Of a stretch of 42,078 nucleotides of DNA, positions 1 to 42,078 are shown one piece after another; within the stretch, counting starts at the first letter, position 1; every line of letters starts with the position of its first letter. The notes below the pieces were generated by a model that ran no database searches, had not been told where the DNA came from, and saw nothing but the letters and a program-made list of their open reading frames with translations. Source of the stretch: Parafrankia sp. EUN1f (lineage in GTDB: Bacteria; Actinomycetota; Actinomycetes; Frankiales; Frankiaceae); the NCBI RefSeq assembly GCF_000177675.1, contig NZ_ADGX01000075.1:1-42078 (forward strand), in the 5' to 3' direction. Both the position numbers and the translations under genes were made by a program.

Positions 1-175
1 CGCAGCGCAGGCAATACCGGCGATCTTTCGCGAGCGTGATCAGTCGGCCCGAACCCTCCATCCCGAAACGCCCGCCAAGTTAATGAGCGCGCGTGCGCGC
101 GCGATACCAGGGCCGGCAGCCAATCTCAAGAAGGCGCGCGGGAGTGTGCTCTTCTTCACGTCGACCATTCAATCC

Positions 176-206
176 TTGTCGCCTCGCCCGACGTTGTGGT
201 TATGGT
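176..206 (+). promoter_or_regulatory. Candidate promoter for the first riboswitch-rpf unit
   Basis: TTGTCG (176-181) and TATGGT (201-206) resemble -35 and -10 elements, with a somewhat long 19-nt spacer. Transcription would begin near 213, just ahead of the riboswitch. Bases 1-175 hold no gene I can support. Confidence 0.35.
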
Positions 207-244
207 CTTCGCCGTGCCCGGAGACAGGCCGGGCACCCGACGGG

Positions 245-473
245 TGCACGCCGAATCCCTGCCCCCACCCGCCGGAAACAAAAACCCGATGGCAGGAGCG
301 GGGGAACCAATACCCGGCCACCGAACCTGGTGGCCTTGGGGTGAAGCCGCAGGGCCGTTGGCAGCAATGAGGAACCGTCTTCCTTGCTGTCGAAGGCACA
401 GGATTTGGGAGTTCCTGACATGCGGCCGGGCTTGTTCCCTGCCCGAACCCGACAGCTCACCTCGCAGGCGTGG
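245..473 (+). ncRNA. ydaO/yuaA-type c-di-AMP riboswitch, copy 1
   Basis: The leader of the first rpf gene carries the conserved blocks of the ydaO family: GCCGAATCC near 250, GCAGGAGCGGGGGA at about 292-305, TTGGGGTGAAGCC near 336-348, and CCCGAACCCGACAGCTCACC at 441-460 followed by TCGCAGGC. The outer helix can form between CACGCC (about 246-251) and GGCGTG (467-472), and the Shine-Dalgarno GGGAAGGA (473-480) begins right after it. Family knowledge: this class binds c-di-AMP and in actinomycetes sits before rpf-type cell-wall hydrolase genes, where ligand lowers expression. The same element recurs before the second rpf gene. Confidence 0.9.
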
Positions 474-490
474 GGAAGGAAAACTCACGC

Positions 491-1177
491 ATGTCCGACG
501 CACGTACCAGTGGCCGACAACGCCGCAGCAGTACCCGCAGCCGGGCCCGCACACTCGTCCCCGTACCCGTCCTTGTCGCGGCGGTCGGAGGCACAATCGC
601 CATCAGCCAACCGGCGAACGCCGCAACGACCTGGGAAGGTCTGCGGCAATGCGAGTCCGGCGGCAACTACACAACGAACACCGGTAACGGCTACTATGGC
701 GCTTACCAGTTCTCCGCCGGGACCTGGCGCAGTCTTGGGTACTCGGGCCTACCACACACCGCTCCACCCGCCCTGCAGGACGAGGCGGCGCTGCAGCTCG
801 CGCTCCGTTCCGGATTCGGCCAGTGGCCGGTGTGCGGGAGCGGAATGGGCAACGACCAGCTCCTACCCGGCGCGTCGTCGTCGGGATCCGGCAGCCAGGC
901 CTCCCGGACGGCCGAGCGCACCAGTCTGGTCGCGCAGCCCGTCGCCACCACGGGTGTGCCCCCTCTGACGCGCAACTACTCCGCGTCGGTGCACAACCAG
1001 GTCACTGACGAAATCAAGACCTGGCAGGAAAAGATGAACTCCCTCGGCTACTCCCTCGCCGTGGACGGCTGCTACGGGCCGAAGTCCGCGGCCGCGGCCA
1101 GGGACTTCCAGGCGGCGCGCGGCCTCATCGTCGATGGCATCCTCGGCCCGCAGACCTGGGCGGCCACCTTCGGCTGA
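491..1177 (+). CDS. Rpf-type transglycosylase with C-terminal peptidoglycan-binding domain
   Basis: Secreted cell-wall hydrolase of 228 residues. Residues about 20-45 form a signal peptide ending at PANA-A. Residues about 46-115 are the transglycosylase-like (Rpf) fold, starting WEGLRQCESGGNY with the catalytic Glu in CESGG and a YGAYQFSAGTW motif. A Ser/Gly-rich linker leads to a peptidoglycan-binding domain at about 165-228 (WQEKMNSLGY, DGCYGPKSAAAARDFQ, DGILGPQTW). Such enzymes cleave peptidoglycan glycan strands and promote resuscitation or germination. ATG 491 is preferred because AAGGA (476-480) lies at the right distance; an upstream in-frame GTG at 470 falls inside the riboswitch. Expression is expected to follow c-di-AMP through the leader. 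A paralogue lies 2.2 kb downstream. Confidence 0.92.
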   Translation: MSDARTSGRQRRSSTRSRARTLVPVPVLVAAVGGTIAISQPANAATTWEGLRQCESGGNYTTNTGNGYYGAYQFSAGTWRSLGYSGLPHTAPPALQDEAALQLALRSGFGQWPVCGSGMGNDQLLPGASSSGSGSQASRTAERTSLVAQPVATTGVPPLTRNYSASVHNQVTDEIKTWQEKMNSLGYSLAVDGCYGPKSAAAARDFQAARGLIVDGILGPQTWAATFG

Positions 1178-2436
1178 CGCCTGCCCGCCCCGGCGGAGCA
1201 CTCGGTCGCCTGCCTGCCCGCTCATCCGCAGGCCCCAGCGCGCGGCACCGACAGCCAGCACCCCGTGAAGGCGACCTGCCTTCCGTAGCCGAACCCTCCC
1301 GGCTGCACGGGGAATGCCCCCGCCCGGACCGGATTCACTGAGCCTTTTCCACCTCGCTCACGGTGCACGGCCAGGGATGCCGCAGGCCGGAGCCGACGAT
1401 GGGAAAGCCTCAACGCTGACAAGGACCCCGCCGCGAACCGGAAGTCGCTCGGGGACGTGCATGCCGTCCTCGTCTGACAACGGTCGGCCCACCGACTGCG
1501 TTCCCGCTCCCTGAGAGCGGGCCTTCACGGCCGTCCGACCGGATCCTCGTCCCTCCCTCGCCCCAGCCCCGAAAGCGCGGACGCGCGCCGGGGAGGCTCA
1601 CCGCACCCGCCCGCTCCGTCCCGGCCGGGCGCGGTGATGCCAGGAGCCCCAGGAACCACCGACCGTGGCTGCACCCGTCCCAACACGGTTTTCCACACCT
1701 GATCCACACCTGAGTTGTCGAGCACCTCGCCCGACGGGACGTTCCGCCCGGTCCGTCAAGCCCGGGAGGCGTCTCATCCAGTCGCCGTGACGTGCGACGG
1801 CCCGCCCGCCCGGCGCTGACCCGGCCGTGGCGCGCGGGACGCAACGCGGAGCGCCCCAACGGTCCGCGTGTCGCAGGACCCGGACAGCCCCACCGCCGGA
1901 GCGGTACCGGCCCCGGGGCAGGTGTCCGGGCGTCGCGGCCCTCCCGCCGATCATCTCGATCACCCGCGGGACGAGTTCGGCGCGCATTCCCTCCACGGCC
2001 ACGCCGAACGGCCTCCCTCGACGACGCCACCTCACCGCACCGGTCATGGCCAGATCGGTACCCGCCACACGCCGGCGATCCCGGTAGGCGGGCGTGGCGT
2101 CGGTGCTCTCCAGCTTCCGGTGGCCGGCGATGTCGCCGGCCATCCACCGCCCGCCGCCGACCCGCCCTGGCGCCGCCCCGTGTCCCCGGGCGCCCAGGCC
2201 TGGGCCGCCGGGCGGGCTTCCCCGGTCATGGACCCGCCTCGGGTCATGGACCGTCCTGGCCTGGAGCCGGCAGACGCGCCAGCCGCACGATGGACCCCCG
2301 GTGCGTCCGAGATGTCGAGGCGACGGTAATGTGGCGCGGTTGGGGTGTGATGACCATCTCCTCCACCCATCCGTCAATTGGCCCGTTCGGGTGACTCCGA
2401 TATGGTCCTTTCCGATCCCGCCCTGGCCAGCCGGAT
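1178..2436. other. About 1.26 kb between the two rpf units with no supported gene
   Basis: Open frames exist on both strands, notably minus-strand frames at 1410-2147 and 1598-2803 and a plus frame at 1792-2394. Their translations are Arg/Gly/Pro-rich, lack a recognisable domain, and one runs through the second riboswitch. I read them as high-GC artefacts or possibly a decayed gene. A small hairpin (CCCGCTC 1503-1509 / GAGCGGG 1515-1521) lies 325 nt after the first rpf gene and is a weak terminator candidate. Confidence 0.5.
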
Positions 2437-2466
2437 TTGCGTCATGTAGGTAGATCTCGCTACAGT
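2437..2466 (+). promoter_or_regulatory. Candidate promoter for the second riboswitch-rpf unit
   Basis: TTGCGT (2437-2442) and TACAGT (2461-2466) are separated by 18 nt, giving a start near 2473, some 35 nt before the riboswitch. This is inferred from sequence only. Confidence 0.45.
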
Positions 2467-2504
2467 TCCGCCCACTCGCCTCCCCCCGGGGCGAGGTCGT
2501 GTGG

Positions 2505-2725
2505 ACGGACGCCGAATCCTGCCCCCGTCCACTCGGCCGGTACTGGAGCGGACGACACAGGGCAGGAGTGGGGGACCCACCATCCGGGCGCATTCGTTGC
2601 GTCCTAGGGGTTAAGCCGGCGTACCGATACAGCCGGGACACACCGGTCCGCGAGGACGGGCCGGGTCCTGGTACGCCGACCGGGCAGCTTCCAGCCCGAA
2701 CCCGACAGCTCACCCCGCAGGCGAC
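2505..2725 (+). ncRNA. ydaO/yuaA-type c-di-AMP riboswitch, copy 2
   Basis: It has the same ordered blocks as copy 1: GCCGAATCCTGCCCCC at 2511-2526, GGCAGGAGTGGGGGACCCA from about 2562, a TAGGGGTTAAGCC block near 2606-2615, and CCCGAACCCGACAGCTCACC near 2695-2714 followed by CCGCAGGCG. CGCC (2510-2513) can pair with GGCG (2720-2723) as the closing helix, and the ribosome site GGGAAGGA (2726-2733) follows at once. The GGGGTGAAGCC block of copy 1 reads GGGGTTAAGCC here, so the copies are related but not identical. Confidence 0.9.
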
Positions 2726-2739
2726 GGGAAGGACACCTG

Positions 2740-3483
2740 ATGCGGTCGCATGATCGTGATCCCGTCCGTTCGACCGGTCGTGGTGGCAGGCACCGCGCGG
2801 CACAGCCGCCGTCCACCGCCACCCGTGTCCTGCGGACCACCGGGGCCGTAACGGCCCTGGTCGGAACAGGGCTCGCCGTCACCGCGGCCCCTGCCGGCGC
2901 CGCGACGGCGGACGATTTCGCCCGGCTGCGCCAGTGCGAGTCCGGCGGCAACTACGCCATCAACACGGGCAACGGCTTCTACGGCGCCTACCAGTTCGAC
3001 CAGCGCACCTGGACAGGCCTCGGCTACCCCGGTCGACCCGACCAGGCTCCGCCGGCGATGCAGGACGATGCCGCCTACAAGCTGTACGACTCGCGTGGCT
3101 GGTCACCGTGGCCGGCCTGCAGCAACAAGCTCGGCCTGACGCGCAACGGCCCAGCCCCGGCATCCTCGGGCACCATCGGCGATGCAGTCGAGCAGGCCCT
3201 CACACCGGCCGAGCCGCCCATGACCCTCGAACGCGCACGCAACCAGGTCGGCACCAGCTTCGGCGGTGAAGCGCTGAACGTCGGCATGGGCGACGAGGTA
3301 CGCGCCGACGCGTTCGTGTGGCAGGCCGAGATGCGCGAGCGCAAGTTCGTGCTGACGGTCGACGGCAAGTTCGGCCAGGAGTCCCAGGGCGTCGCCGCGC
3401 TCTACTCGTACCTGACCCGGATCAGCGACGGGCAGCCCGGCGTGGTCGGGCAGAACCTGTGGAGCGCCACCGTCACCAGCTGA
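2740..3483 (+). CDS. Rpf-type transglycosylase, second paralogue
   Basis: 247-residue secreted protein. A long Arg-rich N-terminus precedes a hydrophobic signal segment (about 32-53, ending APAGA-A). The Rpf domain covers about 55-125 (FARLRQCESGGNY, GFYGAYQFDQRTW), with the catalytic Glu in CESGG. The C-terminal part (about 185-245: WQAEMRERKFVLTVDGKFG, later LWSATV) looks like a diverged peptidoglycan-binding domain with a longer middle. ATG 2740 follows GGGAAGGA with good spacing and lies just outside the riboswitch. With the copy at 491 it forms a riboswitch-controlled pair that would respond together to c-di-AMP; the differing C-terminal halves suggest different wall-binding preferences. 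Confidence 0.92.
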   Translation: MRSHDRDPVRSTGRGGRHRAAQPPSTATRVLRTTGAVTALVGTGLAVTAAPAGAATADDFARLRQCESGGNYAINTGNGFYGAYQFDQRTWTGLGYPGRPDQAPPAMQDDAAYKLYDSRGWSPWPACSNKLGLTRNGPAPASSGTIGDAVEQALTPAEPPMTLERARNQVGTSFGGEALNVGMGDEVRADAFVWQAEMRERKFVLTVDGKFGQESQGVAALYSYLTRISDGQPGVVGQNLWSATVTS

Positions 3484-3618
3484 CCTGTCTCCGGGCGCCT
3501 CATGCCAGCCTGGCAGATCGTTGCATGCCTGGTTGGCCTGTGGGCCGCGGCGGGCTCAGCGGCCGGCCGGTGGACCCGCCCGGCGCCGGGCGGGAAGGCG
3601 GTCGGGCAGGATGTGCCC

Positions 3619-4047
3619 ATGACGACACCGCCCGCGAACCCGAACCTGCTGTCGGGTCCGCCGCCAACGCTGCTTCCATCCGACGCCGCTGTCGTGGAGG
3701 CGCTGAGCTCGGGTGCCGGCGCGGAGTCCGTCGCGGCCCGTTTCCCCGCTGCCTGCCTCGGCTGGGCGATCCTCGCGGAGGAGGCGCTCGGCGCGGGTCA
3801 GCCGGTGGCGGCCTACGCCTACGCGCGGACCGGCTACCACCGGGGCCTCGACCAGCTCCGGCGGTCCGGATGGAAGGGCCACGGGCCCGTTCCGTGGTCT
3901 CATGAGCCGAACCGCGGCTTCCTGCGCGCTCTGGCCGCACTGTCGCGGGCCGCGGCGGAGATCGGCGAGGACGCGGAGGCGACCAGGTGCCGCGAGTTTC
4001 TCGCCGACAGTGATCCGGTCGCACTCCGTGAGCTCGACCTCGCATAG
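3619..4047 (+). CDS. DUF3151 family protein
   Basis: 142-residue cytoplasmic protein of unknown function in the actinobacterial DUF3151 family. The recognisable blocks are AYAYARTGYHRGLDQLRR, GWKGHGPVPWSHEPNRGF and the C-terminal RAAAEIGEDAEATRC. It is mostly helical, without signal peptide or membrane segment. An upstream in-frame ATG at 3502 would add 39 residues that do not resemble the family; ATG 3619 after GCAGGA is preferred. The gene sits immediately upstream of purA, a neighbourhood I recognise for this family, but that gives no biochemical role. Confidence 0.85.
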   Translation: MTTPPANPNLLSGPPPTLLPSDAAVVEALSSGAGAESVAARFPAACLGWAILAEEALGAGQPVAAYAYARTGYHRGLDQLRRSGWKGHGPVPWSHEPNRGFLRALAALSRAAAEIGEDAEATRCREFLADSDPVALRELDLA

Positions 4048-4081
4048 TAGTCATGAGATGGCATAACGCAGCCAGCTTTTC

Positions 4082-4110
4082 CCTGTCGGGGCCGATCGGG
4101 TCCCGACAGG
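4082..4110. terminator. Perfect 9-bp hairpin between DUF3151 and purA
   Basis: CCTGTCGGG (4082-4090) and CCCGACAGG (4102-4110) form a perfect inverted repeat around an 11-nt loop, with no T-tract. It lies 35 nt after the DUF3151 stop and 14 nt before the purA -10. It may terminate the upstream gene or be an operator for purA. Confidence 0.5.
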
Positions 4111-4123
4111 CCGATATCCCTAG

Positions 4124-4129
4124 TAACCT
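4124..4129 (+). promoter_or_regulatory. Leaderless -10 element of purA
   Basis: TAACCT (4124-4129) is followed by exactly 6 nt and then the GTG start at 4136, with no Shine-Dalgarno sequence. This is the arrangement expected when transcription starts on the initiation codon. Confidence 0.6.
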
Positions 4130-4135
4130 CGCCCG

Positions 4136-5419
4136 GTGCCTGCTCTAGTCCTCATCGGCGCCCAGTGGGGCGACGAGGGAAAAGGAAAGGCGACCGACCT
4201 CCTGGGCGGCGCCGTCGACTACGTCGTTCGGTACCAGGGAGGTAACAACGCCGGCCACACGGTGGTGATCGGTGCGGAAAGCTACGCTCTGCACCTGATC
4301 CCCTCCGGAGTTCTGCGAGCCGACTGCGTCCCGGTCATCGGGAACGGTGTCGTCATCGACCCGGGCGTGCTGCTGTCCGAGATGGACGGGCTGCAGGCCC
4401 GGGGGGTCGACGTCTCCCGGCTGCTGATCAGCGCGGACGCGCATCTGATCATGCCGCACCACCGGGCGCTCGACCGCGTCACCGAGCGATACCTCGGCAA
4501 GGCGCGAATCGGTACCACCGGCCGCGGCATCGGCCCCGCTTACGGGGACAAGGTCGCCCGCACCGGGATCCGTGTCCAGGACCTGCTCGACCCGGGCATC
4601 TTCAGGCAGAAGCTGGAGCTGGCGCTGCGGGAGAAGAACCAGGTCCTGACGAAGGTCTACAACCGGCGCCGGATCGATGTCGACGAGGTGGTCGAGGAGT
4701 ACGCGGCCTACGCGCGGCGGCTGACGCCACACATCGCCGACACCGGTCTCCTGCTGGACACGGCGCTGCGCGACGGCAAGGTCGTGCTTCTCGAGGGCTC
4801 GCAGGGCACGCTGCTCGACGTCGACCACGGCACGTATCCGTTTGTGACCTCCTCCAACCCGACGGCCGGCTACGCGGCGACCGGGGCGGGGATCGGCCCG
4901 ACCAGGATCAGCCGGGTCGTCGGGATCATCAAGGCGTACACCACCCGGGTGGGTTCGGGGCCCTTCCCCACCGAGCTCGACGACAAGGTCGGTGAGGAGC
5001 TCCGCCGGATCGGCGGCGAGTTCGGCGTGACGACCGGCCGGGCGCGGCGCACCGGCTGGTTCGACGCGGTGATCGCCCGCTACGCCGTACGGGTCAACGG
5101 GCTCACCGATCTGTTCCTGACAAAGCTCGACGTGCTTTCCGGCTTCGACACCGTGCCGGTCTGCGTCGGCTACGAGATCAACGGCAAGCGGACCGACGAG
5201 ATGCCGATGACGCAGACGGACTTCCATCACGCGAAGCCGATCTACGAAGAGCTCCCCGGCTGGCATGAGGACATCTCCGGGGTGACGGACTTCGCCGATC
5301 TCCCGGACGCCGCCCGGGCGTACGTGGCGACGATCGAGGAGATGTCCGGTGCCCCGGTGTCGGCTGTGGGCGTCGGTCCCGGCCGGGCACAGACCCTGGT
5401 GATCAACGAACTGCTCTGA
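4136..5419 (+). CDS. purA: Adenylosuccinate synthetase
   Basis: 427-residue cytosolic enzyme, full length for the family. It joins IMP and aspartate using GTP to make adenylosuccinate, the first committed AMP step. Visible motifs are [14 protein letters not shown] at the N-terminus (catalytic Asp, phosphate loop), [24 protein letters not shown], the [20 protein letters not shown] block and [14 protein letters not shown] 4136 gives [15 protein letters not shown], the expected N-terminus. There is no ribosome-binding site; a TAACCT element 6 nt upstream points to a leaderless transcript. purB, which acts next, is encoded 3 kb downstream. Confidence 0.97.
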
Positions 5420-5564
5420 TCACGCTGGCCCGCCACGTTGGCGCACGACGCCCAGATTCGGCGCGGTGATCCCCCACGCGCCGACAACGGCCTCGGGTTG
5501 CGCGACACAGAGTTACAGCCCAGGCTGACGTCGTCACAGTTGGCGACGACCGGGGGTGATGACG

Positions 5565-6575
5565 ATGGCGGGGCTGCCGCCGCACCCCTCCTGGGACGAC
5601 GACCGCGCCGACGCGCGCGACAGCGGGCCGACCCAGCCGGTGCCGACGCCCGCGTCGGCGACCGCACCAGCACCAGCGTCGGCGTCGACGTCGACCGAGC
5701 TCGACACGACGAGGGCGACCGCGCCGCGTCAGCCCAGCCCGGCCCGCTGGTCGCCGACGGTCCGGCCGGATCATCCGCTTGGACGCGGAATCGACCCGGC
5801 GACCTGGCCGGTCGGCTTCTCCCCGACCGGGGAGGCGCTCCCGGAGACCCTGACCGATGTACTGCTGCGCGGAAGCCACGCGATCCGCAGCTCGAAACGC
5901 GCCGAGGCGCTGCGTCTGGAACGGGCGGCGGCGATCGCCGAACACGTCCAGGCGCAGATCACGGACTTCCTCTCTTTCTGCGCGGCGGAGAATCTGACGC
6001 CTCCGGTGACGGTGCGCGCGAACGGGCGCCGGGCGGACCGCGGCTGGGACGCCGGCGTCAGCGGCGTCCCCGGCTCGGGCCGGCCGGGATCGATCCGGAT
6101 CCCCGGAGCCGGCGCCGGCTTCGACGAGGACCACGGCGATCGTCACGATCGCGGCGGGCGTCATGGTCGTCACGATGAGGACGATCACGGTGAGGACGCG
6201 GTGGAGGCCGAGGATGTTCCGTCCGCGGACCGGCGGGGCGAACGGGGCGCGCGGGGCGCGGGTGCCCCGCGCGATCACCGGCGGCCGCTGCTGCGTCGCG
6301 AGCGGCTGCATGCCTGGCCGCTGCTCTACTGGCGGTGTGAGAGCTTCCCTGCTCCCGGCCGGTCGCTGCACCTGTTCGTCGAGCCCGGCGGACGCACCTT
6401 CGAGGGCCGGGACGACCCGGCACCGCTGACCGTGCTCGGCCGCGAGGTCCGCGTGTGGCCCGTCGACGCTCCGGCCATCGTCGCGACCATGGCCGAGGTT
6501 GATGCCCGGCGCTGCGCGCTGCACCTCGTGCACGGCATGGCCCACATGCTCTGGCAGGCCGGGGTCGGCCTCTGA
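5565..6575 (+). CDS. Unknown protein with a His/Asp-rich middle, inside the pur cluster
   Basis: About 336 residues; I do not recognise the family. The first 60 residues are Ala/Pro/Ser/Thr-rich and probably disordered. A helical block follows (about 95-145, with LRGSHAIRSSKRAEALRLER and ITDFLSFCAAENLTPP). Residues about 185-215 are strikingly rich in His, Asp and Gly (DEDHGDRHDRGG, GRHDEDDHGED), a possible metal-binding tract. The C-terminal 90 residues look folded (LHAWPLLYWRCESFP, SLHLFVEPGGRTFEG, LHLVHGMAHMLWQAGVGL). Starts at 5556, 5559 and 5565 are in frame; 5565 is best spaced from CGGGGG. No signal or membrane segment. Lying between purA and purD, it may be co-transcribed, but nothing links it to purine synthesis. 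Confidence 0.7.
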   Translation: MAGLPPHPSWDDDRADARDSGPTQPVPTPASATAPAPASASTSTELDTTRATAPRQPSPARWSPTVRPDHPLGRGIDPATWPVGFSPTGEALPETLTDVLLRGSHAIRSSKRAEALRLERAAAIAEHVQAQITDFLSFCAAENLTPPVTVRANGRRADRGWDAGVSGVPGSGRPGSIRIPGAGAGFDEDHGDRHDRGGRHGRHDEDDHGEDAVEAEDVPSADRRGERGARGAGAPRDHRRPLLRRERLHAWPLLYWRCESFPAPGRSLHLFVEPGGRTFEGRDDPAPLTVLGREVRVWPVDAPAIVATMAEVDARRCALHLVHGMAHMLWQAGVGL

Positions 6576-6612
6576 GACCACGGGAAGAAGGCTCAACGAT
6601 CAAGGTGCGCGC

Positions 6613-6618
6613 TAACCT
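6613..6618 (+). promoter_or_regulatory. Leaderless -10 element before the purD mini-ORF
   Basis: TAACCT (6613-6618), the same hexamer as at purA, ends 7 nt before GTG 6626. It predicts a transcript beginning at or near that GTG and continuing into purD. Confidence 0.55.
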
Positions 6619-6625
6619 GGACCCC

Positions 6626-6667
6626 GTGACTTCCGCGCCTGCGTCCTTCGCCCCCTCCAAGCGATGA
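6626..6667 (+). CDS. Putative 13-codon leader ORF coupled to purD
   Basis: GTG 6626 opens a frame encoding MTSAPASFAPSKR and stops at TGA 6665-6667, which overlaps the purD start ATG (6664-6666) as ATGA. The mini-ORF lies just downstream of a TANNNT element, while purD has no Shine-Dalgarno of its own (the upstream bases are pyrimidine-rich). The simplest reading is a leaderless upstream ORF whose terminating ribosomes start purD. The alternative is that it is accidental and purD starts from a 38-nt leader without a ribosome site. No homology can be judged at this length. Confidence 0.45.
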   Translation: MTSAPASFAPSKR

Positions 6668-7929
6668 AGGTTCTTGTTGTCGGGTCCGGTGGGCGTGAGC
6701 ATGCTCTTTGCCGCGCACTCTCCCGGGATCCGGCGGTCGGCGCGCTCGTGTGCGCCCCTGGAAACGCTGGTACGGCGGAGCTTGCCGAGCCACGCCCGCT
6801 TCGGGTCGAGGATCCGGACGCGGTCGCCAGCCTGGCCGAGGCCGTCCACGCCGACCTGACCATCGTCGGCCCGGAGGTCCCGCTGGTGGCGGGTGCGGGC
6901 GACGAGCTTCGGGCCCGCGGGCTGCCGGTGTTCGGGCCGTCCGCCGCCGCGGCACGGCTGGAGGGCAGCAAGGCCTTCGCGAAGGAGATCATGCGTGCGG
7001 CCGGCGTGCCGACGGCCGACTCACGAGATCACACCGAGATCTCCTCGGCGCTGGCCGACCTCGACACGTTCGGCCCGCCCTACGTCGTGAAGTACGACGG
7101 CCTGGCGGCCGGCAAGGGCGTCACGGTGACCACTGACCGGGACGTGGCGGTCGAGGCCGTGCGTGCCAGCCTGCGTGACACCGACGACCGGGTGGTTCTG
7201 GAGGAGTACCTCGACGGGCCCGAGGTCTCGCTGTTCGCGATCGTGACCGAGTCCGGTGCCGTCGTGCCGCTGTCGCCCGCTCAGGACCACAAGCGGGTCG
7301 GCGACGGTGACACCGGCCCCAACACCGGCGGCATGGGCGCATACACCCCGCTGCCCTGGGCGCCCGCAGGCCTGGTCGACGAGGTGGTCCGTACCGTGAT
7401 CCGACCCACGGTGGACGAGATGGCACGGCGCGGGACCCCGTTCACAGGCCTGCTCTACGCAGGGCTGGCGCTGACGTCCCGTGGCCTTCGTGTGGTCGAA
7501 TTCAACGTTCGCTTCGGTGACCCCGAGGTTCAGGCGATCCTGGCCCTGCTGAACTCGCCGCTGACCGCGGTGCTGTCCGGCCGCGTGCGCCCGACGTGGC
7601 GTTCCGGGGCAGCGATCACCGTCGTCGTGGCGGCGCCCGGCTACCCCACCGCGCCTCGGCTCGGTGGCCCGATCCGTGGTCTTACCGCCGCGGGTGCGCT
7701 GACCGGTGTCGATGTACTGCACGCCGGGACTCGCCGCGACGAGAGCGGGCAGGTCGTCGCATCGGGTGGCAGGGTGCTCTCGGTCACGGCCATCGGCTCC
7801 AACCTCGAGTCCGCGCGAGGATCGGCGTACGAAGCGGTCAGCCGCATCTCGCTCGACGGGGCGCACTACCGCACTGACATCGGGGACCCGTCCCGGATGC
7901 CCCACGCGGGAACCAGCAGAAACCGGTAG
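6664..7929 (+). CDS. purD: Phosphoribosylamine-glycine ligase (GARS)
   Basis: 421-residue ATP-grasp enzyme that joins phosphoribosylamine and glycine, the second step of de novo IMP synthesis. The N-domain begins MKVLVVGSGGREHALCRAL; the ATP-grasp core includes SKAFAKEIM, VVKYDGLAAGKGVTV, VVLEEYLDGPEVSLF, PAQDHKRVGDGDTGPNTGGM and the catalytic EFNVRFGDPEVQ. ATG 6664 is the family-typical start and overlaps the stop of a 13-codon ORF. It is followed after 17 nt by purE. Length and motifs are complete. Confidence 0.97.
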   Translation: MKVLVVGSGGREHALCRALSRDPAVGALVCAPGNAGTAELAEPRPLRVEDPDAVASLAEAVHADLTIVGPEVPLVAGAGDELRARGLPVFGPSAAAARLEGSKAFAKEIMRAAGVPTADSRDHTEISSALADLDTFGPPYVVKYDGLAAGKGVTVTTDRDVAVEAVRASLRDTDDRVVLEEYLDGPEVSLFAIVTESGAVVPLSPAQDHKRVGDGDTGPNTGGMGAYTPLPWAPAGLVDEVVRTVIRPTVDEMARRGTPFTGLLYAGLALTSRGLRVVEFNVRFGDPEVQAILALLNSPLTAVLSGRVRPTWRSGAAITVVVAAPGYPTAPRLGGPIRGLTAAGALTGVDVLHAGTRRDESGQVVASGGRVLSVTAIGSNLESARGSAYEAVSRISLDGAHYRTDIGDPSRMPHAGTSRNR

Positions 7930-7946
7930 GAAGCAGAGGAGTGAGC

Positions 7947-8489
7947 GTGTCTCAGGGCAAGTCGTCGCAGAGCAATGGATCGAGTAGCAGCTCGGCTGGG
8001 CCGCGGGTGGCGATCGTCTACGGCTCTCCGTCGGACACCCAGACCATGAGTAAGGCCGGTGCAACGCTGGAGCGTTTCGGCGTCACCTACGAGGAGGTCT
8101 CACTCTCGGCGCACCGTGCGCCGCGCACCCTGGCCGAGTACGTCGGGCAGCTGCGCGAGCGGGAGATCTCCGTCGTGATCGCGGGCGCCGGGCTCGCCGC
8201 GGCGCTGCCCGGAGCGGTCGCCTCGATGACGACACTGCCCGTGATCGGCGTCCCGATCTCCGGCGGCGCGCTGGACGGGATGGACTCGATGCTGGCCATC
8301 GCGCAGATGCCGCCCGGCGTGCCGGTGGCGACGGTGGGGCTCAACAACTCGACGAACGCGGCGATCCTGGCGATCCAGATCCTCGCGCTCGGCGACCCTG
8401 ACCTGGGGCTGAAGCTGGCGACGTTCAAGGACGAGTTCGAGCAGGCGGCGGCCGACTCCCTCGCCGACGTCGCGGCGGCGCGCGCATGA
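7947..8489 (+). CDS. purE: N5-carboxyaminoimidazole ribonucleotide mutase (PurE, class I)
   Basis: 180 residues. It converts N5-CAIR to CAIR in purine synthesis, partnered in most bacteria by PurK, which is not in this window. After a Ser-rich N-terminal tail (about 20 residues) the fold begins RVAIVYGSPSDTQTM (phosphate-binding GS-SD), then LSAHRAPRTL with the catalytic His, IAGAGLAAALPG, and VGVPISGGALDGMDSM-type loops (here IGVPISGG). SAHRAP in place of the commoner SAHRTP is a mild variation. GTG 7947 is preferred over GTG 7941 because AGGAG (7937-7941) then lies 5 nt upstream. The 3' end overlaps purB by ATGA, implying coupled translation. Confidence 0.95.
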   Translation: MSQGKSSQSNGSSSSSAGPRVAIVYGSPSDTQTMSKAGATLERFGVTYEEVSLSAHRAPRTLAEYVGQLREREISVVIAGAGLAAALPGAVASMTTLPVIGVPISGGALDGMDSMLAIAQMPPGVPVATVGLNNSTNAAILAIQILALGDPDLGLKLATFKDEFEQAAADSLADVAAARA

Positions 8490-9793
8490 TCGGTCGTTAC
8501 ACGCTGCCCGACATGGGCCGGGTGTGGTCCGAGGCCAACAAGTACGAGCTGTGGTGCAAGGTCGAGGTCCTCGTGATGGAGGCCCACGCGGCCGCCGGGC
8601 GCATCCCCGCCGACTCGGTGGACCCGGTGCGCGCCGCGCCCGCGCCGACACCCGAGGCCGTCGCGGAGGTCGAGGCGGTCACCCAGCACGACGTGATCGC
8701 CTTCCTCACTGCCTGGGCGGACAACACCGAGCCACGTTCCGCCGCGGCCTACGTGCACTTCGGGATGACCTCGTCGGACCTGCTCGACACCGCGCTCGCC
8801 TGCCAGCTCGTCGAGGCCACCGACCTGCTGCTGGCGCGGGCCGACCGGCTCGTCGCCGCCCTGCGTGACCTTGGTCTGGCGCACCGGGAGACGCTGCGCG
8901 TCGGGCGTACCCACGGCATCCACGGCGAGCCCACGGTGTTCGGCCACCGGGTCGCCGATCTGGCGTTCGGCATGGCGCGGTGCCGTGACCGGCTGCGCGC
9001 GGCGCGGGCGGACGTCGGCGTCGCGAAGATCTCCGGCGCGGTCGGCACCTACTCCAACATCGACACCGATGTGGAGAGCTACGTCGCGGACAAGCTGGGG
9101 CTGACCCCGGCGCCGGTCGCGACGCAGGTCGTCCTGCGTGACGGGATCGCGTCCTGGGTGGCCGCGCTCGCCGGCCTCGCGACGGTGTGCGAGGCGGTCG
9201 CGCTGGAGGTGCGGCACGGCCAGCGCACGGAGGTCCGTGAGCTGTCGGAGCCGTTCGGGTCGGGCCAGAAGGGCTCGTCCGCGATGCCGCACAAGAAGAA
9301 CCCGATCATGTCCGAGCGCATCGCCGGGCTCGCCCGGATCGTGCGGGCCCAGTACGTGCCCGTGCTGGAGGGTGTCCCGCTGTGGCATGAGCGGGACATC
9401 TCACACTCGTCGACCGAGCGCATCGCCCTGCCGGACGCTGCCTGCGGTGTGGACTACCTGCTGCACCTGACCACCCGGCTCGTCGACGGCCTCGTCGTCG
9501 ACCGGGCTCGGATGCGGGCGAACCTCGACGCCACCGGCGGCCTCGTCTACACCTCGGCGGTGCTGCTGGAACTGGTCGAGACGGGGCTGTCACGCGAGGA
9601 CTCCTACGCCATCACCCAGGCCGCCGCGATGGAGACCTGGCAGACGGGCGTGCCGTTCCGCGAGACGCTGCGCAAGCACGCGGCCGACCGCGGGCTGCCC
9701 CTCGACGAGGCCCGCCTCGACCAGGTCAGCCGGCCGGAACGCTATGTCGAACGGCTCGGCCCCGTCTTCGACCGGCTCGCCGCGCTGGTCTGA
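8486..9793 (+). CDS. purB: Adenylosuccinate lyase
   Basis: 435-residue fumarase/aspartase-superfamily enzyme acting twice in purine synthesis: it releases fumarate from SAICAR and from adenylosuccinate. The N-terminus MIGRYTLPDMGRVWSEANKY is typical. Conserved regions are HFGMTSSDLLDTA (about 91-103), GRTHGIHGEPTVFG and the superfamily signature GSSAMPHKKNP (about 263-273), followed by the ERDISHSSTER block. Its ATG overlaps the purE stop (ATGA). It should work with PurA upstream and PurC downstream. Complete length. Confidence 0.97.
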   Translation: MIGRYTLPDMGRVWSEANKYELWCKVEVLVMEAHAAAGRIPADSVDPVRAAPAPTPEAVAEVEAVTQHDVIAFLTAWADNTEPRSAAAYVHFGMTSSDLLDTALACQLVEATDLLLARADRLVAALRDLGLAHRETLRVGRTHGIHGEPTVFGHRVADLAFGMARCRDRLRAARADVGVAKISGAVGTYSNIDTDVESYVADKLGLTPAPVATQVVLRDGIASWVAALAGLATVCEAVALEVRHGQRTEVRELSEPFGSGQKGSSAMPHKKNPIMSERIAGLARIVRAQYVPVLEGVPLWHERDISHSSTERIALPDAACGVDYLLHLTTRLVDGLVVDRARMRANLDATGGLVYTSAVLLELVETGLSREDSYAITQAAAMETWQTGVPFRETLRKHAADRGLPLDEARLDQVSRPERYVERLGPVFDRLAALV

Positions 9794-9805
9794 GCCACCA
9801 GACGG

Positions 9806-9829
9806 CCGCCCGGCCCGCTGGCCGGGCGG
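9806..9829. terminator. Perfect 10-bp GC hairpin between purB and purC
   Basis: CCGCCCGGCC (9806-9815) pairs with GGCCGGGCGG (9820-9829) around a 4-nt loop, 13 nt after the purB stop. There is no T-tract. It directly abuts the purC -10, so it could terminate the purE-purB message while purC restarts from its own promoter. Confidence 0.55.
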
Positions 9830-9835
9830 TACGGT
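9830..9835 (+). promoter_or_regulatory. Leaderless -10 element of purC
   Basis: TACGGT (9830-9835) is followed by 6 nt and ATG 9842, with no ribosome-binding site between. It begins on the base after the purB-purC hairpin. Confidence 0.55.
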
Positions 9836-9841
9836 CAGACC

Positions 9842-10753
9842 ATGCCGCTGACACATGAGGAGTTCGCCGGGCTCACGCACCTGGGCTCAGGAAAGGTACG
9901 CGAGCTGTTCGCCGTCGGGGACGACGCGGTACTGCTCGTCGCGAGCGATCGCATCTCGGCTTTCGACGTCGTGCTGCCCACCGAGATCCCCGACAAGGGG
10001 GCCGTACTCACCGGGCTTTCGTTGTGGTGGTTCGACCAGCTGCGTGACCTGGTGCCCAGCCATGTGATCAGCTCCAGCGTGGACGAGTACCCCGCGGAGC
10101 TCGCTCCCTATAAGGAGCAGCTCCGCGGCCGTTCGATGCTGTGCCGGCGGCTGGACATGGTCCAGATCGAATGCGTCGCCCGTGGCTACCTGACCGGCAG
10201 CGGGCTGAAGGACTACCGCCGCACCGGCGCGGTCAGCGGTCATCCGCTCCCGCCCGGGCTGGAGGACGGCAGCAAGCTGCCCACGACGATCTACACCCCG
10301 TCGACGAAGGCGCCCATCGGCGAGCACGACGAGAACATCAGCCGGGACGACGCCGCCGGCCGGGTCGGCAAGGAGCTGGCCGCCGAGCTGGAGCACCTCA
10401 CCCTCCAGATCTTCGGCCGGGCCAGTGACCTCGCCGCCGAGCGCGGGATCCTGCTCGCCGACACCAAGTTCGAGTTCGGCCACGACACCGACGGCGTGCT
10501 GCGGCTCGCCGACGAGGTGCTCACCCCCGACTCGTCCCGGTTCTGGCCCGCCGACGCCTGGACGCCTGGCGGGGCGCAGCCGTCCTACGACAAGCAGTTC
10601 ATCCGCAACTACCTGGTCGACACCGGGTGGGACCGTAACCCGCCGGCGCCGGAGCTCCCGGCCGACATCGTCGAGTCGACCCGGGCGCGCTACGTCGAGG
10701 CGTACGAGCGACTGACGGGAATCTCCTTCCAGGACTATCTGTCCACCGCCTGA
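9842..10753 (+). CDS. purC: Phosphoribosylaminoimidazole-succinocarboxamide synthase
   Basis: 303 residues, the longer SAICAR synthetase form common outside enterobacteria. It couples CAIR with aspartate using ATP. Motifs are LGSGKVRELFAV and VASDRISAFDVVLPTEIPDK in the N-lobe, the signature IECVARGYLTGSGLKDY (about 116-132), PTTIYTPSTKAPIGEHDENI, and ILLADTKFEFGHD (about 204-216) with the Mg/ATP-binding acids. ATG 9842 lacks a Shine-Dalgarno and sits 6 nt after TACGGT, so the message is probably leaderless and independent of purB despite the 48-nt gap. Confidence 0.97.
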   Translation: MPLTHEEFAGLTHLGSGKVRELFAVGDDAVLLVASDRISAFDVVLPTEIPDKGAVLTGLSLWWFDQLRDLVPSHVISSSVDEYPAELAPYKEQLRGRSMLCRRLDMVQIECVARGYLTGSGLKDYRRTGAVSGHPLPPGLEDGSKLPTTIYTPSTKAPIGEHDENISRDDAAGRVGKELAAELEHLTLQIFGRASDLAAERGILLADTKFEFGHDTDGVLRLADEVLTPDSSRFWPADAWTPGGAQPSYDKQFIRNYLVDTGWDRNPPAPELPADIVESTRARYVEAYERLTGISFQDYLSTA

Positions 10754-10770
10754 GCCGGCGCAGCGCCGGC
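10754..10770. terminator. Short hairpin directly after purC
   Basis: GCCGGCG (10754-10760) and CGCCGGC (10764-10770) form a 7-bp stem starting on the first base after the purC stop. More GCCGGGAGCG-type repeats follow to about 10815. Probably the purC terminator, without a T-run. Confidence 0.5.
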
Positions 10771-10918
10771 CGGGAGCGCCGGCCGGGAGCGCTGAGCGGG
10801 AGCGCTGCCGAGGCGCCGACCGGGGGACAGCCCTACCCTGCCCCCGCCAGCGCTCCGCACCCCGGATTCGGCGGTCCGCCGCAGTGACCGAAGGCTCGCG
10901 CAGCGAGATCGTTCTCGC

Positions 10919-13369
10919 ATGCGCACGAGACCTCCGATCACATCGACGTCGCACTATTCGACCCGTTCCACGCCTGCCACCCACCTGGCCGCCCGGGCGG
11001 CCAGGTGGAGCGTGCGGCACCGGCGGCTGGCCATCGGGGGATGGTTCCTCGGCGTTGTCCTTCTGACGGTGCTGGGCTCCCTCGTCGGCACTCACACGCT
11101 GACCGACAGCGACTACGGCGTCGGCGAGGACGCGCGCGCCCAGCGCACCCTCGCCGACCACGGCTTCACGACTCCCGCCAGCGAGAACGTGCTGATCCAA
11201 CGGCCGGACGCGGCGAGCAGCCCGGAGGCGCTCCTCGCCGACCAGCGGCTCCGTGCCGCGATCGATGACGTCGCCGAGCGGGTCCTCGCCACCGGCGCGG
11301 TGACGAACCTGCGGGCGCCGGTCACGTTGCCGCGGGTCGAGACCGAGGCCGACCTCGGCCTCGTTTCTCCCGATCGGCGCTCGGTTCTGGTGACGTTCGA
11401 GATCCTCGGCGACGCCGACACCGCCACCGACCGGATCGAGCCGGTGCTCGCCGCGGTGGACGCCGCTGCCCGGGAGCATCCAGGGCTGCGTGTCGAGGAG
11501 GTCGGCGAGGCCAGTGCCGAAAAGGCACTCGGAGACACCGTCGGCAAGGACTTCAAGCGGGCCGAGCTGCTCGCGATTCCGTTGACTCTGGGCATTCTGC
11601 TCGCGGTCTTCGGTGCCGTGGTCGCCGCGCTGATCCCGGTCGTACTCGCGCTGACCGCCTTCGTCGCGGCGCTGGGCGTGGTCGCGTTCAGCAGCAGGCT
11701 GCTGCCGACAGACGAGACCGCGACGTCGGTCATGCTGCTCATCGGCCTGGCCGTGGGGGTCGACTACGCGCTGTTCTACATCCGGCGCGAGCGGGCCGAG
11801 CGGGCCGCCGGGCACAGCCCGCGGCAGGCGCTGGAGATCGCCGCGGACACATCGGGGCACGCGGTCCTGGTCTCCGGCCTGACCGTCGCCGTGTCCATGG
11901 CGGGCCTCCTGATCACAGGTCTGGACGTGTTCAGCGGGGTCGCCGGCGGCACGGTGATCGTGGTCCTGATCGCGGTCCTCGGCTCGCTGACCGTCCTGCC
12001 CGCGGTGCTGTCCTGGCTGGGTGACCGGGTCGAGCTGCTGCGGCTGCCGGGGCGCCGCCGGGTCACCGACCGCACCCCGGCTCACGCCGCCTCCGTCGAC
12101 ACCAACACCGACACCACGACCGGCACCACGACCGGCACCACGACCGGCACCACGACCGGCACCGGGACCGGCACCGGGACCGTGACCGGCCCCGCGCGAC
12201 TCGGAATCATGGGGCGCCTGCTGCGCCGTCCCGGCCCGGTCGCCGTCGTCACCGGTGGGCTGCTGGTCCTGCTCGCCCTGCCGGCGTTCGGGCTGCGGAC
12301 CAGCGAGCCCGGCATCGACGACCTCCCCGACGACCTGCCGATCATCCAGTCCTACGACCGGGTCGAGGCGGCCTTCCCCGGCGAGCAGAGTGCCGCGGTG
12401 GTGGTCGTCTCCGCCGACGACGTGCGCTCGGCCGAGGTGGCCGCGGCCATCACCGGGCTCAGGCGCGAGGCCGTCGCCACCGGAGTGATGTACGAGCCGA
12501 TCACGACCGAGATCAGTGGCGACGACCGGGTGGCGAAGATCGCCATCCCGATCGCCGGCAGCGGTACCGACGACGTGTCCCAGCGGGCGCTGGCCAGGCT
12601 GCGTGACACGGTGATCCCGGCGACTGTCGGCGCCGTCCACGGGACATCCGCCGACGTCACCGGTCGGACCGCGGGTTCGGTCGACTTCAACCGGCAGCTC
12701 AACGGGCGGACCCCGCTGGTGATCGGCTTCGTCCTGGTCCTGGCGTTTCTGCTGCTGCTGGCGGCCTTCCGCAGCCCGCTCGTGGCCGCGGCGGCCGTGG
12801 CGCTGAACCTGCTCTCGGTCGCCTCGGCATACGGCCTGCTCGTGGTCGTGTTCCAGCACCACTGGGCGGACGGCCTGCTCGGCTACACCTCCACCGGCAC
12901 CATCACGAACTGGCTGCCCCTGATGCTGTTCGTGATCCTGTTCGGACTGTCGATGGACTACCAGGTCTTCGTGCTCAGCCGGGTCCGGGAGGCATACAGC
13001 GCCGGGCTTCCGATGCGCGAGGCGGTGCTGGCCGGCGTCCGGAGCAGCGCCGGCGTGGTCACCAGCGCCGCCGTGATCATGGTCGCCGTGTTCAGCGTGT
13101 TCGCGACGCTGTCGCAGGTGAGCATGAAGCAGCTCGGGATCGGTCTGGGCGCCGCGATCCTGCTCGACGCGACGGTGATCCGGGTGATCCTGATGCCCGC
13201 CGTCCTCACGCTGATCGGCGAACGCGCCTGGCGCCGCCCGGCGGTCACCGCCGTCGGGGTGTCCGTTCCGAGACCGTCGACGAGCCGGGAGGCCACAACG
13301 GACGCCACCGCGGCGGGCACCCACCCGCGGCTCGCCAGCCAGATCCCGCCGGCCGCGATCGGCGAGTAG
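10919..13369 (+). CDS. MMPL/RND-family membrane transporter
   Basis: 816 residues with a twofold-repeated topology. TM1 is at about 37-57, followed by an extracytoplasmic loop to about 215, five helices to about 365, a repetitive linker, TM7 at about 440-460, a second loop and five helices to about 790. The RND proton-relay-like helices are visible in both halves: LIGLAVGVDYALFYIRRERAE (first) and LFGLSMDYQVFVLSRVREAY (second). MMPL proteins export lipids or drugs across the actinobacterial inner membrane; the substrate here cannot be told. The linker (residues about 393-425) is Thr/Gly-rich and encoded by a tandem repeat. A TACCCT element at 10834-10839 may be the promoter. No operon partner: a strong hairpin closes the gene. 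Confidence 0.9.
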   Translation: MRTRPPITSTSHYSTRSTPATHLAARAARWSVRHRRLAIGGWFLGVVLLTVLGSLVGTHTLTDSDYGVGEDARAQRTLADHGFTTPASENVLIQRPDAASSPEALLADQRLRAAIDDVAERVLATGAVTNLRAPVTLPRVETEADLGLVSPDRRSVLVTFEILGDADTATDRIEPVLAAVDAAAREHPGLRVEEVGEASAEKALGDTVGKDFKRAELLAIPLTLGILLAVFGAVVAALIPVVLALTAFVAALGVVAFSSRLLPTDETATSVMLLIGLAVGVDYALFYIRRERAERAAGHSPRQALEIAADTSGHAVLVSGLTVAVSMAGLLITGLDVFSGVAGGTVIVVLIAVLGSLTVLPAVLSWLGDRVELLRLPGRRRVTDRTPAHAASVDTNTDTTTGTTTGTTTGTTTGTGTGTGTVTGPARLGIMGRLLRRPGPVAVVTGGLLVLLALPAFGLRTSEPGIDDLPDDLPIIQSYDRVEAAFPGEQSAAVVVVSADDVRSAEVAAAITGLRREAVATGVMYEPITTEISGDDRVAKIAIPIAGSGTDDVSQRALARLRDTVIPATVGAVHGTSADVTGRTAGSVDFNRQLNGRTPLVIGFVLVLAFLLLLAAFRSPLVAAAAVALNLLSVASAYGLLVVVFQHHWADGLLGYTSTGTITNWLPLMLFVILFGLSMDYQVFVLSRVREAYSAGLPMREAVLAGVRSSAGVVTSAAVIMVAVFSVFATLSQVSMKQLGIGLGAAILLDATVIRVILMPAVLTLIGERAWRRPAVTAVGVSVPRPSTSREATTDATAAGTHPRLASQIPPAAIGE
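12098..12190 (+). repeat. Tandem 12-bp coding repeat in the MMPL linker
   Basis: The unit ACCACGACCGGC recurs about five times and then drifts to ACCGGGACCGGC, encoding TTTG/TGTG units between the two MMPL halves. It is in frame and likely length-variable between strains. Confidence 0.8.
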
Positions 13370-13432
13370 GCACCGCTGGCCGGCAGGCGAGCAGGCACAG
13401 CGAACGGACGTCCGCAACAGACGTGACAGACC

Positions 13433-13471
13433 GCGAGCCGCCGCCCGAGATCTCCCCGGGCGGCGGCTCGC
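13433..13471. terminator. Strong 15-bp hairpin after the MMPL gene
   Basis: Bases 13433-13447 (GCGAGCCGCCGCCCG) are the exact reverse complement of 13457-13471, with a 9-nt loop. It is the longest perfect stem in the window, lying 64 nt after the MMPL stop. It should isolate the transporter from the pan-nad operon. Confidence 0.75.
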
Positions 13472-13524
13472 CGTTGCTGTCCCCTGATCGGGCGATAGGG
13501 AAAGACAGCCAGGTCACAGATGGG

Positions 13525-13553
13525 TTCAGGGGACGTTGCGGGCGAGCTACAGT
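13525..13553 (+). promoter_or_regulatory. Candidate promoter of the panC-coaX operon
   Basis: TTCAGG (13525-13530), 17 nt, then TACAGT (13548-13553). Transcription would start near 13560, about 39 nt before the panC ATG. The -35 match is weak. Confidence 0.4.
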
Positions 13554-13598
13554 GTCCGCGACGTCCGGTACCCCACCCGAGGACTGGAACGAATCCGA

Positions 13599-14744
13599 AT
13601 GCCTGTACTCATGCCTGCTCAGATGCCCATCCCCCCGCGCCCGGCACCAGCCGGCACCGCGAGCCCGGCACCGGCCGCATCACGCGGCACCGCCCGGCCC
13701 GTCGTCGTCCGCACCCGCGCCGAGCTCGCCGCGGCACTGGCCCAGCCGGTCGTCCGCAGGGAGCAGACCGCCGCGGCATCCGCGGACCAGACACCCCCCG
13801 ACCACACCCCCACGGACCCGGCCCCGACGGGCCAGGCCCCCGCAGCCTCGACTCCCCAGTCGCGGGAGGCGCGGGAGGCGGCACCCGCCCGAGGTGTCCG
13901 CGGTGTCGTCATGACCATGGGTGCGCTGCACCGCGGTCACGCCGCCCTGATCAGGGAGGCCCGGCGGCGCACCGACCAGGTCGTGGTCACGATCTTCGTC
14001 AATCCGTTGCAGTTCGGGCCCGGCGAGGACCTCGACCGCTACCCCCGCACCTTCGCCGCCGACCTGGACGTCTGCGCCAGCGAGGGGGCCGACATCGTCT
14101 ACGCGCCGAGCGTGGTGCACGACCCGGCTCCGCTGGTCACCCTGAGTGCCGGGCCACTGGGCGACGTCCTGGAGGGAGCGTCCCGGCCAGGCCACTTCGA
14201 CGGGATGCTCACCCTGGTGGGGACCATGTTCCACCTTGTCCGGCCGGATGTGGCGTTCTTCGGCCGCAAGGACGCCCAGCAGCTGGTCTGCATCCGCCGC
14301 ATGGTCGACGACCTGGCGTTCCCGCTGGAGATCGTCGGCGTGCCGACGGTGCGTGACACCGACGGGCTCGCCCTTTCGAGCCGCAACGCCTACCTCGACG
14401 CCGACCAGCGGCGCAGCGCGCTGGCTCTCTCCCGAGCACTGGCCGCCGGTGCCGCCCGGGCCACCGATGGCGCCGACGCCGTGCTCACCGCGGCCCGGGC
14501 GGAGCTCGCCTCCGAGCCCGGTGTGGACGTCGACTACCTGACCCTTGCCAGCCGGTCCGACCTCGGGCCGGTCTCCACCGGACCTGCACTGCTGCTGGTC
14601 GCGGCCCGGGTCGGGACCACCCGGCTCATCGACAACATCGACCTCGTGCTGGCCGACCCGGCCGCACGATCCGCGCGGCAGTCCGCCGGCCGGCAGCCGG
14701 CCGCGGTCTGCGCAGCCGACGGCAACGGTTACCAGGGGGTCTGA
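13599..14744 (+). CDS. panC: Pantothenate synthetase with a low-complexity insertion
   Basis: 381 residues, against about 280-310 usual. It condenses pantoate and beta-alanine with ATP to pantothenate. Core motifs are present: [10 protein letters not shown] (about 105-114, with the two nucleotide-binding His residues), [30 protein letters not shown] (with the Lys), [18 protein letters not shown]. Unusually, the N-terminal strand/helix ([15 protein letters not shown], about 35-49) is separated from the HxGH motif by roughly 50 Pro/Ala/Thr-rich residues, and MTMG replaces the usual PTMG. About 30 further disordered residues precede the first strand. ATG 13599 is in frame with an earlier GTG at 13536 that lacks support. 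panD, which supplies beta-alanine, follows after 3 nt. Confidence 0.92.
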
Positions 14745-14747
14745 CCG

Positions 14748-15236
14748 GTGTTTCGAACCATGCTCACCTCCAAGATCCACCGGGCGACGGTGACGCAGGC
14801 CGACCTGCACTACGTCGGCTCCGTCACGATCGACGCCGACCTGATGGAAGCCGCCGACCTGCTTCCCGGCGAGCAGGTGACGATCGTCGACATCAACAAC
14901 GGCGCGCGCCTGGAGACCTACGCGATCACCGGCCCGGCGGGCAGCGGTGTCATCGGGATCAACGGGGCGGCGGCCCGCCTGGTGCATCCCGGCGATCTCG
15001 TCATCATCATCTCGTACGGGATCATGGACGACGCCGAGGCGCGGCGATACACCCCCAAGGTCCTCTTCCTCGACGCGCAGAACCGCATCATCGGCCGCGG
15101 CGGCGACCCGGCGGAGGCACTCCCCGGCGACCCGTCCAGCCTGCGGGGCGACATCCTGGCGGCCGGTGGCGTCCTGGGCTCCGGCGCTGTCCTGGGCTCT
15201 GGTGACATCGTGGGCGCCGGGCAGGGGAGGGCGTAG
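14748..15236 (+). CDS. panD: Aspartate 1-decarboxylase proenzyme
   Basis: 162 residues. It is a pyruvoyl enzyme that decarboxylates aspartate to beta-alanine for PanC. GTG 14748 gives [20 protein letters not shown], matching the family start; AGGGGG (14734-14739) inside the panC end is its ribosome site. The self-cleavage site is the Gly-Ser in [10 protein letters not shown] (about residues 24-25). The catalytic domain ends near residue 125; a Gly/Ala/Leu-rich tail of about 35 residues (with [17 protein letters not shown]) is extra relative to short homologues. Stop and nadB start are 4 nt apart. Confidence 0.95.
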
Positions 15237-15240
15237 CGCG

Positions 15241-17052
15241 GTGCCAGTTCTCCCACACCGACTCGGCGCACCGCGTCCGGGCTGGAGCCGGGACGCGGAC
15301 GTCGTGGTCATCGGATCCGGTATCGCGGGTCTCACCACGGTGCTGCGCACCCGGGCGGCCAGCCCGGACCGCCGGGTCCTCCTCGTCACCAAGGCCCTGC
15401 TGGACGCCGGTTCGACCCGCTGGGCACAGGGCGGGATCGCCGCGGCCCTGAGCGCCGAGGACTCCCCTGCCGAGCACCTGCGCGACACCCTCGTCGCCGG
15501 CGTCGGCCTGTGCGACCCGGCGGCGGTCGAGGTCCTGGTCACCGAAGGTCCGGCCCGGGTACGTGAGCTCGCGGCACTCGGTGCCCGGTTCGACCGGGAC
15601 CCTGGCGGCGACTTCTCGCTCACCCGCGAGGGTGGCCACCTGCGCGACCGGATCGCACATGCCGGCGGCGACGCCACCGGGCTGGAGGTCGAGCGGGCAC
15701 TGATCGCCGCGGTGCGCGCCGACCCGGCCGTCGAGGTGCTGGAGAACGCCCTCGTCCTGGATCTGCTGATGGATCAGGCGGGCCGGGCGGTCGGTGCGAC
15801 GCTGCACGTCCTCGGGGCGGGCAGCCAGGATGGCGTCGGCGCCGTGACAGCCCGGGCGATCGTTCTGGCCACCGGCGGAATGGGGCAGATCTTCGCGTCG
15901 ACGACCAACCCCGCGGTCTCGACCGGTGACGGCGTCGCGCTCGCCCTGCGGGCCGGTGCAGTCGTGACGGACCTGGAGTTCGTCCAGTTCCATCCGACCG
16001 CGCTGTGGCTGCCCTCCCCCGAGGCCGGTCAGCAGCCGCTGGTCAGCGAGGCTCTGCGCGGCGAGGGCGCGCTGCTGGTGGACGCCGCCGGCCGGCGGGT
16101 GATGCGCGACGTGCACCCGCTGGCCGACCTCGCGCCCCGGGACGTCGTCGCGAAGCAGATGTCGCGGGTGATGGCGGAGCAGGGGGTGGACCACCTCTAT
16201 CTGGACGCCCGGCACCTGGGCACCCAGACCCTGCTGCGCCGGTTCCCCACGATCACCGCGCGCTGCCGGGAGGCCGGGGTCGACCCGGTGACGGCACCGA
16301 TCCCGGTCGCTCCGACGGCGCACTTCGCCAGCGGCGGGGTCCGCACCGACCTGTGGGGGCGGACCAGCGTTCCCGGGCTGTACGCCTGCGGGGAGGTCGC
16401 CTGCACCGGAGTGCACGGCGCCAACCGGCTGGCGTCGAACAGCCTGCTGGAGGGCCTGGTCTTCGCGGCGCGCATCGCCCAGCACATCTCCGAACAGGAC
16501 ACATCGAGCTGGGACGGATCCCAGGAGCCGGCTGCTTCACCGCTCGCCGGTGCCGCCGCCGTGATCGGTGTTCCGGCGGGCGCGCGTGGCCGCGGTCTGA
16601 CGGACCCGACCGAACGCGGCGACCTGACCCGGGCCATGACGGATGGCGCGGGCGTGCTGCGCAGCGCCGAGAGTCTGCGGGCGACGGGAAAGATGCTGGC
16701 CGGCCTCGGCGATCTTCGGGTCAGCGGGGCCACGGTCACCGCCGGCCCGGCGGCCTGGGAGATGACCAACCTGCGAATGGTGGCGACCGCGCTGGTCGCC
16801 GCGGCCCAGATGCGCACCGAGACCCGGGGCTGTCACTGGCGGGAGGATTTCGCCGACCGCGATGACGAGCACTGGAGCGGACACGTGCTGACCAGGCTGG
16901 ACCCGGAAGGGGAGCTGATCTTGACGTACGAGGCACCGCCGCGGCCAGCCGAAGCCGGCTCGGCCACGTCTGTCTCACCGTGGGCCCGGCAGAGCCGACC
17001 GACATCGGACTCCGCCGCTGCTCCCGCTTCGTCCCGGCTCCGGTCGGCATGA
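15241..17052 (+). CDS. nadB: L-aspartate oxidase
   Basis: 603-residue FAD enzyme that oxidises aspartate to iminoaspartate, the first step of de novo NAD synthesis. The dinucleotide-binding motif is ADVVVIGSGIAGLTTVL (about 21-37). Then come STRWAQGGIAAAL, the active-site block LEFVQFHPTAL, RGEGALLVDAAGRR, PTAHFASGGVRTDLWGRT and the FAD-binding C-terminal part ACGEVACTGVHGANRLASNSLLEG. A helical C-terminal domain (about 440-550) and a low-complexity tail follow. GTG 15241 has GGGGAGG upstream (15224-15230). The quinolinate synthase partner NadA is not between nadB and nadC or elsewhere in the window. Confidence 0.95.
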   Translation: MPVLPHRLGAPRPGWSRDADVVVIGSGIAGLTTVLRTRAASPDRRVLLVTKALLDAGSTRWAQGGIAAALSAEDSPAEHLRDTLVAGVGLCDPAAVEVLVTEGPARVRELAALGARFDRDPGGDFSLTREGGHLRDRIAHAGGDATGLEVERALIAAVRADPAVEVLENALVLDLLMDQAGRAVGATLHVLGAGSQDGVGAVTARAIVLATGGMGQIFASTTNPAVSTGDGVALALRAGAVVTDLEFVQFHPTALWLPSPEAGQQPLVSEALRGEGALLVDAAGRRVMRDVHPLADLAPRDVVAKQMSRVMAEQGVDHLYLDARHLGTQTLLRRFPTITARCREAGVDPVTAPIPVAPTAHFASGGVRTDLWGRTSVPGLYACGEVACTGVHGANRLASNSLLEGLVFAARIAQHISEQDTSSWDGSQEPAASPLAGAAAVIGVPAGARGRGLTDPTERGDLTRAMTDGAGVLRSAESLRATGKMLAGLGDLRVSGATVTAGPAAWEMTNLRMVATALVAAAQMRTETRGCHWREDFADRDDEHWSGHVLTRLDPEGELILTYEAPPRPAEAGSATSVSPWARQSRPTSDSAAAPASSRLRSA

Positions 17053-18050
17053 GCCCCACCCGCGTCGCGCCGGCGGAGCCGTCGACGACGACCAGGACCA
17101 CAACCGAGACAACGACTGAGACGACGACCGAGACGACGACCGAGACGACGGCCGCTCAGATCTCGGCTCCCGTCCTGACTGCCCTGAGGTCCACCGGGCT
17201 GGCCGAGTCGGTGGTCTTCGACGTGATCCGCCGAGCACTGAACGAGGACCTTCCGGGGCCCGACGGCGAGGATGCCACGTCGGCCGCGACCGTGGATGCG
17301 GCGCTGACGAGCCATGGCTCGGTGGTGTCCCGCGCCGACGGCGTGGTCGCGGGGGTGCCGGTCGCCGCCGCGGTGTTCGAGCTCCTTCTCGGTCCGGCCG
17401 TCACCGTGACGCCGGTGATCGCCGATGGTGACCGGGTGGCCCCGGGCACGGCGGTGCTGCAGGTCAGTGGGCCGGTGCGTGGTCTTCTCACCGCCGAGCG
17501 AACGGCGCTGAACCTGCTCTGCCATCTCTCCGGCGTGGCCACGGCGACCCGGCGATGGGTGGACGCGGTCGCCGGCACGGGCGCGGTCGTGCGGGACACC
17601 CGCAAGACGCTCCCGGGCCTGCGGGCTTTGGAGAAGTACGCGGTGCGCTGCGGCGGCGGCAGCAACCACCGGATGTCGCTGACCGACGCCGCGCTGGTCA
17701 AGGACAACCATGTGATCGCGGCCGGCGGGGTGGCGGCGGCCTTCGCGGCCGTGCGCGCCCGCTTCCCGCACCTGGCCGTCGAGGTGGAGTGCGACACCGT
17801 GGAGCAGGTGTCCGAGGCAGTGGGCGCCGGGGCCGACCTGATCCTCTGCGACAACATGTCACTGGACGATCTTCGTGCGTCGGTGGCCATCGCCCGGCCC
17901 GCGGGCGTCCTGCTGGAGGCAAGTGGCGGGCTGACCCTGGACGTCGCCGCCGCGGTCGCCTCGACCGGCGTGAACTACCTGGCCGTCGGTGGTCTCACCC
18001 ACTCGGCGCCCGCCCTCGACCTCGGCTTCGACCTTGCGGTGGCCGGCTGA
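17049..18050 (+). CDS. nadC: Nicotinate-nucleotide pyrophosphorylase (carboxylating)
   Basis: 333 residues. It converts quinolinate and PRPP to nicotinate mononucleotide. The start ATG overlaps the nadB stop (ATGA). The first 40 residues include a repeat-encoded tract of TTTET units (about 14-35) absent from ordinary NadC. The enzyme follows: LNEDLPGPDGEDATSAATV, TAERTALNLLCHLSGVAT, RDTRKTLPGLRALEKYAV, GGGSNHRMSLTDAALVKDNH, VEVECDTVEQ, LEASGGLTLD and VNYLAVGGLTHS, all typical. It is translationally linked to nadB and coaX. Confidence 0.95.
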   Translation: MSPTRVAPAEPSTTTRTTTETTTETTTETTTETTAAQISAPVLTALRSTGLAESVVFDVIRRALNEDLPGPDGEDATSAATVDAALTSHGSVVSRADGVVAGVPVAAAVFELLLGPAVTVTPVIADGDRVAPGTAVLQVSGPVRGLLTAERTALNLLCHLSGVATATRRWVDAVAGTGAVVRDTRKTLPGLRALEKYAVRCGGGSNHRMSLTDAALVKDNHVIAAGGVAAAFAAVRARFPHLAVEVECDTVEQVSEAVGAGADLILCDNMSLDDLRASVAIARPAGVLLEASGGLTLDVAAAVASTGVNYLAVGGLTHSAPALDLGFDLAVAG

Positions 18051-18811
18051 TGCTGCTGACGATCGACGTTGGAAACACCAACACCGTCCTGGGCGTGTTC
18101 GACGGCGCCCAGCTCGCCAACTCCTGGCGGATCCGCACCGATCCCCATGCCACCGCGGACGAGATGGGGCTCCTTTACACCGGCCTGCTCGGCAGCCACC
18201 AGATCGACGGTGTCTCCGTGTGCTCGACGGTTCCGGCGGCGCTGCGCGAGATCCGCCGGATGGTGAGCCGCACCTACCGGGGCATCCCGACCGTCGTGGT
18301 CGAGCCGGGCACCCGCACCGGGGTGCCGATCCTCATCGACAACCCGAAGGAGGCGGGGGCCGACCGGATCATGAACACACTGGCCGCGCACCACCTCTAC
18401 GGCGGACCGGCGATCGTGGTCGACTTCGGGACGTCCACCAACCTCGACGTCGTTTCGGAACGCGGCGAGTTCCTGGGTGGCGCGCTCGCGCCCGGCATCG
18501 AGATCGCCCTGGACTCACTCGCCTCGCGGGCCGCCCAGCTCCGCAAGGTCGAGCTCACGACGCCACGTTCGGTGATCGGTAAGAGCACGGTCGAGGCACT
18601 CCAGTCGGGCATGATCTACGGGGCGGCCGGGCAGGTCGACGCGCTGGTCCGGCGCATCCGCGCCGAGCTGGGCGCCCCGGCGACCGCGATCGCCACCGGC
18701 GGGCTGGCCTCGCTGGTGCTCAAGGAGAGCGAAACCCTCGACAACCATGAGCCGCATCTGACCCTGATCGGCCTTAGGCTTGTCTTCGAGAAGAATGCGG
18801 AGACACGCTGA
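18050..18811 (+). CDS. coaX: Type III pantothenate kinase
   Basis: 253-residue ASKHA-fold kinase that phosphorylates pantothenate, the first step from pantothenate to CoA. Motifs are MLLTIDVGNTNTVLGVFDG (phosphate 1), NPKEAGADRIMNTLAA, VVDFGTSTNLDVVS (phosphate 2), GGALAPGIEIALDSLASRAAQL and the adenosine motif IATGGLASLV. ATG 18050 shares its A with the nadC TGA (TGATG). It closes a five-gene operon that pairs pantothenate synthesis (PanC, PanD) with its use and with NAD synthesis. A perfect hairpin follows 14 nt later. Confidence 0.95.
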   Translation: MLLTIDVGNTNTVLGVFDGAQLANSWRIRTDPHATADEMGLLYTGLLGSHQIDGVSVCSTVPAALREIRRMVSRTYRGIPTVVVEPGTRTGVPILIDNPKEAGADRIMNTLAAHHLYGGPAIVVDFGTSTNLDVVSERGEFLGGALAPGIEIALDSLASRAAQLRKVELTTPRSVIGKSTVEALQSGMIYGAAGQVDALVRRIRAELGAPATAIATGGLASLVLKESETLDNHEPHLTLIGLRLVFEKNAETR

Positions 18812-18825
18812 CGCCGCGCCGTCTC

Positions 18826-18859
18826 ACCGCGCGGTTCGGTGACCGGAGAACCGCGCGGT
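18826..18859. terminator. 12-bp hairpin closing the pan-nad-coaX operon
   Basis: ACCGCGCGGTTC (18826-18837) pairs perfectly with GAACCGCGCGGT (18848-18859) across a 10-nt loop, 14 nt after the coaX stop. There is no clear T-run. Confidence 0.7.
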
Positions 18860-18971
18860 TCACGCTTTCACCGCGGTGCGCTTATGCATCGCCGAGGGCG
18901 GTTTCGGTCGGTTCTCCGGCGTGTCGGGCGCGCAGCGGGTCGGAATTCCTCCGCCGGTCACGGGCGCGGGT

Positions 18972-18977
18972 TAGCCT
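18972..18977 (+). promoter_or_regulatory. Leaderless -10 element of the SGNH esterase gene
   Basis: TAGCCT (18972-18977), then 6 nt, then ATG 18984. No purine-rich ribosome site intervenes. Confidence 0.6.
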
Positions 18978-18983
18978 CTCTCC

Positions 18984-19940
18984 ATGCGGCGCAGAACGTG
19001 GGCGGTCTCACGAATCCCTGGTCCACGCGGGCAACGTGCATCCGGGCCGTCCCGATCTCTCCCGACCGGCCCGTTCGTCCGGCGCTCGCCGTTCACCTGG
19101 GCCGCATTCCTCGCGTCAAGCACACTGATCCTCCTCACCGCGGTGCCGGCCGCGACGGCCGGCGCGCAGCCCACCACGACGGGCGCGCTCACGATCGCCG
19201 CGCTTGGCGACTCCTACTCCTCCGGCGAGGGCTCGCCTCCGTTCCTTGCCGACGCGGGCAGCTGCCGCCGTAGCACCGGTGCCTGGCCACGGCTGCTCGC
19301 CACTCTTGACCCGCCGATCACCACAGTGCTGCACGCCGCCTGCGGTGGCGCGACGACGAAGGAGATCACCACGTCCCAGCGGGGCAACCCCTCCCAGCTC
19401 GACCAGTTGCGCGCGCTGCCGAAGGCCCCGAACGTGGTGACGATCACGATCGGCGGCAATGACGCCGGATTCGGCCGGGTCATCATGAGCTGTGTGCTCT
19501 GGAAGTGCTTCTGGGACGGTAACGACCGGCGGCGGCGGGACTACCTGCAGGACGAGCTTCCGGGAATTCTCGTCACCACCTACAAGGAAGTGAAGGCAGC
19601 GGCGCCGAACTCGCGGATCGTCGTCGTCGGATATCCCGACATCTTCCCTCGATCCCAGCGAAACAACACCTGCCGCTGGCTCGACAGCAGCGAGCGCAGG
19701 CAGCTCGTCGGCCTGAACAACACTCTCAATCGGACGATTCGTCGGGCCGCCAAGGATGCCGGCGTCGAGTTCATCTCCACCAGCAGATCCCTGCGCGACC
19801 ACGAGATGTGCACCAAGGACTCGTGGGTCAACCGGGTGGGCCTTCTCAGCGCGGACCGAGACCTGAGCGCTCACCCCACCCAGGAGGGGCAGCAGGCGCT
19901 GGCCCGGACGATCCACGACGCCCTCGTCGACAAACGCTGA
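18984..19940 (+). CDS. Secreted SGNH/GDSL esterase-lipase
   Basis: 318 residues. A long basic N-terminus leads to a hydrophobic segment (about 38-60) ending in small residues (ATAGAQ), a signal peptide or anchor. The hydrolase then shows block I IAALGDSYSSGEG with the nucleophile Ser (about 75), block III TITIGGNDAGFG with the oxyanion Asn, and a C-terminal SADRDLSAHPTQEGQ with the catalytic His. Paired cysteines (CRRS, CGG, CVLWKC, NTCRW, MC) suggest disulfides, as in secreted actinobacterial members. Likely acts on lipid or acyl esters outside the cell. It is monocistronic, with an apparent leaderless start. Confidence 0.88.
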   Translation: MRRRTWAVSRIPGPRGQRASGPSRSLPTGPFVRRSPFTWAAFLASSTLILLTAVPAATAGAQPTTTGALTIAALGDSYSSGEGSPPFLADAGSCRRSTGAWPRLLATLDPPITTVLHAACGGATTKEITTSQRGNPSQLDQLRALPKAPNVVTITIGGNDAGFGRVIMSCVLWKCFWDGNDRRRRDYLQDELPGILVTTYKEVKAAAPNSRIVVVGYPDIFPRSQRNNTCRWLDSSERRQLVGLNNTLNRTIRRAAKDAGVEFISTSRSLRDHEMCTKDSWVNRVGLLSADRDLSAHPTQEGQQALARTIHDALVDKR

Positions 19941-19999
19941 CCGATCAGTCGGCCGGTCAGTCGGCCGATCGGACGGCGGCTTGATCGGACAGCCACTGA

Positions 20000-20022
20000 C
20001 TGTCCAGCCGTTGGCTGGACAG
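20000..20022. terminator. 10-bp hairpin between convergent genes
   Basis: CTGTCCAGCC (20000-20009) and GGCTGGACAG (20013-20022) form a perfect stem with a 3-nt loop in the gap between the SGNH gene and the minus-strand flavoprotein gene. It is probably a bidirectional terminator. The preceding 50 bp contain overlapping GATCGGAC/GTCGGCCG repeats. Confidence 0.65.
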
Positions 20023-20045
20023 CAGCTGACAGACCAGCGGCGACG

Positions 20046-20591
20046 TCAACGCACCAGGTGCGGGTGTCGTCCGAGCTCGAGCAGCACCCGCTGGCTGTCC
20101 GCGCCTTCCCAGCCACCCGAGACCCGGTCGGCGTCCTGCGGCGTCCAGCGGTCCAGCATCCGCACACCGGCGGAACGCAGCGTCTGGCAGGACGTCGCAT
20201 AGGCGGGGTGGGCCGCCTGCGCGGCGGTGAGGCAGGGTGCGACGACGGCCGGCAGGCCGAGCCCCAGTGCCTCGGTCAGCAGACCCAGGACGAGCGTGTC
20301 CGCGATACCGGCGGCCCACTTGTTGATCGTGTTGAAGGTCGCCGGGACGACGGCGAAGGCGGTCGGTGGTGGAAGCACGTCCGGCTGCCCCGGCAGCTTG
20401 TAGTCGGTCCGGACGGGATGCCCACTGACCGCGGCCAGCGCCGGCAGGTCCAGCCATACCGCGGCACGCGACGTCGTCACGACGCACACGTCCCACCCGT
20501 CCTGCTGGGCCTGCGCCACGAACTCGGCGGCGGCGAGCGCGGGCGGTGCCGCGCAGACGACGTGGTAGAGCACACGCTGTGGTGACGTCAT
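20046..20591 (-). CDS. HFCD-family flavoprotein (phosphopantothenoylcysteine decarboxylase-like)
   Basis: 181-residue stand-alone flavoprotein with a Rossmann-like FMN fold. The N-terminus is VLYHVVCAAPPALAAAEFV, and the FMN/substrate motif is VVPATFNTINKWAAGIADTL (about 103-122), corresponding to the PASANT region of EpiD/Dfp/MrsD proteins. A cysteine-containing APCLTAAQAAHPAY block follows. It is too short to be bifunctional CoaBC, and lacks the synthetase half. Possible roles are oxidative decarboxylation of a cysteine-containing substrate or UbiX-like chemistry; the substrate is unknown. The 554-bp intergenic region upstream carries two iron boxes, the nearer 260 bp from its start. Confidence 0.8.
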   Translation of the reverse strand: MTSPQRVLYHVVCAAPPALAAAEFVAQAQQDGWDVCVVTTSRAAVWLDLPALAAVSGHPVRTDYKLPGQPDVLPPPTAFAVVPATFNTINKWAAGIADTLVLGLLTEALGLGLPAVVAPCLTAAQAAHPAYATSCQTLRSAGVRMLDRWTPQDADRVSGGWEGADSQRVLLELGRHPHLVR

Positions 20592-21122
20592 GGATACAAG
20601 TCTGGACTGTCAGCGACCAGGGCGGGGTCGAATCGACGTCCCGACGGCCAGGCCGACATCGGCGACTGGTTCGCGACACGCCGGCCACGGCGAACCGGGG
20701 GGCGGAGCAGACCGGGAAGAAGGTGGAATGCGCCCGTCAGCGCCGCCTGGAACCACCACAACCTGGACCGCAGCGACTCGTTCGCAGGAAGAAGTCTTGC
20801 GCCCGCGACTGTCACGCATCGGCTGCGCTGCACCACGAGCCGTCTCAAGATAAGGTTAGCCTCACTTCTTGATCTCGGGATGTGGAGTCAACACCGGGAC
20901 ACTCGGTTCCCGGAGTCGCCGCCCATATCGATCACTGTCGCCGGCTGTCGGGCAACCGACTCCACCAGGGGGTCAGGGCCAGAAGCCGGACCCCTGGGCA
21001 GGTTGTGACCATTTCCAACAAATCGGCCCGCGACCGGTGAATCCACAGGTCAGCGGGCTGCCAGCAACCAGGACACCTGGAGCGACCGCGACAGGTGGGC
21101 GACGCCGAGTTGACTGTCGAGT
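20592..21122. other. Intergenic region between flavoprotein and FhuF-like genes
   Basis: Apart from the iron box at 20851-20869 I see no supported gene. Two small frames touch the box: a minus-strand TTG frame (20588-20848, 86 residues, one hydrophobic stretch) and a plus-strand ATG frame from 20880 of 42 codons. Neither has a ribosome site or known domain. Confidence 0.5.
20851..20869. promoter_or_regulatory. IdeR/DtxR-type iron box (orphan)
   Basis: TAAGGTTAGCCTCACTTCT matches about 15 of 19 positions of the IdeR consensus TWAGGTTAGSCTAACCTWA, strongest in the left half. It is flanked by TCAAGA/TCTTGA inverted repeats (20845-20850 / 20867-20872). No confident gene starts next to it: fhuF is 277 bp to the right and the flavoprotein gene 260 bp to the left. 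Confidence 0.6.
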
Positions 21123-21141
21123 TGAAGTTAGGCTTACCTAA
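21123..21141 (+). promoter_or_regulatory. IdeR/DtxR-type iron box over the fhuF promoter
   Basis: TGAAGTTAGGCTTACCTAA matches about 16 of 19 positions of the IdeR consensus and ends 4 nt before ATG 21146. TTACCT within it (21134-21139) is 6 nt from the ATG, so the likely -10 of a leaderless transcript lies inside the repressor site. Iron-replete repression follows directly from this geometry. Confidence 0.75.
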
Positions 21142-21145
21142 CACC

Positions 21146-22108
21146 ATGTCTCACGCGCCGCCCCGCCACCCGCAGCACCTCTCCACGGGTACCTCTCGCC
21201 TGCCGGTCGACCTGGCGGTCCGTGCCACCAACCTGACCGGCCTCGAAACCACCCTGTGCACGGTGCGGGCGGCGCTGGACCACCGCCGGGCGATCGCCGG
21301 CCCGCCACCGTCGCCGGACGGCTGGATCCGGGCCGACGAGCTGCACGATCCCGCGAAGCTCGACGAGGCCCTCGCCGTCGTTCGCGATCACAACCAGGCG
21401 ACGGCGGAGGTCGCCGTCAGCTACTTCACCGCGTGGTACGCCGCCACCATCGTCGGCCCGGCCATCGCGATGTTCGTCCTGGCCCGGCGGGTGCCGGACC
21501 TTGCCCCCGCCGGGATCTCGGTGCACTGCCACGAGGGCGGATGGTGCGACAGCACGGCATTCCACCGCCCGCGGCTGGCGCTGCTGCGCTCCGATCCGGC
21601 GCTTGCCGATCACCTCGACCTGCTCGACGCGAAGGTGAGCGTCGACCTCGGCGGCACCGACCCGATCGAGGTGACGATGGTCGCGGCGGACGTCGACGCC
21701 CTGCGTGCGCAGCTTGTCGGCCAGATCATCGGCCACCTGGAACCGATGATCAACAGCCTCCGGTCACGCGCGCGGCTCGGGCTCGCGGCCCTGTGGGGAG
21801 CGGTGGCGTCCCAGTGCGGGCGGGCGTTTCTGCTCACCGAACGGGTGAGTGGTGATCCGCACATCGGGCGCCTGGAGGCGGACGCCTTCTTCGCCGACGC
21901 GGCGCCGACCCTGCGGGCCCGGCCGACGTGGCAGCAGTTCGTCCACCACGGTCGGACCTACACGGGTATGCGCCGCGGATCATGCTGCCTGGCGCATCGG
22001 CTGACCGAGGAGTTCTGCACCGCCTGCCCGTTCGTGGCGACGGACGAGCGTGAGCATCGGCTGCGGGAGTGGATCGACGCCCAGGGACCCGGCGGTCTGG
22101 CCGTCTGA
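21146..22108 (+). CDS. FhuF-like siderophore ferric reductase, [2Fe-2S]
   Basis: 320 residues, cytoplasmic. The diagnostic feature is the C-terminal cysteine cluster RGSCCLAHRLTEEFCTACPF (about 281-300): CC, nine residues by my count, then CxxC, close to the CCx10CxxC of E. coli FhuF that holds a [2Fe-2S] cluster. The preceding region (ALWGAVASQCGRAFLL) also resembles the family. Such proteins release iron from imported ferric siderophores by reduction. An in-frame upstream GTG (21095) would run through the iron box, so ATG 21146 is chosen; it has no ribosome site and probably a leaderless message. No siderophore transport genes are in the window. Confidence 0.82.
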   Translation: MSHAPPRHPQHLSTGTSRLPVDLAVRATNLTGLETTLCTVRAALDHRRAIAGPPPSPDGWIRADELHDPAKLDEALAVVRDHNQATAEVAVSYFTAWYAATIVGPAIAMFVLARRVPDLAPAGISVHCHEGGWCDSTAFHRPRLALLRSDPALADHLDLLDAKVSVDLGGTDPIEVTMVAADVDALRAQLVGQIIGHLEPMINSLRSRARLGLAALWGAVASQCGRAFLLTERVSGDPHIGRLEADAFFADAAPTLRARPTWQQFVHHGRTYTGMRRGSCCLAHRLTEEFCTACPFVATDEREHRLREWIDAQGPGGLAV

Positions 22109-22834
22109 GACGCCCGTCGCAGGGCAGGGGAACAGTGGAAGGAAGGCCGCACAAGCAGGAGCGGTGAGCCTTCTCCGTCTCACGGCCCTGGCCAGCCAAG
22201 CCGCGAGTCCGAGTCGACGACGGAAAAGGCTCAGTCACCGCGAGCAGCAGCCAGGCCAGTTATGAGGTGATCGCGATGAGCTGAGGCCAGCCGTGACAGG
22301 ACGTCGACGAGGGCCCAAGCCCCCCGCCTGCCTACGGGGCGTGCACGACCGGCGTGGGCCGCGGTCGGCGATGTCACAGAAGGTGGCACGACAATCAACG
22401 CCGGAAGGGAACCTGGCGACCACATTCGGCCAAATGTGATCCGTATCACACCCTCGACCCAGGCGCATACGTTACCGTCGGTAGTGCCGGCTTGGGCCGG
22501 TGACGGTTGGTCGCGGTCCGAACCGCTCCCACCGCCAGCACGGAGCATCGCGGCTCCGAGCGTGAATCTGATCATCATCGCCCGCCATCGAGCCCCACAC
22601 CGAGGTTGTCGGGGTAGACATGTCGTTCCGCTCTTGGCGGAACCACGTGACGGAATCATGCCTGGTCGGCCACGGTTGCCATGAACGTCTCCGCTGGTAG
22701 GCCGGCGATCCGGCCGCAGCGCCGTCCCCGACGAAGAGGGCGGTTCCGGCGGGTAGGTTTCTGTTCGATGCGTGAGGACATGCCTCGGCGGAGCTAGCAT
22801 GCGGATACCGGCTGTCGTGTGGTCGGTCGCAGCT
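22109..22834. other. About 725 bp upstream of clpC without a supported gene
   Basis: It contains a perfect CRP-like palindrome at 22435-22450, a TACGTT hexamer at 22468-22473, and a TAGCAT hexamer (22795-22800) that may be the clpC -10. Open frames at 22231-22800 (minus) and 22436-22684 (plus) show no domain or strong codon bias. A long 5' leader or small RNA is possible but not shown. Confidence 0.5.
22435..22450. promoter_or_regulatory. Perfect CRP/GlxR-like operator
   Basis: TGTGATCCGTATCACA is an exact TGTGA-N6-TCACA palindrome, the binding consensus of CRP-family regulators including the actinobacterial Crp/GlxR group. Its centre is about 29 bp before TACGTT (22468-22473), so it could act on a plus-strand promoter there. 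Confidence 0.65.
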
Positions 22835-22847
22835 CGAAGGAGCGCAC

Positions 22848-25352
22848 ATGTTCGAGAGGTTCACCGACCGGGCACGTCGGGTCGTCGTCCTGGCTCAGGA
22901 AGAAGCCAGGATGCTCAACCACAACTACATCGGGACCGAGCACATCCTGCTCGGCCTGATCCACGAGGGCGAGGGCGTCGCTGCTAAGGCCCTCGAGTCG
23001 CTCGGGATCTCGCTCGAGGGTGTGCGGTCGCAGGTCGAAGAGATCATCGGTCAGGGTCAGCAGGCGCCGAGCGGGCACATCCCGTTCACGCCCCGGGCCA
23101 AGAAGGTCCTTGAGCTGTCCCTGCGCGAGGCTCTGCAACTCGGCCACAACTACATCGGCACCGAGCACATCCTGCTCGGCCTCATCCGTGAGGGCGAGGG
23201 TGTCGCCGCCCAGGTGCTGGTCAAGCTCGGCGCGGACCTCAACCGGGTCCGCCAGCAGGTCATCCAGCTCCTGTCCGGCTACCAGGGCAAGGGCGACCCG
23301 GCCACCGCCGGCGCCCCGGCCGAGGGCACGCCGTCGACCTCGCTGGTCCTCGACCAGTTCGGCCGCAACCTCACCGCGGCCGCTCGTGAGTCCAAGCTCG
23401 ACCCGGTCATCGGGCGCGAGAAGGAGATCGAGCGCGTCATGCAGGTGCTGTCGCGCCGGACGAAGAACAACCCGGTCCTCATCGGCGAGCCCGGCGTCGG
23501 CAAGACGGCCGTCGTCGAGGGGCTGGCGCAGGCGATCGTCAAGGGCGAGGTGCCCGAGACCCTGAAGGACAAGCAGCTCTACACCCTCGACCTCGGCGCT
23601 CTAGTCGCCGGGTCCCGCTACCGCGGTGACTTCGAGGAGCGGCTGAAGAAGGTCCTCAAGGAGATCCGCACCCGCGGCGACATCATCCTGTTCATCGACG
23701 AGCTCCACACGCTCGTCGGCGCGGGTGCCGCCGAGGGCGCGATCGACGCCGCCTCCATCCTCAAGCCGATGCTGGCGCGCGGCGAGCTGCAGACGATCGG
23801 CGCGACCACCCTGGACGAGTACCGCAAGCACCTGGAGAAGGACGCCGCCCTGGAGCGGCGCTTCCAGCCCATCCAGGTCGCGGAGCCGTCGGTGGCGCAC
23901 ACCATCGAGATTCTCAAGGGCCTGCGCGACCGGTACGAGGCGCACCACCGCGTCTCGATCACCGACGCCGCCCTCGTGGCCGCGGCCTCCCTGGCCGACC
24001 GCTACATCTCCGACCGGTTCCTGCCGGACAAGGCGATCGACCTGATCGACGAGGCCGGGTCCCGGATGCGCATCCGCCGGATGACCGCTCCGCCGGACCT
24101 GCGCGAGTTCGACGAGCGCATCGCGAACGTCCGCCGGGACAAGGAGTCCGCGATCGACGCGCAGGACTTCGAGAAGGCCGCGTCGCTGCGCGACAAGGAG
24201 AAGACCCTGCTGGCCGAGAAGGCCAAGCGGGAGAAGGAGTGGAAGGCCGGCGACATGGACGTCGTCGCCGAGGTCGGCGACGAGGAGATCGCGGAGGTCC
24301 TCGCGATCTGGACCGGCATCCCGGTCTTCAAGCTCACCGAGGAGGAGACCGCCCGCCTCCTGCGCATGGAAGACGAGCTGCACAAGCGCGTCATCGGCCA
24401 GGAGCAGGCGATCAAGGCCGTCTCGCAGGCGATCCGGCGTACCCGCGCCGGCCTGAAGGACCCGAAGCGCCCCGGTGGCTCGTTCATCTTCGCCGGCCCG
24501 TCCGGTGTCGGTAAGACCGAGCTCTCGAAGACGCTGGCGGAGTTCCTCTTCGGCGACGAGGACGCGCTGATCCAGCTCGACATGTCCGAGTACATGGAGA
24601 AGCACACCGTCTCGCGGCTGGTGGGCTCCCCGCCCGGCTACGTCGGGTACGAGGAGGGTGGCCAGCTCACCGAGCGGGTCCGGCGCAAGCCGTTCTCCGT
24701 GGTCCTCTTCGACGAGGTCGAGAAGGCCCACCCGGACGTCTTCAACACGCTCCTGCAGATCCTGGAGGACGGTCGCCTGACCGACTCCCAGGGCCGGCTG
24801 GTCGACTTCAAGAACACCGTCCTGATCATGACGTCGAACCTGGGCACCCGGGACATCTCCAAGGGCCCCGGCATCGGCTTCGCGACCGGTCAGGGCGCGA
24901 TCGACTACGAGCGGATGAAGGCCAAGGTCCAGGACGAGCTCAAGCAGCACTTCCGGCCTGAGTTCCTGAACCGGATCGACGACATCATCGTCTTCCACCA
25001 GCTCTCCGAGGTCGAGATCATCCAGATCGTCGACCTCATGCTGGCCCGGGTCGACTCGCAGCTGAAGAACAAGGACATGGCGCTGGAGCTCACTCCCGCC
25101 GCCAAGGTCCTGCTCGCCAAGCGCGGTTACGACCCGGTGCTGGGCGCCCGGCCGCTGCGCCGGACGATCCAGCGGGAGATCGAGGACGTCCTGTCCGAGA
25201 AGATCCTCTACGGGACGCTGCGTCCCGGCGAGATCGTCGTCGGCGACGTCGAGGGCGAAGGCGAGGAGGCGAAGTTCGTCTTCCGCGGCGAGCCGAAGCC
25301 GAACTCGGTGCCGGACGCCCCGCCGATCGACCTGGCCAAGTCCAGCGAGTGA
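22848..25352 (+). CDS. clpC: ATP-dependent Clp protease ATPase subunit ClpC
   Basis: 834-residue Hsp100 unfoldase that feeds proteins to ClpP. The N-domain has two Clp-N repeats (about 1-75 and 76-150; [18 protein letters not shown] and [18 protein letters not shown]). AAA-1 has Walker [14 protein letters not shown] (about 214) and Walker [11 protein letters not shown]. The UVR segment (about 420-460, with [18 protein letters not shown]) marks it as ClpC rather than ClpA/B. AAA-2 has [12 protein letters not shown] (about 550) and [16 protein letters not shown], followed by the D2-small domain. ATG 22848 has GAAGGA 6 nt upstream. The adaptor-binding N-domain and Clp machinery usually serve protein quality control. 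It is monocistronic, closed by a strong hairpin. Confidence 0.97.
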
Positions 25353-25427
25353 CACTGTGTCGGTAGTGTGACCGATGGTTCCGGCCGGCGGTCACACTGG
25401 CCGGCGCACACCACCGCCAGACCTGTT

Positions 25428-25464
25428 CGAAGGGCGGTTGCGCGTCACGCGTAACCGCCCTTCG
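25428..25464. terminator. Strong hairpin after clpC
   Basis: CGAAGGGCGGTT (25428-25439) pairs perfectly with AACCGCCCTTCG (25453-25464), and the interior CGCGT/ACGCG extends the helix. It lies 76 nt after the clpC stop. It also shows that the downstream gene cannot sensibly start before about 25470. Confidence 0.8.
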
Positions 25465-25515
25465 GCATGTTCACCGCACACCGCACCGGCTCGCCATCGA
25501 CCCGCATCGGAAGTC

Positions 25516-27120
25516 ATGCCTCGCCGCCACCAGGACGAAGACCAGTCCGCAGCGCCGCGCCGACAGTCCGACGGGCTGGCCAGGCACGGAGTACATCTCA
25601 CCTTCGGTCCCGATCCGGCCAGCTCGATGGCCGTCTCCTGGATCACAAGGTCACCTGTGCTGCGACCCGAGGTCCGCCTGCGGCCGGCGCCCATCGACGA
25701 CACCGCCACCGCGACGGACGCCGCCACAGACACTGCCACCGCCACTGCCACTGCCACAGACACTGCCGCCGGCACCGACATCAAGGTCGACGCTGTCACC
25801 CGCTCGTACACCGACGCGGTGACCCGCCAGGAGATCTTCGCCCATCACGCGCTGTTCGAAGGCCTGGAACCCGACACCGAGTACCGCTACGAGATCTCGA
25901 TGCGGGTACCGGGCAACGCCCCGTTCCGGCACCGCGGCTCCGGTCGGCTTCTCGAGCTGGGCGGTTCCTCCTTTCGCACCGCCCCCAGCGGCCGGTCGGC
26001 GTTCTCCTTCACCTGTTTCGGAGACCACGGCACGGATCACCCCGAGGACCCGTTCGGTACCGCGGCCTCGGCGACCCTGGTGGCCGGGATCGAGCACGTG
26101 GCGCCACTGTTCACCCTGGTCAACGGCGACCTGGCCTACGCGAACGTCAACGCGGTCCCGCCGGTCGCCTGGTCGGGCTGGTTCGAGATGATCAGCGCCT
26201 CCGCCCACCGCCGCCCCTGGATGCCAAGCCCCGGCAACCACGAGATCGAGCGCGGCAACGGTGCGCTCGGCCTGGCCGCCTACCAGACGTACTTCCAGCT
26301 ACCGAGCAACGACGACGAGCCCTACCTCGACGGCCTCTGGTATGCGTTCACCGTCGGCGGCGTCCGATTCGTCGTGCTCAGCGGCGACGACGTCTGCTAC
26401 CAGGACGCCGGCCGTGTCTACCTGCACGGGTACAGCTCCGGCCGGCAGACCGCGTGGCTGGAGCGGGAGCTGAAACAGGCCCGGGCCGACCGGGACGTCG
26501 ACTGGATCGTCGCCGTCGCGCACCAGCCGGCGATCTCCACCGCCGCCCACCACAACGGCGCCGACCTGGGGCTGCGCGAGGAGTGGCTGCCCCTGTTCGA
26601 CCAGTACGGCGTCGATCTGGTGCTGTCCGGGCACGAGCATCATTACGAACGCACCCACCCGCTGCGGGGCATCATCGAGGGGACACCGACCCGGACACCC
26701 CGCCCCGTACCGGCTGCCACCACCACCGAGAACGGCACCATCACGATCGACACCTCGGCCGGGTCCGTGCACCTGCTCGTCGGTACGGGCGGCTCGTCGA
26801 CGCCGTCCGCCCACGAGCTGTTCGATCCACCGGCCTGCCAGGTGGTCGTCGGCGTGCGCGACCCCGCACCCGGCCAGCGGCATCACCCGGCGATCCGGGC
26901 GATGGAGTCCGCACCCTGGCTCGCCGACCGCTTCCCGGACCACCCCTACGCCTTCGCCGGCTTCGAGGTTGATCCGGGCACTCCGGGCGGGACGACCCGG
27001 ATCGTGGTGACGGTCTACGACTCGTCCACGGCGGAGCCCGTCCCCTTCGACACGTTCACCCTGGTCCGCCCCCGCGGCGATGCCGACGGACCCTGGTCGC
27101 CCGCACTGGACGGCGTCTAG
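25516..27120 (+). CDS. Purple-acid-phosphatase-like metallophosphoesterase
   Basis: 534 residues. Residues about 25-155 resemble the Fn3-like N-domain of purple acid phosphatases (GVHLTFGPDPASSMAVSWIT, LFEGLEPDTEYRYEI). The metallophosphoesterase core has the five motifs: FTCFGDHG, LVNGDLAYAN, PSPGNHE, VAVAHQP and LSGHEHHYERTHP, so all metal ligands appear present. A Thr/Ala/Asp tract (about 64-88) encoded by short repeats is inserted in the N-domain. ATG 25516 is used because an earlier in-frame GTG (25375) lies before the clpC terminator. No signal peptide is visible from this start, odd for a family usually secreted; another start with an export signal is not evident. It hydrolyses phosphomonoesters, substrate unknown. 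Confidence 0.85.
   Translation: MPRRHQDEDQSAAPRRQSDGLARHGVHLTFGPDPASSMAVSWITRSPVLRPEVRLRPAPIDDTATATDAATDTATATATATDTAAGTDIKVDAVTRSYTDAVTRQEIFAHHALFEGLEPDTEYRYEISMRVPGNAPFRHRGSGRLLELGGSSFRTAPSGRSAFSFTCFGDHGTDHPEDPFGTAASATLVAGIEHVAPLFTLVNGDLAYANVNAVPPVAWSGWFEMISASAHRRPWMPSPGNHEIERGNGALGLAAYQTYFQLPSNDDEPYLDGLWYAFTVGGVRFVVLSGDDVCYQDAGRVYLHGYSSGRQTAWLERELKQARADRDVDWIVAVAHQPAISTAAHHNGADLGLREEWLPLFDQYGVDLVLSGHEHHYERTHPLRGIIEGTPTRTPRPVPAATTTENGTITIDTSAGSVHLLVGTGGSSTPSAHELFDPPACQVVVGVRDPAPGQRHHPAIRAMESAPWLADRFPDHPYAFAGFEVDPGTPGGTTRIVVTVYDSSTAEPVPFDTFTLVRPRGDADGPWSPALDGV
25700..25784 (+). repeat. Short tandem repeats encoding a Thr/Ala/Asp tract
   Basis: Degenerate 6-bp (GCCACT/GCCACC) and 12-bp units inside the phosphatase gene encode alternating Thr-Ala with Asp. 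The repeats keep the frame. Confidence 0.7.
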
Positions 27121-27156
27121 GACCGGACGGCGCCGCCCGTACCCGCCACGCCACGC

Positions 27157-27276
27157 CACCACACCCCCGACGACCTCGCCCGCGTCGCCGCCCAGCTCAA
27201 CGCCCGACCTCGACAGACCCTGGGTTGGAAGACACCATCACAGGTCTACACAGAAGCCTGTGCGATGACCCCCTGA
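27157..27276 (+). pseudogene. C-terminal remnant of an IS30-family transposase
   Basis: A plus-strand frame reads HHTPDDLARVAAQLNARP followed by RQTLGWKTPSQVYTEACAMTP and a stop at 27274-27276. The block ELNxRPRKTLGWKTPxE is the characteristic C-terminal end of IS30 transposases. About 39 codons survive, with no start and no upstream catalytic core, so this is a dead 3' end. The adjoining 27277-27360 is noticeably less GC-rich than its surroundings and may be the element's old right end. It begins 37 bp after the phosphatase stop. Confidence 0.75.
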
Positions 27277-27416
27277 AGACAAGCAACCGAAATCCTCGCT
27301 TCTTGCGGATTGTCGAGAGTCTTCCCGTCCTACTTATCCCTCTTTGGGTGAATTGTTGGCGCTGCGCGGCGGCGCGGGATCCCGGCGCGTCGGGGGCGGG
27401 AAGCTGCGGGCAGCGC
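27277..27416. mobile_element. Probable right-end remnant of the IS30 element
   Basis: Locally AT-richer sequence (to about 27360) directly after the transposase stop, without ORF support. The exact end and target duplication cannot be seen by eye. Confidence 0.35.
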
Positions 27417-27977
27417 TCAGGTCCGGCGCACGGCCATCCGCGCCGACTCCCATCCTGGCCAGCCGACGAACCAGACCACCAGGACAACGGTGAGCCGGAC
27501 GATCCAGGCCCCAAGCTCGGCGGTGTCACCGCCGCCGGCACCGGCGCCGCCCACCAGCACCATCATCAGCGCGAGCAGCCCGCAGGCCACGGCCCAGGCC
27601 ACGGCGGCCTTGCCGAACTCACGCCACTCGTACCGGACCCGTTCCCGGGTGCCGCGTGGAGCGGGCTTCGGTACCGGCGGGCCCGCTCCGAGGCGGTGCG
27701 CCACCCGCCTGTCCGCCCAGCGGACCATGCTGTGCCCGAAGGCGACCGAGAAGCCGAGATAACCCGCCGAGAGCCCGTGGACGAAGGTGGCGTCGGCCCC
27801 GCCCCGCAGGTCCATGACGGTCGCGCCGAGCAGCACGACGTCCACCAGCGGCACGCTGAGGAGCAGTGCGGCCGACAGCCGTTGCCGGCGCAGGACGTAC
27901 CTGGCCAACAGACCACTCGCCAGCAGCAGCCAGAATCCGATCTCGCAGCCGACCAGTACCGCGACAAGCATGTGCAC
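27417..27977 (-). CDS. Conserved integral membrane protein, divergent from tetR
   Basis: About 186 residues with two hydrophobic pairs: N-terminal helices at about 5-25 and 36-58 (LVAVLVGCEIGFWLLLASGLL, LSAALLLSVPLVDVVLLGA), a short helix near 70-85, and C-terminal helices at about 128-147 and 157-175. A basic cytosolic loop (about 88-125) lies between. I do not recognise a function. Starts at 27980, 27977 and 27971 are in frame; AGGAGG upstream favours GTG 27977. Divergent transcription from a TetR gene across a shared palindrome suggests it is the regulator's target, perhaps a small efflux or stress protein. Confidence 0.75.
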   Translation of the reverse strand: MHMLVAVLVGCEIGFWLLLASGLLARYVLRRQRLSAALLLSVPLVDVVLLGATVMDLRGGADATFVHGLSAGYLGFSVAFGHSMVRWADRRVAHRLGAGPPVPKPAPRGTRERVRYEWREFGKAAVAWAVACGLLALMMVLVGGAGAGGGDTAELGAWIVRLTVVLVVWFVGWPGWESARMAVRRT

Positions 27978-28014
27978 CACACCTCCTCGGCGAGAACCCT
28001 CCCCTGTTGTAACA

Positions 28015-28024
28015 CGGACGTCCG
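28015..28024. promoter_or_regulatory. Palindromic operator between the membrane protein and tetR
   Basis: CGGACGTCCG is a perfect 10-bp palindrome of the kind bound by TetR-family repressors. It lies at the position of the tetR -35 and close to a TTACAA on the minus strand that could be the -10 of the divergent gene, so one bound repressor could block both. Confidence 0.55.
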
Positions 28025-28039
28025 AAATAAATCCCCGGG

Positions 28040-28045
28040 TAGACT
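28040..28045 (+). promoter_or_regulatory. Leaderless -10 element of the tetR gene
   Basis: TAGACT (28040-28045), 6 nt, then GTG 28052, with no ribosome-binding site. Confidence 0.6.
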
Positions 28046-28051
28046 CGGACT

Positions 28052-28675
28052 GTGCCTCGGGCCATAGATCACGAGCAGCGGCGGGCCGAGATCGGCGCCG
28101 CTGTGCTCCGTCTTGTGGCCCGTGAGGGGATCGACGCGGTCACGGTGCGCCGGGTTGCCGCCGAGTCAGGCTGGTCGACGGGCGTGCTCGCCCACTACTT
28201 CGGCTCCAAGGACGAGATCCTCGCCGTGGCCTTCCAGGCCAGTTCCGACGCCTACCGGCGCCGGTTCGCGAACATCGCCGCCGACGCCCGGCCACGCACC
28301 GTCCTACGGGCTGCACTCACCGGGCTGCTTCCGCTCGACGAGGCCCGCCGCGACGAGCTGCTGGTCTGGTACGGCTTCGTCAGCCGGGTGCTGGCGAGCG
28401 AGATGCTGCGTGCCTTCCCCAGGGATGCCTATCGCGAGCTGCGGACCATCCTCGCCGAGGTGATCACGGCCGGCCAGCATGCCGGTGAGATCCGCGCCGA
28501 TCTGCGGCCGGGCGACGAGGCGCGTGCCCTGCTGGCGTTCTGCGACGGGCTGGCACTGCAGCACCTGTTCGACCCCGCGGAGCTGGACCACGACGAGCTC
28601 GTGCGGCTGCTGGAGCGCCGGCTGGCCACACTGGAACCCGCCCCCGACGTCCGTCCCGGCGCCCCTGTCGCCTGA
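28052..28675 (+). CDS. TetR-family transcriptional regulator
   Basis: 207 residues. The N-terminal helix-turn-helix domain occupies about 8-55 (RRAEIGAAVLRLVAREGIDAVTVRRVAAESGWSTGV continuing as LAHYFGSKDEILA), closely following the TetR pattern. The helical C-terminal ligand domain (about 70-195) includes RRDELLVWYGFVSRVLASEM and a DGLALQHLFDP helix, similar to BetI/AcrR-type members with the TetR_C_6 style. GTG 28052 gives the expected short N-terminus. Likely represses itself and the divergent membrane gene; the inducer is unknown. Confidence 0.9.
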   Translation: MPRAIDHEQRRAEIGAAVLRLVAREGIDAVTVRRVAAESGWSTGVLAHYFGSKDEILAVAFQASSDAYRRRFANIAADARPRTVLRAALTGLLPLDEARRDELLVWYGFVSRVLASEMLRAFPRDAYRELRTILAEVITAGQHAGEIRADLRPGDEARALLAFCDGLALQHLFDPAELDHDELVRLLERRLATLEPAPDVRPGAPVA

Positions 28676-28916
28676 CCGCATGACCGTATGACCTTCGGGC
28701 GCCCCGGACAGCTACCCGACACCCGAATCACCCCGGCCAGACCCCGCTATCACGTCCACCTGCTCGCCGAACGGTGCCGAGCGGGCCTGAACGGACTTTT
28801 GTCGGAGTCATGACACAGACCCCATCGTCTACGAGTAGACGCCTTTGGTTATGTATGGGGACTGCTACCGACACGTCCTATAGCGTGATCGGGTTGGCGT
28901 GGCGGGGACGGAGGCC

Positions 28917-30608
28917 ATGGGTAGCTCACTGGTACCGATCATGCTCATTGTGGTGCTTCTTGTGGGCGCCGTTGTCTTTGTCGTGCTCTCCAGCCGGGCC
29001 CCGCGCACTGGGGCCGACGCCGGGCGCCGGCGGACGCTGGAGACACGCCGCTCACGGCCGGGGGCCATCCCGTTGCGGGAGCAACCGAGCCCGGAGCCGC
29101 CGGGCGAGCCGAGCGGCCCGGATGCCACGGATGACCCGGACGGCATGGTTCCGGGGTTCTCCGCGCCGGCCGCCGCGGGCGGGCCGGTCGCGGGCGGGCC
29201 GGCCACACCGGGCTACAACGCGGCCGAAACGACCGCCGACGAGGACGCCGCGGACTCGGGCGAGGCCACCCGCTCGGCGTGGGATGACGCTACCGGATGG
29301 AACGAGTGGGTCGACACGGATGCCACCCGGGTCAGCAGCCTGAACGAGCCCGACCCGGGCGATGAAACCGACACGGCCACAACCACGGCGGATGACCGCC
29401 AGGACGCGGGTCACAATATCGGTGGCGTGTACCCACCGCACGCCACGGGCGGATACGACTCAGGCAGCAGGGACACCTACATGAACGACAGCCGGGACCC
29501 GGACGCCACCGGGTGGACCCCGCCTCCCAGCGGCCGCCCGCACCGCAGCGACGTCGACGACTCCGCCTACCGGCTGTCGACGGCGCAGGAGGGCCGGGGG
29601 CCGGCCACCGGAGGCTTCCCGATCCCCGAGCCACCCACGCACTCGGGATACTCCGATGCGGGGAGCTCAGGCCCGGGGTACCCCGGGCCGGCGTCCTACC
29701 CCGATCCCTCGGCCGCCCAGACCAGGCGGGTCCCCGTCGGCCCGGAGCACGCGCCGAGCTGGGGCTCGGGCCACGCACCAGCGCCGCCGGCCCCACCCCT
29801 GCTGCCTCCGCTGCAGGCTCATCCGCAGGCGCAGACGGAGGCGGAGGGCACCTCGCCCGAATCAGGCGCGGCTGGCATCGTCGCGGCCGAACCGGCCCAG
29901 ACCACGACGCCGGCGCTGCGCCTCGCCGCGGCCGGGCGCTCCAGGCGCGGCAAACGTGGCGGCCCGAACGAGGACGCCTGGGTCGTCTCGGACGGTCTGC
30001 TGGCGGTGGCGGACGGCGTCGGCGGCGAGGCCGCGGGCCAGATCGCGTCCACGCTCGCGGTCACCACCGTCGCGGGCTTCCGCCCCCAGTACGCCCGGGA
30101 CCCCGTTGACGGCCTGCGGCAGGCCATCGCGCGGGCCAACCAGGTCGTCCGGGAGAAGCCGCGGGAGGAGCCGGCCTGGCGGGGCATGGCCTGCACGCTC
30201 GACGTCGTCATCCTCGGGCGACAGCAGTCGACCGGCGAGACCCTGTTCATCGCCCACGTCGGTGACAGCTCGGTCTGGCTGCAGCCGCAGAAGGGGCGCC
30301 CGCACCAGATCACGACGCCGCACGCGATCAAGAACGGCCCGCTGCTCAACGCGATCGGCCTCGCCGACCAGATCGAGGCGGATCTTCTGCACGAGCCGGT
30401 GCGCGCGGGCGACCGGGTGATTCTCGCCAGCGACGGCATCACGAAGGTGATGACCCCGGAGCAGTTGCTCGGGCTCATGACCGAGCTCGGCGCCGAGCCA
30501 CCGGAGAAGGCCGCGGACGCCCTCGTCGAGGCCGCACTGATCGCCGGCGCTCGAGACGACACCACGATCGTCGTCGCCGACCTCGTGTCGGAGCCGTCGT
30601 CACGGTGA
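28917..30608 (+). CDS. Membrane-anchored PP2C-type Ser/Thr protein phosphatase
   Basis: 563 residues. One N-terminal transmembrane helix (about 6-27) is followed by about 300 residues rich in Pro, Gly, Asp, Ser and Thr, probably disordered. The catalytic domain lies at about 335-560. PP2C metal-binding motifs are all present: GGPNEDAW (about 348), LLAVADGVGGEAAG, IAHVGDSSVWL, RVILASDGITKVM and GARDDTTIVVADL. An in-frame GTG (28899) is possible; ATG 28917 fits GGGGACGG better. A TATA-like hexamer at 28879-28884 may be the -10. The next gene starts 25 bp on and encodes a membrane sensor-like protein, so the two are probably co-transcribed. No cognate kinase is in the window. Confidence 0.9.
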   Translation: MGSSLVPIMLIVVLLVGAVVFVVLSSRAPRTGADAGRRRTLETRRSRPGAIPLREQPSPEPPGEPSGPDATDDPDGMVPGFSAPAAAGGPVAGGPATPGYNAAETTADEDAADSGEATRSAWDDATGWNEWVDTDATRVSSLNEPDPGDETDTATTTADDRQDAGHNIGGVYPPHATGGYDSGSRDTYMNDSRDPDATGWTPPPSGRPHRSDVDDSAYRLSTAQEGRGPATGGFPIPEPPTHSGYSDAGSSGPGYPGPASYPDPSAAQTRRVPVGPEHAPSWGSGHAPAPPAPPLLPPLQAHPQAQTEAEGTSPESGAAGIVAAEPAQTTTPALRLAAAGRSRRGKRGGPNEDAWVVSDGLLAVADGVGGEAAGQIASTLAVTTVAGFRPQYARDPVDGLRQAIARANQVVREKPREEPAWRGMACTLDVVILGRQQSTGETLFIAHVGDSSVWLQPQKGRPHQITTPHAIKNGPLLNAIGLADQIEADLLHEPVRAGDRVILASDGITKVMTPEQLLGLMTELGAEPPEKAADALVEAALIAGARDDTTIVVADLVSEPSSR

Positions 30609-30633
30609 CGACCCGCCGCGGGTGACGCGGGGT

Positions 30634-32550
30634 ATGAGGCTCGACCCCGCGTTCCTGTTCGGGCCCGTGAGCCGGGTCGGCCGGGTGCTGCGGTGGCTGC
30701 GCCGCCATCTGCTCAGCATGTTCGTGGTGCTGGGGCTCATCGCGCTGGCGCTGAGCCTCATCGGTACCTACCAGCACTTCGCGGCGACGCCGGAAAGTTT
30801 CACGTGGACCAACGTGGTCTTCTTCGCGTCAACCCTGTTCCTCGCGGACGGGACGATGTTCGAGGGCGGCGGGCAGTTCCCTCCCGCGCTGGAGATTGCC
30901 CGCTTCCTGGCGCCGCTGGCCACCGCGGTGGGCGTCGCCGACGCGGCCAGCACCCTTTTCGCGCACCGGTTCGAGCAGTTCCGGGCCCGGCACGCCCGCC
31001 GGCACGTCGTCGTCTGCGGCAGCGGCCCGACGGCGTCGGCGCTGGTGGACAAACTGGTGGGGTCCAGGCGGGTGGTGCTGGTCGCCGAGGACGCCGAACG
31101 CGAGTACCCGGACGCCGAGCGCCCCCCGAACCTGCTCCGCATCAACGGGGATCCGGCCGAGCTGCTCGTGCTTCAGGGGGCCGGGGTCGCGCGTGCCGAC
31201 GTCATCTACAGCTGCCTCGCCGACACCGCCTCCAACCTGGCCGTCACCCTCACCGCCCGGGCGGTCCTGCGGGCCGGGCGGACCCGCGCCCGGTTCCGCC
31301 GGTTCGCCGACGCCCGGGCGGACAACCCACTGCGCTGCCTCGCCCAGGTCGGAGACCTGTCGTTGCTCCCGCACCTGCGCGCGCGGTGGATCGGGCTGGA
31401 GGGCGACCCGGGCTTCCGGCTCGACTTCTTCGCGGTCGAGGTCCTCGGCGCGCATTCCCTGCTCAACAGCAACGCCCCGGCCTGGTCCCGGCCGGGGCAC
31501 GACGACACCGCACCGCACCATCCGCCGCACCTGGTCGTCCTGGGCACCTCGGGCCTCGGGCAGGCCGTCGTCATGGAGCTCGCGCGGCGGTGGCGGGACA
31601 ACAGCCCGGCCGGCGGCCCGTTGCTGTGCGTCGTGCTGTGCGCACCGGACGCGTCCGTCAAGGCTGCCGCGATGCGCTCGCGTGAGCCCGCGCTCGGCCG
31701 GGTCACGCTGCTGTGTCACGACAGCGCCTCCGGTGACCTCCCCCCCGAACTCGTCCTGATCAGCCGCGCGCCGGGCGAGGCACCGACACCACCCGAGTTC
31801 GTGTACGTCTGCCATCGGGAGGAGGAGGAGGCCCTGCTGCGCGGTCTCGAGGTGGTCCGTGCGGTCGGTGCCGGCAGCCTCGGCGTCAACCGCACCAGGA
31901 TCGTCGTGCGGACGGGGCGCCAACGCAGCTTCGAGGACGTGTTCGGCCCGCGTGAGCCAACCACCGACCAGACTGACCCGGCCGGCGATGGTGGGCTGCT
32001 GGACAACGTCGGCGGTGGGCTGCGGTTCTTCGCCGTGAACGACGAGGCACTGCCGCTCGACCCCGGAGCCAACGACCTCATCGAGAACTTCGCTCAGATC
32101 ATCCATGAGAAGTACCTCGCGAAGGAGCTCGCCGCGGGCGCGCAGATCGGCTCACGGCGCGGTCTGCGCCCGTGGGCGGAGCTGGCACCTGATCTCCAGG
32201 CCTCGAACCGGGCACAGGCGATCGGCTACAGCGAGGTCCTGCGCCGGCGGAACTGGATGCTGGTGCCCCTGGGGGAGCATGATCCCGAGTTCGTCTTCAC
32301 CGAGGAGGAGGTGGAACAGCTGGCTCCCGAGGAGCACCTGAGGTGGCGGCGCGAACGGGAGAGCCGCGGGATGCGGTTCGGGCCCACCGAACAGGACGGC
32401 TCCCACCCGTCACTCATCGAGTGGGAGAGCCTCTCCGCGGAAGATCAGGACCGCAGCCGCGCCGTCGTGCTCAACATGCCGGCGGTGCTCGCCGCGGCGG
32501 ATCTCGGCATCGTGCGGATGATGCCCCGGCCGCCGGACCCGACCGTCTGA
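30634..32550 (+). CDS. Membrane protein with tandem RCK/TrkA-N-like domains and a C-terminal RyR domain
   Basis: 638 residues. Helix 1 (about 27-50), a loop with FFASTLFLADGTMFEGGG, and helix 2 (about 80-105) give a two-helix layout like a simple ion channel, but there is no potassium-filter TVGYG. A Rossmann domain follows (about 115-300: HVVVCGSGPTASALVDKL, then NGDPAELLVLQGAGVARADV), typical of TrkA-N/RCK. A second Rossmann begins HLVVLGTSGLGQAVVMEL (about 290). The C-terminal 130 residues resemble the ryanodine-receptor RyR domain: NFAQIIHEKYL, QAIGYSEVLRRR, EEHLRWRRERESRGMRFG, SHPSLIEWESLSAEDQDRSR. GTG 30622 is an alternative start. Placed after a PP2C gene, it looks like a nucleotide-gated membrane signalling protein; ligand and ion are unknown. 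Confidence 0.75.
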   Translation: MRLDPAFLFGPVSRVGRVLRWLRRHLLSMFVVLGLIALALSLIGTYQHFAATPESFTWTNVVFFASTLFLADGTMFEGGGQFPPALEIARFLAPLATAVGVADAASTLFAHRFEQFRARHARRHVVVCGSGPTASALVDKLVGSRRVVLVAEDAEREYPDAERPPNLLRINGDPAELLVLQGAGVARADVIYSCLADTASNLAVTLTARAVLRAGRTRARFRRFADARADNPLRCLAQVGDLSLLPHLRARWIGLEGDPGFRLDFFAVEVLGAHSLLNSNAPAWSRPGHDDTAPHHPPHLVVLGTSGLGQAVVMELARRWRDNSPAGGPLLCVVLCAPDASVKAAAMRSREPALGRVTLLCHDSASGDLPPELVLISRAPGEAPTPPEFVYVCHREEEEALLRGLEVVRAVGAGSLGVNRTRIVVRTGRQRSFEDVFGPREPTTDQTDPAGDGGLLDNVGGGLRFFAVNDEALPLDPGANDLIENFAQIIHEKYLAKELAAGAQIGSRRGLRPWAELAPDLQASNRAQAIGYSEVLRRRNWMLVPLGEHDPEFVFTEEEVEQLAPEEHLRWRRERESRGMRFGPTEQDGSHPSLIEWESLSAEDQDRSRAVVLNMPAVLAAADLGIVRMMPRPPDPTV

Positions 32551-32576
32551 CCCGACCGCCCGACCCGGGAGCTGGT

Positions 32577-34313
32577 TCAGTGCAGGCGTTCGTCGGCCGG
32601 GCAGTCCAGGGCGCTGGCACGCGTCAGACCGTCCACGGACAGGCGCGCCGACAGGCGGACGGCCCCACTGGACTGGGTGAGGATGCCGGTCCAGCCCCCC
32701 GCCGCACGGAACACGCAGGCGTCACCTTCGGTGAGCTGCCAGTACGGGGTGTAGTGCACCAGGACCGTGACGAAGCCCGGGTTCGCGAACGACACCGCGA
32801 TCGAGCTGACGCCCAGCTCGGTGAGGGTGGCCGGCCCGTGGACCAGACCTGCGGAGTCCCGGACCAGCCAGATCTTCCAGTCCGCGTTCTGCCACGCGAG
32901 CTCCAGGTACGGCAGCCCGGAACGGAGCAGCTCGGCCTCGGCCACCGCTGACGGGTCGAGATCGACGTTCGGCAGCGCGACATAGGTGACGCCCCGGGCG
33001 AGCAGCCAGTCGTGATACGTCTCGGCCGTCAGCGTCCCGTCGTAGAACAGCGCGTTGTACTTGCTGTCGGCCTGGCGCAGCCAGCCCCGGCTCATGGGGA
33101 TCCGCGGGGGCACATAACGCGCCTCCCAGTGCGACCGGGTGAAGGGAATCTCGACCCGGCCGACCGGCACGGGGCTGTCGTTGTCCAGGTAGTCCAGCAT
33201 CTCGGTGTAGTAGCCAGGCGACGCGGACGGATCACCATGTGTGACCAGGGCTCCGTGGACCGGGCCGATCTGCCAGGCGATCAGCGGAATCGCCACCGCA
33301 GCCAGCGCCCGCGGACGGCTGGCCAGGAACACCGCGGCAGCCGGCCCGGCGAGCATCGTCGCCGGGCGGGCGATGTTGCCCCCGATCTGGGTGGGCACGA
33401 AGAAGAAGAAGATCGCCGCCGCCGCCCACAGCAGCAGACCGTTGCGGACCGCCCGCTGCTCCTTCGGCACCAGCAGCAACCCGCACCCGATCAGGACCAG
33501 CAAGGAGATGAACGTGACGGCCGGGAACGGCTGGTAGCCCTCGTCAGGGAAGGCCAGCGCGACGATGATCCCCGCACTCGCGCCCAGGAACCCGGCGAGC
33601 ACCCGGCGCGGCAGCGACCCGAGCAGAGCCAGGCCGACCATCAGCACGAAGCCGGCGGCAAGCGGCGACGCGAGCGACGACAACACCGCTCCGAGCCACA
33701 CCAGCCAGACCCTGCGCTCCCTCGCGCCGACCAGCGCGAGGGCGCCGAAGGCCATGCCGAGCGCGAACGGCATCCGGCCGACGACCAGGTTGGCCACGGT
33801 CGCGACCGCGAACCACACCAGCGCCAGATCATGCCCGCGGCGGCCCCCCGGCCCACGCAGCAGCCTCGTCACGATCGCGGTCGAGGCGACACACGCCAGC
33901 ACCCCGATGGTCTGGACCCCAAGCAGGGCACCCAGCGGGGGAAAGAGCACACTGTAACCGAGTATGGGATGGCCGCCGTACCAACCGTCGTCCCACAGAA
34001 GCGCTCCGCCGTGCTCGAACAGCCAGACCCGATACTCCTGAGCGGGAGTGTCCGGGCCGGTCACGTCGAAGCACACCGAGATCAGACAGAGCACGGCGGT
34101 CAGCAGCCAGGGCCTGCGCACCACCGCGGTGCCCAGCGCCGCTGCCGCCTCGGCCAGCCGGCTACGGCGACGAGGGCCCACGGCGAGGCAGGAGGTCTGC
34201 GGGAGTGAGTCGTGGCGACGACCGGTCCCACTGTGGCGCGCCAGCTCGGGCGATTCCGGGATTTCGCCGGTGGTGGTCCCGAGCGGCGGATCAGGCGTCG
34301 CCAGCAGGCCCAC
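32577..34313 (-). CDS. Polytopic membrane protein, candidate GT-C glycosyltransferase
   Basis: 578 residues with about ten hydrophobic helices between residues 65 and 360, then a C-terminal domain of about 210 residues without helices (RVEIPFTRSHWEARYVPPR, LTAETYHDWLLARGVTYVAL). This multi-helix membrane part plus soluble tail, with an acidic first outer loop (GPDTPAQEYRVWLFEHGG), resembles lipid-linked-sugar GT-C enzymes, but I cannot assign a family. GTG 34313 has GGGAGG well spaced upstream and makes the ORF overlap the divergent mannosyltransferase by 109 bp; GTG 34181 would remove the overlap but lacks a ribosome site. Its neighbours suggest envelope glycan synthesis. Confidence 0.7.
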   Translation of the reverse strand: MGLLATPDPPLGTTTGEIPESPELARHSGTGRRHDSLPQTSCLAVGPRRRSRLAEAAAALGTAVVRRPWLLTAVLCLISVCFDVTGPDTPAQEYRVWLFEHGGALLWDDGWYGGHPILGYSVLFPPLGALLGVQTIGVLACVASTAIVTRLLRGPGGRRGHDLALVWFAVATVANLVVGRMPFALGMAFGALALVGARERRVWLVWLGAVLSSLASPLAAGFVLMVGLALLGSLPRRVLAGFLGASAGIIVALAFPDEGYQPFPAVTFISLLVLIGCGLLLVPKEQRAVRNGLLLWAAAAIFFFFVPTQIGGNIARPATMLAGPAAAVFLASRPRALAAVAIPLIAWQIGPVHGALVTHGDPSASPGYYTEMLDYLDNDSPVPVGRVEIPFTRSHWEARYVPPRIPMSRGWLRQADSKYNALFYDGTLTAETYHDWLLARGVTYVALPNVDLDPSAVAEAELLRSGLPYLELAWQNADWKIWLVRDSAGLVHGPATLTELGVSSIAVSFANPGFVTVLVHYTPYWQLTEGDACVFRAAGGWTGILTQSSGAVRLSARLSVDGLTRASALDCPADERLH

Positions 34314-36127
34314 CCGCCACCTCCCAGGCTCACACGGCCGGCCCCACCGGCACCTTGATCAATACGCACGGACACAGCGTCGACATCTTCGCCGCTGACA
34401 CCGCCAGCGCCACCGACGCCACCGCCGACGCAGCCAGCGCCACCGACGCCACCGACGCCACCGACGCCGACGCTGCGGGGGCCCCGGCCGGCCGCAAGGC
34501 AGGCACGCCGCCAGGGCGGCGACTGATCGTGGCGGGCACGATCGCCGCGATCATCGCCATGGTCGGCGAGGCGCGGCTCGGCCCCCGGGACCCACAGGCC
34601 AGCGACCCGTCATCCTGGTGGGGAATTCTCCCATCCGCGCCCCCCTCGGACACGGTCAGGGGCGTGCTTGCGGCCACAGCGGTGCTGGCCGTGATCGCCC
34701 TCTGCCTGACCTGGGTCATCCTGCTGCGGTACGCGCTGCGTCACGCGCTCCCGGCCCGCACGGCCGCCGTCACCGCCCTCGCGTGGGCAACCCCGTTCGC
34801 GGTCGGCCCTCCGTTGTTCAGTCGGGACGTCTACGCCTACGCGGCCCAGGGCGAACTCGCCCGGTACGGGCTGGATCCGGCGACCCACGGGATCGGCGAT
34901 CTGCTCTCACCGGACGCGGCCGGCACGGCGGGCGCGGCGTTCGTCGCCGCCGTCGACCCCCGGTGGCGCGAGACGCATGCTCCCTATGGCGGGCTCGCCG
35001 TGGGTGTGGAACGGTTCGCGGCAGCGGTCGGGAGCGCTCTCGGGTCCGGCCCGGCCACCGTGACGGTCGTGCTGCGGATCATCGCGGTGGTCTCCACTGT
35101 TGCCCTCGTCCTGCTGATGCTGCGCCTGTGGCGCAGGCCGGGCCCACTCACCGCTGGGCCGGGTTCGCTCACCGCGGCTGGCTCGCCCGCCGGCACGGGC
35201 ACAGCGCCCGGCCCGGTCGACTCCTACGCCTCGATCGTGCTCGTCCTGCTCGCGGCCAATCCGTTCGTGATCATCCATCTGATCGGTGGAGCGCACCTGG
35301 ACGCGCTCGCCGCGGCACTGCTCGCGGCCGCGCTGGTCGTCGACCGGATGCGCATCCGCGAGCGGCCCTCCCCCGGGCACCACGACCTGTTGCTCGGCGC
35401 GGCGGCCGTGGCGCTGGCCTGCCTCGCCGGGAGCGTCAAGGCCACCGCCTTCCTCGGAGTCGCCTGGCTCGTGGTCGCCCACGCCCGGGACGGATGGCGA
35501 AGATCCCTGGGAGCGGACGTCGCCGCCGGGACGATCGCGGTGGTCGCCGCAAGTGCCGCGGGCGGCTTCGGGCCGACCTGGCTCGGCGCGCTGGCGACGT
35601 CCGGCAAGCTCGAGACGGGTGTGGCCCCGGCGTCGATCCTCGCGACCGCAGCCGGCGCGCTGGCCCAGCTGGTCGGGCTGGATGTCGCGGACGACAGCCT
35701 GCTGCGGGCCACCCGCGCCCTCACCCTGCTCACGGCTGGTCTCATCGTCGGCTGGCTCCTGTTGCGAGCCTGGTCAAGGCCGCCCGCGAGCGGGCACCGG
35801 GATGATCTGGCCGTCGTGGGCTACGGCGGGATGGCCGTGGCTCTCGGTTCCCCCGTGCTCTACCCGTGGTATCTCGCGCTCAGCGTGCCGTTCCTGGCAG
35901 CCCTCGTCGCACTCGCCGCGCTCGACCGACGGACCAGGGCGGTGGTCGCGCTGGTCGTGGTCACGTCGGTGTGGCTGTGTGCCGCGACGTTGTCACCGCT
36001 CGCCGCAACCTGGCGGCTGCTCGGCCGAGCCGGGGTACCTGGCGCGGTAGTGGCGGCGGCGCTGGCTCTGCTCGCGGTGGTGGCGGCGGCACCGCGGGTG
36101 CAGCGGCGCGCGGCTCGCTCGCGGTAG
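34205..36127 (+). CDS. MptB-like polyprenol-phosphomannose-dependent mannosyltransferase
   Basis: 640 residues with about 12 transmembrane helices from residue 110 on. The outer-loop signature PLFSRDVYAYAAQGELARYGLDP (residues about 201-223), followed by VDPRWRETHAPYGGLAVG, is that of the MptA/MptB alpha-1,6-mannosyltransferases, which extend lipomannan-type polymers from polyprenyl-phosphomannose outside the membrane. Residues about 60-100 are a low-complexity Ala/Thr/Asp tract (SATDATADAAS type) encoded by short repeats. GTG 34205 follows a perfect AGGAGG (34190-34195). The 5' end overlaps the divergent gene by 109 bp and the 3' end overlaps the convergent GT87 gene by 167 bp. Confidence 0.82.
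   Translation: MSRGDDRSHCGAPARAIPGFRRWWSRAADQASPAGPPATSQAHTAGPTGTLINTHGHSVDIFAADTASATDATADAASATDATDATDADAAGAPAGRKAGTPPGRRLIVAGTIAAIIAMVGEARLGPRDPQASDPSSWWGILPSAPPSDTVRGVLAATAVLAVIALCLTWVILLRYALRHALPARTAAVTALAWATPFAVGPPLFSRDVYAYAAQGELARYGLDPATHGIGDLLSPDAAGTAGAAFVAAVDPRWRETHAPYGGLAVGVERFAAAVGSALGSGPATVTVVLRIIAVVSTVALVLLMLRLWRRPGPLTAGPGSLTAAGSPAGTGTAPGPVDSYASIVLVLLAANPFVIIHLIGGAHLDALAAALLAAALVVDRMRIRERPSPGHHDLLLGAAAVALACLAGSVKATAFLGVAWLVVAHARDGWRRSLGADVAAGTIAVVAASAAGGFGPTWLGALATSGKLETGVAPASILATAAGALAQLVGLDVADDSLLRATRALTLLTAGLIVGWLLLRAWSRPPASGHRDDLAVVGYGGMAVALGSPVLYPWYLALSVPFLAALVALAALDRRTRAVVALVVVTSVWLCAATLSPLAATWRLLGRAGVPGAVVAAALALLAVVAAAPRVQRRAARSR
34390..34482 (+). repeat. Short tandem repeats encoding an Ala/Thr/Asp tract in the mannosyltransferase
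   Basis: Degenerate units of GCCACCGACGCC and GCCAGC repeat in frame, giving ATDATDATDADAA-like residues ahead of the first membrane helix. Confidence 0.7.
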
Positions 36128-37508
36128 CCCGCAGCGCGTACCACGCGGCTACCACAAGCAGCAGGTTCCGCGCGATCAGCAGCAGCCCACCGACCACCCG
36201 GCCCTGCACGACATCGTTGTACCGCCAGGGGTAGACGATCTGCGTCAGCAAGCAGGCGGCCACGAGCAGCACCGTCAGGTCCCGCCGGCCGGCCCACAGG
36301 CCACCTCGCCGCCAGCATTGCCGCCAGCCTCGCCGTCCGGGCAGTCGGCCGAGAGGGTGCCCGTCCGGCTGACTGGCCGAACTGTCCAGCTGCCCGGGAC
36401 CGTCCGGCACCGGGCCGGTGCAGGCGAGCTGGGCCGCGGCCAGCGCAAGCAGCCAGACCAGATACTGCGGGCTCAGCACCCGCGACGTGACCATGATGAT
36501 GAGCACCGCCGCCAGGGCGCGGCCCGCCGTCCCGGCCGCGGTTGCAGCCGCGGGTTGCTCCCCCTGCTCCCGCGGCCGGCGCCCCCACCACCACACCACC
36601 GCCACACCGATCAGAGCCATCTCGACGAGAGAACACGCGGAGGCGACACCCCGGGCGGCCGGGCTGTCGAACTGGAGCGACCCGTAGGAGTACGTCGGGC
36701 CGGAGCCGGCCCCGAACATCGCGGCCACGACGAAGGGTGTGGCCGGTACCGCCTCGACCTGCAGGCCCCGGGCCCGCTGTGCGTCCAGGAAGCCGAGTGC
36801 GCCGTGCCACCAGCCGGCGGTCAGGAGCACCGCGGACAGTCCGGCGACCACGGCCGCGGCACCGGCCGTGATCCACCCGCACCGCGCCGGGGCCGCGTGC
36901 CGACGGCCGAGGGCGACGAGCAGCAGCCCTGGCCACACCTTCACAGCGGCGCCGAAGGCCACCCAGCCACCGAAGCGACCGAACCGGTCGCGGTCGCGGT
37001 CGCTGCCGCTGCCGGGGCCGGGGCCGGGGCTCGAGCTGGAGCCACTTCCACCGCGGCCCAGCGCGAGCACTGCCGCGAGCGCACCGGCGGCGGGCACCAG
37101 GTCGAAACGGGCCACGGTGACCGGGCCCAGCGCGAGGGTGCCCAGCAGCCACCAGTTCGCCGCGCGGCGCGAACGCCGGGCCAGCGCCCAGGTCACGACC
37201 GCGTCAAGCCCGAGGATCAGCAGGTAGAACGAGACCTCGTACGGGATGCCCAGCAACTCCCGGGGCACGGCCGGCAGCGCCAGCACCACCGCGGCACCCG
37301 GCGGGTACTGCCACTTCTCGTCACCGGGAACCTCCCCCTGCGCGACGAGCGTGTGCCCCCAGTCCCGGTAGAGATCCACATCGCCGAGAACGCTCTGCTG
37401 CGCGCCGAACACCTGCCCGGCCAGCGCCAGCACGAGGAGCACCGCACGGCTCAGTGCCCAGCGGACGAGCAGCGACCGGCCGAACGGACTAACCCAGGCA
37501 CGTCGCAT
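35961..37508 (-). CDS. GT87-family (DUF2029) membrane mannosyltransferase
   Basis: 515 residues, multi-spanning. The acidic outer loop LGDVDLYRDWGHTLVAQG followed by EVPGDEKWQYPPGAAVVLALP is characteristic of the GT87/DUF2029 polyprenyl-phosphomannose-dependent transferases (PimE-like). Later SPQYLVWLLALAA and YPWRYNDVV match the family's distal loops. An in-frame Gly/Ser/Pro/Arg/Asp tract (about 153-174) sits in a cytosolic loop. The natural-looking protein ends near residue 465; the final 50 residues are Pro/Arg-rich and encoded opposite the mannosyltransferase 3' end (35961-36127). With the two adjacent membrane proteins it suggests a lipoglycan locus. Confidence 0.82.
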   Translation of the reverse strand: MRRAWVSPFGRSLLVRWALSRAVLLVLALAGQVFGAQQSVLGDVDLYRDWGHTLVAQGEVPGDEKWQYPPGAAVVLALPAVPRELLGIPYEVSFYLLILGLDAVVTWALARRSRRAANWWLLGTLALGPVTVARFDLVPAAGALAAVLALGRGGSGSSSSPGPGPGSGSDRDRDRFGRFGGWVAFGAAVKVWPGLLLVALGRRHAAPARCGWITAGAAAVVAGLSAVLLTAGWWHGALGFLDAQRARGLQVEAVPATPFVVAAMFGAGSGPTYSYGSLQFDSPAARGVASACSLVEMALIGVAVVWWWGRRPREQGEQPAAATAAGTAGRALAAVLIIMVTSRVLSPQYLVWLLALAAAQLACTGPVPDGPGQLDSSASQPDGHPLGRLPGRRGWRQCWRRGGLWAGRRDLTVLLVAACLLTQIVYPWRYNDVVQGRVVGGLLLIARNLLLVVAAWYALRATASEPRAAAPAVPPPPPRAEPAPPPLPRQVPRLGRAAARLRRAVTTSRHTATPT

Positions 37509-37676
37509 CTGCCGAAAAGTACCTGCCGCGCCGGCACGGCAGGTACCGGCGTGAGAAAGTCATCGCCATGCGAGTACGCTTCGCTACCTAGCGTTACATC
37601 ACCGGCTCGGCGTCCCGATGGCCAAGCGTCACACGCCCTGGACGCTGCCCGACAGCAGAAGTCACGGAGGTGCTCT

Positions 37677-38933
37677 GTGATCCTCGGGACCGGCTCCGCC
37701 TGGGACACGGCGTGCGTGCAGCTTGCCGACGCCGTCCGCCACCTGGGCCTGGACGACGGCATGCACGACCTGCTGCGCACCCCGCGCCGATCGATCTCCG
37801 TCTCGGTGCCGCTGCTGCGCGACGACGGGCAGCTGCTCGTCCTGTCCGGCTACCGGGTCCAGCACAACCTGGCGCGTGGGCCCGCCAAGGGAGGCCTGCG
37901 CTACCACCCGTCCTGCGATCTTGACGAGGTCAAGGCCCTCGCCATGTGGATGACCTGGAAATGCGCGCTGATGGGTATCCCCTACGGCGGGGCGAAGGGC
38001 GGGATCGCCGTCGAGCCGGGCCTGCTCTCACGGCAGGAACGTGAGCGGATGACCCGGCGGTACGCGGCCGAGCTGGTGCCGCTGATCGGGCCGGACAAGG
38101 ACATCCCCGCCCCGGACGTCGGCACCGACGAGCAGACCATGGCCTGGATCATGGATACCTACTCCACGCACACCGGTCACACCGCCGCGGGCGTGGTCAC
38201 CGGCAAGCCGCTGTCGATCGGCGGGTCCGCCGGGCGGGCCGGGGCCACCAGCCGTGGCGTCCAGCTGGCGGCGTTCGCCGCGCTGCGCGAGCTCGACAAG
38301 GAGCCCAGGGAGACCACGGTCGCCGTGCAGGGCTTCGGCAAGGTCGGCGCACTCGCCGCCCAGTACCTGCACGACGCCGGCTGCCGCCTGGTCGCGGTGT
38401 CCGACGTCAAGGGCGGCGTCCACAACAGCGCGGGGCTCAACCCGACCGCGCTGATCCGGCACGTGGCCCGCGGCGGCGACACGGTCGTCGGCTACCCCGG
38501 CACCGACACGATCACCAACGCAGAGCTCCTCGAGCTCGACGTCGACATGCTGGTCCCCGCGGCGCTCGAAGGTGTGATCAACATCGGGAACGCCGACCGG
38601 GTCAAGGCGCCGCTGATCGTCGAGGGCGCGAACGGCCCGGTGACGGCGGAGGCCGACCGGGTCCTCACCGGGAACGGCACGGTGATCGTGCCGGACATCC
38701 TCGCCAACGGTGGCGGCGTCGCCGTCTCCTACTTCGAATGGGTGCAGGACATCCAGGCGTACTTCTGGTCGGAGGACCAGGTGAACGACCGCCTGCGCGA
38801 GCTGATGCAGCGCGCCTACCGGGAGGTCTCCGCGCTGGCCCGCGAGCGGCGGGTGAGCCTGCGCACCGCCGCCCACATCATCGGCGTCGCCCGCGTCGCC
38901 GAGGCGCACCGGACCCGGGGCCTGTACCCCTGA
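37677..38933 (+). CDS. Glu/Leu/Phe/Val-type dehydrogenase, probably glutamate dehydrogenase
   Basis: 418 residues. It interconverts an amino acid (probably glutamate) with its 2-oxo acid and ammonium using NAD(P). The substrate domain shows SVPLLRDDGQLLVLSGYRVQH, RGPAKGGLRYHP and MWMTWKCALMGIPYGGAKGGI with the catalytic Lys, then PAPDVGTDEQTMAWIMDTY. The Rossmann domain has TVAVQGFGKVGALAAQYL (about 215-232) and PAALEGVINIGNADRV. GTG 37677 follows ACGGAGG; the much longer upstream frame to 36318 is only a shadow of the GT87 gene. The last 56 bp overlap the convergent RNHCP gene. Glutamate versus leucine specificity is uncertain. Confidence 0.93.
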   Translation: MILGTGSAWDTACVQLADAVRHLGLDDGMHDLLRTPRRSISVSVPLLRDDGQLLVLSGYRVQHNLARGPAKGGLRYHPSCDLDEVKALAMWMTWKCALMGIPYGGAKGGIAVEPGLLSRQERERMTRRYAAELVPLIGPDKDIPAPDVGTDEQTMAWIMDTYSTHTGHTAAGVVTGKPLSIGGSAGRAGATSRGVQLAAFAALRELDKEPRETTVAVQGFGKVGALAAQYLHDAGCRLVAVSDVKGGVHNSAGLNPTALIRHVARGGDTVVGYPGTDTITNAELLELDVDMLVPAALEGVINIGNADRVKAPLIVEGANGPVTAEADRVLTGNGTVIVPDILANGGGVAVSYFEWVQDIQAYFWSEDQVNDRLRELMQRAYREVSALARERRVSLRTAAHIIGVARVAEAHRTRGLYP

Positions 38934-39339
38934 CCTGCTGGCCCCCGCGCTGCGGGCCCGCGTGCTCCGGCCCGTGCCGACCGACCTCCTCCGCGACCAT
39001 CCTGGCCAGCGCGAACAGGGCGGCCTCCGCGTCCGCAGGTGCGGTCCGGTTGCGGCGCCGATGGCCGCAGTCCACACACTGATGGGTCAGGATGCTGTCC
39101 CTGGCCCGCATCTCCACCGCGACCGGGCGCATCAGCCCCCGGCACGCCGCCTCGCGGTCACCGGGGTGGACGTCCACATGCCGCGACCACAGGCAGGCCG
39201 GACAGTGGTTCGTGTAGCCGTCACCCCGGACCGCCGCCCCGCACACCAGGCACTCGAAGTCCTCCGGCGTACGGGCGAACCGGCGCGGCTCACCCCCGCC
39301 ACCCTCTTCGGGGCCTGCCGTCTCCTCATGCGGTCGCAC
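38878..39339 (-). CDS. RNHCP zinc-ribbon domain protein
   Basis: 153 residues. The RNHCP domain is plain: FECLVCGAAVRGDGYTNHCP with CLWSRHVDVHPGDREAAC and GLMRP (about 28-72), then a second Cys pair in LTHQCVDCGHRRRNR (about 84-98), giving likely zinc ligands. The function of this family is unknown. The C-terminal 35 residues are Gly/Arg-rich and overlap the 3' end of the dehydrogenase gene by 56 bp, so the real product's tail may be unselected. GTG 39339 has TACCGT ending 6 nt upstream, again a leaderless arrangement. Confidence 0.85.
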   Translation of the reverse strand: MRPHEETAGPEEGGGGEPRRFARTPEDFECLVCGAAVRGDGYTNHCPACLWSRHVDVHPGDREAACRGLMRPVAVEMRARDSILTHQCVDCGHRRRNRTAPADAEAALFALARMVAEEVGRHGPEHAGPQRGGQQVRGTGPGSGAPRRRGRRR

Positions 39340-39345
39340 CGCTCC

Positions 39346-39351
39346 ACGGTA
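39346..39351 (-). promoter_or_regulatory. Leaderless -10 element of the RNHCP gene
   Basis: On the minus strand TACCGT (39351 to 39346) is followed by 6 nt and GTG 39339. Confidence 0.5.
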
Positions 39352-39525
39352 TGAGTCGCCCCGCCTGCGCGGTATGGGCCGGCGTCGTCGACGCTATGGG
39401 CCACTGAGGGCCGACGCGCCCGGTGTGTCCGGAGGAACGAACCGGGATGTGGGACCCACGGGATGAAATAGTGGGCGGCGTCCGTGCCTCCCCAGCGAGG
39501 CTGCTGCCCCGCAAGGAGGTTCGCC

Positions 39526-39858
39526 GTGCCCCCCGCCCCCGGATCGGACGCTGCCGATTCCGGCCCGGCGATGGGCGGCGGCGGCCTGAGCGAGCGGGAT
39601 GCCCGGATGCTGGCATTCGAGAAGAAGTGGCCGGCGCATACCGGCCCCAAGGATGCCGCGATCCAGGCCGAGTTCGGTCTGTCGTCGACCCGCTATTACC
39701 AGAAGCTGCATGTACTGATCAAGTCACCAGCCGCGCTGGCCGCCGAGCCGATGCTCGTCAACCGGCTGCAGCGGCTGCTTGACGAACGCCGGCGCGCCCG
39801 CGCCGGCGCCTTGGACGACGCCGGCGCGCCCGGCGGCGACGGTCCCGACGACGCATGA
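39526..39858 (+). CDS. DUF3263 family protein
   Basis: 110 residues of a small actinobacterial family. The conserved part is LSERDARMLAFEKKWPAHTG followed by PKDAAIQAEFGLSSTRYYQKLHVL (about 20-65), which has a helix-turn-helix look and ends in a basic helix, so DNA binding is plausible but unproven. GTG 39526 follows a perfect AAGGAGG (39513-39519). The stop lies 10 nt before the next gene, a LytR_C protein, a pairing that I recognise in actinobacteria. Confidence 0.85.
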   Translation: MPPAPGSDAADSGPAMGGGGLSERDARMLAFEKKWPAHTGPKDAAIQAEFGLSSTRYYQKLHVLIKSPAALAAEPMLVNRLQRLLDERRRARAGALDDAGAPGGDGPDDA

Positions 39859-39868
39859 GGAGAGCCCC

Positions 39869-40510
39869 GTGCCCAGTGGCTCCCACCCCTACCGAAACCG
39901 CGGTAGTGACCGCCTGCGCACGGCGGCCGCCACCGCCGTGGCCGTGCTGGCCGTGCTCGCCGGCATCCTGCTGGTGAACCTGTTCAACGGCGACACCGAT
40001 GACGAGGTCGCCGCCGCGGGGGCCAGCCCCACCCGGGCCGAGTCCGCCGAGCCGACGAGGCCGGCCGAGACCACCGAGCCGACCAGGCCGACCAGGCCCG
40101 CCGAATCCACCAGGCCGGCCGAGACCACCGAGCCGACACCATCCCGGCAGGCGACGCCGACGACCGCCCCGGCCACGCCGAAACCCGGGTCCGATCCGGC
40201 GGCGCCGCACGTGTTCGCGCCTGTCGTCGTGTTGAACAACTCCCGGATCAAAGGCCTCGCCGACCGCGCGGCCGACAAGGTGGAGGCCGCCGGTTTCAAG
40301 GTCGAGCGGGTCAACAACTACGTGGGCCAGTACAACGTCCCGGTTACCACCGTCTTCTACGACCCCGAGGACGCCGAGGCCGCTCGCACCCTGCTGGAGA
40401 CCGTCCCCGGGGTTGACCGCATGGTCCCCCGCGCCGAGACGCGAATCATCGAGACGGACACCCTCATCCTGGTCATCACCAGGGACTTTCCTGCCGGCGA
40501 CCAGCCCTGA
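39869..40510 (+). CDS. Membrane-anchored LytR C-terminal domain protein
   Basis: 213 residues. A basic N-terminus and one transmembrane helix (about 19-38, AAATAVAVLAVLAGILLVNL) precede a Pro/Thr/Glu/Arg repeat linker (about 50-105). The LytR_C fold occupies about 112-205 (VVVLNNSRIKGLADRAADKV, VPVTTVFYDPEDAEAARTLL). Such domains occur outside the membrane, alone or fused to LytR-CpsA-Psr enzymes that attach polymers to the wall; the stand-alone form is likely an accessory cell-envelope protein. GTG 39869 has GAGGAGAG upstream. Co-transcribed with the DUF3263 gene. Confidence 0.85.
   Translation: MPSGSHPYRNRGSDRLRTAAATAVAVLAVLAGILLVNLFNGDTDDEVAAAGASPTRAESAEPTRPAETTEPTRPTRPAESTRPAETTEPTPSRQATPTTAPATPKPGSDPAAPHVFAPVVVLNNSRIKGLADRAADKVEAAGFKVERVNNYVGQYNVPVTTVFYDPEDAEAARTLLETVPGVDRMVPRAETRIIETDTLILVITRDFPAGDQP
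40040..40145 (+). repeat. Tandem repeats encoding a Pro/Thr/Glu linker
   Basis: GCCGAGACCACCGAGCCGAC-type units recur about twice with shorter GACCAGGCC units between them, encoding AETTEPTRP repeats in the LytR_C protein. Confidence 0.65.
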
Positions 40511-40556
40511 CGGCAGCCGGCCCGCCACCACCCACCGCATGCGACCGGGAGCGATC

Positions 40557-41441
40557 GTGACCGAATCCTCGACCTCGCCGCCCACCGGCCGGGCCGCGCC
40601 CGCCACCGTGGGATCCCCGCCGACCCCACGCACCCCGGCCGGCGGCGCCGGTCTGGCCGCCCTGTTGACCGCGCCGGAGAACGCCCTGGTCGCGCTCGAC
40701 TACGACGGCACCCTGTCACCGATCGTGTCCCGGCCCGGGGACGCCGTGCCCGCCCCGGGCGCCATGGCGGCGCTGAGCCGGATCGCCCGCCAGGTCGGCA
40801 CCGTGGCGATCATCACGGGCCGGCCGGTGGACGCCGTCCTGCAGCTCACCGAGGCGGCGCGGTTCGCCGACCTCGGCCGGCTGCTCGTCCTCGGCCAGTA
40901 CGGGCTGCAGCGCTGGGACGCCGAGACCGGGCAGACCACCAGCCCGGAGCCGCTGCCCGGGGTGAGCACCCTGCGCAGTGCCCTCACCGAGGCGCTCCAG
41001 GATGCCCCGGCCGGAACGTCCGTCGAGGACAAGCAGCACGCCCTGGTCGTGCACGTCCGGCGGACCGCCGACCCGGACGCCACGCTCGCCGCGCTGACGC
41101 CGGCCCTGAGCCGGCTGGCCCAGGACCACGGTCTGGAGGCCGCGCCCGGCAAGCGGGTGCTGGAGCTGCGCCCACCCGGTCATGACAAGGGCCGGGCACT
41201 GCGCGCGCTGGTCGCCGAGCGCGGGGCCCGGTCGGTGCTGGTCGCCGGTGACGACCTGGGCGACCTGCCCGCGTTCGAGGCGGTCGACGAGCTGCGGGCC
41301 AGCGGCGTGGGTGGCGTCACCGTGTGCAGTGACAGCCCCGAGGTGCCGGACGCACTGCGCCTGCGGGCGGATCTTGTCGTCGACGGCCCGGCCGGCATGG
41401 TCACGCTGCTGGAGGTCCTGGCCGACCGGCTGATGCCCTGA
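40557..41441 (+). CDS. otsB: Trehalose-6-phosphate phosphatase
   Basis: 294-residue HAD-superfamily enzyme that dephosphorylates trehalose 6-phosphate. Motif I is VALDYDGTLSPIV (Asp nucleophile, about 46); motif II is AIITGR; the cap lies in the middle (LVLGQYGLQRWD); motif IV is LVAGDDLGDLPAF. KGRALRAL supplies the conserved Lys. GTG 40557 has GGGAG 5 nt upstream; ATG 40539 is a less likely alternative. The Ala/Pro-rich first 30 residues are extra. No trehalose-phosphate synthase gene is adjacent. A perfect palindrome follows 64 bp after the stop. Confidence 0.92.
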   Translation: MTESSTSPPTGRAAPATVGSPPTPRTPAGGAGLAALLTAPENALVALDYDGTLSPIVSRPGDAVPAPGAMAALSRIARQVGTVAIITGRPVDAVLQLTEAARFADLGRLLVLGQYGLQRWDAETGQTTSPEPLPGVSTLRSALTEALQDAPAGTSVEDKQHALVVHVRRTADPDATLAALTPALSRLAQDHGLEAAPGKRVLELRPPGHDKGRALRALVAERGARSVLVAGDDLGDLPAFEAVDELRASGVGGVTVCSDSPEVPDALRLRADLVVDGPAGMVTLLEVLADRLMP

Positions 41442-41505
41442 CCTGCCGGGCCCGACGCCCGAGCCCGACGCCCGGCACTGATTGCCTCAGCCGCCCCGAA
41501 GCACT

Positions 41506-41539
41506 GAGGATTTTGGTCGTTCCAGCGACCAAAATCCTC
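41506..41539. repeat. Perfect 14-bp palindrome between otsB and the IS
   Basis: GAGGATTTTGGTCG (41506-41519) and CGACCAAAATCCTC (41526-41539) form an exact inverted repeat with a 6-nt loop. It holds a TTTT run in a very GC-rich genome. It could be the otsB terminator or a dispersed palindromic repeat; the transposase gene begins 144 bp further on. Confidence 0.75.
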
Positions 41540-41559
41540 CGATCTTGCCCCAAGGCCGC

Positions 41560-42078
41560 GTAGTTAGGCGTGGTTGGTGGCTGTCAAGGGACGTCGGCGT
41601 GTCGTGGTGCTGGTGGTGAACGCGCAACGGGACCGCTGGTAGGTAGGAGATCCGCCAAGATCCGCCTGCTGCCAGAGGTCCCGTTGCCTGCTCAGTGTCC
41701 CACGGTCTGTCTGACGCGTTCCCTCACGGTCGCCGAGGGGGTGTTCGCGCCCGGGCATCTGGGTGAACTGACCCAGCACGCGCCGTTCGAGCTGGTCGAT
41801 GCCGTGCTGACGGAAACCGGCCGTGTGCAGCAGCGGGTGCGTGATCTACCCAGCCGGGTCGGGATGTACTTCGTTCTCGCGCTGGGCCTGTACGGGCATC
41901 TGGGGTACGCCCGTGTGTGGGACAAGCTCGTGGCCGGGCTGCGGGACCTGCCCGGCCTGGTGCTGGTCACGCCTTCGGAGAAGGCGCTGCGGGACCTGCG
42001 CCGCCGGATCGGGCCCGCCCCGGTGAAGGCACTGTTCGAGGTGGTCGCAGGGCCGCTGGCCGGCCCGTCCACGCCCGG
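41560..42078 (+). mobile_element. Insertion sequence of the IS4 type, left part, cut by the window edge
   Basis: It is defined by the transposase gene starting at 41684. The left end should lie between the palindrome (ends 41539) and about 41640, but the terminal inverted repeat cannot be identified without the right end. 41560 is a guess. Confidence 0.5.
41684..42078 (+). CDS. IS4-type transposase, N-terminal part
   Basis: A frame open to the window end reads LTRSLTVAEGVFAPGHLGEL and then APFELVDAVLTETGRVQQRV, LPSRVGMYFVLALGLYGHLG, TPSEKALRDLRRRIGPAPVK and ALFEVVAGPLAGPSTP. This is the IS4 transposase N-terminal domain that precedes the DDE catalytic region. TTG 41684 is the proposed start, with AGAGG 5 nt upstream and the frame continuous; the first ATG in frame is 41864. 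About 131 codons are visible and none is broken, so the element may be intact outside the window. Confidence 0.8.
   Translation, partial: MPAQCPTVCLTRSLTVAEGVFAPGHLGELTQHAPFELVDAVLTETGRVQQRVRDLPSRVGMYFVLALGLYGHLGYARVWDKLVAGLRDLPGLVLVTPSEKALRDLRRRIGPAPVKALFEVVAGPLAGPSTP

What the first reader, a model, noticed from the sequence alone, without database searches (positions are those of the whole stretch)
28917..32550. PP2C phosphatase paired with a membrane RCK-RCK-RyR protein
The second protein joins two membrane helices, two Rossmann/TrkA-N-like domains and a RyR-like domain. RyR domains are best known from animal calcium channels and are sparse in bacteria. Its position 25 bp after a membrane-anchored PP2C gene suggests a signalling unit in which a nucleotide- or NAD-related ligand and phosphorylation act together at the membrane. 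The pore region has no potassium selectivity filter. This is my best candidate for an undescribed system in the window.
Basis: partly seen in the sequence, partly recalled or inferred. Interest (0 to 1): 0.68.

Follow-up and report, generated by a model that had tools for sequence, protein, structure and literature searches.

The report
RyR-domain channel-like protein beside phosphatase
A soil bacterium related to Frankia carries a membrane protein built like a nucleotide-gated ion channel that ends in the same small module as animal muscle calcium channels, and in other actinobacteria its relatives often sit beside genes for enzymes of the kind that make immune alarm molecules from NAD.

Summary
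The window (a Frankia/Parafrankia-type genome) encodes an N-terminally anchored PP2C phosphatase (28899-30608) and, 13 bp after its stop, a 642-aa protein with two membrane helices, two RCK/TrkA-N Rossmann domains and a two-repeat RyR (R12) domain (30622-32550). The model matches the GsuK two-RCK channel and CASTOR/DMI1 gating rings; the C-terminus matches human RyR3 Repeat12. No K+ filter motif is present.

The PP2C pairing is real but local: 17 of 19 Parafrankia/Frankia genomes. Orthologous PP2C genes elsewhere in Frankiaceae keep much of the neighbourhood without the RyR gene. Outside Frankiaceae the recurring partner is a TIR gene (19 of 33 loci within 5.4 kb; 0.23 expected; control 0 of 112 RyR-less TrkA_N matches within 8 kb). 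Frankiaceae carry many TIR genes (30 matches in this genome), but none near RyR in 15 loci.

With the 2026 preprint showing that phage RyR domains bind or cleave 2'/3'cADPR, I read the protein as a channel-like membrane effector gated by a TIR-made (cADPR-type) nucleotide, with PP2C as co-expressed regulator. Ligand, pore activity and defence are untested. Thoeris membership is not claimed.

The parts
28899..30608 (+). PP2C-type Ser/Thr phosphatase, 569 aa (GTG start; ATG at 28917)
   Evidence: Pfam PP2C_2 1e-14; the sequence shows NED, ADGVGG, GDS, SDG and RDDTT motifs (their role as PP2C metal-binding motifs is recalled)
28923..28994 (+). N-terminal hydrophobic membrane anchor of the PP2C protein (residues 9-32)
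   Evidence: read from the translation; no topology program run
29931..30593 (+). PP2C catalytic domain (residues 345-565) after a long Pro/Gly/Ser-rich linker
30609..30621 (+). 13-bp gap between the PP2C stop and the GTG start of ORF B
   Evidence: the same gap in L006
30622..32550 (+). 642-aa 2TM-RCK-RCK-RyR protein
30706..30783 (+). first membrane helix (about residues 29-54)
   Evidence: AF2 model, helix 9-54; hydrophobic stretch
30805..30861 (+). pore-helix-like segment (62-74) and short helix 77-80; ADGTMFEGGG where a K+ filter would be
30883..30957 (+). second membrane helix (residues 88-112) with the conserved LEIARFLAP stretch
30997..31479 (+). RCK/TrkA-N domain 1 (residues 126-286)
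   Evidence: Pfam TrkA_N 3.5e-11; model
31519..32076 (+). RCK-like domain 2 (about residues 300-485)
   Evidence: model and structural alignments; not found by Pfam
32077..32517 (+). RyR (R12) domain, both repeats (residues 486-632)
   Evidence: Pfam sees the second repeat; domain model aligns over both repeats to RyR3 Repeat12, Z 13.3, and Bt-hRyR_12, Z 13.6
32335..32337 (+). His572, equivalent of RyDEP H75 (ligand ribose)
   Evidence: 45 of 45 rows of A1; equivalence from the +3/+25/+42 spacing of H75/W78/H100/D117 seen in a relative
32344..32346 (+). Trp575, equivalent of RyDEP W78 (adenine)
   Evidence: 44 of 45 rows, Phe in one
32404..32406 (+). His595, equivalent of RyDEP H100 (phosphates)
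   Evidence: 38 of 45 rows, Ser/Thr in 7 non-Frankiaceae rows
32455..32457 (+). Ser612 at the place of RyDEP D117 (catalytic acid)
   Evidence: Asp in 27 of 45 rows; Ser in the window and three close relatives

Best explanation
ORF B is a channel-like membrane effector built on the two-RCK gating-ring plan (GsuK, CASTOR/DMI1) whose C-terminal RyR domain senses an NAD-derived nucleotide of the cyclic-ADP-ribose type made by TIR-domain enzymes. Proposed sequence of events: a TIR protein, activated by phage or stress, turns NAD+ into a cADPR isomer; the nucleotide binds the R12 pocket (H572, W575, H595); the gating ring moves; the non-K+-type pore opens, and ion leak stops growth or kills the cell. 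In Parafrankia and Frankia one chromosomal copy could serve the many scattered TIR genes, and the neighbouring, probably co-transcribed membrane PP2C would set or reset its threshold by removing phosphate from it or a partner. Shown here: architecture, predicted fold, conserved pocket residues, the TIR linkage outside Frankiaceae, and the kept PP2C junction in Parafrankia/Frankia. Inferred: the ligand, gating, pore activity, defence role, co-transcription and what PP2C does.
For: Fold: GsuK Z 19.4, MtDMI1 and LjCASTOR gating rings Z 19.2 and 19.1; RyR3 Repeat12 with AMP-PCP Z 13.3 over both repeats. Pocket: H572 in 45/45, W575 in 44/45 and H595 in 38/45 rows, matching residues that hold ADPR in RyDEP (PMC13232231); that preprint reports 6 of 8 tested phage RyR homologues binding 2'/3'cADPR, the two measured further with nanomolar affinity. 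Linkage: 19 of 33 non-Frankiaceae RyR loci have a TIR ORF within 5.4 kb, 10 within 300 bp, 7 of those on the same strand; 0.23 expected from TIR numbers and genome sizes with an 18-kb window. Control: in the 15 phylum-sample genomes holding both families, 12 of 18 RyR matches but 0 of 112 RyR-less TrkA_N matches lie within 8 kb of a TIR match; at 20 kb, 12 and 1. Co-occurrence: TIR in 15 of 19 RyR+ against 63 of 376 RyR- genomes of the phylum sample, G000 left out, and in 14 of 18 against 104 of 340 non-Frankiaceae genomes of the class. Frankiaceae: 30 TIR_2 matches in this genome, 11 or more in 31 of 33 Frankiaceae; G014 and G016, without ORF B or RyR match, have none. PP2C junction kept in 16 of 16 readable loci.
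Against: No TIR ORF lies within the fetched flanks (up to 8 kb) of RyR in 15 Frankiaceae loci although TIR genes abound, so for this very protein the TIR link is by homology only. It sits in a housekeeping region (purine genes, nadBC-like genes, clpC, gdh) and is inherited like a core gene, unlike most defence systems. 14 of 33 non-Frankiaceae loci show no TIR within the fetched stretch (several end at contig ends), and 4 of 19 and 4 of 18 RyR+ genomes have no TIR match at all. No PADLOC model matched ORF B at E up to 1. The window's RyR score is borderline and its D117 place is Ser. The co-occurrence p-values ignore shared ancestry. Pore activity cannot be read from the sequence.
Confidence: 0.45

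Rival explanations
1. Housekeeping ion channel or transport regulator: in Frankiaceae the protein is an ordinary osmotic or ion-homeostasis channel gated by NAD(H), ADP or ADPR through its RCK and RyR domains, and PP2C adjusts it; no immune role.
For: Core-like inheritance and housekeeping surroundings in Frankiaceae; GsuK, the best structural match, was solved with NAD and with ADP; no TIR neighbour in 15 Frankiaceae loci.
Against: The TIR linkage of its relatives and the 0-of-112 control; absence of the K+ filter; enrichment in TIR-bearing genomes.
Confidence: 0.27
2. Signal terminator: the RyR domain degrades or soaks up cADPR isomers at the membrane, as phage RyDEP proteins do, to shut TIR signalling off, so the protein is an off-switch rather than an effector.
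For: RyDEP is a glycosidase and two of its homologues act as sponges (PMC13232231); both H572 and the Asp are present in 27 of 45 rows; Frankiaceae with many TIR genes could need an off-switch.
Against: The acid D117 is Ser in the window; a membrane and gating-ring scaffold is unnecessary for a hydrolase; 18 of 45 rows lack the Asp; small stand-alone RyR proteins exist for such a job (L050-L052).
Confidence: 0.13
3. Non-conducting membrane receptor: the RyR/RCK part binds a nucleotide and changes the activity or position of the PP2C enzyme, giving a phosphatase-based signalling unit; the two helices are only an anchor.
For: PP2C junction kept in 16 of 16 readable Parafrankia/Frankia loci; no recognisable filter; in L082 a weakly kinase-like RyR protein, a PP2C and a TIR-propeller gene lie together.
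Against: The helix-pore helix-helix arrangement ahead of a gating ring is modelled as in 2TM channels; in 13 other Frankiaceae loci and 32 of 33 loci elsewhere the RyR gene has no PP2C hit nearby.
Confidence: 0.12

Closest known systems
GsuK (two-RCK prokaryotic K+ channel, 4gx0-4gx5)
   Same: two membrane helices with a pore-helix-like segment followed by two RCK domains; best structural match (Z 19.4, rmsd 8.5 over 360 residues)
   Different: no TVGYG-type filter; extra RyR domain at the C-terminus; about 13% identity
CASTOR/DMI1 (POLLUX) gating rings of plants (6o6j, 7vm8)
   Same: tandem-RCK gating-ring fold (Z 19.1-19.2); a non-canonical filter in CASTOR is recalled
   Different: 13-16% identity; no plant-family model among the four Pfam families listed for ORF B; no RyR domain there (recalled)
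Animal ryanodine receptor Repeat12 domain (PF02026; 9l91, 6uhh)
   Same: same two-repeat fold, Z 13.3; RyR3 Repeat12 was solved with ATP, ADP and AMP-PCP; family profile hits RyR2 at E 1.9e-37
   Different: only this domain is shared; the RCK gating ring is not part of animal RyRs (recalled)
Phage RyDEP glycosidase and sponges (PMC13232231)
   Same: RyR domain; H75, W78 and H100 equivalents present
   Different: D117 equivalent is Ser in the window; fused to a membrane gating-ring protein of the host, not a phage protein
Thoeris anti-phage systems
   Same: in relatives, a TIR gene next to a gene for a protein with a nucleotide-binding sensor domain
   Different: sensor is RyR, not SLOG or Macro (those recalled); no TIR gene near the window pair
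PstP/Stp1-type PP2C phosphatases
   Same: PP2C domain with metal-binding motifs; NCBIfam Stp1 model hit 1.8e-32 but 112.8 bits under its cut-off of 230
   Different: N-terminal anchor and long linker; RyR gene as neighbour

Membership tests
RyR (R12) domain family, PF02026 | Pfam score over the curated cut-off | tested here: met
   29.3 against 27.4 bits in hmmscan; but 25.4, under the cut-off, in the genome search; profile of relatives about 1e-37 to animal RyR
RyR (R12) domain family, PF02026 | two-repeat R12 fold | tested here: met
   Z 13.6 (Bt-hRyR_12) and 13.3 (RyR3) over about 150 residues; best non-RyR fold Z 3.6; on predicted models
RyR (R12) domain family, PF02026 | nucleotide-binding residues H, W, H | tested here: met
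   H572, W575, H595, spacing as in RyDEP H75/W78/H100 save a 2-residue deletion
RyDEP cADPR glycosidase | catalytic dyad H75 and D117 | tested here: not met
   D117 place is Ser612 in the window; Asp present in 27 of 45 rows
RCK-gated 2TM channel (GsuK/MthK type) | 2TM + pore helix + RCK gating-ring fold | tested here: met
   on the predicted model; TrkA_N over its cut-off
RCK-gated 2TM channel (GsuK/MthK type) | K+ selectivity filter TVGYG/TVGFG | tested here: not met
   FLADGTMFEGGGQFP in its place
RCK-gated 2TM channel (GsuK/MthK type) | ion conduction | not testable with these tools
   needs electrophysiology
CASTOR/POLLUX/DMI1 | sequence match to the plant family model | tested here: inconclusive
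   not among the four families listed for ORF B at E up to 1; gating-ring fold similar
Thoeris | TIR (ThsB) gene beside the effector gene | tested here: not met
   no TIR ORF in the flanks of 15 Frankiaceae loci; no TIR family in the 28 window ORFs scanned with Pfam. TIR within 5.4 kb in 19 of 33 relatives' loci outside Frankiaceae
Thoeris | SLOG or Macro sensor in the effector (recalled) | tested here: not met
   no such Pfam match in ORF B at E up to 1
Thoeris | anti-phage activity | not testable with these tools
   needs plaque assays
PP2C phosphatase (PF13672/PF00481) | Pfam match and metal-binding acidic motifs | tested here: met
   1e-14, 55 against 24 bits; motifs read from the sequence

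The most novel reading that the evidence does not exclude
Actinobacteria use RCK-gating-ring channels with a ryanodine-receptor R12 sensor as membrane effectors of TIR immunity, gated directly by a cyclic ADP-ribose isomer. Frankiaceae have turned this into a single core effector shared by dozens of TIR proteins and, in Parafrankia and Frankia, placed it under a dedicated membrane PP2C. It would be a bacterial case of a cADPR-type signal acting directly on an RyR-domain channel.
Probability: 0.33. Interest if true: 0.9.

Novelty: new variant of a known kind. Interest (0 to 1): 0.68.

Why it matters
Whether cADPR acts directly on animal ryanodine receptors is a long-debated question (recalled). 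A small bacterial channel-like protein whose RyR domain sits beside TIR enzymes in its relatives would make the link between NAD-derived signals and RyR-domain channels directly testable in a simple system. It also points to a kind of membrane effector for TIR signalling that no PADLOC model matched (the window protein only), to a reason for phages to carry RyR proteins, and to how Frankiaceae, which carry unusually many TIR genes, might use them.

Tried and rejected
PP2C as the defining partner was rejected as a general rule: it holds for Parafrankia/Frankia only. A RyDEP-like enzyme was considered and marked down for the window because D117 is Ser. A plasmid search with the L092 protein gave three Sinorhizobium records covering residues 90-233 only, without the RyR part. 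17 phage records hold distant RyR-like stretches (query L065), and the viral structure library returned phage 'RyR domain' proteins, 2 of them at E below 0.001; neither told more about function. The sigma-70 scan found no promoter-like site, which says little in an actinobacterium. NCBIfam gave only sub-cut-off TrkA matches for ORF B. PADLOC gave ORF A a weak match to a candidate model (PDC-M21C, 8e-4) and ORF B none. The VIA-align rows list no CBASS or Thoeris effector, but those rows are a second look and prove nothing.

Literature: ten searches listed no paper on a bacterial TM-RCK-RyR protein or its TIR linkage, as far as titles and abstract starts show. The library holds only CC0/CC BY/CC BY-SA papers; two papers of the Aravind group that may treat prokaryotic RyR domains were not held, so prior prediction cannot be excluded. 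Of PMC13232231 I read parts 1 and 2 of 6 and term passages. PMC9503650, PMC7159879 and PMC8195603 were only searched for terms. All other papers were seen as search listings.

Full report
What is there. Two same-strand ORFs occupy the stated interval. ORF A (28899-30608) is a PP2C phosphatase with an N-terminal hydrophobic anchor and a long Pro/Gly/Ser-rich linker. ORF B (30622-32550) is a 642-residue protein. Pfam finds TrkA_N at 129-227 (3.5e-11) and RyR at 561-625 (1e-6, 29.3 bits, cut-off 27.4). The RyR score is borderline and falls under the cut-off in the genome-wide search (25.4 bits), so I tested it further. A profile of 45 sequences (A1) hits PDB sequences of animal ryanodine receptors at E about 1e-37 and a GsuK entry at 2.5e-17.

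Structure. The model of ORF B (mean pLDDT 84.8, pTM 0.79) shows a long first helix, a pore-helix-like segment (62-74), a second membrane helix (88-112), two Rossmann domains (about 126-286 and 300-485) and a helical C-terminus. Best structural matches are the GsuK channel (Z 19.4), the MtDMI1 and LjCASTOR gating rings (Z 19.2 and 19.1) and TrkA (Z 19.0) (Foldseek). Residues 481-642 modelled alone with 62 sequences (pLDDT 89.3) align over both repeats with the Bt-hRyR_12 chimera (Z 13.6) and human RyR3 Repeat12 with AMP-PCP (Z 13.3); the best non-RyR fold has Z 3.6. So Pfam sees only the second of two repeats. The loop where a K+ filter should be reads FLADGTMFEGGGQFP; another RCK protein of the same genome has TVGFGD (L182).

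The pocket. The preprint PMC13232231 reports that phage RyDEP, an R12-family glycosidase, holds its ligand with H75, W78, H100 and D117, and that 6 of 8 other phage RyR homologues form complexes with 2'/3'cADPR while none of the eight cleaved them. In L079 the spacing H, +3 W, +25 H, +42 D is exact (sequence, counted by eye). In the window the residues are H572, W575, H595 (two residues nearer) and S612. Across the 45 rows H572 is kept in 45, W575 in 44, H595 in 38 and Asp at 612 in 27 (the last column is the least surely aligned). The window and three close relatives have Ser there, which speaks for binding rather than hydrolysis.

Distribution. In the order sample 33 of 35 genomes have a match to ORF B, though in G026 it is only a weak TrkA_N match and in G034 only the RyR part. 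RyR matches occur in 20 of 396 genomes of the phylum and 50 of 393 of the class: 32 of 35 Frankiaceae and 18 of 358 others. The family search misses G021, which has an 82% identical ORF B. G014 and G016 lack both; they have small genomes, G016 only 63% complete.

The PP2C partner. Of 19 genomes of tool genera g1 and g2, 17 (the window and 16 loci) have PP2C directly upstream of the RyR gene on the same strand. First candidate starts lie 4 bp before to 93 bp after the PP2C stop (L008 also has one 56 bp before); four loci (L015, L017, L019, L021) have a 4-bp overlap. G010 ends at the contig edge, and G003 lacks the arrangement. In 13 further Frankiaceae loci (G003, g4, g6, g7; flanks up to 8 kb) my profile finds no PP2C. 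Yet an orthologue of this PP2C (52-77% identical) exists in 14 of 17 such genomes searched. In the eight such loci read, the metallophosphatase gene lies upstream in 8, clpC in 7 and the 578-aa membrane-protein gene on the other side in 6, with no match to ORF B in any. The RyR gene therefore joined, or was lost from, an older PP2C locus. The tree puts the 16 PP2C-linked rows on one side of a fully supported branch.

The TIR partner. I built TIR, PP2C and RyR profiles from loci and scanned the wide neighbourhoods. Outside Frankiaceae, 19 of 33 RyR loci have a TIR ORF within 5.4 kb, 10 within 300 bp and 7 of those on the same strand, against 0.23 expected from TIR numbers, genome sizes and an 18-kb window. 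One of 33 has a PP2C hit nearby (L082). Several of these genomes have a single TIR match (G108, G130, G184, G412, G589). As a control, in the 15 phylum-sample genomes holding both RyR and TIR, 12 of 18 RyR matches but 0 of 112 RyR-less TrkA_N matches lie within 8 kb of a Pfam TIR match; at 20 kb the numbers are 12 and 1 (Fisher p 6e-13 at 8 kb). Genome-wide, TIR is present in 15 of 19 RyR+ and 63 of 376 RyR- genomes of the phylum sample, G000 left out (p 1.7e-8), and in 14 of 18 against 104 of 340 in the class outside Frankiaceae (p 8e-5). These p-values ignore shared ancestry. In the tree the TIR-linked rows comprise the f4 clade with L127 and, elsewhere, L087, L092, L132 and L125; with unlabelled rows left out the label needs only one change, and several of these rows have long branches of unsure place.

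RyR in other settings. Relatives join RyR to TPR and SLOG-like stretches (LSDAT_prok below its cut-off; L079, L091) and to a kinase-like stretch below its cut-off, in L082 beside a PP2C and a TIR-propeller gene; a stand-alone RyR neighbours a TIR protein with a weak phosphorylase match (L077).

Results against this reading. No TIR ORF lies in the flanks (up to 8 kb) of RyR in the 15 wide Frankiaceae loci, although these genomes carry many TIR genes: 30 matches in this one, 11 to 43 in 31 of 33 Frankiaceae, 6 and 1 in the other two. The window gene lies among purine, nadB- and nadC-like, clpC and gdh genes and looks like a core gene. 14 of 33 outside loci show no TIR, some at contig ends, and 4 of 19 and 4 of 18 RyR+ genomes have no TIR match.

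Conclusion. The best-supported reading is a channel-like membrane effector or receptor with an R12 nucleotide sensor whose ligand is probably a TIR-made cADPR-type molecule; PP2C is a lineage-specific neighbour and probable regulator. Ligand, conduction and defence are untested. I call it a new variant of a known kind: known modules (RCK channel scaffold, RyR sensor, TIR signalling) in a combination that the ten library searches did not show, with the caveat that two relevant papers were not held.

Noticed in passing
L042:8013-10286 (G003:C1): The RyR gene of this genome is split by one in-frame stop between the TM-RCK part and the RyR part; its PP2C locus has no RyR gene (L175).
   Followed up: partly
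L050, L051, L052 (about 7.9-8.5 kb): Several g2 (Frankia) genomes hold a second, stand-alone RyR protein just after a large gene; in L051 that gene is an AftD-type arabinofuranosyltransferase.
   Followed up: partly
L091:3907-8219: A protein with RelA/SpoT, TPR, SLOG-like (below cut-off) and RyR stretches lies divergently beside a TM-RCK-RyR gene.
   Followed up: partly
L082:6513-15573: Weakly kinase-like RyR gene, PP2C gene and zinc-ribbon-TIR-beta-propeller gene in one neighbourhood.
   Followed up: partly
L077:7977-10560: Small RyR protein beside a TIR protein with a weak nucleoside-phosphorylase match.
   Followed up: no
Frankiaceae genomes (G000-G033): Large TIR repertoires, up to 43 matches per genome; outside Frankiaceae the class sample shows at most 10, though only 10 candidates per genome were scored there.
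   Followed up: partly
window:14947-18050: nadB-like and nadC-like genes overlap here, about 11 kb before the PP2C gene; ordinary NAD synthesis genes.
   Followed up: no
window:25375-27120: Purple-acid-phosphatase-like metallophosphoesterase, kept upstream of the PP2C gene in the eight other Frankiaceae loci read.
   Followed up: no
window:32577-37508: Two large, apparently membrane-bound proteins without Pfam match (32577-34313, 34205-36127) next to a GT87-type protein.
   Followed up: no
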